This document shows positions 1 through 45,024 of a stretch of DNA of 45,024 nt, one piece after another. Both the position numbers and the translations under genes were made by a program. Every line of letters begins with the position of its first letter. Position 1 is the first letter of the stretch. Source of the DNA: Opitutia bacterium (GTDB lineage: Bacteria; Verrucomicrobiota; Verrucomicrobiia; Opitutales; Opitutaceae); the NCBI GenBank assembly GCA_947467625.1, contig CANIJN010000010.1, positions 1-45,024 of the forward strand, given 5' to 3'. The notes below the pieces were generated by a model. That model saw only the letters and a program-made list of their open reading frames with translations, searched no databases and had not been told where the DNA came from.

Positions 1-1
1 T

Positions 2-1948
2 CTGAATAGCGCGATCGGGGCGAACGCTACCTTTGCGGTCACCGCCACCGGTGCCGCACCGCTGTCGTACCAATGGCGCAAGAACGGCACCGCGATCAGC
101 GGCGCCACGAGCGCCTCCTTCACCGTCACCGCGGCGCAGTCTGCCGACGGTGGCAACTACACGGTGACCGTTACAAATTCCCGCGGCACCGCGACCAGTA
201 ATGCGGCTACCCTTACGGTGGTGTCGGCGCCGGTCGTTGCGGTGGCCCCAGTTGTCTCCACTCAGCCGACCTCCCAAACCGCGAGCCTAGGTGGTACGCT
301 CACCCTTTCGGTCGTGGCGACCGGCACGGCCCCCGTCTCGTACCAATGGAGTCGGGGCGGTGTCATCATTGCCGGCGCGACCAGTGCGACGCTCGCTCTC
401 AATAATCTGCAGGCTTCTGATGCTGGCGCCTACACCGTCGCCGTTTCCAATGCCGGCGGCTCCGTCACCTCCAACTCGGCTACGGTGACGCTCGCGGCCC
501 GCTCGATCGCCGGATCTTATTTCGGCGCCTTCGGCGGCAATGGCGGCACCTTCTCGCTCCTCGTCCGCGCGGACCGGACGGGCGTCTTCCTCGGTTTCGC
601 TCGCTCGGCCAAAATCGCTCTCGTCAGCCGCGACGTGGTCGTCAATTCCTCCGGTCGTTTCCGCGTCTCCGCCACGTCCGCCGCAGGTTCCTCCACGTCG
701 TCAGCAGCCGGCATCGCTGCGGCCGACCCGGAATATATCATTGATGGGAGCATCGCCACCGACGGTGCGGTTTCCGGCACCGTTTCCGGCCTCAACCTCA
801 CGCTCTCGGCGCCCGCCGCAGCGGTGACCGGCGTGACCGCTCCCGTCGCCGGCTTCTATCAAGCCGGTGCCACCGGGGCTTCGGCGACGAGCTATACCAT
901 CATCGGCGCCGCCGGTGATGCCTATGTCATTACGGTCAACGGTACCACCGCCGACGGCGGCAAAGGCACCGTCAACGCTTCCGGCGCCCTCAGTGTTACC
1001 ACTGATAATAACGCCCGCATCGCCGGCACGGTCCAAGCCGCCACCGCAGCGATCAGCGTGACTGTGACGCCTGCAGGTGGGGCGGCGGTGACCTTCGTCG
1101 GCGCGAACAACGAGGCCCGCGCGGACACCGAGCGTTTCTTTAATATCTCCACGCGCAGCCAGACCGGGACCGCCGGAGGCTCCCTCATCGTAGGCTTTGT
1201 GATCTCCGGCGACAAACCCAAGCCCGTGCTGGTCCGCGCTATCGGACCCACGCTCGGCAGCTTCGGCGTGAGCGGAGCCCTCGCCAGTGCCCGCCTCGAA
1301 GTCTTTAAAGGCAGCGCTTCCCTCGCCGTGGGCAACGACTGGGGGGCGAGCACCGCCGCCGACGCCATTGCCGCTGCGGCTACCCGCGTCGGTGCGTTCG
1401 CACTCCCGGCCAACAGCAAAGATGCGGCCCTCCTCCTCACGCTCGCTCCCGGCGACTATAGCGCTGTGGTGACTGGGCAGGCTGGGGCGACCGGCATTGG
1501 TCTCGTCGAAGTCTACGATGCGACCGTTGGAGCGATCCCTCGCGACCAGCGTATCGTAAATCTGTCGACGCGCGCGATCGCCGGGAACACGTCTGATACC
1601 ATTCTCATTGCAGGCTTCGTCGTCACCGGCTCCGTTCCAAAACGCGTCCTGATTCGTGGAGTAGGCCCCGCTTTGACCCAGTTTGGCGTCGCCGGCGCGC
1701 TCGCTCGTCCGTCTCTCGCCGTTTTCTCGGGCAACACGGTGCTCGCGCAAAACGCCGGCTGGACGACCACCGCCGATACCTCCGCCATCACCGCCGCCGC
1801 TCAGCAAGCCGGAGCTTTTGCCTTTGCCGCCACCAGCGAAGACGCTGCCCTGATCCTCAATTTGGCCCCCGGCTCCTACACGGCGCAGATCTCCGGCGTC
1901 GGCGGCACCACCGGCGTCGCGCTCGTCGAAGTCTACGAGCTCCCCTAA
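2..1948 (+). CDS. Ig-like domain surface/secreted protein with duplicated C-terminal module (5' end outside window)
   Basis: The reading frame is open from base 2, so the start lies outside the window. The visible part holds the end of one Ig-like domain (YQWRKNG ... GGNYTVTVTN) and a complete second one (YQWSRGG ... DAGAYTVAVSN), with the Trp and Tyr typical of bacterial Ig folds. A beta-rich middle region of about 220 residues follows. The last 240 residues are two copies of a module of about 120 residues, each with GFV(I/V)(S/T)G, then VL(V/I)R(A/G)(I/V)GP, then FGV(A/S)GALA, and ending LVEVYD/LVEVYE. This duplicated end is common in Opitutaceae extracellular proteins; its function is unknown to me. 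No membrane anchor is visible. It is probably exported and involved in adhesion or glycan binding, but that is inference. Confidence 0.85.
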   Translation: MNSAIGANATFAVTATGAAPLSYQWRKNGTAISGATSASFTVTAAQSADGGNYTVTVTNSRGTATSNAATLTVVSAPVVAVAPVVSTQPTSQTASLGGTLTLSVVATGTAPVSYQWSRGGVIIAGATSATLALNNLQASDAGAYTVAVSNAGGSVTSNSATVTLAARSIAGSYFGAFGGNGGTFSLLVRADRTGVFLGFARSAKIALVSRDVVVNSSGRFRVSATSAAGSSTSSAAGIAAADPEYIIDGSIATDGAVSGTVSGLNLTLSAPAAAVTGVTAPVAGFYQAGATGASATSYTIIGAAGDAYVITVNGTTADGGKGTVNASGALSVTTDNNARIAGTVQAATAAISVTVTPAGGAAVTFVGANNEARADTERFFNISTRSQTGTAGGSLIVGFVISGDKPKPVLVRAIGPTLGSFGVSGALASARLEVFKGSASLAVGNDWGASTAADAIAAAATRVGAFALPANSKDAALLLTLAPGDYSAVVTGQAGATGIGLVEVYDATVGAIPRDQRIVNLSTRAIAGNTSDTILIAGFVVTGSVPKRVLIRGVGPALTQFGVAGALARPSLAVFSGNTVLAQNAGWTTTADTSAITAAAQQAGAFAFAATSEDAALILNLAPGSYTAQISGVGGTTGVALVEVYELP

Positions 1949-2002
1949 GTTTCTCTCGCGGACGGCCCCACTTGGAGCTCCAATCCTTTCCCTCCCTCAT
2001 TC

Positions 2003-2437
2003 ATGAAAACCATCGCACGCCTCCGTTATCTCGCTGTTACCTTCGCCCTCGGCTTGGCCTCCGTGGCCTTCGCTCAGACTGCCTCGCTCAAAGCCGATGT
2101 CGCCTCCCTCATCCCCTCGGGTGGCAGCGTCACTCTCACGGCGGCCGCCACCTATGACGGGCAACCCGCTGCGCTGGGCTGGGCGATTGCCCTGCCTTCC
2201 GATTGGACTCTCGTCAGCGTCTCCGGCGTAAACATTCCCGAGATCTCGCCCGATGTCGGGTCGACCGGCACGCTCGAGTTTGCTTACACCTCTGCTCCCG
2301 CGGGCCGCGCGGAGTTTAACGTCGTCGTTCGTTATCCCGCTGGTGCGACGACTGCGAAAGCCGTCCCGACCGTCCTGATCCGCGCCAACGGTAAACTCGC
2401 GACGCTCTCCCCCACCGCAGTGGAATTTGGCAAGTAA
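2003..2437 (+). CDS. small exported protein of unknown function
   Basis: 144 residues. The N-terminus is a clear Sec signal peptide: basic MKTIARLR, a hydrophobic core, then a SVAFAQ cleavage site. The mature part of about 120 residues is rich in Ser, Thr, Val and Gly, with alternating hydrophobic residues suggesting a beta-sandwich. Phrases such as LPSDWTLVSVSG and AEFNVVVRYPAG recall cohesin-like or Ig-like modules, but I cannot assign a family. It lies 54 bp downstream of the Ig-like gene on the same strand and is followed by a strong intrinsic terminator, so the two probably share a transcript and possibly an extracellular role. Confidence 0.75.
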   Translation: MKTIARLRYLAVTFALGLASVAFAQTASLKADVASLIPSGGSVTLTAAATYDGQPAALGWAIALPSDWTLVSVSGVNIPEISPDVGSTGTLEFAYTSAPAGRAEFNVVVRYPAGATTAKAVPTVLIRANGKLATLSPTAVEFGK

Positions 2438-2483
2438 ACGAAATTCTGTGCAGTCGTCTTACGGCCGCTCGCCGGCCAGTCGC

Positions 2484-2511
2484 AGGGCGGACCAACTGGT
2501 CCGCCCTTTTT
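2484..2511 (+). terminator. intrinsic terminator after the Ig-like/exported-protein pair
   Basis: A perfect 10-bp stem (AGGGCGGACC at 2484-2493, GGTCCGCCCT at 2498-2507) with a 4-nt AACT loop runs directly into a five-T tract. It sits 46 bp after the upstream stop codon. Confidence 0.9.
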
Positions 2512-2670
2512 CGTGCTACGTACTGTCCTTCCGGTGGTCGCGTGCACGCACGCCGTTCGCCTATCTGCCGATCTCCGATCCGGTGTGTAGCTTCGGCAAG
2601 CGTGCTTGCGGCGAACAATTCTGCGCGGTCCGCGGTCGCGGGGACAACGCCTACCGCTCCAACGCGAAAC

Positions 2671-3594
2671 TCATTCGATTCCGAAAATTGCCTTCACGTA
2701 GTTGTCCACACTGAAGGGCTGGAGATCTTCGGCCTTCTCGCCGAGTCCGAGAAAATAGATGGGGATTTTCAGTTGGCGGTAAATACCGACGAGCGCGCCG
2801 CCGCGACTCGTACCGTCGAGTTTGGTGACCACGATACCCGTCAGACCGAAACTGTCGTGAAACACTTTGGCCTGCTCGATCGAATTGCTGCCCAAGGAAC
2901 CATCGACGACGAGCCACCGGTGCTGCGGCGCGGTCGGATCGTTCTTCTGGAGCACACGGCGAATCTTTGCCAATTCTTCCATCAAATTTACTTTCGTGTG
3001 CAGCCGGCCCGCGGTGTCCACAATCAGGAAGTCCCGACCCCGCGACTTCGCCGCCTGCCAACCGTCGAACGCGACGGCCGCAGAGTCTGCTCCCGTGTGG
3101 CTCGCAACGATTTCGAGTTCGAGCCGCGTAGCCCAAGACTTGAGTTGCTCCACCGCGGCTGCCCGAAACGTGTCGCACGCCGCGAGCGTCACCGTCTTAC
3201 CTTCCTGTTTCAGCTTCCACGCGAGCTTGGCCGAGGTCGTGGTCTTGCCTGAGCCATTGACGCCAATCATCGCGATCACGACGGGATTGGCCGGCTTCGT
3301 CGTCACGTCCAACGATCCCTCAGAGCCGGCGAGCACGCGCTTAAGCACCGCCGCACCGATCTTCGCGGCCTCTTGTCCGTGCAGCGTCTTATCTTTTTTG
3401 TAGGCGGCCTTGATCTCCGTGAGAATCTCCTCGGTCGTCTCGACCCCAAAGTCCGCCGTATACAGCGCCTCCTCCAGCGTCTCCAAGGACGATGCATCGA
3501 TGGGTTTCGCGCCAAAGATCGCCGCCGTTTTGGCCGCGATGGCGGAGACAGTCTTAGCGAAGCCGTCTTTGAATTTTTTGAAGAGGCCGAACAT
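2671..3594 (-). CDS. ftsY: signal recognition particle receptor FtsY
   Basis: 307 residues: the NG domain of the SRP receptor GTPase, which docks ribosome-SRP complexes at the inner membrane for co-translational insertion. The helical N domain spans about 1-95. G-domain motifs are the P-loop GVNGSGKTTT (111-120), DTFRAAA (141-147), DTAGR (193-197) and TKLDG (257-261). The long acidic A domain of E. coli FtsY is absent, as in many bacteria; a short basic N-terminus (MFGLFKKFKDGF) could contact membrane. Where E. coli has DASTGQN, this protein has DGSLGSN (231-237), a variant I cannot interpret. It is the last gene of the rarA-ribH-nusB-ftsY minus-strand run, 105 bp after nusB. Confidence 0.95.
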   Translation of the reverse strand: MFGLFKKFKDGFAKTVSAIAAKTAAIFGAKPIDASSLETLEEALYTADFGVETTEEILTEIKAAYKKDKTLHGQEAAKIGAAVLKRVLAGSEGSLDVTTKPANPVVIAMIGVNGSGKTTTSAKLAWKLKQEGKTVTLAACDTFRAAAVEQLKSWATRLELEIVASHTGADSAAVAFDGWQAAKSRGRDFLIVDTAGRLHTKVNLMEELAKIRRVLQKNDPTAPQHRWLVVDGSLGSNSIEQAKVFHDSFGLTGIVVTKLDGTSRGGALVGIYRQLKIPIYFLGLGEKAEDLQPFSVDNYVKAIFGIE

Positions 3595-3609
3595 AAGGAA
3601 AAGGAGCGA

Positions 3610-3689
3610 GTAGCGAGAAGCGTGACGTGAGGAGCGAGTTGAAATCTTCCGGAGTACGATGCTCGCTACACCCGGCCCGTTGCTCGCTA
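3610..3689. repeat. short AGCGAG-type direct and inverted repeats between nusB and ftsY
   Basis: The nusB-ftsY gap carries GTAGCGAG (3610-3617), its inverse CTCGCTAC (3662-3669) and a partial third copy CTCGCTA (3683-3689), plus further GAGCGAG units. They could fold in the nusB-ftsY transcript or be decayed dispersed repeats. No T-tract follows, so it is not an obvious terminator. Confidence 0.5.
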
Positions 3690-3699
3690 TGTTCTCAGC

Positions 3700-4143
3700 T
3701 CAATCGGCCTTGCGCGCGTCGCGGCCGAGCTGGTCCTTCAGTCGATCGAGGATGCCATTGATAAAGCGCTTCGCGTCGGCGTTGGAGAACTGCTTCGACA
3801 AATCGATTGCCTCATTGATCGACACCACCGGGGGAATGTCTTTGCGGTAAACCATCTCGAACATAGCGATGCGCATGATGGCCAAATCGATCTTCGCGAT
3901 GCGCTCAAATTCCCAGTTGTGCGCCAGTCCTTTGATGCGCGAATCGATGTCCGCGATATGCTCGATCACCCCGTGGATGAGTTCCTCCCCAAAGGCATAG
4001 TGTTCACGCGGTTCCTCGCAGCCCTCGAAAAATGTCACGAGGTCGTTCGCAAGATTAACCGGCGTATTCATGCTCCACGCATAAATGAATTGCATGGCGG
4101 CGACGCGACCATCACGGCGCTGGACGAAGAGGGCTTTGCTCAT
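3700..4143 (-). CDS. nusB: transcription antitermination factor NusB
   Basis: 147 residues, normal length for NusB, the all-helical RNA-binding protein that pairs with NusE (S10) on boxA RNA during rRNA antitermination. Recognisable features are the N-terminal RRxGRxxAMQFIYAW helix, the central IDxxIKGLAHNWEFERIAKIDLAIMRIAMFEM block and the C-terminal PPVVSINEAIDLSKQFSNADAKRFINGILD signature. Its ATG overlaps the ribH stop codon by 4 bp (ATGA at 4140-4143), indicating translational coupling; ribH-nusB is a common bacterial pair. Confidence 0.96.
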   Translation of the reverse strand: MSKALFVQRRDGRVAAMQFIYAWSMNTPVNLANDLVTFFEGCEEPREHYAFGEELIHGVIEHIADIDSRIKGLAHNWEFERIAKIDLAIMRIAMFEMVYRKDIPPVVSINEAIDLSKQFSNADAKRFINGILDRLKDQLGRDARKAD

Positions 4144-4613
4144 GATGAAAACGTTCTTTTTACTGACGCCATGTCCAAGGCCGCGCTCGCGAATTCCGCG
4201 CCCCGGTTAATTTTGCCGATACACCGCGTGCGGGCTTGCGCCAAGGTGTCGGCCACGATCACACCATTGATAATCGGGATCCCGCTCGCCAAGGCGAGCG
4301 TCTGCAAGGCATGCGACACACTTTGTCCGACCATTTCGTGATGCCGGGTGTCACCGCCGATCAGCACGCCCAAAGCGACCACGCAGTCTGCCTGAGTGTG
4401 GTGGGCCACGAGGGCCGCTGCGACGGGCACTTCGTGCGAACCCGGCACGCGGACCACGGTCAAATTTTTCTCGCTGACGCCGGCGGCCAGCAGGCCCGCG
4501 ACCACGCGGTCGAGCAGCCCGTTGGCGAGCTCTTCGTTGTAACGCGCAGCGACGACGGCGACGCGAAATGCGGTGCCCTTGACGACTGAGGACTTGGGTG
4601 CGGCGAGACTCAT
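4140..4613 (-). CDS. ribH: 6,7-dimethyl-8-ribityllumazine synthase (riboflavin synthesis)
   Basis: 157 residues from the chosen start at 4613 (MSLAAPKS); an in-frame start at 4673 would add 20 residues unlike the family. Lumazine synthase condenses 5-amino-6-ribitylamino-uracil with dihydroxybutanone phosphate, the penultimate riboflavin step, usually as an icosahedral or pentameric cytoplasmic complex. Visible motifs: AARYNEEL (22-29), PGSHEVP (57-63), LGVLIGGDTRHHEMV (81-95, with the catalytic-region His), GIPIINGVI and GAEFASAALDM near the C-terminus. No FMN riboswitch was seen in the 360 bp upstream. It is coupled to nusB by a 4-bp overlap. Confidence 0.95.
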   Translation of the reverse strand: MSLAAPKSSVVKGTAFRVAVVAARYNEELANGLLDRVVAGLLAAGVSEKNLTVVRVPGSHEVPVAAALVAHHTQADCVVALGVLIGGDTRHHEMVGQSVSHALQTLALASGIPIINGVIVADTLAQARTRCIGKINRGAEFASAALDMASVKRTFSS

Positions 4614-4973
4614 GACGGGTTTAATCTTCGGAACTGACCAGCCAACCCGACCGATCCGGCAATCGCCAATCAAAAATCCAAATTTCTACGCGGGCACGTA
4701 CTCGACGATTTCTAGCCCTTAACCGCCGAGGCCAACTGCCTTTCGGGTACCGTGCGGAAGCGTCAATCTGCCCGCAGTCGCCCAAGGCGCTGAAATCGGG
4801 AGAGAAATTTTCCGCCGGAGTATCGTCGGCGTTCCTGTTAAAGAGCGAGATCGACAGGCGAAACGGATAGAGTGCGTGCGCCAGTCAGCGTCGTGAGCGC
4901 CCTGATTCGGAGGACGCGCCGCCCCCGTCCACGCAGGGCGCGGCTTGGGGCGCGCGGGATTTGCCCGGCAGAG
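4614..4973. other. intergenic stretch between rarA and ribH
   Basis: 360 bp separate the rarA stop from the ribH start; both genes are on the minus strand. I see no convincing ORF, RNA gene, FMN-type riboswitch or T-tract terminator. It presumably holds the ribH-nusB promoter, but no clear -35/-10 pair stands out. Confidence 0.5.
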
Positions 4974-6341
4974 CTAATCCATCTCGGAGCGTTCGGGCTT
5001 CGCGCGTAGGTGTTTTTTTAATTCACGCCACCGCGCGAGGCGCTCGGCAATCTTGGCTTCCCAACCGGCGGTCTTTGGGGTGTAGAGGGTCAGCGGGGTT
5101 TCGAGATAATTTTGGCCGGTGATATTTTCCGGGAAATCGTGCGAGTAGTCGTAGTCTTTCCCTTGTCCGATGCGTTGGTTGGCTTGGCCGCTTTTGCTGC
5201 GGAGGGCGGACGGGATGGTTTGCACCGGCGATTCTTTCAACGCGCGGTGCGCTTCGCCGAGCGCGAGGTTGGCGGAGTTACTCTTCGGTGCGGTCGCGAT
5301 GTAGAGCGTCGCATGGGCGAGGGTTAATTGAGCCTCGGGCAAGCCAATGAAATCGCAGGCGTGGTGCGCCGCGACGGCCAGCGGCAGGGCCTGCGGATCG
5401 GCGAGACCGACGTCTTCGCTCGCGAGAATCACCAAGCGCCGGGCGATGAAGCGCGGGTCTTCGCCCCCGGCGAGCATCTTCGCGAGCCAATACATCGCAG
5501 CGTCCGGATCGCTGCCCCGGCAGCTTTTGATGAAGGCGGAGATGGTGTCGTGGTGCTCGTCTTCGTCGGCATCGTAACGGATGCGGCGCTCGCGGGCGAA
5601 GACGGCGAGCTCGGCCGGGGTGATTGCGGCACCTTCAGCGAGGCCGAGCACCAGGACTTCGAGGGCGTTGAGCGCGCGGCGGAGGTCGCCGTCGCACAGG
5701 ACGGCGAGGCTGGCGAGAAGGGTGTCGTCGGCCGTCACGCGACGCGCTCCGAGACCACGGTCGAGATCGACGAGCGCGTTTTTCAATACGCCCGCCACCT
5801 CGGTGGTGGCCAGAGGTTCGAGGCGGAAGAGGTGACTGCGGGAGAGGAGCGGCGGATTGACGTAGAAACCTGGGTTGTGGGTGGTGGCGCCGATGAGGCG
5901 GACGTTGCCCTCTTCGACATCCGGCAGGAGGAGGTCTTGTTGGGATTTGTTGAAGCGGTGCAGTTCGTCGATGAAGAGAATCGTCGCGGCCTCGGGACGG
6001 CGGCGGGCGGCGGCGAGGATCTCCCGCAGTTCGGCGACGTTGGACATTACCGCATTGACGCGCACGAAGCGGCTTTGCGTTTCCCGGGCGATGGCCTCGG
6101 CAATGCTGGTCTTACCGCAGCCTGGCGGCCCGTAGAAAAGGAGTGAGCCGAAGCGGTTTTGCGCGACGAGGCGGGGGAGCAAACTGCCGGGCTTCAAGAG
6201 GTGCGTCTGGCCGACGACCTCGGCCAAGCTGCGGGGACGCATCCGCGCCGCGAGCGGCTGGTGGGCGGAGGGACGTGGCGCGGCAGAAGGAGAAGGCGCG
6301 GCCTCGTCGGCAAACAGGTCGGATTGTTCGGGTGACGGCAT
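4974..6341 (-). CDS. rarA: replication-associated recombination protein A (RarA/MgsA), AAA+ ATPase
   Basis: 455 residues from the start at 6341 (MPSPEQSDLF); an upstream in-frame ATG at 6371 adds ten atypical residues. RarA is a clamp-loader-like AAA+ ATPase acting at stalled replication forks. Motifs: N-terminal PLAARMRPRSLAEVVGQ, Walker A GPPGCGKTS (71-79), Walker B FIDELHRFNKSQQD (from about 123), sensor-1 IGATTHNP, then the C-terminal tetramerisation region with SEDVGLADPQAL and YLETPLTLYTP. The Ser-Pro-Ala-rich N-terminal 30 residues are a probable linker. It is divergent from comEC across a 90-bp gap. Confidence 0.95.
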   Translation of the reverse strand: MPSPEQSDLFADEAAPSPSAAPRPSAHQPLAARMRPRSLAEVVGQTHLLKPGSLLPRLVAQNRFGSLLFYGPPGCGKTSIAEAIARETQSRFVRVNAVMSNVAELREILAAARRRPEAATILFIDELHRFNKSQQDLLLPDVEEGNVRLIGATTHNPGFYVNPPLLSRSHLFRLEPLATTEVAGVLKNALVDLDRGLGARRVTADDTLLASLAVLCDGDLRRALNALEVLVLGLAEGAAITPAELAVFARERRIRYDADEDEHHDTISAFIKSCRGSDPDAAMYWLAKMLAGGEDPRFIARRLVILASEDVGLADPQALPLAVAAHHACDFIGLPEAQLTLAHATLYIATAPKSNSANLALGEAHRALKESPVQTIPSALRSKSGQANQRIGQGKDYDYSHDFPENITGQNYLETPLTLYTPKTAGWEAKIAERLARWRELKKHLRAKPERSEMD

Positions 6342-6431
6342 GCGCCACCACTCATGAACACTCCCGGGCACTAATCAAAGCTTCAGAAATTGAGGGTTCC
6401 CTCCGGTGGCCGAGTGGTTGCAGGATGTCTC

Positions 6432-8069
6432 ATGACCAGCCGCAGTCTCGGACATCGCGCGCCGCTGTTGTGGCTCGTGCTGCCATTCATGGCGGGGCTT
6501 GCGCTGGGGAAAATGGGCGAATTTGCGCCGGTCGCCGGGTGGCTCGGGGCGGCGTTGATCGCCGCGTTGGCAGCGGTGTGGACGAGTGGACGCGCTGCGG
6601 GGTGGTGGGCCCCGACGCTGGGAGTCGCGATGTTTTTTGCCGGCAACGCGAGCTACGCACTCCAAAGCGCACGACTGTCGGCGCGGGATGCCCTGCCTCC
6701 GCGCGAAGCCACGCTGGCCTTGTACGTTGACCGGGTCTTTGCGCAAAAGAACACGCAGCGGGCCTCCGGACTCGCGAGGGTAGTTCGCGCCGAGGCACAC
6801 CTGCGGGAATTGGTGGGGCAGCGAATTTATTTTTCGCTCGCACTGAAGAAAGGGGAGGCCGCGCCGGTGCGCAGCGCGGTGGTGTCGGCGGTCGGCATTT
6901 TGGAGACGCTGCCGCGGGATCCGGCCGCCGATTCATTCGACGGCTATCTCGCGGGTGCCGGGATGAATTTTCGTTTGCAGCGCGGGCGGGTGGTGGCCGA
7001 AGAGCGCGCCGCGACAGGCTACTACCGGTTTTGTGCGCAGGCGGCCGTGACGTTCAATGACATCCTGGGTTGGGGCATTGCCGCGAAACGGCCCGCCCTC
7101 GCCGGCTTGTTGCGCGCGATGATGTTGGGCGAAACCCACGAGCTGAGCGAGGAGCAGCACGCACTGTTTATGCAGAGTGGAACAATGCATCTGTTTGCCA
7201 TCAGCGGTTTAAATATCGGAGTGATCGCGGGGGCGTTGCACGCGCTGCTGTTGTTGCTGCGAGTCCCGCTGTGGTTCCGCTATTTCGTGGGGGTGGCGCT
7301 CTTGTGGCTGTTTGTCGATATCACCGGTGGGTCGCCGTCGGCGGTGCGTTCATTTGTCATGGCTGCGTTTTTGCAGGCAGCTTTTGTCGTGCGCCGGCCG
7401 GCGAATCCACTCGCGGCGCTGGTGGCCTCGGCCCTGGTGGTGGTACTGGTCGCGCCGCTCCAAATGTTCAGCGCGAGTTTTCTCATGAGTTATGCCATCG
7501 TCGCCGCACTCCTGATACTCGGCCTGCCGCTCAGTGAAGCGGTCTTGGATCGCTGGGAACCATGGCGAGACCTGCCTCAGGTGACGTGGAGCTGGTGGCA
7601 ACGCGCGATCAGCGGTGCTTGGCACGGCACGGCGACTGCGCTGGCGATCGGCGTGGCGACGACGCTCGTGAGTTTGCTGACGGGAGTGCAGTTTTTTCAC
7701 TTGCTGACGCCGGGTGCGCTCGTGGCCAATCTCGTCCTCATCCCAGCGGCAATGCTGGCCACGCTCGGCGGTTTTGCGTCGCTGCTGTGCGGTCTCGTCG
7801 GATTCGGCTACGGAGCGGTGCTGTGCAACCACGCCTCCGCGCTTGTCCTTTGGGTGATCGAGGAACTGGTGCGGCTCAGTGTCCGGTTGCCCGGTGCGTT
7901 TCTAACGGCGCGATTTGCGGCGGCGTGGGTCGGTCCGGTTGCGCTGACGGCGCTCATGGCGGTGTTGATCGCGGGCTATGCCCACGACTGGAAACGTGGA
8001 AGTGGCGGGTGGTGGCCGCCCTTCGTGGTGGTGGCGGTCGTGCTCCTCTTCGGAGTGAAGTTTGGCTGA
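6432..8069 (+). CDS. comEC: ComEC/Rec2-family membrane DNA-uptake channel protein, short form
   Basis: 545 residues from ATG 6432. ComEC moves single-stranded DNA across the inner membrane during natural transformation. The N-terminus has two membrane segments followed by a soluble OB-like domain (about 95-190). The Competence domain follows, with LLRAMMLGETHELSEEQ and the hallmark HLFAISGLNIGV (about 251-262), then repeated hydrophobic helices to the end. Family members are usually about 700-800 residues with a C-terminal metallo-beta-lactamase domain; that domain is absent here and no such sequence follows in any frame I could see. The C-terminal tail is VVVAVVLLFGVKFG. Function in DNA uptake is likely but not proven for short forms. 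Confidence 0.88.
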   Translation: MTSRSLGHRAPLLWLVLPFMAGLALGKMGEFAPVAGWLGAALIAALAAVWTSGRAAGWWAPTLGVAMFFAGNASYALQSARLSARDALPPREATLALYVDRVFAQKNTQRASGLARVVRAEAHLRELVGQRIYFSLALKKGEAAPVRSAVVSAVGILETLPRDPAADSFDGYLAGAGMNFRLQRGRVVAEERAATGYYRFCAQAAVTFNDILGWGIAAKRPALAGLLRAMMLGETHELSEEQHALFMQSGTMHLFAISGLNIGVIAGALHALLLLLRVPLWFRYFVGVALLWLFVDITGGSPSAVRSFVMAAFLQAAFVVRRPANPLAALVASALVVVLVAPLQMFSASFLMSYAIVAALLILGLPLSEAVLDRWEPWRDLPQVTWSWWQRAISGAWHGTATALAIGVATTLVSLLTGVQFFHLLTPGALVANLVLIPAAMLATLGGFASLLCGLVGFGYGAVLCNHASALVLWVIEELVRLSVRLPGAFLTARFAAAWVGPVALTALMAVLIAGYAHDWKRGSGGWWPPFVVVAVVLLFGVKFG

Positions 8070-8184
8070 GACAATGGCGAGGGCAGGGGGCGCTGAAAAC
8101 GGGAAGAACCCAGTGGCCGGCCCATTTTGGGTTTCCTGATTTACCGCTTTCCACGGGGCAGCGTTCCCCTCCTGCTTTCAGCTT

Positions 8185-8469
8185 ATGAAAAGCGCCTACG
8201 AACTTGCGATGGACCGTCTCGCCAAATCCGATCCCGGAGCCAATAAACCGCTCACGGCGGAGAAAAAGGCGCTGCTGGCGGAAATTGATCGAGTCTACAC
8301 CGGCAAGCTGGCCGAGCGGGAAATTTTTCTGAAAAAGCAGCTCGACGAAGCGTGGACCGCGCGGAATGCGGAGGAGGTCGAGAAGGTTAAGAAGCAACTC
8401 GTTAACGAACGGGTGCGCATTGAAGAAGAGCGCGAGGCGGAAAAAGACGGCGTGCGGAGTCGGAAATAA
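8185..8469 (+). CDS. small charged coiled-coil protein of unknown function
   Basis: 94 residues, no signal peptide or membrane segment. The sequence is strongly charged and helical, with heptad-like stretches such as LAEREIFLKKQLDEAW and VEKVKKQLVNERVRIEEE, suggesting a short cytoplasmic coiled coil. It follows comEC by 115 bp on the same strand. I do not recognise a family. Codon use resembles its neighbours, which supports it being real. Confidence 0.7.
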   Translation: MKSAYELAMDRLAKSDPGANKPLTAEKKALLAEIDRVYTGKLAEREIFLKKQLDEAWTARNAEEVEKVKKQLVNERVRIEEEREAEKDGVRSRK

Positions 8470-8659
8470 TCCGGGGCAGGACCCGACCGCCATCCGCCTA
8501 ATCGCCTGCGCGAAAAGCTGCGATTTGGCTCATCTTGAGCGCACTGTGGACCCAGCTAAATTGCGGCGCGATGCGGATCGGCCGGATCTCAGCTTTGGCT
8601 GAACGGCTGGTTCATTTGAAGAACGCGCACGGTGTTCAACGCTCGAGCAGGCCGCGGCC

Positions 8660-9235
8660 TCATTTCTTTTGCACCGGGGCACCACCGGCGGCGGGCGTGA
8701 CTGCCGCGCCGGCGAGTGCGTCGGCGGTCTCAGGGACGTTCTTGCGAAACACAAACCGATTGATTTTCGCGCCGGTCGCGCGGTCGAGGGCGGGGAAGCG
8801 CGCCATGTTGGTGGCGCTGGCCGAGGTCAGGCTGTCCTGATATTTCACGACCATCTGCGGCTTCATCGTGGATTCGTTGGCCGTCGAAATCGTCGCTTCG
8901 CGGTGGTTGAGGGCACTGAGGGTACGGTCGATAGTCTCGGGCCGCTGGGAGTTTTTATCGAGGATGTTTTTGTCGCGCGTTTCCTTCATGTCGATGGCGG
9001 CGCGCCGATCGCCGATGGTGGCGGATGGTTTTTCGACGACCGTCTTATCCACGCGCTTGTCCTGCACGGTGGCATTCGCTTCGGGCGACTTTCTATCGGG
9101 CGTAACTGAGGGCGCAGCCGAGAAAGGCTGATTGCGCTGGGTGTAGTCGACGGGACTGGTCGCATCGGCCGCGTGCGCACCGATGGCACCGCTCAGGGTC
9201 AGGCTCGCGAGGAAAAAAAGGCGGGACAACGTCAT
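8660..9235 (-). CDS. exported hydrophilic protein of unknown function
   Basis: 191 residues. The N-terminal signal peptide (MTLSRLFFLASLTLSG, cleavage after AHA near residue 22) directs Sec export. The mature part is hydrophilic and low in aromatic residues, rich in Asp, Lys, Thr and Ala, with many DKR/DRR/DKN turns, and ends in an Ala/Pro-rich tail. Predicted character is largely disordered or helical. No catalytic motif or family is recognised. It lies downstream of the MFS transporter gene on the same strand. Confidence 0.7.
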   Translation of the reverse strand: MTLSRLFFLASLTLSGAIGAHAADATSPVDYTQRNQPFSAAPSVTPDRKSPEANATVQDKRVDKTVVEKPSATIGDRRAAIDMKETRDKNILDKNSQRPETIDRTLSALNHREATISTANESTMKPQMVVKYQDSLTSASATNMARFPALDRATGAKINRFVFRKNVPETADALAGAAVTPAAGGAPVQKK

Positions 9236-9325
9236 GACTGGATCGGAGGGTTAAGATGCGGCGTCACGGTTTCGCGGCAACCCGATTATTTGCCTGCGGT
9301 GAGCGCGGGGACGGCACACGCGCGC

Positions 9326-10834
9326 TCACGCAGCCTTGCGACCGAGGCCGAGGAAAAACACGATCAGCGCGCACACCACCATCGAGCACGAAAGAAAATA
9401 AAGTCCGCCGACATACGATCCCGTGACGTGCTCGACCTTGCCGAGGACATAGGGGCCAAGCTGGCCGCCGAGATTGCCGACCGAGTTGATCAAGCCGATG
9501 CTTGCCGCAGCGGCGGAACTGGTGAGGAACACGTACGGCAGCGTCCAAAACGCGGGCAGGTAGGCCTTGAGGCCGCCCAGCGCCAGCATGAAGCAGACGA
9601 TCGTCAGCGGGAGGTTTCCACGCGTCAGTGGCGCGACCGCGATGGCTGCGGCACCGATGAGGATGGGGAGCACCGTGTGCCAGCGTCGCTCCTTCGTGCG
9701 ATCTGAATTCCAGCCGACAAAGAGCTGGCCGCCCAAAGCCATCACCGCCGGCAGGGTCGTGAGCCAGGCGAGCTGGGAATATTTCAGGCTATACCAACTG
9801 TCGAGGATGCTGGGTAAAAAGAACACGACGCCGTAGCTCCCGGTCACGGTGCAGAAATACGCAAACGACAGGGCCAGCACTTTCGGATGCTTGAGCCCGG
9901 CCCACATGGAATGGTGCTGCTTGGCCGCGGCTTTGTCGCTGGCGAGCTCGGCCGTCAGGGCATCGCGCTCCTCCGGTTTCAGCCAGCGCGCCTGATGGGG
10001 CCGGTCTGGCAGCATAGTGAGGATCACGAGCCCGATCACCACCGCGGGCAAGCCCCACACTAGATAGATCCATTGCCAGCCCGCCAGACCGAGCACGAGC
10101 GGATGGGAGAGGGCTACGCCGTTCACCATTTCTGTCGTCCCGATCTTGAGCAGCAGCGCAGAGAGGATCGGGCCGATGATTTGCGCCACGGGGGTCGCTA
10201 CAAAAAACAGCGCGAGCGCCCGCCCGCGGTCCTTCGCCGGGAACCAATGTGAGAGGTAAACCACCACCCCTGGAAAGAATCCGGCCTCGGCGAGTCCGAG
10301 GAGAAAACGCACGAGGTAAAATTGAAAAATCGACAGACCGTTGGGCCCGTCGAGCTCCTTCACGAGGTCACGGGCGAGCGTGGCCAGCCACGCCAGGCCG
10401 CTGACATCAATGCCGGCGAGGGGGCGGAATCCGGCCACGATAGCATCCTTGAGGAGCTCGGCGGCATGGGTGAAACCCGGAATGCGGACGTGAACGAAGG
10501 CCGTCATCGCTGCCATGATCCCCCACGTGATCATAATGCGGGAAATCCAGAGCCGCGCGCTCCAGCGCTCCACAATCAGCGAGCCGGGAATTTCGAGGAG
10601 GAAGTAACCGAGGAAAAAAACGCCGGCGCCAAAACCGATGACCGAGTTGTCGAACCCCGGCAGATCCTTCACCATCGTGAGCTTCGCGAAGGCGACATTG
10701 GCGCGATCCACGAACGCGATGACGTAGGCGATAAAAAGGAGCGGAATGAGTCGCCAGTAGGCTTTGCGGCGGGCGCGATCTAAGGGCGAAGCGACGGCGG
10801 AGGCTGAAGGCGGCGTGGAAGGGGAGGTGCTCAA
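9326..10834 (-). CDS. MFS transporter, anion:cation symporter (ACS) type
   Basis: 502 residues with about 12 membrane segments. The YVIAFVDRANVAFAKL start of helix 1, the RFLLGLAEAGFFPGVVVYLSHWFP block and the AKDRGRALALFF loop are typical of ACS-family carriers for sugar acids and related organic anions (galactonate, glucarate, tartrate, phthalate types). A final LxSSAAAASIGLINSVGNLGGQLGPYVLG segment is also typical. Unusually, about 55 residues (115-169) are inserted between helices 3 and 4, where most relatives have a short loop. Substrate cannot be fixed from sequence; a sugar acid is the best guess given the surrounding sugar genes. Confidence 0.88.
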   Translation of the reverse strand: MSTSPSTPPSASAVASPLDRARRKAYWRLIPLLFIAYVIAFVDRANVAFAKLTMVKDLPGFDNSVIGFGAGVFFLGYFLLEIPGSLIVERWSARLWISRIMITWGIMAAMTAFVHVRIPGFTHAAELLKDAIVAGFRPLAGIDVSGLAWLATLARDLVKELDGPNGLSIFQFYLVRFLLGLAEAGFFPGVVVYLSHWFPAKDRGRALALFFVATPVAQIIGPILSALLLKIGTTEMVNGVALSHPLVLGLAGWQWIYLVWGLPAVVIGLVILTMLPDRPHQARWLKPEERDALTAELASDKAAAKQHHSMWAGLKHPKVLALSFAYFCTVTGSYGVVFFLPSILDSWYSLKYSQLAWLTTLPAVMALGGQLFVGWNSDRTKERRWHTVLPILIGAAAIAVAPLTRGNLPLTIVCFMLALGGLKAYLPAFWTLPYVFLTSSAAAASIGLINSVGNLGGQLGPYVLGKVEHVTGSYVGGLYFLSCSMVVCALIVFFLGLGRKAA

Positions 10835-11093
10835 AATGGCAAAGGGCGTCAGGCTTCGGCGCGGCAGCCGGTGGCGGACAGGAGAGGGGAAAGCGACTGT
10901 GCGGGCCGAGCCGGACGGTTCAAGCCCGCCGTGAGAAAATAATCATCAGCGCCGAATCTCGGGTTCGGATTAACCCTCCGATGCTCTGAGGTGCTAGCCC
11001 CGAAAATTCCCACATAAATCGACGCGAATGAACGTAGTCATGGATTGATATCCGCCGACCGGGCCGCGTCTGGGCATCCACCGCCGCGACCAC

Positions 11094-12446
11094 TCACTCC
11101 GGCTCTGCCGTGCCTTCGACGACATGCGCGCGGGCCTCGGGAACGTGTTTTAGGAATTCACGGAGCGCCGCGCTGAGGTGTTCCGCATAACGGAAGTGCG
11201 CGCCCATGCCCGTGCGCAGTTCGGCTTCGTAGATAAATTTGTCGCCGTGCGTGCTGTGCTCGAAGGGTGTCTGCGCGCCGAGCAGCAGGGAGTAAACATA
11301 GGCCGGTGAACCGCGCTGCATCAGCTCGCGGGTCAGCTCACGTTGCTCGGCGAGAAGCGCGGCGTGCGCCGGTGTCGTGTGCGAGATTTCCGGCGGCAGA
11401 TAAAAGCCGGCTTGGATCAACGGGGTGTAGCGGTGGCCGGTGCGGTGGCGGTTGAGGTCGCGGAGCTCGGCGAGCGCCAGGTTATTCCACGCGAAACTGA
11501 CGCGCATGCGGCGGGTCGCGGTGCCTTGGTGGCCGTATCGGTTGGCGCGGTGGCACAGGGCCTCGGAGACCGGTTGCGTCTCGCGTAGCCACGGCGGCGT
11601 GGCGCGATCCACATTGACCCAGACCTCATCGGCGAGGGGCGCGGCGGAGAGCCGTTCGAGGCCGAGCGAGCAGGACGCGGCGAGTTCCTGGGCTGCCTGT
11701 GTGACGAAGGATTTCTCTGCGACGCTGTGGCGCATGAGCCGCGGGGATATCTTGAGAAGCTCGTCACGGATAAGTTTCGCGGCAGTGCGGGCCTCGGGGT
11801 GCGGGAGCGAATCCAAGTGCTTCACCGTCACGGCCCACATGCGGGAAGATTGGACGAGGCCGACGTTGGTGCGCGTCGCGAAGGGGATGAAATAGCGCGC
11901 ACGGTCCAGTGCATAGTTTTTCCGCAGTCGTGTAACGACCGCCGGTTTTGCGTCGGGCGGGAGGCGGACGAGCCCGGGGTTGGCGGTCGCGAGTGCGTCG
12001 AGACGCGCATACTCGGCGTGGTAGGCGGCGAACGACTGGGCCATCAGCGCGGACCAGCGTGGCGCGAGATCGTCCGGGATGCCGAGTTCGGCGGCGGTGG
12101 GGAGATTGGCCGCGTCCATCGTGATGTAGCGCGTGCTCGACTCTTGGCCATCGGCCATCGTGGCGATTTCAAAGAGCTTATAGGCGAGCCACATGGAGAC
12201 ATCGTCGAGTGCCACGGCGAGGCCACCGGTGAGGCCGCCGATGGAGGCGTGTCCGTAATCGACGAAGCTAAGAATGCGGTCGATCGAGGCATCGGGGTTG
12301 GCTAGGTCGACTTTGGAGAGGATGGCGGCGATGCCTTGATTGCTGCGCGAATAGCGCGCGAGGACGGAAGCGAGTAACTCGGGTGTGACCTTCGGGAGGT
12401 CGGCGGCGGTCGGTGGCGGGACAAGGGCGAGTCCGGTGATTCTCAT
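11094..12446 (-). CDS. two-domain ThyX-like (FAD-dependent thymidylate synthase family) protein
   Basis: 450 residues from ATG 12446 (MRITGLALVPPP); a longer in-frame start at 12632 adds atypical sequence. Two ThyX-like halves are visible. The first (about 55-240) has HAS (66-68), QESSTRY (101-107) resembling the end of the ThyX signature, then RARYFIPFATRTN and SRMW as in ThyX. The second (about 300-430) has ELRDLNRHRTGHRY (327-340), giving the RHR of the signature but with wrong spacing to RY. Thus no single half carries the canonical RHR-x7-S-x-R-Y motif. ThyX methylates dUMP using methylene-THF and FADH2; whether this version does so is uncertain. It may be a lineage-specific paralogue. 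Confidence 0.8.
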   Translation of the reverse strand: MRITGLALVPPPTAADLPKVTPELLASVLARYSRSNQGIAAILSKVDLANPDASIDRILSFVDYGHASIGGLTGGLAVALDDVSMWLAYKLFEIATMADGQESSTRYITMDAANLPTAAELGIPDDLAPRWSALMAQSFAAYHAEYARLDALATANPGLVRLPPDAKPAVVTRLRKNYALDRARYFIPFATRTNVGLVQSSRMWAVTVKHLDSLPHPEARTAAKLIRDELLKISPRLMRHSVAEKSFVTQAAQELAASCSLGLERLSAAPLADEVWVNVDRATPPWLRETQPVSEALCHRANRYGHQGTATRRMRVSFAWNNLALAELRDLNRHRTGHRYTPLIQAGFYLPPEISHTTPAHAALLAEQRELTRELMQRGSPAYVYSLLLGAQTPFEHSTHGDKFIYEAELRTGMGAHFRYAEHLSAALREFLKHVPEARAHVVEGTAEPE

Positions 12447-12623
12447 ACGATGAAGGACATCGGCGCAAAGTGGCGCGGTCGGCGCAAGCCGGGAAAGGAG
12501 AAAACATCCGGAGCTGCGGGGGAGGGGGCGAAACAACGGGGATGCGTTCGTCTGCGCACAAACATATTTCCACTGTTTCCTCCGGCCGGCGGATGTGCTG
12601 GGATGGACGGGCTTCACCCTCTG

Positions 12624-13115
12624 ATGTCTCACCCAAAAAAATCCGTCATGCCTTTTTCACCTCGTGCCTTGGTTCGTCTAACCTGCTGTCTGCTGGCCTT
12701 TTCAGCCTGTAAACGCGCCGACGTTCCCGCCGCTGCCGCGCCGGGCTCGACCGCTGCAACCGCTCCCAAGGCTGGTCCCGCGTCGGCTTCGGCTCCGGCG
12801 GCAGGTGCACCGGTGGCCAAGGCCAAAGGGCGGTGGTTGCGGCCTGATGGGGGCTATATTCTCGCGATCACCACCATCGAAGCGGATGGCCGCGCCGAGG
12901 CCGGTTACTTTAATCCGAATCCGATTAAGGTCGCTTGGGCGACCGTCAAAACGGAGGGCGCCGACATCAAAGTGGCGGTCGAACTTCGCGACCAAAACTA
13001 CCCGGGCTGCATCTACAAGCTGACTTACTTGGCGGACAAGGACCGGCTGGTCGGTACCTATTTTCAGGCGCAAATGCAGCAAACCTATGAGGTCGAGTTT
13101 GTGCGTGAGCCGTGA
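12624..13115 (+). CDS. putative lipoprotein with C-terminal beta-rich domain
   Basis: 163 residues from ATG 12624. The N-terminus is basic, then hydrophobic (RLTCCLLAFSAC), with a lipobox-like FSAC placing the lipidated Cys near residue 29. A linker of about 40 residues, mainly Ala, Pro and Ser, follows. The C-terminal 95 residues begin with GRWLRPDGGYILAI, continue with alternating hydrophobic strands (GRAEAGYFNPNPI, IKVAVELRDQNYPGC, RLVGTYFQA) and suggest a small calycin-like beta barrel. I do not know a named function. It faces the ThyX-like gene divergently. Confidence 0.75.
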   Translation: MSHPKKSVMPFSPRALVRLTCCLLAFSACKRADVPAAAAPGSTAATAPKAGPASASAPAAGAPVAKAKGRWLRPDGGYILAITTIEADGRAEAGYFNPNPIKVAWATVKTEGADIKVAVELRDQNYPGCIYKLTYLADKDRLVGTYFQAQMQQTYEVEFVREP

Positions 13116-13141
13116 GTGCGGTGAGTGGTGACTCCGGGACA

Positions 13142-13166
13142 CGGGCTTCGCGCGGCGCGAAGCCCG
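13142..13166. terminator. strong hairpin between two convergent genes (possible bidirectional stop)
   Basis: A perfect 10-bp stem (CGGGCTTCGC at 13142-13151, GCGAAGCCCG at 13157-13166) with a 5-nt loop lies between the lipoprotein gene and the convergent exported-protein gene. No T-tract follows on either strand, so classical intrinsic termination is doubtful. Confidence 0.45.
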
Positions 13167-13182
13167 GCGGTGCGCGGGGGAC

Positions 13183-13677
13183 TTACTTCTTTTTCGCGGC
13201 GGCCTGCTCTTTAGCGGCAGCAGCGGCCTGCTCTTTTTCGATTTTCGCGGCCTCTTCGTCGCTGACGAACATATACACATGCGCCGTCTCGACGACGAGG
13301 GTGTAGGTGCGGTCGAGGGAGAATCCATAGGCTTTGGCCATCTTCTGGTTGTTCTCGTTGAGCTGGACCATGAGCGCATCGAGCTTGGTCTTGAGCTCCT
13401 TTTTCTTGGTCGCGTTGGTCTCCTTATCGTGGGCCGCATTCAGGTCGACGGCCTGCTGACGCTGGGCCTGGACGAACTGGACGTTGGCCTGAAATTCCCG
13501 ATTGGCCTCGATCGACTTGAGCGTGGAGGCCAGGACGAGCTTTTGTTGCTTTTCGGCGGCAGGGGCTGCCGCAGCGGGGGCCGGCGCGGCTTTTTTCGCT
13601 GCGGATTCAGCGAGCAAAACGCCGGCGCTAAGGAGGGATGCACTGAGACCGATAATTCCAAGGGTGGATTTTTTCAT
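13183..13677 (-). CDS. exported Ala/Lys-rich coiled-coil protein
   Basis: 164 residues from ATG 13677 (MKKSTLGIIGL). A Sec signal peptide ends near VLLAES, followed by an Ala/Pro-rich linker, a helical region (about 45-115) rich in Gln, Asn and Lys with coiled-coil character, and a short beta-like segment (RTYTLVVETAHVYMFVS). The tail is an Ala/Lys/Gln-rich helix ending AAKKK. The overall shape recalls OmpH/Skp-like periplasmic proteins, but no family motif is clear. A start 28 codons upstream exists but would bury the signal peptide. Confidence 0.72.
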   Translation of the reverse strand: MKKSTLGIIGLSASLLSAGVLLAESAAKKAAPAPAAAAPAAEKQQKLVLASTLKSIEANREFQANVQFVQAQRQQAVDLNAAHDKETNATKKKELKTKLDALMVQLNENNQKMAKAYGFSLDRTYTLVVETAHVYMFVSDEEAAKIEKEQAAAAAKEQAAAKKK

Positions 13678-13994
13678 GGCTGTGACGGGTATTGAGTTGG
13701 TTGCTTTGGAGGAATGGCCTGACCGGAGGTCCGATGACAGGAACCCCCGTAACAGGGCCATTTCTACGCGCCGTGGCTAGCCCATTTTGATCGTGGTGTG
13801 GTTTTTGAAATTGAGGCCAAAGCCCAAACCCAGACGCCGGCACCGACAGCCGGTCGGTCACTCGCATCGGATGGCGCGTGGCGACCGAGTGGGGCGCTGG
13901 GCGCGCCGCAGCATGGCTTGCATTTTCTCAATCCTCAAATTGCGCTACGTTGGGCAGGGCAGTCGCCTTGTTCATCACCCTTAACCCCGATTCC

Positions 13995-16859
13995 ATGATA
14001 TCCTCGTCTCCTTGTTGGACGGCACCCTGTCGCCGTTTTACCCTCGTCCTTACCATTGCCTGTCTGGCCTCTCAGCTCGGCGCCCAAACGGCGCCGGCGA
14101 CGAGCGCAGCTAAACCCGCTGCGCCGACTGAAACCGTTCTGCTCAATCCTTTCGAGGTGAGCACCAGCAAGGACACCGGCTACGTCGCCGGTAGTTCGCT
14201 GGCGGGAGGCCGCGCGGAGACGCCTCTGCGCCTCACTCCGGCGTCGATTTCGGTGATGACCCGCGAGTTCATGGACGATCTGAATATCAACAACCTCGAG
14301 GCGGCTTCGAATTGGGCGATCAGCGTGATGCCCGGCAATGAGCGCCAGAACGAGTCGCCCTTCGGCACGTTTTCATTCAACTTCCGTAATACCGGCGGCA
14401 GCGGAAACTATCCCACGCGCAATTACTTTCTCTTTTACGCGAACTCGGACGGCTACAATACCGAGCGCTTTGAGTTCGCCCGCGGCCCCAACTCCCTCCT
14501 CTTCGGCGACGCGGCTCTCGGCGGCGTCTCCACGAATTTTACCAAGCAGGCCCGTTTCGGTCAGAAGCGCCACGAGGCGCGATTTCAAGTCGACAACGAA
14601 GGCAGCTGGCGCAGCACGCTCGATACGCAGTGGGGTAATGACACGTTGGCCGTCCGGGCGAACGGTCTCATGCAACGCAACAAAGGCTGGCGCGACGGCG
14701 TCTACGAAAACCGCGAGGGCGTGCATATCGCGGCGTCCTACAAAGTAGGTCCCAATACCCAGATTCGCGCCGAGCACGAATCGCTCGAAACCCGTGCGCT
14801 GATCTACCAGACGACCTATTCAGACAATGCCTCCTATTGGGATGGCAAGACCACCAATGACACCAACGGGACGATCGCCAGTGCGAACAACTTCGGCTTG
14901 GAGCAGTTTGGTGGGAACGCTTACCACGTGTTTTCCTTCACTTCACTCGGGGCCGGTGTGCTCGATTGGCGCACCTCGTATCGCACCCGCGGAACGGGCT
15001 TCGCCATCAAGCCCGAAGGACGCAGCGACATCGCCAATGCGCCGCGCCTGCCCTCCCGCGAATTCAACCTGGGCCCGATCGACTCAAACCAAGTCCGCCA
15101 ACTCGGCACCCACGTGCTCTCGCTCGACCACCGCATCAGCGCCGATTGGTTCGCCCAGTTGGCTTATTTCCGGATGGATCATGACGCCGAGGCCCTGAAT
15201 ACCGAAAGCCGCGCGACCGACTACCGCGTCGACGTCAATCGCCTGTTGCCCAATGGGCAGACGAACCCGAAGTTCGGCCAGAGGTTTGCCGATATCGACC
15301 AGCAGATTCAGTATCAGGACAATCGGGTCGAGGACGTGCGTTTCCTCACGACCTACAAGTTTGAATGGGCGAAAGCCTTCGATCTTAAGCAACGTTTCAG
15401 TGCGATCGGCGGGTTCCGTCCCGAGCGTTTCGAAATGTGGCAGCGCCGCATGCGTCGGGTGGACAACCCGCTGGTTCCTCTCGTCAATGATGCCCGCAAT
15501 ATCGTCCGCTACCGCGTGTACTGGGATGAGCCCCTCACGTATGCCGTCGGCAACCAGCCACCGCCCGTCCCGGGCGCGACGTTCAAATACGCCGACATCG
15601 GCTTTGGGAGCAAAGAGCACAAGGATCTGGGGTACGCGCAGGTCGTCTCCAACAGCACGTTCTTTGGCGACCGTCTTTCCATCCTCGCCGGCATGCGCCG
15701 CGACATGTTGAAGCGCCGCATCATCCAGCAATACACCAACGATCCGATCACCGGCTACTCCATCTATGGAGGCTTCGACCCATCGATCAAAGCGAACCGA
15801 CCTGGTTACGAGCAGAACGAGAAGATCAGCGTCAGCAGCTCGAATCTCGGAGGCGTTCTCTACGTCCTCCCGTGGCTGGGACTGCAGGCCAACTACTCGG
15901 AAAACTTTGGTTTGCCGACGTCGGGAGTAAACAAATACGACGGCGGTGCTTTCACGCCCCCGAAGGGCAAAGGCTCTGACCTTGGCGTAAAGGTGTCGCT
16001 CGCGCAGAATAAACTCTACGCCGTGTTCACCCGCTACGAGTCCTCCCAAGTCGATCGCATCATTGGCGGCGGCAACCTCACTGAAATTCGCCGGATCTGG
16101 ACGAATCTGGGTGCGACCGAGGATGCGAAAATCAATTTCAACTATCGCGATACCGAGGACATCGAGGCCAAAGGTTGGGAAGCGGAAATTGTCGCGAATC
16201 CATGGCCCAATTTGCGCCTCACGGCCAACTACGCCCGTCCCGATTCCACGATCATTCAGCAGCGCCCCGGACAGCAGGCTTATGTAGCGGCGAACCTCGC
16301 GACCTGGACTGCCGCCGGCGCCTTGACCGCGCCGACCGGTGCCGTGATCAACCCGACGCAGATTCGCGCGGACATCTTGACGATCAACAATGCTCTCGAG
16401 GGTATTGCCAAGGGTGCGACCAACAATAGCACGTTCCGCCATAGCACCAATTTCTATGGGACTTACACGATCTCAGCCGGGCCGTTGAAGGGTCTTAACA
16501 TCGGTGGTGGCGGCAATCACCGCGGGGCCCGCAAGATCGGAAATCGGGATGCACGGCTGAAGTTCAACACGACGACGCCGACCGCGACGCAGGTCCGCGA
16601 GGCGGCGTTCGATTACCTTTATGCCGCGAGTACCTTTGAGGCGACCATGCACGCGAGTTACGACTACCGTTTCACCAAAAACGTGCGGGCGCGCTTCCAG
16701 CTTAATGTTTCAAATCTACTCAATACGCAGGACCTCGTGATCACGAGCTTCGGCACTTACACCGTCGGGGGCGTCGGCTCCACGATCGCCCAGGCGGACA
16801 ATAGTTTCTATTACATCAATCCGCGGAAGATGACGCTCAGCGCGACCTTCAACTTCTGA
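13995..16859 (+). CDS. TonB-dependent outer-membrane receptor
   Basis: 954 residues from ATG 13995 (MISSSPCW); an earlier in-frame start would precede a disrupted signal region. A signal peptide ends near QLGAQ. The segment LLNPFEVSTSKDTGYVAGSS is the verrucomicrobial form of the N-terminal region, followed by a plug domain (about 60-220; LTPASISVMTREFMDD, NTERFEFARGPNSLLFGDAALGG) and a long 22-strand-type barrel ending in SATFNF with the terminal Phe needed for outer-membrane assembly. No carboxypeptidase-like N-terminal domain is present. Such receptors import glycans, siderophores or other large nutrients with TonB energy. The adjacent GMC dehydrogenase pair hints at a sugar ligand, but a terminator separates them. 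Confidence 0.93.
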   Translation: MISSSPCWTAPCRRFTLVLTIACLASQLGAQTAPATSAAKPAAPTETVLLNPFEVSTSKDTGYVAGSSLAGGRAETPLRLTPASISVMTREFMDDLNINNLEAASNWAISVMPGNERQNESPFGTFSFNFRNTGGSGNYPTRNYFLFYANSDGYNTERFEFARGPNSLLFGDAALGGVSTNFTKQARFGQKRHEARFQVDNEGSWRSTLDTQWGNDTLAVRANGLMQRNKGWRDGVYENREGVHIAASYKVGPNTQIRAEHESLETRALIYQTTYSDNASYWDGKTTNDTNGTIASANNFGLEQFGGNAYHVFSFTSLGAGVLDWRTSYRTRGTGFAIKPEGRSDIANAPRLPSREFNLGPIDSNQVRQLGTHVLSLDHRISADWFAQLAYFRMDHDAEALNTESRATDYRVDVNRLLPNGQTNPKFGQRFADIDQQIQYQDNRVEDVRFLTTYKFEWAKAFDLKQRFSAIGGFRPERFEMWQRRMRRVDNPLVPLVNDARNIVRYRVYWDEPLTYAVGNQPPPVPGATFKYADIGFGSKEHKDLGYAQVVSNSTFFGDRLSILAGMRRDMLKRRIIQQYTNDPITGYSIYGGFDPSIKANRPGYEQNEKISVSSSNLGGVLYVLPWLGLQANYSENFGLPTSGVNKYDGGAFTPPKGKGSDLGVKVSLAQNKLYAVFTRYESSQVDRIIGGGNLTEIRRIWTNLGATEDAKINFNYRDTEDIEAKGWEAEIVANPWPNLRLTANYARPDSTIIQQRPGQQAYVAANLATWTAAGALTAPTGAVINPTQIRADILTINNALEGIAKGATNNSTFRHSTNFYGTYTISAGPLKGLNIGGGGNHRGARKIGNRDARLKFNTTTPTATQVREAAFDYLYAASTFEATMHASYDYRFTKNVRARFQLNVSNLLNTQDLVITSFGTYTVGGVGSTIAQADNSFYYINPRKMTLSATFNF

Positions 16860-16886
16860 CCGAACGCTGGGTTTATCCAGTGAGCG

Positions 16887-16915
16887 GGGCCGTGCGTCGT
16901 AAGCACGGCCCTTTT
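16887..16915 (+). terminator. intrinsic terminator after the TonB-dependent receptor gene
   Basis: A perfect 9-bp stem (GGGCCGTGC at 16887-16895, GCACGGCCC at 16903-16911) with a 7-nt loop is followed by TTTT and, after GC, a further T-run. It begins 28 bp after the receptor stop codon. Confidence 0.92.
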
Positions 16916-16995
16916 GCTTTTTGGGGCGCGGATGTTGTGCGGTAACGTGCATCTCGTTCTTGAATTCTCGGCGCCGCGCGATTCGCTTTCGGTCG

Positions 16996-18717
16996 ATGGC
17001 GAATCATCCCACCACCGTCGGCGCGCAGGAGCATACCTACGACGCCATTGTCATTGGCTCCGGCATCAGCGGCGGTTGGGCGGCGAAGGAATTGTGCGAG
17101 GCGGGACTGCGCACGCTCGTCCTCGAGCGCGGGCGCGACGTCAAGCACCTCGATGATTATCCGACGGCGTTGAAGAACCCGTGGGATTTTCCGCATCGCG
17201 GGAAACTGCCGCAGACGGTCGTCAGCGAGAATCCCATCGCCAAAAAATGCTACGCCTTCGACGCGGCGACGGAGCACTTTTTCGTAAAGGATAAAGAGCA
17301 TCCTTACGTGCAGGAAAAACCGTATGATTGGATTCGCGGCTACCAAGTCGGCGGCAAGTCGCTCATCTGGGCGCGGCAGACGCAGCGGTGGAGTAAATTC
17401 GATTTCGAGGGTGCGGTACGCGATGGCATCGCCGATTGGCCCATCGGTTACGACGATCTCGCCCCGTGGTATTCCCACGTGGAGAGGTTCGCTGGCATCA
17501 GTGGTAACTACGACGGGCTCGAGACGCTGCCCGACGGCGAATTTTTACCCGCGTGGGAGATGAATGATGTGGAGAAACACGCTCAGGGGAAAATCATGAC
17601 GGCGTTCCCGGGGCGCCATGTGATCCAGGGCCGTTGCGCGCATCTCACCGTGCCAAAGCCGGAGCACTACGCGGCCGGCCGTGGTCAGTGTCAGGCGCGC
17701 AACCTCTGCTATCGCGGGTGTCCGTTTGGAGCGTATTTCAGTTCAAACGCGTCGACGCTTCCGGCCGCCGCGCGCACGGGGAAACTCACGTTGCGGCCGC
17801 ACTCGGTGGTCGAGTCGATTCTCCACGACGAGGCGACGGGCAAGGCACGCGGCGTGCGCGTCGTGGACGCGCAGACGAAGCAGGCGACGGAATTTTTTGC
17901 GCGCGTGATTTTCGTCAATGCGGCGTGCCTCAATACGAATCTCATTTTGTTGAATTCGAAATCGAAACGGTTTCCGGCCGGACTCGGCAACGACAGTGGG
18001 CTGCTCGGGCACTATGTCGCGTTTCACAATTACCGCGGGAGCATCAGCGCATCAATGGATGGGTTTGCCGACTCGTATTATTCGGGCCGACGGCCGACGC
18101 AGCTCATGATGCCGAATTTTCGCAACGTGCGGAAACAGGAGGCCGCGCTAGATTTTCAACGCGGCTACATGGTGTTTTTCGGCGCGTCACGCAGCGGTTG
18201 GCAGCAGGGCAACGGCGCAAAGGGCGTCGGCGCGGAGTTCAAAGCGCGCATCACGCGGCCGGGTCCGTGGGGCATTTCGATGATGATGCAGGGCGAGACG
18301 GTGCCGCGGAAAGAAAACCACGTGCGCCTGTCGGCCGAGGCGAAGGACGCGTGGGGCGTGCCGCAGCTGGTCACGGCAATCGGCTACCACGACAACGACG
18401 AAAAAGTGCTCAAAGATTTTCACGCCCGCGGGGAAGAAATGCTCGTGGCGGCCGGGGCGAAGAACATCCGGAAGAACGATTCCAAACAAAACCCCGGGCT
18501 CGATATTCACGAGATGGGGGGAGTGCGGATGGGCAAAGATCCGCAGGCCTCGTTGCTCAACCGCTGGAATCAATTGCACGCCTGCGCGAACGTGTTCGTG
18601 ACCGACGGTGCTAGTATGGCCTCGACGGGGACACAAAATCCGTCGCTCACCTTTATGGCGCTGGCGGCGCGGGCGGCGAACTACGCCGTCGCCGAGCTGA
18701 AGAAGGGGAATTTATGA
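16996..18717 (+). CDS. GMC-family FAD oxidoreductase (gluconate/glucoside dehydrogenase large-subunit type)
   Basis: 573 residues from ATG 16996 (MANHPTTVG). The FAD-binding site YDAIVIGSGISGGWAAKEL with LVLERG following marks a GMC oxidoreductase. Other family features are YQVGGKSLIWARQTQRW, the Cys-containing RNLCYRGCPFGAYFSSN, the catalytic-His region DIHEMGGVRMGKDP and the C-terminal TQNPSLTFMALAARAANYAV. This set is typical of periplasmic alcohol/sugar dehydrogenases that partner with a gluconate-2-dehydrogenase subunit-3 protein, which is encoded next with a 4-bp overlap. There is no signal peptide, so export on the partner's Tat signal is likely. No cytochrome c subunit gene is adjacent. 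Glucoside 3-dehydrogenation is a possible activity. Confidence 0.92.
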   Translation: MANHPTTVGAQEHTYDAIVIGSGISGGWAAKELCEAGLRTLVLERGRDVKHLDDYPTALKNPWDFPHRGKLPQTVVSENPIAKKCYAFDAATEHFFVKDKEHPYVQEKPYDWIRGYQVGGKSLIWARQTQRWSKFDFEGAVRDGIADWPIGYDDLAPWYSHVERFAGISGNYDGLETLPDGEFLPAWEMNDVEKHAQGKIMTAFPGRHVIQGRCAHLTVPKPEHYAAGRGQCQARNLCYRGCPFGAYFSSNASTLPAAARTGKLTLRPHSVVESILHDEATGKARGVRVVDAQTKQATEFFARVIFVNAACLNTNLILLNSKSKRFPAGLGNDSGLLGHYVAFHNYRGSISASMDGFADSYYSGRRPTQLMMPNFRNVRKQEAALDFQRGYMVFFGASRSGWQQGNGAKGVGAEFKARITRPGPWGISMMMQGETVPRKENHVRLSAEAKDAWGVPQLVTAIGYHDNDEKVLKDFHARGEEMLVAAGAKNIRKNDSKQNPGLDIHEMGGVRMGKDPQASLLNRWNQLHACANVFVTDGASMASTGTQNPSLTFMALAARAANYAVAELKKGNL

Positions 18718-19319
18718 AGCAGCGAAGCACGCGAGCTGCGCACGAGGGTGCGATGAACCGGCGTGAAGCGATCCGGCACTCCGCGACGTGGGCCGGCGTG
18801 GCCGCGCTTTGGGCGAGCCTCCCCGCGCGCACGTGGGCAGCGTTGGCGCTGCCGGCGGGCTGGAGCGAGGACGAGGAGCAATTGCTCACGCTCATCGGCG
18901 ACGCGATTATTCCAACCACGGCGGAGTCGCCCGGAGCGAGCGCGGTCGGGATCGGGCGTTTCATCATCGTGCAGGCGACGGCCTGTTTCCCGGCGGAAGC
19001 GGCGGAGGTATTGCGGCGCGGGTTGAAGGAAATTCAGGCGGCGAGCGTGGCGCAGTTTGCGAGGGGGTTTGCAGAGTTGGGCGTCGCCCAGCGCGAGCAG
19101 GTGCTCACGGATTACGAGGCACGCGCGGCGTCGACTAAAGGAAGTGCGCTTGGGAGCGGATCGAACGTGAATCCGTTTCGCCTGATTAAAGAACTGACCC
19201 TGTTGGGTTATTTCACGTCGGAGTTGGGCGCGACGCAGGCGTTGCGGTATTTGCCGGTGCCGGGCGGTTACAAGGGGTCGGTGAAGCTCGGCCCGCGCGA
19301 GCGGAGCTGGGCGCTCTAA
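18714..19319 (+). CDS. gluconate 2-dehydrogenase subunit 3 family protein with Tat-like signal
   Basis: 201 residues. ATG 18714 overlaps the GMC stop (ATGA), preceded by an AAGGGGAA ribosome-binding site, so the two are translationally coupled; an internal Met at 18753 would start directly at MNRREAIR. The twin-arginine NRREAI plus a moderately hydrophobic stretch ending near TWAALA suggests Tat export. The mature part (DEEQLLTLIGDAIIPTT, then a helical body, then NPFRLIKELTLLGYFTSELGATQ and PVPGGYKGS) matches the small subunit that chaperones and co-exports GMC dehydrogenases. The role is to carry the folded FAD subunit to the periplasm. Confidence 0.9.
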   Translation: MKQRSTRAAHEGAMNRREAIRHSATWAGVAALWASLPARTWAALALPAGWSEDEEQLLTLIGDAIIPTTAESPGASAVGIGRFIIVQATACFPAEAAEVLRRGLKEIQAASVAQFARGFAELGVAQREQVLTDYEARAASTKGSALGSGSNVNPFRLIKELTLLGYFTSELGATQALRYLPVPGGYKGSVKLGPRERSWAL

Positions 19320-19393
19320 GCAGAACGCGTGCAATCGTAAGCCGATGAATCCCGTAGCAGCCGAGGTAACGAGGCCGGCGCAAGCGGTTCACC

Positions 19394-19428
19394 AGGCATT
19401 CTGCCTCCTCAGGGCATTCAGCCTCCTC
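19394..19428. repeat. imperfect 17/18-bp tandem repeat in a convergent gap
   Basis: AGGCATTCTGCCTCCTC (19394-19410) is followed immediately by AGGGCATTCAGCCTCCTC (19411-19428). It lies between the subunit-3 gene and the convergent tgt fusion gene. No function is evident. Confidence 0.6.
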
Positions 19429-19453
19429 ACGTCGTTGGCTACTTTCGACTGCA

Positions 19454-21511
19454 TCAGTCCGGTTGAGTGGAGAATTGCGGGAGGGCTGCGATGCGGTGCT
19501 CGAACGCGGCGCGCTCGGACTCGGGGAGCGTGGCGGGGAATTTCGAGCTGCTGCGGTGCCAGCGCGCGAGCCACTCGGCGCCGAGCAGCGGCAGGGCGGA
19601 GGGGTGCGCGCTCGCGCTGTCGGCGCGGTTGAACGCGGCGGTCGTGGTGGACTTCGGGCCGGAGCCCGCGCCCTCGGCGACGATCCAGCCGGTGCTCAAC
19701 AGCGTGACGCGCACGGACGTCGCCGCGGAGTAGGTATAGAGTTCGGCGGACTTTGGTGCGCAGTGGGTGAAGAGCCGCGCAAAGACGGCGGGCGTCCAGA
19801 GAGGCGAATCGGTTTTGGACGAAAATGGGTCGTAGAAAATAATCTCGGGCACGGGGGACGTTTCGAGGAAGGCGAGGAAATCGCCGTGGTGCAGTTCCCA
19901 GTGAAGCAGGCCGGAGGCGTCGTGCCATCGGCGGTGACTGACCAGCGCGTGCGGGGCGGCGTGGCGGATGTGCGGGAATTTTCCGGGCTCGCGGAGGGCG
20001 AGGCGGAGCGGATCGAGGTCGCGTTCAAAGCTCACGATGCGCAGCGGGCGCAGCGCGGCGGGGCCGTACTCGGCGAGCATTTTTTCGAAACACGCGATCG
20101 CTGCCATCGCGTTGGACGCGGCGCCGAGGCCGACGTCCCAGAGGACGAGTTCGGTGGGCGGATTCACGGGCGGGACGCCCGTGCCACTCGCGAGCAGGCG
20201 GGAGGCGAGGCAGGATTGGTCGACGTAGAGTTTCTGCGCTTCGTCACTCGGACGGTTCACCGAGTGCATGACCTCACCCGAGCTGAGCTGGCGGATGCTC
20301 GAGAACCCCTGCGGACCGGTGACAATGTCATAGTCGCCGAGACTTTGTGGCCGGGGGAAACGCGTCTGCTTCGTGGGTTGGCTGGGGTTGGCTTCGTCGG
20401 TGCGCACGAGCTCTACGCGCATCTTTTCGTAGAACGCGGCGAAGTCGTCGCGCAAAATGTGGGCGCGCATAGCGCGCATGAGGCGATGATAGAATGCGAG
20501 ATTGTGGATGCCGAGGAGGTGCCAGCCGAGGTTCTCGCTGGTTTTCGTGAGATGGTGGAGGTAGCCGCGCGAATAGTTCTGGCATGCGTGGCAGTCACAA
20601 TGGGCGTCGATGGGCTGTTCCGAAAATTTGTGCACCGAGCGCGTCAGCTGGAGTTTTCCCTGCGAGGTGAAGACCGCGCCGCGTTGGGCGAGTTGGGTGG
20701 GAATGATACAGTCAAACATGTCCACGCCGCGATGGACGGCTTCGAGGAGATCGATGGGCGTACCGACGCCCATGAGATAGCGCGGAACGTCCTTTGGAAG
20801 GTGATCGGTAACAAAGCCGGTGAACTCGTAGCGCTCGGCGTGGGTTTCCCCGACAGCGAGGCCGCCGATGGCGAGACCGTCGAAACCGAGCGTGCGCAGG
20901 AACTCGGCGCTCTTTTGGCGGAGATCATGGTGGCAGGCGCCTTGCACGATGCCGAAGAGAGCTTGTTTCGAATCACCGCGGGCGCGGAGAGAGCGCTCGG
21001 CCCAGCGGTGGGTGAGCAACATCGCGGCCTCGGCTTGCGGGTGGCCGGCGGTCGAAGGGATACATTGGTCGAGCACCATCATGATGTCGCTGCCGATGGC
21101 CTTCTGCATGGCGATGCTCGATTCCGGCGAGAGGAGAAGCGTCTTGCCATCGACGTAGCTCTTGAAGTGGGCGCCCTCCTCTTCCATCGCGCGTTCAGAT
21201 TGGAGGGAGAAGATTTGAAAGCCGCCGGAGTCAGTGAGCACGGGCCGGTCCCACTTCATGAAATTATGGATACCGCCAAATTTCTTAAACACCTCGGGGC
21301 CGGGACGGAGGAGGAGGTGATAGGTGTTGGCGAGGACGATGTTGGCGCCGGTTGCCTTGAGGGTCTCGACCGTTTGGCTTTTGACCGTGGCCTGAGTGCC
21401 GACGGGCATGAAGATGGGCGTTTGCACTTCGCCGTGCAGCGTTTGGTAGGTGGCCGCGCGCGCTTTCGAACCGGAGGCTTCTTTATCGAGCGTGAAATTG
21501 AGACGAGACAT
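19454..21511 (-). CDS. tgt: tRNA-guanine transglycosylase fused to MnmD/MnmC-type tRNA methyltransferase domain
   Basis: 685 residues. Residues 1-375 are bacterial Tgt, which swaps G34 for preQ1 in GUN-anticodon tRNAs: DSGGFQ with D94, FGIVQGA (186-192), GVDMFDC with probable nucleophile D267, and the zinc site C305/C307/C310/H336. The usual PTRxxRxG after the nucleophile reads PTQLAQRG. Residues about 393-685 match the MnmD/MnmC1 methyltransferase family acting on nm5U34: EVMHSVNRPSDEAQKLYV, SAM loop DVGLGAASNAMAA (459-471), VSFERDLDPLRLAL, FYDPFSSKTDSPLWTP (559-573) and a GSGPKSTTTAAF end. The two halves sit in one unbroken frame. Both would act at the wobble base, though on different tRNAs. 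It is divergent from engB. Confidence 0.9.
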   Translation of the reverse strand: MSRLNFTLDKEASGSKARAATYQTLHGEVQTPIFMPVGTQATVKSQTVETLKATGANIVLANTYHLLLRPGPEVFKKFGGIHNFMKWDRPVLTDSGGFQIFSLQSERAMEEEGAHFKSYVDGKTLLLSPESSIAMQKAIGSDIMMVLDQCIPSTAGHPQAEAAMLLTHRWAERSLRARGDSKQALFGIVQGACHHDLRQKSAEFLRTLGFDGLAIGGLAVGETHAERYEFTGFVTDHLPKDVPRYLMGVGTPIDLLEAVHRGVDMFDCIIPTQLAQRGAVFTSQGKLQLTRSVHKFSEQPIDAHCDCHACQNYSRGYLHHLTKTSENLGWHLLGIHNLAFYHRLMRAMRAHILRDDFAAFYEKMRVELVRTDEANPSQPTKQTRFPRPQSLGDYDIVTGPQGFSSIRQLSSGEVMHSVNRPSDEAQKLYVDQSCLASRLLASGTGVPPVNPPTELVLWDVGLGAASNAMAAIACFEKMLAEYGPAALRPLRIVSFERDLDPLRLALREPGKFPHIRHAAPHALVSHRRWHDASGLLHWELHHGDFLAFLETSPVPEIIFYDPFSSKTDSPLWTPAVFARLFTHCAPKSAELYTYSAATSVRVTLLSTGWIVAEGAGSGPKSTTTAAFNRADSASAHPSALPLLGAEWLARWHRSSSKFPATLPESERAAFEHRIAALPQFSTQPD
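20165..20187. repeat. short palindromic dispersed-type repeat inside the tgt fusion linker
   Basis: CACGGGC-GGGAC-GCCCGTG (20165-20183) followed by CCAC forms a 7-bp hairpin. In the coding strand it contributes GTGVPPVN at residues about 443-450, in the linker before the SAM loop. From memory this resembles a repeat commonly scattered in Verrucomicrobia and Planctomycetes genomes (GTGGCACGGGCGTCCC type). Confidence 0.55.
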
Positions 21512-21621
21512 GGTTTCGGATGGGCGGTTTCGGAGTGGGGGAGGGAGTAAGGAGTAGAATCAGCCGCAGGCGAGCGAAGGATTTTTGGTGATAAACGTCG
21601 CGGGGTCGTCACCGTCGGTGG

Positions 21622-22221
21622 ATGAAGATCAAATCCTCCGAATTCGACCGCAGTGCGCCGAACATTAAAGAGTGCCCCAATTCTCCCTTTCCAGAGTTTG
21701 CTTTCATTGGCCGGTCCAATGTCGGCAAATCGTCGATCATCAATTTGCTCACGGAGCGCAATGCACTGGCGAAGGTTTCGGTGACGCCCGGAAAAACCAA
21801 GTTGATCAATTTTTTCCGGATCAACGGATCGTGGAATCTCGTGGATTTGCCCGGCTACGGCTATGCCCACGTGAGCAAAGACAAGCGGGCGGAGTTCAAT
21901 GAAGCCGTGGCGGACTACATCGAGCAGCGGGAGAAGCTACGGTTGGTGTTTGTGTTGATCGACTCGCGGTTGGAGCCGCAGAAAATCGACCGGGAGTTTC
22001 TCGCATGGCTGCAGGGCACGGTGCGGCCCTTCGCATTGATCTTCACCAAGGCGGACAAGCTCTCGGCCACCAAGGTGCAGTCGAACGTGGCGTTTTTTAT
22101 GAACACCGTCTTTGCGGGGCGGGCGGAGTTTCCTCGGATATTTACGAGCTCGTCCAAGACCAAGGAGGGGCGGCTGGAGATCTTGAAGTTTATTGACGAG
22201 ATGCTGGCGGAACGGAGGTAG
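21622..22221 (+). CDS. engB: ribosome-biogenesis GTP-binding protein EngB/YsxC
   Basis: 199 residues. EngB is an essential small GTPase for late large-subunit assembly. G1 is GRSNVGKSS, G2 lies in the TPGKTKLINFF segment, G3 is DLPGYGYAHVS, G4 is TKADKL and G5 is SSSKTKEG. The N-terminal extension ECPNSPFPEFAFIGRSNVGK is typical of the family. Normal family length. It is divergent from the tgt fusion gene across a 110-bp gap and is followed after 66 bp by a DUF3817 gene on the same strand. Confidence 0.96.
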   Translation: MKIKSSEFDRSAPNIKECPNSPFPEFAFIGRSNVGKSSIINLLTERNALAKVSVTPGKTKLINFFRINGSWNLVDLPGYGYAHVSKDKRAEFNEAVADYIEQREKLRLVFVLIDSRLEPQKIDREFLAWLQGTVRPFALIFTKADKLSATKVQSNVAFFMNTVFAGRAEFPRIFTSSSKTKEGRLEILKFIDEMLAERR

Positions 22222-22287
22222 GCTGGCCCGCTCGGTCCGTTGCGAAAACCTCGACAGCGCGGGTCTTCGTCGCGGGAATTAGGCCCC

Positions 22288-22596
22288 ATGAAATCACTCA
22301 AGACACCGCTCGGGCGCCTCCGCGTCATTGGTCTGTGGGAGGGTGTCTCGTTTCTCGTGCTTTTGGTCATAGCCATGCCTTTGAAATATTTCGCGGGCTG
22401 GCCGGATGCCGTGCGGGTCGTGGGAATGGCGCATGGGATTTTATTTTTACTGTATCTCGCGGCTGCGATGCAGGTCGCGACCGAACGCGATTGGCCGTGG
22501 CGGCGTACGGCACTGGTGTTTCTGGCGAGCGTGCTGCCAGCGGGGCCTTTTTTTATCGAGGCGAAGGTTCTGCGCCACGAGCCCGCGGACAAGTGA
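22288..22596 (+). CDS. DUF3817 family small membrane protein
   Basis: 102 residues from ATG 22288 (MKSLKTPLGR); an earlier TTG-initiated frame adds unlikely sequence. Three membrane segments are visible, with the family features GRLRVIGLWEGVSFLVLL, MPLKYFAGWPDAVRVVGMAHGILFLLY and a C-terminal VFLASVLPAGPFFIEAKVL. DUF3817 proteins are integral inner-membrane proteins of unknown function. It lies 66 bp after engB. Confidence 0.88.
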   Translation: MKSLKTPLGRLRVIGLWEGVSFLVLLVIAMPLKYFAGWPDAVRVVGMAHGILFLLYLAAAMQVATERDWPWRRTALVFLASVLPAGPFFIEAKVLRHEPADK

Positions 22597-22757
22597 ATCG
22601 CCTCTGCGGCGGCGACGGCAAAAAGCACGGGGCAGGCGACAACCGAGGCTCAGACTGAGCTCGCTTCGTGCGGTCTGAACAGTTTTCCTGCGAGGCGGTG
22701 CTGCCATTGCGCCGCCCCATTCCCCTCAGATTCAGTTAACTGCCAAAGCCAATCCCA

Positions 22758-24038
22758 ATGAATGCTCCGTCTGTGCCCGCTGTTTCGCGTCGTGATTTTA
22801 TGAAAATGTCCGCGGTCACCACCGGTGCCGCCGTGTTGTCGGGGCTGAGTGCTCCCCGGATTTATGGTGCGGTCGCCGGTTCCGATCGTATCCGCGTCGG
22901 CGTCGTCGGTTGCGGTGGCCGCGGCCCCGGTGCCGCGCAGAATTGCCTCGATTCGGCGCCGGGCGTCGAGATCGTCGCGCTGGGCGACTTGTTCCCGTGG
23001 CAGGTCGAATCGGCGAAGAAGAAGTTGAAGATTCCGAATGCGCAGGGGTTCTCGGGTTTCGATGCCTACCAAAAAGTCCTCGCGGCCGGGATCGACATGG
23101 TGATCTTGGCGACACCGCCCGGTTTTCGCCCGCTGCATTTTGCGGCGGCGGTTGAGGCCGGGAAACACGTGTTCATTGAGAAACCGGTGGCGGTCGATCC
23201 CGTGGGGGTTCGCTCGGTGATCGAGAGCGCGCGTCTGGCGAAGGCAAAGAAGCTCACCGTGATCGCCGGGACTCAGCGCCGGCACCAGCCGAGTTACCTC
23301 GAGACGATGAAGCGCATTCAGGGCGGCGACATCGGCGAGCTTGTGGCCGGCAATTGCTACTGGAACGGTGACGGCATCTGGTTCCGCGAGAAGAATGATC
23401 CGAAGTATCCAGACCTCGCCAAGCTGAGCGACTTCGAGTGGCAGTGTTGGAATTGGTATCACTGGGACTGGCTTTGCGGCGACCAGATCGTTGAGCAACA
23501 CCTGCACAATCTTGACGTGGTCAACTGGGCCTTCGGCGGGCCGCCGGTAAAATTCTATGGCATGGGCGGGCGCCAGAATCGCGGCAGTCTCCCTGGAAAT
23601 ATCTGGGATCACTTCGCCGTAGAGATGGAATATGCCAACGGCGCGCGCGTGACCAGCATGTGCCGCCACACACCTAAATCGACCACCCGCATCGCCGAAC
23701 GCATCGTCGGTACCAAGGGCATGTCCGATTGCGACAAGGGCACGATCAAGGGCGCGAAAGCGTTCTCGTATTCGGGAGAGAATCCTAATCCCTACGTCGT
23801 CGAGCACACGGATCTTATTAACAGCATCCGCCAAGGCCTAGCGCTCAATGAAGGCGAGCAAGTCGCCTACAGCACACTGACAGCGATCGGCGGGCGCATG
23901 GCGGCCTACACCGGACGCGAGATCAAATGGCAGTGGCTCATGGAAGGATCGAAGCTCGACATCTTCCCTAAGAATCCCGGGCCCGGACCGGGTCTCTTCA
24001 CGCCAGTGCCGATCCCCGGAAAAGTGGATCTGATTTGA
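22758..24038 (+). CDS. Tat-exported Gfo/Idh/MocA family oxidoreductase
   Basis: 426 residues. A twin-arginine signal (SRRDFMKMS, then a hydrophobic stretch ending near APRIYGA) directs folded export, as in many Verrucomicrobia and Planctomycetes relatives. The Rossmann fold starts RIRVGVVGCGGRGPGAA, with EIVALGD, MVILATPPGFR and the diagnostic HVFIEKPVAVD. The C-terminal substrate domain contains the tryptophan-rich WQCWNWYHWDWLCGDQIVEQHLHNLDVVNW segment, characteristic of an exported subgroup. The bound NAD(P) is presumably carried out with the folded enzyme and recycled with each turnover. Substrate is probably a sugar or glycoside; not determinable. Confidence 0.93.
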   Translation: MNAPSVPAVSRRDFMKMSAVTTGAAVLSGLSAPRIYGAVAGSDRIRVGVVGCGGRGPGAAQNCLDSAPGVEIVALGDLFPWQVESAKKKLKIPNAQGFSGFDAYQKVLAAGIDMVILATPPGFRPLHFAAAVEAGKHVFIEKPVAVDPVGVRSVIESARLAKAKKLTVIAGTQRRHQPSYLETMKRIQGGDIGELVAGNCYWNGDGIWFREKNDPKYPDLAKLSDFEWQCWNWYHWDWLCGDQIVEQHLHNLDVVNWAFGGPPVKFYGMGGRQNRGSLPGNIWDHFAVEMEYANGARVTSMCRHTPKSTTRIAERIVGTKGMSDCDKGTIKGAKAFSYSGENPNPYVVEHTDLINSIRQGLALNEGEQVAYSTLTAIGGRMAAYTGREIKWQWLMEGSKLDIFPKNPGPGPGLFTPVPIPGKVDLI

Positions 24039-24072
24039 GCCAAAGGCCGCAGCTTCGGGCTCGTCGTGGGCC

Positions 24073-24237
24073 ATGAAAAAACCGACCCGCGACGAGCGGC
24101 AGCGCATGTGCGTGCGCAAGCGCCGCTACCGCTCACAAGGCGACGCGCTTGATGCCGCAGTGGTGCTGGGGCTCGCGCGCCAGCGGCAAGCTTACCTCTG
24201 TCCGCTGTGTCGGCAGTGGCACCTGACGTCTTCGTAA
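24073..24237 (+). CDS. small Cys/His (possible zinc-ribbon-like) protein
   Basis: 54 residues from ATG 24073 to TAA 24237. The sequence is basic (MKKPTRDERQRMCVRKRRYR...), with an Ala/Leu/Arg helix, and ends in AYLCPLCRQWHLTSS. C13, C43, C46 and H50 could bind zinc. The ending YxCPxCxxWHLT resembles small zinc-finger proteins often seen in phages and plasmids. It begins 34 bp after the oxidoreductase stop codon. A role in nucleic-acid binding is inference only. Confidence 0.6.
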   Translation: MKKPTRDERQRMCVRKRRYRSQGDALDAAVVLGLARQRQAYLCPLCRQWHLTSS

Positions 24238-24263
24238 ATCGAGGCGCGCGGTTTTGTCAGGAA

Positions 24264-24287
24264 CGCCCGCGCTGCCGAAAGCGGGCG
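24264..24287. repeat. palindromic dispersed-type repeat
   Basis: CGCCCGC (24264-24270) and GCGGGCG (24281-24287) frame GCTGCCGAAA, followed by CTACA. I recall this CGCCCGC...GCTGCCGAAAGCGGGCGCTACA form as a recurrent verrucomicrobial intergenic repeat; only one copy is present in the window. Confidence 0.4.
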
Positions 24288-24437
24288 CTACAATCGGGTG
24301 CGATCTCCCTTGTGTGGTGGACGTCTGGACGAAGCTCGCTCCCTGCTCGTGGTTATTGCCGTGGGCTGGCCGCTGGTGCCGGCGGAGACGTCGCAGACGA
24401 CGTTGGGGACGCGTTGCTAACGTAGGCTCAGCCGCAC

Positions 24438-24839
24438 TTACGGGGCGATGGCGTTGATCTCGAGCCGGTCGGCCGCCGGATTACCCCTGGCGTGAGTGAG
24501 CAACCGACCGGTGTGGGCGTCGATCCGTACCTGCACGCCTTGTTTGGATACGACGGTCAACACGTCGTCGGCAACGTCGGCGATGGCTGCGCAGGGATCG
24601 TCGGTCAGCGGCCAATCTGCCAGCCATTGTAAGCGCAGTTCGCGATCGAGGCAGTAAAGGTTGGGAATCCCGGGGAGCAGGCCGTGGGGATGCTCCCGCA
24701 CGTAGTAGCAGCGCGGTCCGCGACAAAACTCGACGACGGCGGTCGCGAGCGGCGCGTGCGCGGCGGCGCGAACGCCTTCGCGAGTGAGTTGGCAAAGCGA
24801 ACCGTCGATCACGGCGATGGATTGTGGCGGGGTGTTCAA
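24438..24839 (-). CDS. hypothetical cytoplasmic protein, beta-propeller-like fragment character
   Basis: 133 residues, no signal peptide. Alternating strands and turns such as IAVIDGSLCQLTREG, IPNLYCLDRELRLQWLADWP and GVQVRIDAHTGRLL resemble blades of a PQQ- or WD-type propeller, but at this length only two or three blades would fit. No family is assigned. It is divergent from the large TonB-dependent receptor gene, sharing the 278-bp region that carries a 23-bp palindrome. Confidence 0.65.
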   Translation of the reverse strand: MNTPPQSIAVIDGSLCQLTREGVRAAAHAPLATAVVEFCRGPRCYYVREHPHGLLPGIPNLYCLDRELRLQWLADWPLTDDPCAAIADVADDVLTVVSKQGVQVRIDAHTGRLLTHARGNPAADRLEINAIAP

Positions 24840-24949
24840 GGGCTGAAGCCAACAGGGAACACGCGCGTCGAATTTCGGCGATCATAAACCCGGAATTTTT
24901 TTGACCTAGGATTACGCTGTTATTTTTCCCGAAAAAAACGTCCCTTAAA

Positions 24950-24972
24950 AATGTCACGTATTACGTGACATT
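24950..24972. promoter_or_regulatory. 23-bp palindromic operator candidate upstream of the second TonB-dependent receptor
   Basis: AATGTCACGTA (24950-24960) and TACGTGACATT (24962-24972) are perfect inverted arms of 11 bp around a single T. It lies in an unusually AT-rich stretch, 145 bp before the receptor start and 110 bp from the divergent gene. Such symmetry fits a dimeric repressor or activator; the regulator family cannot be told from the site. Confidence 0.7.
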
Positions 24973-25117
24973 ACCAATGGGAATTCGGGTTTTTTCAGCT
25001 ATGAAATCAACCGAGTAATACGAGGTTCGAAATGATGATTTTGCTTGTTCGTAATTTGAGTGTGCCCCAACTCTTGAGCTCATCCCACCCTCGGCCGATT
25101 TCCGGCTAGTTACCTTT

Positions 25118-28100
25118 ATGAAATATCCCTCCTTGGCGGCTCTCCGCTTCAGTTTATTTGTTCTCATCGCGTGTCTGACCGCGTCACTGGCAGCGGCCCA
25201 AGCGTCCGCGCGGGGCACGATCGAGGGCCGCGTCCTCAACACCCGCAACGGCGAATATCTTGAGAAGGCGCGCCTCACGATCGAGGGCACCGGGATCGAG
25301 ACATTCACCGATTCTTCCGGCCAGTATCGCTTCTCGGGCGTGCCCGTGGGCGCGTTAAAGGTGCGCGTGTTTTACACGGGTTTGGATGTGCAAACCGAGA
25401 CGGTCGTCGTGGGCGCCGGCACCACCGTGCAACGTGATTTCAGTCTGGCTGCGACGCTCAAATCCGCGGTCAAAGACAAGGACACGGGGGTGGTGAAACT
25501 CTCCGAGTTTAAGGTCGGGGCCTCGAAGGAGATGGATGGCGCCGCGATCGCGATCAACGAGCAGCGCTTCGCGCCCAACATGGTCAGCGTCGTTTCGGCG
25601 GACGAGTTCGGCCACGTGGCGGAGGGCAACGTCGGCGAGTTTCTGAAATTTATTCCCGGCATCAGCATGGACTACGGCGGGGGCGATGCGCGCACGATCT
25701 CGCTGGGTGGCGCGCCGTCGAACAACGTGCCGGTGACCATCGGCGGCTTCGCGCTTTCCAGTGCGGCGTCCTCCGGTGTCAGTCGCACGGTCGAGCTCGA
25801 GCAGGTCTCCATCAACAATATCGCGCGGATCGAGATTTACCGTTCGCCGACGCCGGAGTCGCCGGGCTCGGCGCTGGCGGGTGGCGTCAACATGGTGCCG
25901 CGCGGCGCTTTCGAGCGCGCGCGACCAGTTTTCAACGGGAGTGTGTACTGGATGTTTCGAGACGCCGAGAAAGGCCTGCACAAAACCCCGGGGCCAACCC
26001 GCGACGAGACCTATAAAATTCATCCGGGTTTCGATTTTTCGTGGGTCGTGCCGGTGAATAAACGTTTCGGCTTCACGCTGTCCGGCGGTCACTCCTCGCA
26101 ATACACCATGCAGGATTACTTCGCTAATACCTGGCGCGGGGCCGGTAACACGACGAGCGCGCCCGTGGTGGTCGCCGGAGTCACGGTCCCAGGCGCGCTG
26201 CCCGACACGACGCCCGATAAACCCTATCTGACGAACTACACGGTGCGCGACGGCACCAAACTGACCAACCGCGATTCGCTCGGCACGACGATGGATTTTA
26301 AGCTTACGCGCAACGACATGGTTTCGTTCGGTTTTCAATACGCGCTGTTCGACGCGGAGTATAACAACCGCACGCTGAACTTTGCCATCTCCCGCGTGCT
26401 CCCTGGCCACTTCGACACCCGCACGACCAATGGCGACGTCGGTCAAGGTTCCATCAGCGTCAATAGCGGCGCCCGGCAAAAAACAGGGACTACCTACATG
26501 CCCACGCTGATCTGGCGCCACAACGGCACGCTCTGGAAGGCGGACCTCGGTGGGAGCTTCTCTCACTCGAGCAATCACTATCGCGACATCGACAAGGGCT
26601 ATTTCAACGGCGCCAACAGCCAGCGGACTAATGTCACGGTCGCGTTCAGCGATATCACTTATATGCGGCCCGGTACGATCTCAGTCAAAGATGGCATCTC
26701 CGGCGCCAAGGTCGATCCCTACAGTCTCTCAAGCTACGTGATTAACACGGGCACGAGCGATACGCTGGAATCAGCCGACGTGCAGCGCACCGTCCGGGGT
26801 AATCTTGGCCGCGACTTCCGCGTCAGCGACATCCCGCTCGCCCTCAAGGTCGGCGCGGAGATGCGCCAGTCGATCCGCGATATTCGTGGCGCCGCCGACA
26901 CCTACACGTTTGTCGGCCAAGACAAGATTCGCACCACGACGCCGAGCGGCACGGTCGCCGTGCCCGGCAGCGATGACGGCGCCGCGCTCATCCTCGACGA
27001 GATCTTCTCGAAGCGTTTCGCGCCGTGGGGCTTTCCCCGGGTCCAATACCCGAGCAACTATCATTTCTGGGAGCTCTACAATGCGCACCCCGAATACTTC
27101 ACGCGCGACGCCAATACGGAATATCGCAATGCCGTCGGCCGCTCCAAGTATGCGTCCGAGGTGATCTCCTCGGCCTTCGTCCGCGGCGATGCGTCGCTCT
27201 TCGGCGGACGGCTGAAACTTGTCGGCGGGGTGCGTGCCGAGCAGACCAACATCGAGGCGGCCGGCCCGCTCACGGATCCGACGGGCAACTACCGGCGCGA
27301 TGCCAGTGGCACGGTGGTCCAGGCGCGCGACGCCAGCGGCAACCTGCTATTTACCGGCACTGGCGTGAACCGCGTGATCGTGCCCGTGCTCATCCAACCC
27401 ACGACACTTCCCAACCCTGCCGGCGGCGCGGCGCTCTCCAATGCGCTCGCGGTCTCGAAACTCACGCTGCTCGACCGCGGCCAGAACACCACGAAGGAAT
27501 ACCTTCGCTATTTCCCGAGTCTGAACGCGAGTTTCAACGTCAGCGACAACTTCATCGTGCGCGGCGCGGCCTACCAGTCAGTGGGCCGGCCCAACTTCGA
27601 CCAATACGCCGGCGGTCTCACGTTGCCGGATACCGAGCTGCCCGCGAGCCCCACGAGCAACCGCATTACGGTGAACAACGCCGGCATCAAGGCGTGGACC
27701 GCCAATACCACGCAGATCCGGCTCGAGTATTACTTCCAGCCGGTGGGCGAAATTACGATTGGCGCGTTCCGGCGCGACTACCGGAATCTCTTCGGCTCGA
27801 CTGTGTTTCAAGCCACGCCTCAGTTCCTCGCGCTCTACGACCTCGATCCGGACACCTACCAGGAGTTCTTCGTTTCCACCAATTACAACACCCCCGGTCT
27901 CGTGCGCATGGAAGGCACGGAGTTTGCCTACAAGCAATCGCTCACGTTTCTGCCTCGCTGGGCGCGCGGCGTGCAGGTCTTCGCGAACATGAGCGCGCAA
28001 CGCGCGACGGGCGACTCCACGGCGAGTTTCAATAACTACCAGCCGCGGATCTACAACTGGGGCGTCAGCCTCAACCGCGATAAATACAACCTGCGGATGA

Positions 28101-28381
28101 ACTGGAATTATCGTGGTCGCCGGCGCACCACGGAGGTCGTCGCCTCGCCGCGGAGCGTCGAGCCGAGCACGTTTCTGTTCCAATCCAAACGGCTCTACAT
28201 CGACGTCAGCGGCGAATACCGCCTGACGAAAACCATCGGCCTCTTCGCCAGTATCAGAAATCTCAACGACGCGGTCGAAGACACCGAGCGCATGGGCCCC
28301 AATACGCCCGCGCACGCGCAACTCGCTTCGCGCGAGGATTTCGGCGGACTCTGGACGATTGGCGTCAAGGGGACGTTCTGA
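25118..28381 (+). CDS. TonB-dependent outer-membrane receptor with N-terminal carboxypeptidase-like domain
   Basis: 1087 residues. A signal peptide ends near SLAAAQA. Residues about 30-112 form a carboxypeptidase-D regulatory-like beta domain (GTIEGRVLNTRNGEYLEKAR, DSSGQYRFSGVPVGAL). The segment VVKLSEFKVGASKEMDG follows, then a plug domain (about 145-270; FAPNMVSVVSADEFGHVAEGNVGEFLKFIPGI, RIEIYRSPTPESPGSALAGGVN), then a large barrel ending in GVKGTF with terminal Phe. The TonB-driven import of oligosaccharides is the usual role of this architecture in polysaccharide-degrading Verrucomicrobia and Bacteroidota. The 23-bp palindrome upstream suggests substrate-specific regulation. No SusD-like partner is encoded nearby. 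Confidence 0.94.
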   Translation: MKYPSLAALRFSLFVLIACLTASLAAAQASARGTIEGRVLNTRNGEYLEKARLTIEGTGIETFTDSSGQYRFSGVPVGALKVRVFYTGLDVQTETVVVGAGTTVQRDFSLAATLKSAVKDKDTGVVKLSEFKVGASKEMDGAAIAINEQRFAPNMVSVVSADEFGHVAEGNVGEFLKFIPGISMDYGGGDARTISLGGAPSNNVPVTIGGFALSSAASSGVSRTVELEQVSINNIARIEIYRSPTPESPGSALAGGVNMVPRGAFERARPVFNGSVYWMFRDAEKGLHKTPGPTRDETYKIHPGFDFSWVVPVNKRFGFTLSGGHSSQYTMQDYFANTWRGAGNTTSAPVVVAGVTVPGALPDTTPDKPYLTNYTVRDGTKLTNRDSLGTTMDFKLTRNDMVSFGFQYALFDAEYNNRTLNFAISRVLPGHFDTRTTNGDVGQGSISVNSGARQKTGTTYMPTLIWRHNGTLWKADLGGSFSHSSNHYRDIDKGYFNGANSQRTNVTVAFSDITYMRPGTISVKDGISGAKVDPYSLSSYVINTGTSDTLESADVQRTVRGNLGRDFRVSDIPLALKVGAEMRQSIRDIRGAADTYTFVGQDKIRTTTPSGTVAVPGSDDGAALILDEIFSKRFAPWGFPRVQYPSNYHFWELYNAHPEYFTRDANTEYRNAVGRSKYASEVISSAFVRGDASLFGGRLKLVGGVRAEQTNIEAAGPLTDPTGNYRRDASGTVVQARDASGNLLFTGTGVNRVIVPVLIQPTTLPNPAGGAALSNALAVSKLTLLDRGQNTTKEYLRYFPSLNASFNVSDNFIVRGAAYQSVGRPNFDQYAGGLTLPDTELPASPTSNRITVNNAGIKAWTANTTQIRLEYYFQPVGEITIGAFRRDYRNLFGSTVFQATPQFLALYDLDPDTYQEFFVSTNYNTPGLVRMEGTEFAYKQSLTFLPRWARGVQVFANMSAQRATGDSTASFNNYQPRIYNWGVSLNRDKYNLRMNWNYRGRRRTTEVVASPRSVEPSTFLFQSKRLYIDVSGEYRLTKTIGLFASIRNLNDAVEDTERMGPNTPAHAQLASREDFGGLWTIGVKGTF

Positions 28382-28418
28382 GGCCGACCTCGGGGCAGCG
28401 GGGCGGGGCGCGACTGCC

Positions 28419-28445
28419 CGGTGCCCGGGGATTAGCCCGGCACCG
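28419..28445. other. GC-rich hairpin in the convergent gap after the second receptor
   Basis: CGGTGCC (28419-28425) pairs with GGCACCG (28439-28445), with a further CGG/CCG-type pairing inside. No T-tract follows on either strand, so it may stop transcription only with help or not at all. Confidence 0.35.
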
Positions 28446-28463
28446 CGCGTAGGGGAGCGCTCA

Positions 28464-28982
28464 TTACGTCTTCCCGAGACAGCACTGCTTGTGTTTCTTG
28501 CCGCTGCCGCAGGGGCACGGGTCGTTGCGCCCGACTTTCACGGCGGCCTTGGCCGGAGCGGGACCTTGGCGAATCGGGCGCGTGAAGATCCATTGGCCGT
28601 CGATACGACGGAACTCGGACTTCTCTTCCAAGACACCCTCTTGGTTCGCTTCGGTGTAGTAGGCGGAAAACTCGACGAAGGCCGTGTCCGGTTGTTTACC
28701 CAGTTCGTGGGAGTGTACGACGAGCTTCGTCCAGCGCACGGGCGACTCTCCGGTTTCTTCGACGTAGGGCAGCTTCGCGGTAGGCGCGTAGGTGTCGTGG
28801 AGGTAGCGGTTGTCGTCGGCGACGTGAGCCGTGAAGCGCGAGCGCATGAGCTCTTCGGCGGTCGCGGCGGGACGTTGGCGCGTCAGCACCGGTTCGCAGC
28901 AGGCGTCGAAGAGTTTGCTGCTGCCGCAGGGGCAGGCTTGTCCGCGAATGGGTCGATCGAGTCCGGTGGGCGTAGTGGCCAT
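28464..28982 (-). CDS. ychJ: YchJ/UPF0225-like protein with two SEC-C motifs
   Basis: 172 residues. An N-terminal SEC-C zinc motif ([13 protein letters not shown], about 17-29) and a C-terminal one ([13 protein letters not shown], about 157-169) flank a NTF2-like central domain with the family block [23 protein letters not shown] and FVEFSAYY. This is the YchJ/UPF0225 layout; the motif is the zinc-binding tail of SecA and other proteins. Molecular function is unknown, with a ribosome- or SecA-linked role suspected for SEC-C proteins. It converges on the large receptor gene. Confidence 0.92.
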
Positions 28983-29086
28983 GAGCCAGTCCTAGCGGGC
29001 GCGCGGGTAGCAAAGCGAGGCTGAAGACGCTGCGCCGCCCGCTCAGGTCGCGCGCTGCGCTGGCCGTGTGCTCGGCTGCGGTCAGT

Positions 29087-29749
29087 TCACGGCTCCCGCT
29101 GCGTGTCGAAGCGTGGGACGCGATTCGCGTCGTAAAGCGCGTCGCGCAGGTAGAAGGGGCCGGCACCTTTCACGTGAGATTCCAGGTAGCTGAAACTGAT
29201 CGCGAGGTTTCTCGCGGGGTCTTCGTAGGTGAGCGTCATGCCGCCGAAGCGTTCGCTGTAGCCTTTGCCAAAACCCATCCCGAGCGTGAATGAGCCGTGG
29301 ATTTCTGGGCCGGTCGCCTTGGCTTCGGCCACCCGCGCGCGGATGCTCAAGGGGACAAAGGCCGGTGGCGCGAGGAAAGTGCGGCTGAGGAGACTGGCCG
29401 CGTTGCGGTCGGCGAGGCTGTCGAGTTTGAGCTGTTCGGTTTCGGTCAATGCGGCCAAACCGGCGTTGCGGCGTTCGTCACCGGTGAGACGTTGCGAAAA
29501 CCGACTGGGCAGAGCCGGGGCGTCGGCGCGCCGGGGGGCGGATTGGGTGGCGAGATCGCGGCGAATCAAGGCGTCGAGCACGGCAATTTCGTCGGAAGAG
29601 AGCCGGTTGAGGCCGGTGGAGGTGCGGTCGGCACTGGTGAGCGATTGAGAGAAACGGGTCGGCGCTGGGGTGTCCGCGGCGGCGACGAGGGTGAGGGCGG
29701 TTAGAAGGGCCAGCAGTCCGCACGCGATTAATCTTACCCCAAGTTTCAT
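29087..29749 (-). CDS. exported protein with two internal repeats, unknown function
   Basis: 220 residues from ATG 29749 (MKLGVRLIACGLL). The Sec signal peptide ends near LVAAADT. Two repeats follow: RFSQSLTSADRTSTGLNRLSSDEIAVLDALIRRD style at about 35-68 and RFSQRLTGDERRNAGLAALTETE style at about 85-120. Each is an amphipathic helix pair beginning with RFSQ. The C-terminal 90 residues are beta-rich (GSFTLGMGFGKGYSERFGGMTLTYEDPARNLAISFSYLES). No family is recognised. A longer in-frame start at 29893 would hide the signal peptide. Confidence 0.72.
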   Translation of the reverse strand: MKLGVRLIACGLLALLTALTLVAAADTPAPTRFSQSLTSADRTSTGLNRLSSDEIAVLDALIRRDLATQSAPRRADAPALPSRFSQRLTGDERRNAGLAALTETEQLKLDSLADRNAASLLSRTFLAPPAFVPLSIRARVAEAKATGPEIHGSFTLGMGFGKGYSERFGGMTLTYEDPARNLAISFSYLESHVKGAGPFYLRDALYDANRVPRFDTQREP

Positions 29750-30075
29750 CGAGCGGACACATTGGCTCAAGGAAGACGAAGACTCACGGATATTCTCGCG
29801 GGTGCCGTTTCTTTTTTGCGAGTTCGGGAGACGTTGCGGGCTCGCTTTGCTTGGCGGGCGTGTGGAAGGCTGCGCGTATGAGTGCTTCGACACCGCGCCA
29901 GCCGGCGCGAGATTTTATCGTTTTCACGCTACCGCTGGGGAGCGGGGAGTTGCGAATGGGTGGCGCTGATGGCTGTGGCTTGGGTGCGGGCGGTGCGGAA
30001 TTTTCGGCCCGACGCCGTGAAGGCGTGAGAGCTCACTGTGGCGGGTAAATCGTCGATGGAAAATTTTTCAAAACG
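29750..30075. other. divergent intergenic region
   Basis: 326 bp between the RFSQ-repeat protein (minus) and a Gfo/Idh/MocA gene (plus). A short palindrome GAAAA-T-TTTTC lies just before the oxidoreductase start (about 30058-30068). I see no supported gene or clear promoter. Confidence 0.4.
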
Positions 30076-31074
30076 ATGAACCTGCAAAAGCGTAAAATCC
30101 GCTGGGGCGTCCTCGGTTATGCGCGCATCGCGCGCGTGGAAATTATCCCGGCGATCTTGCGGGCGGAGAATTCGGAATTCCACGCCCTGGCGTCGCGTGA
30201 CGGCCAGAAGCTCGTGGCGGCACGGGCGCAGTTTCCCGGCGTGGCGAAGACGTTTCACGGCTACGAGGGCCTGCTGCGCGACCCGGACGTGGACGCGGTG
30301 TATGTTCAGTTGCCGAATGCATTGCACCGCGAGTGGACGATCCGCGCAGCGGAGCACGGCAAGCATGTGCTCGTCGAGAAACCCGCCGCGCTGAACGCCG
30401 CCGAGTGTCGGGAGATGATCGCGGCGTGTGCGGCCAACGGCGTGCGGCTGATGGAGGCGTTCATGTATCGCTACACGGCGCGGACGCGCGCGGTGCTGGC
30501 GGTGATCCGCAGCGGCGTGCTCGGTGAAATCAAACAGGTGGACGCGACGTTTCGTTTCCTGCTCGCGAATCCGGCGTCGATCAAACTCCGTCCGGAGCTC
30601 GGCGGCGGGGCGCTCTACGACGTGGGTTGCTATCCGGTAAACTTCATCGGGATGGTCGCCGATGCGCTGGCGGGCGGCGCGCCGGGTGCGGGCGGGTTGC
30701 CGGAAGCGGTCGCGGTCGAATGTGTGCGGGCGGGCGGCATCGACGTGAATGTTTCCGCGGTGTTGAAATATCCGTCGGGTCTGCTCGCGACGGCGCACTG
30801 CGGGTTCAACGCGCACCAGCGCGTGCGTGCAGAAATCACTGGTACGCTCGGTGTGCTGGAAATTCCGGATACGTTCCTGGACCCCGCGGGCGCGCTCACG
30901 CTGACGGTGGGGGAGGAGCGCAGCCAAATCCCCGTGGCGGCGAGCGACCGCTACCGGCACGAGGTCGAGAATTTCGCGGAGGCGATTCTGCAAGAACGCG
31001 CGCCGCAGTTCACGCTCATCGAGACGCTGCGCAATGCGGAGGTGATGGACCGGCTGTTGGCGGCGAGCCGGTGA
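30076..31074 (+). CDS. cytoplasmic Gfo/Idh/MocA family oxidoreductase
   Basis: 332 residues, no signal peptide. The Rossmann domain starts KIRWGVLGYARIARVEI, with the dinucleotide-site AVYVQLPNALHREW and the family motif HVLVEKPAALNAAEC. The C-terminal alpha/beta domain has the MEAFMYRYTARTRAVLAVI segment typical of dehydrogenases acting on sugars or trans-dihydrodiols (for example xylose/glucose-fructose type), and GGGALYDVGCYPVNFI. NAD(P)-dependent oxidation or reduction of a sugar is expected. Its stop overlaps a possible GTG start for the following DUF1684 gene, so the two are likely co-transcribed. Confidence 0.93.
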   Translation: MNLQKRKIRWGVLGYARIARVEIIPAILRAENSEFHALASRDGQKLVAARAQFPGVAKTFHGYEGLLRDPDVDAVYVQLPNALHREWTIRAAEHGKHVLVEKPAALNAAECREMIAACAANGVRLMEAFMYRYTARTRAVLAVIRSGVLGEIKQVDATFRFLLANPASIKLRPELGGGALYDVGCYPVNFIGMVADALAGGAPGAGGLPEAVAVECVRAGGIDVNVSAVLKYPSGLLATAHCGFNAHQRVRAEITGTLGVLEIPDTFLDPAGALTLTVGEERSQIPVAASDRYRHEVENFAEAILQERAPQFTLIETLRNAEVMDRLLAASR

Positions 31075-31088
31075 GCGAGGTGACGCCC

Positions 31089-31988
31089 ATGAAAATAAAC
31101 ATTCTCGCCAGCCTGTTGACCGCGCTCGTTGTTTCATCCGCTATCCTCGCAGCAACCGGAGATCGTCATCGGGAGGAGATCGAGGCTTGGCGTCGCGTGC
31201 GGGTTGCGGAGCTGACGAAGCCTGACGGCTGGCTCTCACTGATTGGGCTCCATTTTTTGCAGACGGGGCCGAACACGGTCGGCAGCGACCAAGGCAACGA
31301 CGTCGTGTTGGCGCAAGGTCCGGCCCGATTCGGCGTGGCGACGGTCGGGGCAGAGGGCAAGGTGCGGTTCGAAATCGCGCCTGGGTTGGATGCGACGATC
31401 GCCGGGCAAGTGGTCGGGTTCGGTGACCTGCTCCCCGGTGCGGGCGCGGTGAAGCCGACGCTGGTCACTGCTGGCACGGTGAGTTTTTTTGTGATCGAAC
31501 GCGGCGGGAAAATGGCCCTGCGGGTGCGGGACAGTGCGGCGGCGCGGCGGGCGCAGTTTGTGGGGTTGGATTATTTTCCCGTCGATCCGTCGTGGCGGAT
31601 TGAGGCGCGCTGGGTGGCTTTCGAGAGATCACGGATGATTCCGCTCGTGAATAGGCTGGGTCAGACGTCGCCGGCGCTCGTGCCGGGCAAGGCGGTGTTT
31701 GTGCGCGATGGCAAAACCGTTGAGCTGCTCGCCATTGATGAAGGACCGGGCGAGCCATTATTTTTTGTAATCGCGGACGCGACGAGTGGCCAAGAGACCT
31801 ATGCGGCGGCGCGGTTTCTTTACGCTGAGGCACCGCGGGATGGCGTGGTCGTACTTGATTTCAACCGCGCGGAGAACCCGCCGTGTGCGTTCACGCCTTT
31901 TGCGACGTGTCCGCTACCGCCGAGGGAAAATCGGCTGCCTTTGGCGGTGACGGCGGGCGAGAAGACTTATCGCGGATCGCACGATTGA
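31089..31988 (+). CDS. DUF1684 family exported protein
   Basis: 299 residues from ATG 31089 (MKINILASLLTALVV); a GTG at 31071 overlapping the previous stop (GTGA) is a possible alternative. A Sec signal peptide ends near ILAAT. The DUF1684 features are the WRRVRVAELTKPDGWLSLIGLHFL start, VGLDYFPVDPSWRIEARW in the middle and the C-terminal LDFNRAENPPCAFTPFATCPLPPRENRL. The family is widespread and its function is unknown. It is close behind a Gfo/Idh/MocA gene, suggesting shared expression. Confidence 0.92.
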   Translation: MKINILASLLTALVVSSAILAATGDRHREEIEAWRRVRVAELTKPDGWLSLIGLHFLQTGPNTVGSDQGNDVVLAQGPARFGVATVGAEGKVRFEIAPGLDATIAGQVVGFGDLLPGAGAVKPTLVTAGTVSFFVIERGGKMALRVRDSAAARRAQFVGLDYFPVDPSWRIEARWVAFERSRMIPLVNRLGQTSPALVPGKAVFVRDGKTVELLAIDEGPGEPLFFVIADATSGQETYAAARFLYAEAPRDGVVVLDFNRAENPPCAFTPFATCPLPPRENRLPLAVTAGEKTYRGSHD

Positions 31989-32011
31989 GGCGTGCGAAAC
32001 GCGGGGTGGAT

Positions 32012-32266
32012 TCACGCAGTGTCGCGGCTGTGCGACGCTGGGCTCCAGAACATGCTGTCGGGGTCGAGGTAGCGGCGGTGCTCTCGAGGTTCTGGGTGTG
32101 GGTCGGTCACGGCGGCGACGTCAGGCCAGAGAATGGGCACGAGAAAATCATGCCGGGCCGCGTCCGAAGAGGGTCGGGGCCGGGTGGGCCACTCGGCGCG
32201 AAAGCGGAGCGGCGGCGGTTCAAACGAGCCTGGATTCCAGGTGGCTTCAATGGGGGGTGTTGGCAT
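32012..32266 (-). CDS. possible small protein (doubtful)
   Basis: 84 residues, MPTPPIEATWNPGSFEPPP... ending SMFWSPASHSRDTA. The composition (Trp, Phe, Pro and Arg in a varied pattern) is more protein-like than the usual antisense frames here, and no gene overlaps it. It lies just downstream of the minus-strand terminator, so it would need readthrough or its own promoter. No ribosome-binding site or family was seen. Confidence 0.3.
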   Translation of the reverse strand: MPTPPIEATWNPGSFEPPPLRFRAEWPTRPRPSSDAARHDFLVPILWPDVAAVTDPHPEPREHRRYLDPDSMFWSPASHSRDTA

Positions 32267-32307
32267 GGCGGTGTGGCGCCCGCTCCCGTGATCACACCGC
32301 TGAGGCC

Positions 32308-32343
32308 AAAAAAAAGCCCCCCCGGTGTGGCACCGGAGGGGCT
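32308..32343 (-). terminator. strong minus-strand intrinsic terminator/attenuator-like hairpin
   Basis: Read on the minus strand, AGCCCCTCCGGTG pairs with CACCGGGGGGGCT around CCA (13 bp, one mismatch) and runs into eight T residues. It starts 16 nt after the stop codon of the 35-codon ORF. No T-tract exists in the plus direction. Confidence 0.9.
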
Positions 32344-32359
32344 AAAGTCGTTTTGACGT

Positions 32360-32467
32360 TTAGAACCCTCTCGGCGCCTTGTTAATGGCGGATACGGATA
32401 CGACGGAGACTGCGACCACGGAGAGGTGGGCGAGCGTTGAAACGAGCGTCGTGCCGTTAATGTTCAT
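32360..32467 (-). CDS. 35-codon Val-rich peptide, possible amino-acid attenuation leader
   Basis: Minus-strand ORF from ATG 32467 to TAA 32360. The peptide begins MNINGTTLVSTLAHL, contains the Val-dense stretch SVVAVSVVSVSAIN and ends KAPRGF. Seven of 35 residues are Val, three Leu and two Ile, six Val falling within nine codons. A strong terminator follows 16 nt later, and CCGAGAGGG near the end of the ORF could pair with CCCCTCCGG of the terminator as an antiterminator. A TTGACA hexamer lies upstream (32503-32508, minus), without a good -10. This is the layout of ilv-type leader peptides, but no ilv gene follows. It could instead be an independent small membrane peptide. No ribosome-binding site is evident. 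Confidence 0.45.
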   Translation of the reverse strand: MNINGTTLVSTLAHLSVVAVSVVSVSAINKAPRGF

Positions 32468-32695
32468 GAGTCGCCGGCGAACAAGTCCAAGGAGACGCTG
32501 CGTGTCAAGTCGGTGCTGGGCGGATTCCAGTCCCGCCAATGAGTTCGGCCACGACTGGGCAGGATGCCGCGCGCGTGCACGGGTGAGACGCCCCTGCCAC
32601 GCCGACATCGGTCCAGCTGACTTCACTTTCAACGGCATCCGACCGGGGGAATCTCCTCGCAACTCGGCCCCGCGTTCGCACCGTTTGCCTCGCGC

Positions 32696-33853
32696 ATGAA
32701 CGACCCCCGCTTGCCTCCAGCCCTGTCACCGCTCACGTCGGCCGCTCCCATGGGGCGGCGTCGATTTATGTCTACCGCCTCGGTGGGTGCCGCGGCGCTG
32801 ACCCTGGCCGGCACTGCGCACGCGGCGACCTCGGTAGCGCCCGAACGGCGTCGGCCGGTGCTGATGAAGGCAGGCCACCAGCATGACCACTCGGAGACGA
32901 CGCTGCGGGCGCTCGCGGCGTTTGGCGTGACGAATATCTGCAGCGGGAACCTCGGGCGCGACGTTGAGAAAGCGTGGAGTCTCGAGGCGCTTGGCCGCCT
33001 GCGGAAGCACGTGGAGTCGTTTGGAATCACGCTCGATTGTGTGCCGTTGCCCATGTCCTCCGCCCCGATTGCTAGAGCGGAGATGCCGGAGATCCTGCTC
33101 GCCAAAAATCCGGCGCGTGATCGGGCGATCGAAGATATTTGCACCATGATTCGCCGTGCCGGCCAAGCGGGCATCCCGATGGTGAAATACAATCTTACCT
33201 TCATCGGCGTTGTGCGCACGGCGCGCACGACGGGGCGGGGCGGAGCGAGTTTGAGCACGTTTGATTTTGCGATCGCCAAACAGGAGCCGCCACTCACGGA
33301 GGCCGGGCGCATCACCGAGCAGGTGTATTGGGATCGGATCGAATATTTTTTGAAGCGCGTGGTGCCGGTCGCCGAGGAGGCGAAGGTGAAGATCGCGCTG
33401 CATCCCCAAGATCCGGGCATGCCGAAAGGCCAGGGTTGGCGCGGCGTCGAGACGGTGCTGGGCTCCGTCGATGGGCTGAAGCGGTTCGTCGAGACGTCGG
33501 CGAGTCCGTACCACGGGCTGAACTTTTGCCAGGGCACGGTCTCCGAAATGCTGCAGAAACCCGGCGAGGAGATTTACGACGTGATCCGTTATTTCGGGAG
33601 CCGCGGGAAAATCTTCAACGTGCACTTCCGCAATATCCGCGGCGGTTTCCTCAAGTTTCAAGAAGTGATGCCTGACGATGGCGACGTCGATATGCCGCGG
33701 GCCCTGCGGGCGTATCGCGAGATCGGGTTCGACGGCATGATCATGGCCGACCATGTGCCGCAGATCGTCGGCGATGTCGGCGGGCACAAGGCCTTCGCGT
33801 TTTGTATCGGCTATATTCAGGCGCTGCTGCAGCAGTTGCGTTCTGAGGTTTAG
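32696..33853 (+). CDS. Tat-exported mannonate dehydratase (UxuA)-like protein
   Basis: 385 residues. A twin-arginine signal (MGRRRFMSTASVGAAALTLAGTAHA) sits at residues about 19-43. The mature TIM-barrel part matches the UxuA family: IALHPQDPGMP (canonical IHPDDPP), HGLNFCQGTVSEML, GKIFNVHFRNIRGG, DDGDVDMPRALRAYREIG and MADHVP. The His, Cys, His and Asp of these motifs are the expected metal ligands. UxuA dehydrates D-mannonate to 2-keto-3-deoxygluconate, normally in the cytoplasm, so export is unusual and the true substrate may differ. Xylose-isomerase-like sugar epimerase is the alternative fold-level call. Confidence 0.85.
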   Translation: MNDPRLPPALSPLTSAAPMGRRRFMSTASVGAAALTLAGTAHAATSVAPERRRPVLMKAGHQHDHSETTLRALAAFGVTNICSGNLGRDVEKAWSLEALGRLRKHVESFGITLDCVPLPMSSAPIARAEMPEILLAKNPARDRAIEDICTMIRRAGQAGIPMVKYNLTFIGVVRTARTTGRGGASLSTFDFAIAKQEPPLTEAGRITEQVYWDRIEYFLKRVVPVAEEAKVKIALHPQDPGMPKGQGWRGVETVLGSVDGLKRFVETSASPYHGLNFCQGTVSEMLQKPGEEIYDVIRYFGSRGKIFNVHFRNIRGGFLKFQEVMPDDGDVDMPRALRAYREIGFDGMIMADHVPQIVGDVGGHKAFAFCIGYIQALLQQLRSEV

Positions 33854-33988
33854 ATCGCAACGAGCAGGCGGGCTCGGCTGAGGAAGGGGTGGACTGTCCG
33901 CTGTCGGGGACCTTGGGGTGACGAGTGGGGGGCGCAACGTCGGGACGTTTGATCCGTCTGTTCCCCCCTCAATCCCGAAAACATACCT

Positions 33989-34402
33989 ATGAAATCCCCC
34001 CTCACATTCCTCGCGGCGTTTTTTGCCGCTTGTTTTATCACCGTCGCTGCCATCGCGGCGGACGCTTCGCCCGCCGGCACGTGGAAATGGTCCCAGCCCG
34101 GTCGCGGCGACAATCCAGCCACTCAGCGTGCGATGAAACTTGAGCTCAAGGACGGCCAGCTGACGGGCGCGCTCCAGAGTTGGCAGATGGGCGATAACAC
34201 GATCCCCGAGGCCGCGATCAGCGACGCCTCCTTCAAGGCCGGTACGGTGGCGTTTACCGTGACGACGGAGTTTAACGGCAATAAGCGGGTCTCGAAATAC
34301 TCGGCCAAGCTCGAGGGCGACAAGCTCACGGGCACCATCGAGAGCCCCGGTCGCGACGGTGCAGTGCAGAAGCGTGAGTGGGCGGCTACTCGCGCCAAGT
34401 AA
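33989..34402 (+). CDS. small exported beta-rich protein of unknown function
   Basis: 137 residues. A Sec signal peptide (MKSPLTFLAAFFAACFITVAA) ends near AIAAD. The mature part reads GTWKWSQPGRG, then alternating strands (MKLELKDGQLTGALQSW, GTVAFTVTTEFNGNKRVSKYSAKLEGDKLTGTIES), a small beta-barrel pattern common among exported planctomycete and verrucomicrobial proteins of unknown role. A strong intrinsic terminator follows. It lies 135 bp after the UxuA-like gene. Confidence 0.75.
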   Translation: MKSPLTFLAAFFAACFITVAAIAADASPAGTWKWSQPGRGDNPATQRAMKLELKDGQLTGALQSWQMGDNTIPEAAISDASFKAGTVAFTVTTEFNGNKRVSKYSAKLEGDKLTGTIESPGRDGAVQKREWAATRAK

Positions 34403-34432
34403 CCGCGACGGCTCGCTCGTTCCCTTTTCCCG

Positions 34433-34462
34433 ATCCCGCGCCTTCATCGGCGCGGGATTTTT
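34433..34462 (+). terminator. intrinsic terminator after the small exported protein
   Basis: A perfect 10-bp stem (ATCCCGCGCC at 34433-34442, GGCGCGGGAT at 34449-34458) with a 6-nt TTCATC loop leads into TTTTT. Confidence 0.93.
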
Positions 34463-34649
34463 CTTTGTATAATGTCCGTGGGGTCGTCTGCGCCCGAACT
34501 GTCAGGCAAGCGATCCGGTTGCTCGGTGTCGCGACCCCCGCAGGTTTCAACCGTCGTCGCTGGGTCGGTTGCAAATGGGGGCTTGCCCGCCGCGCCGGAC
34601 CCGTGTCCCTATTCATTTTTCGTCCCAGAATAATCTGCCTGTTTACTTC

Positions 34650-36044
34650 ATGTCTGCTTCCTCCACACCGCAGCCAGCCGCGCCGTCTTCCGTGCGTCGC
34701 CGCTACGCAATCGTGGGGCTCGGTTCGCGCCACGAACTGTACCAGGATGGGATTGAAAAGGCCCACGCGGCGACCGCCCAGTTGGTGGGCCTCTGCGATG
34801 TCAACGCCGGTCGCGTCGAGCTGGCTAGGCGGCGTTCGGCGAAGAATGGCGCGACCGTCCCTCCCGGATATTTGGCCGCAGATTTTGGGCGGATGTTGAC
34901 CGAGGCGAAGCCGGACACGGTGATCGTCACGACGGTCGATGCGACGCACCATGATTACTTGATCCGGGCGATGGAGGCGGGATGCGATGTGATCACGGAA
35001 AAGCCGATGACGACGGACGCGGAGAAGTGTCGTCGTGTGCTGGCAACGCAGCGCCGCACAGGCCGGTGTTGTCGCGTCGCGTTCAATTACCGCTATGCGC
35101 CGCCGCGCTCGCAGGTCAAAGATTTGCTGATGAGCGGCGTGATCGGCGACGTGCTCTCGGTGGACTTTCACTGGCTGCTCAACACGCACCACGGCGCAGA
35201 TTATTTTCGACGGTGGCACAGCAAAAAGGAACACTCGGGTGGCTTGTTGGTGCACAAGTCCACGCACCATTTCGACCTCGTGAATTGGTGGCTCGGCGCG
35301 ATGCCGGTCTCAGTGATGGCGACGGGCAAGCGGGAATTCTACACGGCCGCGACGGCGCGGCGGATGGGGCTGACGGGCCCGCACGAGCGATGCTGCACGT
35401 GTCCGGAGAAGTCGCAGTGTGGCTTCGCGCTCGATCTTTCGGCGAGCCCCTCGTTGAAAGCGCTTTACGGCGATCAGGAGGTGCACGATGGCTATTTCCG
35501 CGACCGCTGTGTTTTTCGCGACGACATCGACATCGAAGACACGATGAACGCGCTCGTGACCTACGACACGGGTGCGACGCTGAGCTATTCGCTGAACACA
35601 TTCAATGCGTGGGAGGGCTACACGGTGGCGTTTAACGGCACCCAAGGACGGATCGAGCACTCGATGGTTGAGTCGGTTTATGTCAACGGCACGGAGACTG
35701 TGCAGGGCGGCATCGCGGACGGTGGCGTGACGATTCGGGTGATTCCCCTGCGGGGTGAGGCGCGGACGATCGTGCCGTGGAGTGCGGAGGGCGACCACGG
35801 CGGCGGCGACCGCCTGATGTTGGAAGATATTTTTCTCCCGAATCCGGCGGTCGATAAATATATCCGCGCCGCGGATGAACGGGCGGGGGCGTGCTCCATT
35901 GCCGTCGGTATTGCTGCGAATCATAGTCTGCAAACCGGCGCGGGCGTGAAGGTCGCCGACCTGTTGCCTGATTTGGTGCGGCCCGACTATGCCCCGATGC
36001 CGTCGCGCACTGCGTCGCTGCCGATGCCGGGCCGGACCAGCTGA
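34650..36044 (+). CDS. Gfo/Idh/MocA family oxidoreductase with Cys cluster
   Basis: 464 residues from ATG 34650 (MSASSTPQPA); an upstream in-frame start would add 27 unlikely residues. No signal peptide. The Rossmann start is RRYAIVGLGSRHELYQDGI, with VIVTTVDATHHDYLIRAM and the family motif DVITEKPMTTDAEKC. The C-terminal domain has NYRYAPPRSQVKDLLMSG and HKSTHHFDLVNWWLG. A Cys-rich patch (RCCTCPEKSQCGFALDL, then DRCVF) may bind a metal or cofactor and seems to mark a subgroup. The last 58 bp overlap the 3' end of the convergent DUF2779 gene. Confidence 0.92.
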   Translation: MSASSTPQPAAPSSVRRRYAIVGLGSRHELYQDGIEKAHAATAQLVGLCDVNAGRVELARRRSAKNGATVPPGYLAADFGRMLTEAKPDTVIVTTVDATHHDYLIRAMEAGCDVITEKPMTTDAEKCRRVLATQRRTGRCCRVAFNYRYAPPRSQVKDLLMSGVIGDVLSVDFHWLLNTHHGADYFRRWHSKKEHSGGLLVHKSTHHFDLVNWWLGAMPVSVMATGKREFYTAATARRMGLTGPHERCCTCPEKSQCGFALDLSASPSLKALYGDQEVHDGYFRDRCVFRDDIDIEDTMNALVTYDTGATLSYSLNTFNAWEGYTVAFNGTQGRIEHSMVESVYVNGTETVQGGIADGGVTIRVIPLRGEARTIVPWSAEGDHGGGDRLMLEDIFLPNPAVDKYIRAADERAGACSIAVGIAANHSLQTGAGVKVADLLPDLVRPDYAPMPSRTASLPMPGRTS

Positions 36045-37564
36045 GGGGCGGGTGAGACATCGCTGAGCGCCGGTTCATTGCGTCCGTTGAAGCATTGCCA
36101 GAGTCGCACCATGGCAAACGTGTCGAGTCGGCAATAAGCGAGGAGCTGTTGGGTAATCTCGTTTTTGCGTGCTGAAGTGGTGTCAGCCCGAATGGCCTCG
36201 CAGTAGGCGGCGATGGCCATAGCCCCATCTTTTACGCCGGTGAGTGCGTCGTAACTCAATGCGGGGACGGCGGCGGGCAGCACCGCCTTGATACTCCAGC
36301 TGCCTTGTTGCGACGGGTGGTAGTAGCGGTTGCGTGCGATTGGGAGCAGATCCACGACCCGTGCGTTGATGGCTGACAGCGGACTCGCCAGGTGAGGAAA
36401 TCGCTGCGCCAGTTCGTTGATGCGGCTGGTCTCAAAACTCGCGTTATACACGAAGACCGGGCCGGTCGCACCGCAGGCCGTGATTAACGCCTCGGCGAAG
36501 GATTCCGAGGGATCACGACCGGTGAGATCGAGGAAGGCGCTTTGAGATAATTGACCGCCCGGCGAGAGCGTATGGAGGCTGAATTGAAAGGGGATTTGCT
36601 GGTAGGGACGCGTGCCTTTCCAGATGGGCACCGCAAACTGGACCGTCTCGAAATCGAGGAAGGTGGCCGGGCTGCCGTGGGGGGCGAGATCGCCAGCCGC
36701 GCCCACCGCGTCGAAGAAAACGGTTTTGTTCAACGTGTGCTTTTTGACGAGGGATTGTTTGGCGTTGAGGAGTTCGTCGGGCACGGCGCGCAGGTCGGTG
36801 ATGCCCTGTTCTGCCAGTCGCCGGCGTTGCGCGGCCGGGAACTGGGGCAGCCAATCCACCGGATACTCGCTCGGTGGGTTGGCCCGGTTACAGTAATTGC
36901 AGAATCCGCAAGCGAACGGGACGTGGCAGTGAGTCCCGACGCCGACCGCAGGCTCGGCGGGCTGAGCCGCCACGCGTTGAGCCTCGGCCATCCAAGCGCT
37001 GACCTCGCCCGATCGAGCAAACGTTTCCGCCGACAGGTCGGTCTCGGCCAACAGGCCCCGGTAGTCTTTTTCTCCCGGATAAACCCAAGAGCTGTCGATG
37101 CACGCCAACACGACGGACTGCACTGTGACGCCCGCAGCCTGAGCGATGAAGGCCTGCACGGCGACGTCCTCGCGGTGATAGTCCTTCACGCTGGTGGACG
37201 ACTTCACCTCCACCATCCGCCAAGCACGTTCGCCGTTTTCAATCACTGGCAGCATCACATCCGCAAACGCCAGGCCGCCTTCGGCCTTGAAGCCGGCCTC
37301 GAAAATCGGGTCCGCAGAATCGGCCAGCAACCGTGCGGAGCGAGCGAAGGCTGCGTCGAAGCCCTCCGTTTTTACATCGATGACGTGCCCTTTCTCCTCG
37401 GGATCATAGATGCGTCGTGCGATGTCGCCCACTTGATAGCCGACTTGGAAACTCGCCAGCGTGCCGGCGGAATCTTCGCGCAGTTCTGGCCGATGAATTT
37501 CCAGCCAGAGGCGCTTCGGGCATTGGCGAAACGCGATGAGTTTGGATTTGGAGAGAAAGCGCAT
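35987..37564 (-). CDS. DUF2779 protein: Cas4/RecB-like Fe-S nuclease plus DEDD exonuclease-like domain
   Basis: 525 residues. N-terminal Cas4/RecB-type features: C15 in FRQCPKRLWLE, D102, VEVKSS with E119-x-K121, Q137, and the cluster C219-x2-C222-x2-C225, which with C15 could hold a 4Fe-4S cluster. The C-terminal half begins FLDFETVQFAVPIW (D304/E306), a DnaQ-like DEDD exonuclease signature, with VFVYNASFETSRINELA and DLLPIARNRYYHP later. This is the DUF2779 layout. A DNA-processing role is likely, but the biological function is unknown. The 3' end overlaps the neighbouring Gfo/Idh/MocA gene on the opposite strand by 58 bp. Confidence 0.88.
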   Translation of the reverse strand: MRFLSKSKLIAFRQCPKRLWLEIHRPELREDSAGTLASFQVGYQVGDIARRIYDPEEKGHVIDVKTEGFDAAFARSARLLADSADPIFEAGFKAEGGLAFADVMLPVIENGERAWRMVEVKSSTSVKDYHREDVAVQAFIAQAAGVTVQSVVLACIDSSWVYPGEKDYRGLLAETDLSAETFARSGEVSAWMAEAQRVAAQPAEPAVGVGTHCHVPFACGFCNYCNRANPPSEYPVDWLPQFPAAQRRRLAEQGITDLRAVPDELLNAKQSLVKKHTLNKTVFFDAVGAAGDLAPHGSPATFLDFETVQFAVPIWKGTRPYQQIPFQFSLHTLSPGGQLSQSAFLDLTGRDPSESFAEALITACGATGPVFVYNASFETSRINELAQRFPHLASPLSAINARVVDLLPIARNRYYHPSQQGSWSIKAVLPAAVPALSYDALTGVKDGAMAIAAYCEAIRADTTSARKNEITQQLLAYCRLDTFAMVRLWQCFNGRNEPALSDVSPAPQLVRPGIGSDAVRDGIGA

Positions 37565-37632
37565 GACGGCGGACGGACGTTCGCAGGCGGTCGCGGTCGC
37601 GACACTCAGCCAGCACGGGCTGAAGTGCGGGG

Positions 37633-38442
37633 CTATTTTTTTGCCGGCTCGGGCTGCTTCGCCTTGGCGGGCGCGTCGGGCACAACGACGGCGGTGCCGA
37701 TGTCGACTTTGCCTTCTTTGGCCAGCGGTGCGGTGACGGATTCGGGGAGTCTCGTCTCGCGGCCGAAGCGCGGGCCGCCGGCGGTGATCATCGAAGGGAT
37801 GACTTCAGCGAGAGAGACACGGTTCGAAGGCGTGCTCATCTTGGCCTGCCAGAGGAGGACTTTCTTTTTCTCCTTTCCGGCTTCGAAATCGTAGGCGGAC
37901 ACGATCACAAAGTAGCGGTCGTCGCGCATGTTTTGGAGGATGTCGTCACGGTCGGAGCCAAAGGCGCCGACGTTCTTGACGGTGTTGCCGGCGACGAGGG
38001 CGAGCATCTCTTTTTGATTCCAAAATATCTGCTGGGGATTCTCGTCGTCCCCGGTGTCATCGATTTGTGGATTCATGTAGCCCCAATGAAACACGAGAAT
38101 GATCGTGGGCGCCGGCGTCGTCGTGCCCATGACGTAGTAATGCTGCGCGGCGAGGGCTTTCGCGAGGAGCTTGGCGACGTTGTTTTGGGGTGGGTTTTTC
38201 TCGCCGGCGACGAGTGAGCCGGCCTCACGATAACCGGCGAGCACGGGGAAGTAGAACGCGGGTTTTTCCTTCGTGGGTGGCGCGACCTTGCGACCGGCTT
38301 CCGTCATGTCGACGACCACGTTGACATCGGCGTCCTTCGGCGCGCCGAAGCCGAGGAAGCCGGCGGAAAGCGGGGCCGCTGTCCCCAGCAGCGCGAGCGC
38401 AAACAAAACCAAGGTGCGGACGCAGTGGGGACGGTTGGTCAT
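37633..38442 (-). CDS. exported protein of unknown function
   Basis: 269 residues. A signal peptide (VRTLVLFALALLGTAAPLSAG) is clear. The mature part has a Gly/Phe start (FLGFGAPKDADVNVVVDM), a mixed alpha/beta body (AKLLAKALAAQHYYVMG, PTIILVFHWGYMNPQI, DDRYFVIVSAYDFEAGKEKKKVLLWQAKMS) and a Pro/Lys/Ala-rich tail. Phrases resemble exported proteins seen repeatedly in Opitutaceae, without a named domain. It lies downstream of the ABC transporter operon on the same strand, 157 bp after the binding-protein stop. Confidence 0.75.
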   Translation of the reverse strand: MTNRPHCVRTLVLFALALLGTAAPLSAGFLGFGAPKDADVNVVVDMTEAGRKVAPPTKEKPAFYFPVLAGYREAGSLVAGEKNPPQNNVAKLLAKALAAQHYYVMGTTTPAPTIILVFHWGYMNPQIDDTGDDENPQQIFWNQKEMLALVAGNTVKNVGAFGSDRDDILQNMRDDRYFVIVSAYDFEAGKEKKKVLLWQAKMSTPSNRVSLAEVIPSMITAGGPRFGRETRLPESVTAPLAKEGKVDIGTAVVVPDAPAKAKQPEPAKK

Positions 38443-38507
38443 AATCGAGAGTAGGACGCCCGGGCTGGAGGTAAGGTTGCACTTCTCGGGGTACTGAGTG
38501 GCGGCTC

Positions 38508-38600
38508 AGACCAACGTCTCGTGATATTTGGCGGATAGTCGAAACACGACGCCCTCGCGCTCGCAGCTACCAGCAGTTAAAGCTCCCATGACGTTGGTCT
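38508..38600. repeat. 11-bp inverted repeat flanking 71 bp after the binding-protein gene
   Basis: AGACCAACGTC (38508-38518) and GACGTTGGTCT (38590-38600) are perfect inverse copies; the right arm ends on the first base of the binding-protein stop codon. The interior includes a small GTCG/CGAC hairpin. It could be a transcript-end structure or the edges of a tiny mobile element. Confidence 0.55.
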
Positions 38601-39586
38601 CAGAAGTCGAACTGGTCGATGTTGGCCTTGTTAAAAATGAAGGGCTTGCCGAGGAGAATGTTGTCACCGGCGATGGTGAAGGTGCCGAGCGAGCCGGCCT
38701 TGAAGGTCTTGGCGCCCTGCTTGAGTTCGTCTTTCGCAAGGGCCACGCCAGCGTAGATGGCGAGGTAGCCGAGGTCACCGGTGTTCCAGAGGATGATGCT
38801 ATCGGTGACGCCGGCGTGGACGTAACGTTTGTTTTCGTTCGGGAGACCGAGGCCCATGACTTTCACTTTGCCGGTCAGGCCGGCCTGTTTGACGGCCTCG
38901 GCAGCGCCGGGGACGCCGGGGGAGCAGATGGCCATAATGAGTTTCAATTTCGGATTCGCGCTGAGGAGAGCGGTGGCCTCGGATTGGGCTTTGTCCTTGA
39001 GGTCGTCGCACGGGCGGACGGCGACGAGCTTCATCTTCGGGTACTTTTCTTTGAGGCGGGCTTCAATGTGTTGCTGCCACTCGCGCTGGTTGGAGGCGGT
39101 GAGGGAGGCGACGATCATGGCGAACTCGCCCTCGCTGTTGGTCAGGCGAGCGGCTTCGTCCATGAGACCCTGGCCGATGCCCTCGGGAGTGGCTTGGTTG
39201 ACGAAAAAGGAACGGGCGTCGGTCATCGCGTCGGCGTCGAAGGTGAGGACCTTAATGCCCGCTTTCTGGGCTTTGCGCAGCGCGGTGGAGATGCCCTCTT
39301 TATTTTCGGCGGCGACGGCGATCACGTCTACACCGAGGGTGATCCAGTTTTCGACGATCTCGTTTTGTTTGGCGGCGTTGGAGTCGGTCGGGCCGTCGAA
39401 GAGGAGCTGGATGCCGAGTTCCTTGGCGGCTTTGTCGGCGCCTACTTTGCAAGAGATGAAGTAGGCGTTGCCCTTGGACTTCGGGAGCATCGCGACGACG
39501 AGTTTGGAGTCGGCGGCGGTCGCGGTGACGAGGGAGGCGAGGAGTACGGCGCCGGCGGTGCAGAGGTGGAGAAGGATTTTTTTCAT
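38600..39586 (-). CDS. periplasmic substrate-binding protein, LsrB/RhaS type (AI-2 or sugar)
   Basis: 328 residues. Signal peptide MKKILLHLCTAGAVLLASLVTATAA, then a type-I periplasmic binding fold: VVAMLPKSKGNAYF, LLFDGPTDSNAAKQNEIVENWI, VLTFDADAMTDARSFFVNQATPEGIG, and the C-terminal FNKANIDQFDF very like LsrB. By comparison from memory with the LsrB autoinducer-2 site, the PK (K36), the Asp of FDADA, Q167, and the Pro/Ala of GVPGAAEA are kept, while the key Asp before Q167 is Asn (N166). This leaves AI-2 possible but not assured; rhamnose or another sugar is the alternative. No lsrK, lsrF, lsrG or rhamnose-catabolism gene is in the window. Confidence 0.85.
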   Translation of the reverse strand: MKKILLHLCTAGAVLLASLVTATAADSKLVVAMLPKSKGNAYFISCKVGADKAAKELGIQLLFDGPTDSNAAKQNEIVENWITLGVDVIAVAAENKEGISTALRKAQKAGIKVLTFDADAMTDARSFFVNQATPEGIGQGLMDEAARLTNSEGEFAMIVASLTASNQREWQQHIEARLKEKYPKMKLVAVRPCDDLKDKAQSEATALLSANPKLKLIMAICSPGVPGAAEAVKQAGLTGKVKVMGLGLPNENKRYVHAGVTDSIILWNTGDLGYLAIYAGVALAKDELKQGAKTFKAGSLGTFTIAGDNILLGKPFIFNKANIDQFDF

Positions 39587-39608
39587 GGATGGGGAAGTGG
39601 GACTGGGA

Positions 39609-39674
39609 GTGAAAGTGAAAGGGAAGGTGAAAGAGAAAGTGAAAGGGAGAGTGAAAGGGAGAGGGGGAGCGAAA
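39609..39674. repeat. variant hexanucleotide purine repeat upstream of the binding-protein gene
   Basis: Eleven near-tandem hexamers of GTGAAA/GGGAGA type (plus strand), nearly pure purine, lie between the permease stop and the binding-protein start; in the transcript this is a TTTCAC-type pyrimidine tract directly in the 5' region of the binding-protein gene. Length variation here could tune its expression. Confidence 0.75.
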
Positions 39675-39694
39675 AGGGGCAGGGTGTGGAGAAG

Positions 39695-40747
39695 CTACGG
39701 GGCGGGAGCGTGGTGGCGGGCGCGGAAGCGAGACAAGATCTTTGGCAGGACGCTCGCGGTGAGAGCGACGAGGAGCAAGGCGCCGGTGAGCAGGCCGGAC
39801 ATTTCCTCGGCTGCGTTCATGCGCATGACAACGGGAAGGCAGGCGAGGCCGTTCTTGAGGACGGCGATGGCGGCGACGCCGAGGAGCGTGCCGTGGACGG
39901 TGCCGGTGCCGCCGAAAATACTGGTGCCGCCGAGCACGACGGCGGTGATGGCGAAGAGTTCGTAGCCGGTGCCGGCGTCGGCCTTAGCTTGGCCGAGACG
40001 GGCGGTGTAGATAATCGCGGCGATGGCGGCGATGAGACCTGCGAGCACATAAACCAACGCCAGGCGGCGACCGACGGGAAGGCCGGCGTAGCGCGCGCCT
40101 TCGGGAGCGAGTCCGATGGTGCGGAAGGCTCGGCCGAAGGTTGTGCGGTGGACGAGCAGTCCGACGCCGAGTGCGACGCCAAAGAAAATCCACGCTTGAG
40201 TGGGGAGGCCGAGCCAGCGTTCTTGGCCGACGAAAAGAAACGATGCGGGGAAATCCGTGTAGGTGATGGCACCATGCGTGATGGCTTCGGCGAGGCCCCG
40301 GAAGAGCGAGTAAGTACCGAGTGTCACGATGAGTGGGGGGAGGCGCAGGGCGGTGATCAGGGTGGCGTTGAGGCCGCCGGCCAAGGCTCCGAGGACGAGG
40401 GTGAGGCCTGCGGCGACGGAGATGGGGAGGCCGCCGTCGTGCCAGAGTTTGCCGAAGAGGATTGCGCACAGGCCGAGCAGCGAGCCGATGGAGAGGTCGA
40501 TGCCGGCGGTGATGATGACGGGGGTGAGTGCGAGGGCGAGGAGGCCGATTTCGCAAGAATGGCGGAGGATATCGAATTGCCGGTCGAGTGTGCCGAAGCC
40601 GACGACCGCGCCGCGGCGGTTGATCGTGGTGCCGGCGAAATAGAAGAACAACCACTCAGCGATGAGCACGTAGAGCAGCAGCATCTCGTGGCGCGTGAGA
40701 ATGGCTTTCCAGTCGCGGGGATTTTTGTTGCCGGGAGAAACAGACAT
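39695..40747 (-). CDS. sugar-type ABC transporter permease (RbsC/LsrD family)
   Basis: 350 residues with about ten membrane segments. The family signature appears as TAGIDLSIGSLLGLCAILFG, then ALAGGLNATLITALRLPPLIVTLGTYSLFRGLAEAITHG, and the C-terminal AITAVVLGGTSIFGGTGTVHGTLLGVAAIAVLKNGL. This is the BPD_transp_2 type used for pentoses, hexoses and AI-2. Third gene of the ATPase-permease-permease-binding protein operon; a 21-codon gene remnant lies just upstream. Confidence 0.92.
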   Translation of the reverse strand: MSVSPGNKNPRDWKAILTRHEMLLLYVLIAEWLFFYFAGTTINRRGAVVGFGTLDRQFDILRHSCEIGLLALALTPVIITAGIDLSIGSLLGLCAILFGKLWHDGGLPISVAAGLTLVLGALAGGLNATLITALRLPPLIVTLGTYSLFRGLAEAITHGAITYTDFPASFLFVGQERWLGLPTQAWIFFGVALGVGLLVHRTTFGRAFRTIGLAPEGARYAGLPVGRRLALVYVLAGLIAAIAAIIYTARLGQAKADAGTGYELFAITAVVLGGTSIFGGTGTVHGTLLGVAAIAVLKNGLACLPVVMRMNAAEEMSGLLTGALLLVALTASVLPKILSRFRARHHAPAP

Positions 40748-40756
40748 GGTGGACGG

Positions 40757-40822
40757 CTAATCGGCGCTCATCACGGCACCCATCGTTTTGTAGCCCTCAT
40801 CTTTGTAGATTTCTGGTTTCAT
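40757..40822 (-). pseudogene. 21-codon remnant of a GxxExxY (PDDEXK_3-like) gene
   Basis: ATG 40822 to TAG 40757 encodes MKPEIYKDEGYKTMGAVMSAD. The first 19 residues match the conserved start of GxxExxY proteins (xEIYKDExYKxMGAxMEVxxxLG...), very abundant in Verrucomicrobia, and then stop before the defining GxxExxY motif. The leader GCTAATCTCCGCTAAT just upstream is of the kind I recall in front of these genes. It sits between the two permease genes of the ABC operon and is presumably the decayed trace of an insertion. Confidence 0.65.
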
Positions 40823-40836
40823 AATATTAGCGGAGA

Positions 40837-41766
40837 TTAGCGGTTTAGTTTTCTCGTTCTGAGGCCGTCGGCGACGACGGCGAGGAGGATGATGGCGCCT
40901 TGGATCGCTTTTTCCCAATAGGCTTCGATGTGGAGATGTATTAGGGCGGGAGATACGCACGCGAGGAGGAGCAGGCCGGCGAAGGCACCCCAGAGGTTGC
41001 CGCGGCCGCCGGAGATCGCGACGCCGCCCACGACTACGGCGGCGATCACCTTGAGTTCGAGGCCGGCGCCACTGAGCGGCTGCACTTGGGGGGACTGGGC
41101 GAGGTTCATCATGGCGGCGAGGCCGGTCAGGGCACCGATGAAGACAAAAACGAGAAACGTGACGCGCTGCGGGCGAATGCCCGCGAGGCGTGCGGCCTCG
41201 GCATCGGTGCCGACAGCGTAAACAAAACGGCCACCGGCCACGTGGCGCATCGCGAGTGCCAGCGCCACGAGGAAGGCGACGGAGGCGCCCACCAGGACGA
41301 GTTGGCCGGCCATTTGGCTGAGACCGAACCATTGGATGCGGTCGGGGAGGTTTACGAATTCGCCCTGGCGCACGAGGTTGAGGCCTTGGCGAAGCGTGAC
41401 CATGGTCGCGAGCGTGACGACGATGGACGGCAGGCGCAGGCCGGCGACGAGGAGACCGTTGACGGCACCGAGCAGCGCGCCGAGCGCGACGGAGGCGGGG
41501 AGGACGAGCAGGAGCGGCCAGCCGCGGGCGGCGAGGAGGCCGGCGCACACGCTGCACACCGAAAACATCGAACCGACGGAGATGTCGATTTGTCGCGTGA
41601 TGATGACGCACGCCATGCCGCAGGCGACGACGAGGGTCGGCGCTTCGCGCGTCAGCAGCGAGAGAAGCGGTTGCGGCGAGAAAAACGCGGGTGCGAAGAT
41701 GGCCATGCCGACGAGGACTGCGGCGAGCGCACCGAGGACGGACAGTTCGCGAAAGGAGCGTTTCAT
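40837..41766 (-). CDS. sugar-type ABC transporter permease (RbsC/LsrC family)
   Basis: 309 residues, about nine to ten membrane segments. Features: LVVACGMACVIITRQIDISVGSMFSVCSVCAGLLA, then LGALLGAVNGLLVAGLRLPSIVVTLATMVTLRQGL, and ELKVIAAVVVGGVAISGGRGNLWGAFAGLLLLA, all characteristic of the BPD_transp_2 family. Its ATG overlaps the ATPase stop by 4 bp (41763-41766), so they are coupled. With the second permease it would form the membrane channel. Confidence 0.92.
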   Translation of the reverse strand: MKRSFRELSVLGALAAVLVGMAIFAPAFFSPQPLLSLLTREAPTLVVACGMACVIITRQIDISVGSMFSVCSVCAGLLAARGWPLLLVLPASVALGALLGAVNGLLVAGLRLPSIVVTLATMVTLRQGLNLVRQGEFVNLPDRIQWFGLSQMAGQLVLVGASVAFLVALALAMRHVAGGRFVYAVGTDAEAARLAGIRPQRVTFLVFVFIGALTGLAAMMNLAQSPQVQPLSGAGLELKVIAAVVVGGVAISGGRGNLWGAFAGLLLLACVSPALIHLHIEAYWEKAIQGAIILLAVVADGLRTRKLNR

Positions 41767-43274
41767 GCGGCCCCTCTCTCGGTGGTGCCGAGGGCGGCGG
41801 CCATGACGTCATGGGGGGCGGAGCCGCCGGGGAGAATCGCGCGGAGGGTGCCTCCGCCCATCACACCGATGCGGTCACTCATGCCGATGACTTCAGGGAG
41901 GTCGCTGGAAATCAAAATCACAGCGAGGCCTTCTTTCGCGAGACGGCGGATGATCTTGTGGATCTCGCTTTTTGCGCCGACATCGACGCCCTGGGTCGGC
42001 TCGTCGAGGATGAGGAGCTTGGGCTCCGTCGCGAGCCAACGGGCGAGGGAGACTTTTTGTTGGTTCCCGCCAGAGAGGCTGCCGCCGGGGGCGTCGGGGC
42101 CGGCGCATTTCACCGCGAGGTCTCGGATGAAATCGAGCGCGAGGGCGCGTTCGGCGCCGAAACGCAGCCACGTCGTCGGGAAGAAACGGCGGTGAATAGC
42201 CATCGTCAGGTTGTGCGCGATGGGGAGCTCGAGCACGACGCCGTGGCGACGGCGGTCTTCGGGGACGTAGGCGATGCCGTGGGCGACGGCCGCTTGCGGC
42301 GAGCGGAGGGTGAGGCGTTGGCCGTGGAGCGTGATCTCTCCGGAGTCCGCCGGCGTGAGGCCAAAAAGGATACGGGCGAGCTCGGTGCGGCCGGCGCCGA
42401 CGAGTCCGCCGAGGCCGAAAATCTCGCCGGACCGGACCTCAAAGGAAACGTTGTGCACTCCGGACGCGCGGCAACCGACGGCCCGGAGCGAGAGCGTCAC
42501 CGCGTGGCCGGGGGCGGACTCGGCGGCGGGATAAATCTGGGCGACTTCGCGGCCGACCATGAGACGGATGAGGCCGGCTTCGTCGATGTCGCCGACGGCG
42601 TGCGTGCCGACGCTCTGCCCATCGCGCAGGACGGTGACGCGGTCGGCGAGGGCGAAGATTTCCTCGAGGCGGTGGGAAATATAAATGACGCCGACGCCGT
42701 TTTTGCGGAGGTCGCGGACGACGGCGAAGAGGAGGTGTTGCTCCTTTTGGGTGAGGGACGCGGTGGGCTCGTCCATGATCACGATGCGGGCACCGGCGCC
42801 GAGGGCGCAGGCGATTTCCACGAGCTGCTGCTCGGGCATGGAGAGGGAGCGCACTTCGGCGTCCGGGGAAATCTCGGCGCCAAGGCGGGCGAGCAATTGC
42901 TCGGCCCGGGCGCGGCGGGCGGGCCAATCGATCCGCGAGCTGGCGGACGTGGCTTCGAGGCGGAGCGCGAGATTTTCGGTGACGGTGAGGTCGGGGAACA
43001 AGGCCGGCTGTTGGTAAATACAGGCGATGCCGAGTGCGCGCGCGCTCGAAGGCGTGAGGTTGGCGACGCGTTGGCCGGCGAGGGTGAGGGTGCCGCCGTT
43101 GGGTTGATGCGCGCCGGTGATGACCTTAATCAGCGTGCTTTTGCCTGCGCCGTTTTCGCCGAGCAAGGCGTGGACCTCGCCAGCCTGAAGATCGAAATTC
43201 ACGCCGCGAAGCGCACGCACCCCGCCGTAGTTTTTTACGACTTGGCGGAGTGCGAGGAGCGGGGCAGGGGACAT
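41763..43274 (-). CDS. sugar-type ABC transporter ATPase (RbsA/LsrA family, two nucleotide-binding domains)
   Basis: 503 residues. First domain: Walker A GENGAGKST (39-47), signature LSMPEQQLVEIA, Walker B IVIMDEPTASLT. Second domain: degenerate Walker A GLVGAGRTEL (as usual in this family), signature LSGGNQQKVSLARWL, Walker B LLILDEPTQGVDVG. The tandem layout energises importers for ribose, xylose, rhamnose or AI-2. First gene of a four-gene operon whose order (A, C, D, B) equals that of the enteric lsr operon. A TTGACA hexamer lies about 45 bp upstream, without a clear -10 partner. Confidence 0.94.
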   Translation of the reverse strand: MSPAPLLALRQVVKNYGGVRALRGVNFDLQAGEVHALLGENGAGKSTLIKVITGAHQPNGGTLTLAGQRVANLTPSSARALGIACIYQQPALFPDLTVTENLALRLEATSASSRIDWPARRARAEQLLARLGAEISPDAEVRSLSMPEQQLVEIACALGAGARIVIMDEPTASLTQKEQHLLFAVVRDLRKNGVGVIYISHRLEEIFALADRVTVLRDGQSVGTHAVGDIDEAGLIRLMVGREVAQIYPAAESAPGHAVTLSLRAVGCRASGVHNVSFEVRSGEIFGLGGLVGAGRTELARILFGLTPADSGEITLHGQRLTLRSPQAAVAHGIAYVPEDRRRHGVVLELPIAHNLTMAIHRRFFPTTWLRFGAERALALDFIRDLAVKCAGPDAPGGSLSGGNQQKVSLARWLATEPKLLILDEPTQGVDVGAKSEIHKIIRRLAKEGLAVILISSDLPEVIGMSDRIGVMGGGTLRAILPGGSAPHDVMAAALGTTERGAA

Positions 43275-43671
43275 GCTGGGCTGGAGAGAGGAAGGCGGAT
43301 GAGGGGGCGCACGGCTGTCAAATAAATCATGGGGTGGGTCGGACCGTCCGGCTATTCAAAGTGGGCACGGGCAGCAGCCAAACGCTCTGATCGAGCGCGT
43401 GCATGCGTGGGGCAAGGGCGGATCGCCCGCGAGTCGGTGCGATGGGCGGTATGTCAGGGCCGCTACCGACTCACGTGGCATCACCCTGAAATTTCAGGCA
43501 GCGAGCGAAAGTCCGTTGAGCGGGTTGCACGCGTCTTGGAACAGTGCCTTGGGGGTGGCGCGTAGCCCGATGATTCCGTCCCGCTCCCCTCGGCTAAAAT
43601 TCAGTGGACGGTGCTGAAATCACCCTCGTCCACCTCGACGAGGATTGCTGGTCTTCACGCGGACGCGTGAT
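43275..43671. other. intergenic region with a palindrome, upstream of the ABC operon
   Basis: 397 bp between the sulfite-oxidase-like gene and the transporter ATPase, both on the minus strand. It contains a perfect 14-bp palindrome (see separate entry), CGGAC-C-GTCCG at 43340-43350 and a TTGACA hexamer on the minus strand. No supported gene is seen. Confidence 0.5.
43485..43498. promoter_or_regulatory. 14-bp perfect palindrome, possible operator
   Basis: CCTGAAATTTCAGG is perfectly symmetric and lies about 210 bp upstream of the ABC transporter ATPase start. Candidate regulator site for the transporter operon; chance occurrence is possible. Confidence 0.4.
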
Positions 43672-44952
43672 TCATGTGACCTCGAAGCGATGCACGCCGA
43701 CTGCGTTTTTGCCCGCCTTTTGCACGGGGCGCGGCTCGGGTTGGGCGAAGTCGTTGAGGTCCACGGCGCGGGCGCGAAATTCGTATTTGCCGGGGGCCAA
43801 ATCCCGCAGCGTCGCCGACCACGACGTCATGCTGTAACGCAGCGGCCACGTCCCCGGCTGGCCGGTCTTCGGATCAAAACCGAACACCTCCTTGGCTGCG
43901 ACGCCGACCGGGAGAACTCTGCTCCAGTCCGAAGGCGGCGCAGCGAGTTCGCCCGGCGTCCAGCGCGCGGCGCGATACGTCTCATCGTCCTGCACCACGG
44001 CTTTCGCGCCGGGCTCGACGCGATGCAACCAGTGTTCGACGCGCTTTAGGCCGGACAAGCCGGCGAGCGCGAGGCCGCTCAGGAAGATCGGGTTTCCCGC
44101 TGGAAATTTCTCTGGTGCGCCGTCGAGGTAGGCTGCGGTCTTGAGGTAAGATTCGGGGTCGTTGTTCTGATTTGCGTACGTGTCGTTCGCCTTGAAATCG
44201 TTGGTGACCGCGATACGCTGGAGCCACTTGATCGATTTGAAGCCATGCGCCCACGGGACGATGAGCCGCACCGGCCCGCCGCGCTTGAGCGGGATCGGTT
44301 TACCATTCAATCGGTAGGCGAGAAAGGGCGTCGGATCTCCGGGCGGCGTCTCCATTGCCTGTGTGTAGCTGAGCGACGATTGGAAGACTTGCTTGGGATC
44401 GTTGTTGTGAAAACCCCGGTAGTAGATGCGGCGCACGTTGCGCATCGGGCCGCAGAGCCGCAGCACCTCGCGCAAGGGCACGCCCTCCCACAGGCCTTGG
44501 CCGAGCGGCGTCGTAATGTTCAGGCACTGGATGGCTTTGAGAAACGCGATCTTGTGCGTTTGGCCCAGCGCGATGAGCGCGGGCAGATCGAGCGCAGTGC
44601 CATCGTCGAGCGTGAGCGTTTTCGTGAGGCTCGCCGGCTCCTTCACCGACTCGCTCGTGAACGGATCGACGACAATCTCCAGCCGCCACGCCTCAGCTGT
44701 GAGCCGCGCCTGGACGAGCGCCTCGCCTTGCAGGGAGTGAGGCTTCGGCGTGCCGCGCGAGACGTCGTAGTAATCATCGGTCGGCGTGAGCAGCGCATGG
44801 GGATACGACGGGGGCACGCTCTGCGGTGCCCCCGCGACCGCCGCCGTGGACCGACTGACGGCCGCGCCCGCCAACGTGGACACGGCGAGCACAGAGGTGG
44901 TGCGGACAAAATCGCGGCGAGAGAGGCGTTCTGGTTCGGGGTATTTGGACAT
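43672..44952 (-). CDS. Tat-exported sulfite-oxidase-like molybdopterin oxidoreductase
   Basis: 426 residues. A twin-arginine signal (LSRRDFVRTTSVLAVSTLAGAAVS) leads a sulfite-oxidase fold: molybdopterin-binding core with AFLKAIQCLNITTPLGQGLWEGVPLREVL, where C143 is the expected Mo ligand, then RIYYRGFHNN, RLNGKPIPLKRGGPVRLIVPWAHGFKSIKWLQRI, and a C-terminal Ig-like dimerisation domain (PLRYSMTSWSATLRDLAPGKYEFRARAVDLN). Typical enzymes oxidise sulfite or reduce S/N-oxides in the periplasm. The usual CAGNRR after the ligand Cys is CLNITT, so it is a divergent subgroup with unknown substrate. No cytochrome or heme partner gene is adjacent in the window. Confidence 0.9.
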   Translation of the reverse strand: MSKYPEPERLSRRDFVRTTSVLAVSTLAGAAVSRSTAAVAGAPQSVPPSYPHALLTPTDDYYDVSRGTPKPHSLQGEALVQARLTAEAWRLEIVVDPFTSESVKEPASLTKTLTLDDGTALDLPALIALGQTHKIAFLKAIQCLNITTPLGQGLWEGVPLREVLRLCGPMRNVRRIYYRGFHNNDPKQVFQSSLSYTQAMETPPGDPTPFLAYRLNGKPIPLKRGGPVRLIVPWAHGFKSIKWLQRIAVTNDFKANDTYANQNNDPESYLKTAAYLDGAPEKFPAGNPIFLSGLALAGLSGLKRVEHWLHRVEPGAKAVVQDDETYRAARWTPGELAAPPSDWSRVLPVGVAAKEVFGFDPKTGQPGTWPLRYSMTSWSATLRDLAPGKYEFRARAVDLNDFAQPEPRPVQKAGKNAVGVHRFEVT

Positions 44953-45024
44953 GGGGGAAAGGTGACATCGCGCGACGGGCTGGCCTGCTCGGAATCGGGA
45001 GCTGCGGGGGGAGGGCTAGGGGAA

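Follow-up and report, generated by a model that had tools for sequence, protein, structure and literature searches.

What does a valine-rich leader ORF with a terminator behind it control at a locus that no ilv gene adjoins? The question is raised by a unit at positions 32308-32508, minus strand, of the window, the whole 45,024-nt stretch of DNA analyzed here, which belongs to the draft assembly of an Opitutaceae genome (Verrucomicrobiota). Along the minus strand, a 35-codon Val-rich ORF is followed after 16 nt by a hairpin, a T8 tract, an 84-codon ORF and a convergent DUF1684 gene, and the upstream neighbor of the leader is a divergent gene that matches UxuA and TIM-barrel families (Table 1). 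Based on sequence comparison, we propose that in this unit transcription of a small-protein gene is controlled by a ribosome-mediated attenuator that senses valine, a reading to which we assign a probability of roughly 78%.

Table 1. Coordinates of the predicted features of the attenuator unit and of the gene behind it, in window positions.
Feature	Position	Strand	Basis or remark
-35 box TTGACA	32503..32508	-	sequence and conservation upstream of leaders
presumed -10 CTTGTT	32485-32480	-	17-nt spacer after -35; weak and not listed in the sequence analysis
leader ORF, 35 codons + stop	32360..32467	-	ATG at 32467, stop 32362-32360
region 2, antiterminator 5' arm	32366..32377	-	among last sense codons of leader ORF
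hairpin (putative terminator)	32343-32315	-	13 pairs including one U.G wobble
region 3, common to antiterminator and terminator	32330..32342	-	covariation of both helices
region 4, terminator 3' arm	32316..32327	-	terminator covariation
T8 tract	32308-32315	-	sequence; first T pairs in stem
84-codon gene, HDFLV small-protein family	32012..32266	-	core HDFLV at residues 39-43

The leader ORF is short, and codons for a single amino acid are clustered in it: in the peptide of the window, MNINGTTLVSTLAHLSVVAVSVVSVSAINKAPRGF, Val takes six of nine successive positions (VVAVSVVSV). The original prediction had described this ORF, its Val run and the 16 nt between its stop codon and the hairpin, and all of these are confirmed by the sequence. 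It had also described the hairpin as 13 bp with one mismatch and a T8 tract; the 13 pairs and the T8 tract stand, whereas the supposed mismatch is a U.G wobble. The 40-nt hairpin stretch has a minimum free energy (MFE) of -26.9 kcal/mol (z -5.2; as stable in 0 of 200 shuffles), and the MFE structure of the full stretch 32390-32308 contains the terminator. As had likewise been anticipated, the end of the leader ORF is predicted to pair with the terminator 5' arm: in the folding, CCGAGAGGG at the ORF end pairs with the 5' arm of the hairpin, and the antiterminator fold of 32390-32326 reaches -30.0 kcal/mol (z -5.8), with none of 200 shuffles as stable. The candidate antiterminator hence uses the 5' arm of the terminator and is placed where a ribosome at the stop codon would cover region 2, which lies 3 nt from this codon and coincides with the codons of the APRG end of the leader peptide. 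The conservation of this APRG end is probably due to an RNA constraint, since its codons would form the antiterminator RNA.

The original prediction had proposed a search of related genomes. Blastn finds one copy of the element in its own genome and matches in 30 of 95 genomes, a count that includes its own genome and one spurious match (G049, L032), which was dropped as a weak blastn match. Thirty copies of the element were aligned to build a covariance model, R1, which they match by construction; with these building copies counted, R1 matches 144 of 252 family genomes and 36 of 49 genera (E <= 0.001), and the element is in this sense conserved among the relatives. At the same threshold, 108 of the 252 genomes were unmatched, among them G005, a member of the same genus with an 89% complete assembly in 1000 contigs, and in the window's genome R1 matched the window's copy only (strict filters). 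Among 372 sampled genomes of the order, 43 match R1 at E <= 1e-6, 42 of them inside Opitutaceae. A hairpin-pattern scan of named genomes yielded 63 stretches. The titles of 61 name Opitutaceae, Opitutae/Opitutia, Verrucomicrobia/Verrucomicrobiota or genera thereof; the other two, L188 (Cytophagales) and L209 (Acetobacter), which showed neither ilvB nor the small ORF, were left out. Genera g20, g48, g13 and g9 (e.g. G027, G230-G236) carry a further IlvB class, 54-57% identical to the leader type, and show no R1 match better than about 6e-4, so that a diverged leader is possible there.

The downstream genes were classified at 142 loci from 135 genomes, a part of the 144 genomes that match R1. 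Homologues before ilv genes, which the original prediction had suggested looking for, were found before ilvB at 28 of the 142 loci and before ilvN at one, with these family assignments checked on one example each. At four loci an MFS transporter gene follows, and at five the downstream gene is cut by the contig end. The other 104 loci, the window included, carry a small ORF behind the leader, either alone (86 loci) or with an aminotransferase gene (18 loci). The description of the unit as an orphan therefore does not hold, as a conserved small-protein gene stands behind the leader at these loci. The small-ORF type was found in 24 genera and the ilvB type in 17, and the two occur together in 4 of the 135 genomes. 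At the window locus, the 84-codon gene stands in place of acetolactate synthase genes; the acetolactate synthase of this genome (contig C90; 44% identity to the leader-type IlvB), its small subunit (C83) and IlvE (C14) are all on contigs other than the window's. In genome G012, an ilvN-like gene with the ACT domain of an acetolactate synthase small subunit (L146:523-861, minus strand) is the first gene behind the leader, and no ilvB intervenes. The MFS transporter genes stand behind weaker attenuator matches (L137, L140 and L151 in genus g41, L153 in genus g6; Pfam checked on L137), and two of these genomes, G248 and G251, also carry a small-ORF unit.

Both helices were followed across the loci. 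The cmsearch set comprised 146 loci, four of which were dropped, and 139 of the other 142 are distinct; L156-L159 were dropped as spurious, with R1 E-values between 1e-5 and 5e-5, unrelated genes behind the match and no call of a leader ORF. The terminator pairs hold in 96.0% of the cells (slid controls 50-63%), with changes on both sides in 88 cells versus 34.6 in shuffles (reached in 0 of 500). The antiterminator pairs between regions 2 and 3 hold in 89.2% of the cells on the 139 distinct sequences (slid controls 46-58%), with both-side changes in 21 cells versus 5.9 in shuffles; at the second antiterminator pair, both partners are changed in L149, L134, L114 and L123. At least 9 of the 12 antiterminator pairs are present in 105 of 106 rows outside the ilvB, ilvN and MFS loci (in five of these rows the downstream gene is cut off) and in 25 of the 28 ilvB-type rows. 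Two observations count against the antiterminator: its outermost pair fails to form in 89 of 138 sequences, and the helices are weaker at the ilvN and MFS loci, with a median of 8 of 12 antiterminator pairs. The covariation of both helices across the family loci supports the attenuator-like plan that had been proposed for the unit, and together with the family-wide R1 matches it rules out a chance hairpin. The sequence and this covariation indicate a putative intrinsic terminator after the leader stop, and overall the comparative evidence that points to attenuation is strong.

We propose that, when charged tRNA-Val is ample, the ribosome would reach the leader stop and cover region 2, which would allow the terminator helix 3:4 to form and transcription to stop at the T8 tract. 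When tRNA-Val is scarce, the ribosome would stall on the Val run and leave region 2 (the GCGCCGAGAGGG codons) free to pair with region 3, and RNA polymerase would continue into the 84-codon gene. Valine is suggested as the signal by the leader codons and by the ilvB loci, and the living cell would presumably respond to it. Among the 123 leaders called, the median number of Val is 7 in both main locus classes and 6-7 across every class; 7-9 residues follow the last Val in 104 of the 123 leaders and 10 in the window. Small-ORF-type leaders contain more Ser and less Leu than ilvB-type leaders. A 4-bp hairpin, CCAC-N6-GTGG, lies within the Val codons of the window (32416-32429, minus strand) and may be a pause hairpin. 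CCAC-N6-GTGG is found in 41 and CTAC-GTAG in 4 of 86 small-ORF-type leaders; the hairpin is fully paired in 46 of these 86, compared with a permuted maximum of 41, and in 0 of 26 ilvB-type leaders. Upstream of the leader, TTGACA with at least 5 of 6 matches occurs at 114 of 123 loci (77 exact; 9.3% in shuffled upstream stretches), and in 79 of the 114 box-bearing loci it lies 34-36 nt from the ATG, a distance which suggests that the leader mRNA is nearly leaderless. The hexamer after the 17-nt spacer (112 aligned cases) is C/T-rich, with T at the second and sixth place in 76%.

The original prediction had considered, among other ideas, a small-peptide gene; this came closest, except that the gene is the downstream 84-codon ORF and not the leader. 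The family comprises 104 proteins, 58-111 residues long (median 69) and with 16% Pro, in which a single motif is conserved: [H/N]-D-[F/L/M]-L, mostly continued by V-x4-P. The motif residues D, L, V and P are present in 102, 104, 61 and 90 of the 104 proteins, respectively. As a permissive form of the motif had been used to select these proteins, a separate test chose ORFs without it, taking the first ATG ORF of at least 45 codons that starts 30-115 nt past the terminator at 114 loci without ilvB, five of which had ORFs that were too short. In this test, 100 of 109 ORFs carry [HN]D[FLM]L, compared with 0.62% of codon-shuffled ORFs; the nine others are one-letter variants (L009, L031, L085 and L096) and the five ilvN and MFS loci. 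The core codons drift synonymously (CAC 66/CAT 25, GAC 52/GAT 50, TTC 44/TTT 33), which argues for selection on the protein. An RNA-level cause of the HDFLV core (CACGACTTCCTCGTG, a possible 5-bp hairpin) was rejected, since the codons vary at wobble positions. For the small ORF, 21 pairwise comparisons among 7 species within the genus give dN/dS values of 0.18-0.70, which are only moderately below 1. The 84-residue product of the window matched no family in NCBIfam (E <= 1) or Pfam (E <= 0.1), and AlphaFold2 on a 55-sequence alignment gave no confident structure (mean pLDDT 63.8, pTM 0.15). The L185 and L212 small proteins stop right past the core (HDFLVR and HDFLVQ), indicating that the core alone can form the C-terminus.

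The original prediction had also raised a displaced leader, that is, a leftover ilvBN leader with a meaningless ORF behind it after the loss of ilvB. The same type of leader stands before ilvB at 28 loci, the ilvB and small-ORF types rarely share a genome, and some small ORFs are faintly similar to the IlvB N-terminus, all of which would fit such a relic. However, the small-ORF loci keep both helices as the ilvB loci do, and the downstream ORF belongs to a conserved family whose core is maintained over 24 genera with synonymous drift; this explanation is largely refuted, and we regard it as highly improbable.

A PLP aminotransferase gene, possibly of MocR/LysN type, follows the small ORF at 18 of 104 loci from 7 genera. 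For the L031 example, a multiple-substrate aminotransferase and a 2-aminoadipate transaminase are among the solved relatives; MocR-like models match the aminotransferase below their cutoffs. The start of the aminotransferase gene overlaps the small-ORF stop by 4 nt in 15 of the 18 loci and lies 2 nt apart in one, with no clear junction in two. Such overlaps would be expected if the small ORF only delivered ribosomes to the aminotransferase start, with the solo loci representing enzyme losses. On the other hand, a spacer does not need a conserved motif, and in the 86 of 104 loci where no aminotransferase was found within at least 451 bases past the terminator, the core is as well conserved (L 86/86, D 85/86, H or N 84/86) as in the loci with the enzyme (L 18/18, D 17/18, H or N 18/18), albeit among sequences picked by the permissive motif. 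A role purely in translation coupling therefore seems very unlikely, and the persistence of the small protein without the aminotransferase argues for a function of its own. The window's genome lacks this aminotransferase and has distant relatives only (25-31% identical). The idea that the enzyme replaces IlvE was unsupported, as all three aminotransferase genomes covered (G015, G035 and G036) also have IlvE.

With respect to the origin of the small protein, 7 of the 104 sequences can be aligned in register with the IlvB N-terminus (its first ~35 residues) if a score of at least 0 is required, a threshold that was not fixed beforehand, compared with 0 in 60 shuffled sets. By E-value, the homology to IlvB was not significant: the best HMM match over the 104 sequences had an E-value of 0.027 (6.4 bits versus a best of 5.7 in twenty-fold shuffles), and hhalign gave a probability of 1.4% and an E-value of 0.035. 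The likeness was therefore retained solely as a register result. Taken together, the control, the enzyme partner in seven genera and the partial IlvB likeness point to branched-chain amino-acid metabolism, and the best reading is that valine shortage would switch on a small protein tied to this metabolism. According to the title of PMC10065794, de novo small proteins can rescue auxotrophy of Escherichia coli. As the most likely role, we tentatively suggest that the HDFLV protein might be disordered and might regulate branched-chain amino-acid enzymes or serve them as an accessory peptide; it would be made under valine shortage, and part of it perhaps derives from the ilvB start. Still more speculatively, the valine attenuator might drive a disordered effector microprotein instead of an enzyme operon, one built from the acetolactate synthase start and an HDFLV motif resembling the KHNFLV segment of that enzyme; it could adjust branched-chain enzymes in valine shortage by binding them or their regulatory subunit, and the same family could have put this switch to renewed use for ilvB, for ilvN, for a transporter and for an aminotransferase operon.

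A product of the attenuator itself might also act in trans. In PMC7298713, peTrpL/rnTrpL of Sinorhizobium meliloti is described as such an attenuator-derived product, and a leader peptide is reported there to act in trans. Similarly, the terminated leader transcript, predicted to be about 160 nt, or the Val-rich peptide could be what matters here, with the small ORF being secondary; the window's genome has the unit without adjoining ilv genes or aminotransferase, and promoter and leader are conserved. In an alignment inspected by eye, however, no further conserved stretch was seen beyond the promoter, the leader codons and the attenuator helices, and a trans-acting product would leave the conserved HDFLV gene unexplained. 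Unlike the S. meliloti system, the window unit is marked by a conserved small ORF past the terminator, and we consider this alternative improbable compared with control of the small-protein gene in cis.

The closest known system in plan is E. coli ivbL, which controls acetolactate synthase (PMC11187965); its leader has 32 codons, twelve of them for Val and Leu, and a terminator stands after the stop. The 28 ilvB-type loci share the plan of ivbL; its target is ilvBN, whereas in the window it is a small-protein gene, and the likeness is one of plan and does not imply common descent. The ilvB-II, ilvB and ilvB-OMG RNA motifs have upstream ORFs rich in branched-chain codons and have been suggested to be attenuators; in PMC10272879, they are described with ilvB, unlike the small-protein gene of the window. 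A search of the 45-kb window against Rfam release 15 gave no match at or above the gathering score, so that a known Rfam RNA was rejected as the identity of the element; the best permissive match, ncS54, reached 24.9 bits against a cutoff of 43 and spans 32308-32412. Among the open-access literature matches listed, no title or abstract start describes the element, and no open-access paper was found that combines 'Opitutaceae' and 'leader peptide'; a term search of PMC8632094 gave no mention of Opitutus or Verrucomicrobi-. A probable valine attenuator that is absent from Rfam and spread through a single family (36 of 49 genera) would be an addition for Verrucomicrobiota, with one attenuator type standing before several different genes. 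It also exposes a conserved small protein, the function of which is directly testable, given that amino-acid metabolism is indicated both by how the gene is controlled and by the enzyme that sometimes shares its operon.

The wider neighborhood was compared at 72 loci, with ORFs chosen mechanically. The largest neighbor cluster is common to 11 of the 72 loci, and conserved neighbors were therefore rejected as a functional clue; the convergent downstream gene of the window is present at 9 of the 72 loci, the window counted, and its upstream gene was found at none of the other loci. A YchJ-like SEC-C protein is encoded at 28464-28982 of the window (minus strand), and ORFs that look similar stand behind the small-protein gene at several loci of genus g19, L011 and L057 among them.
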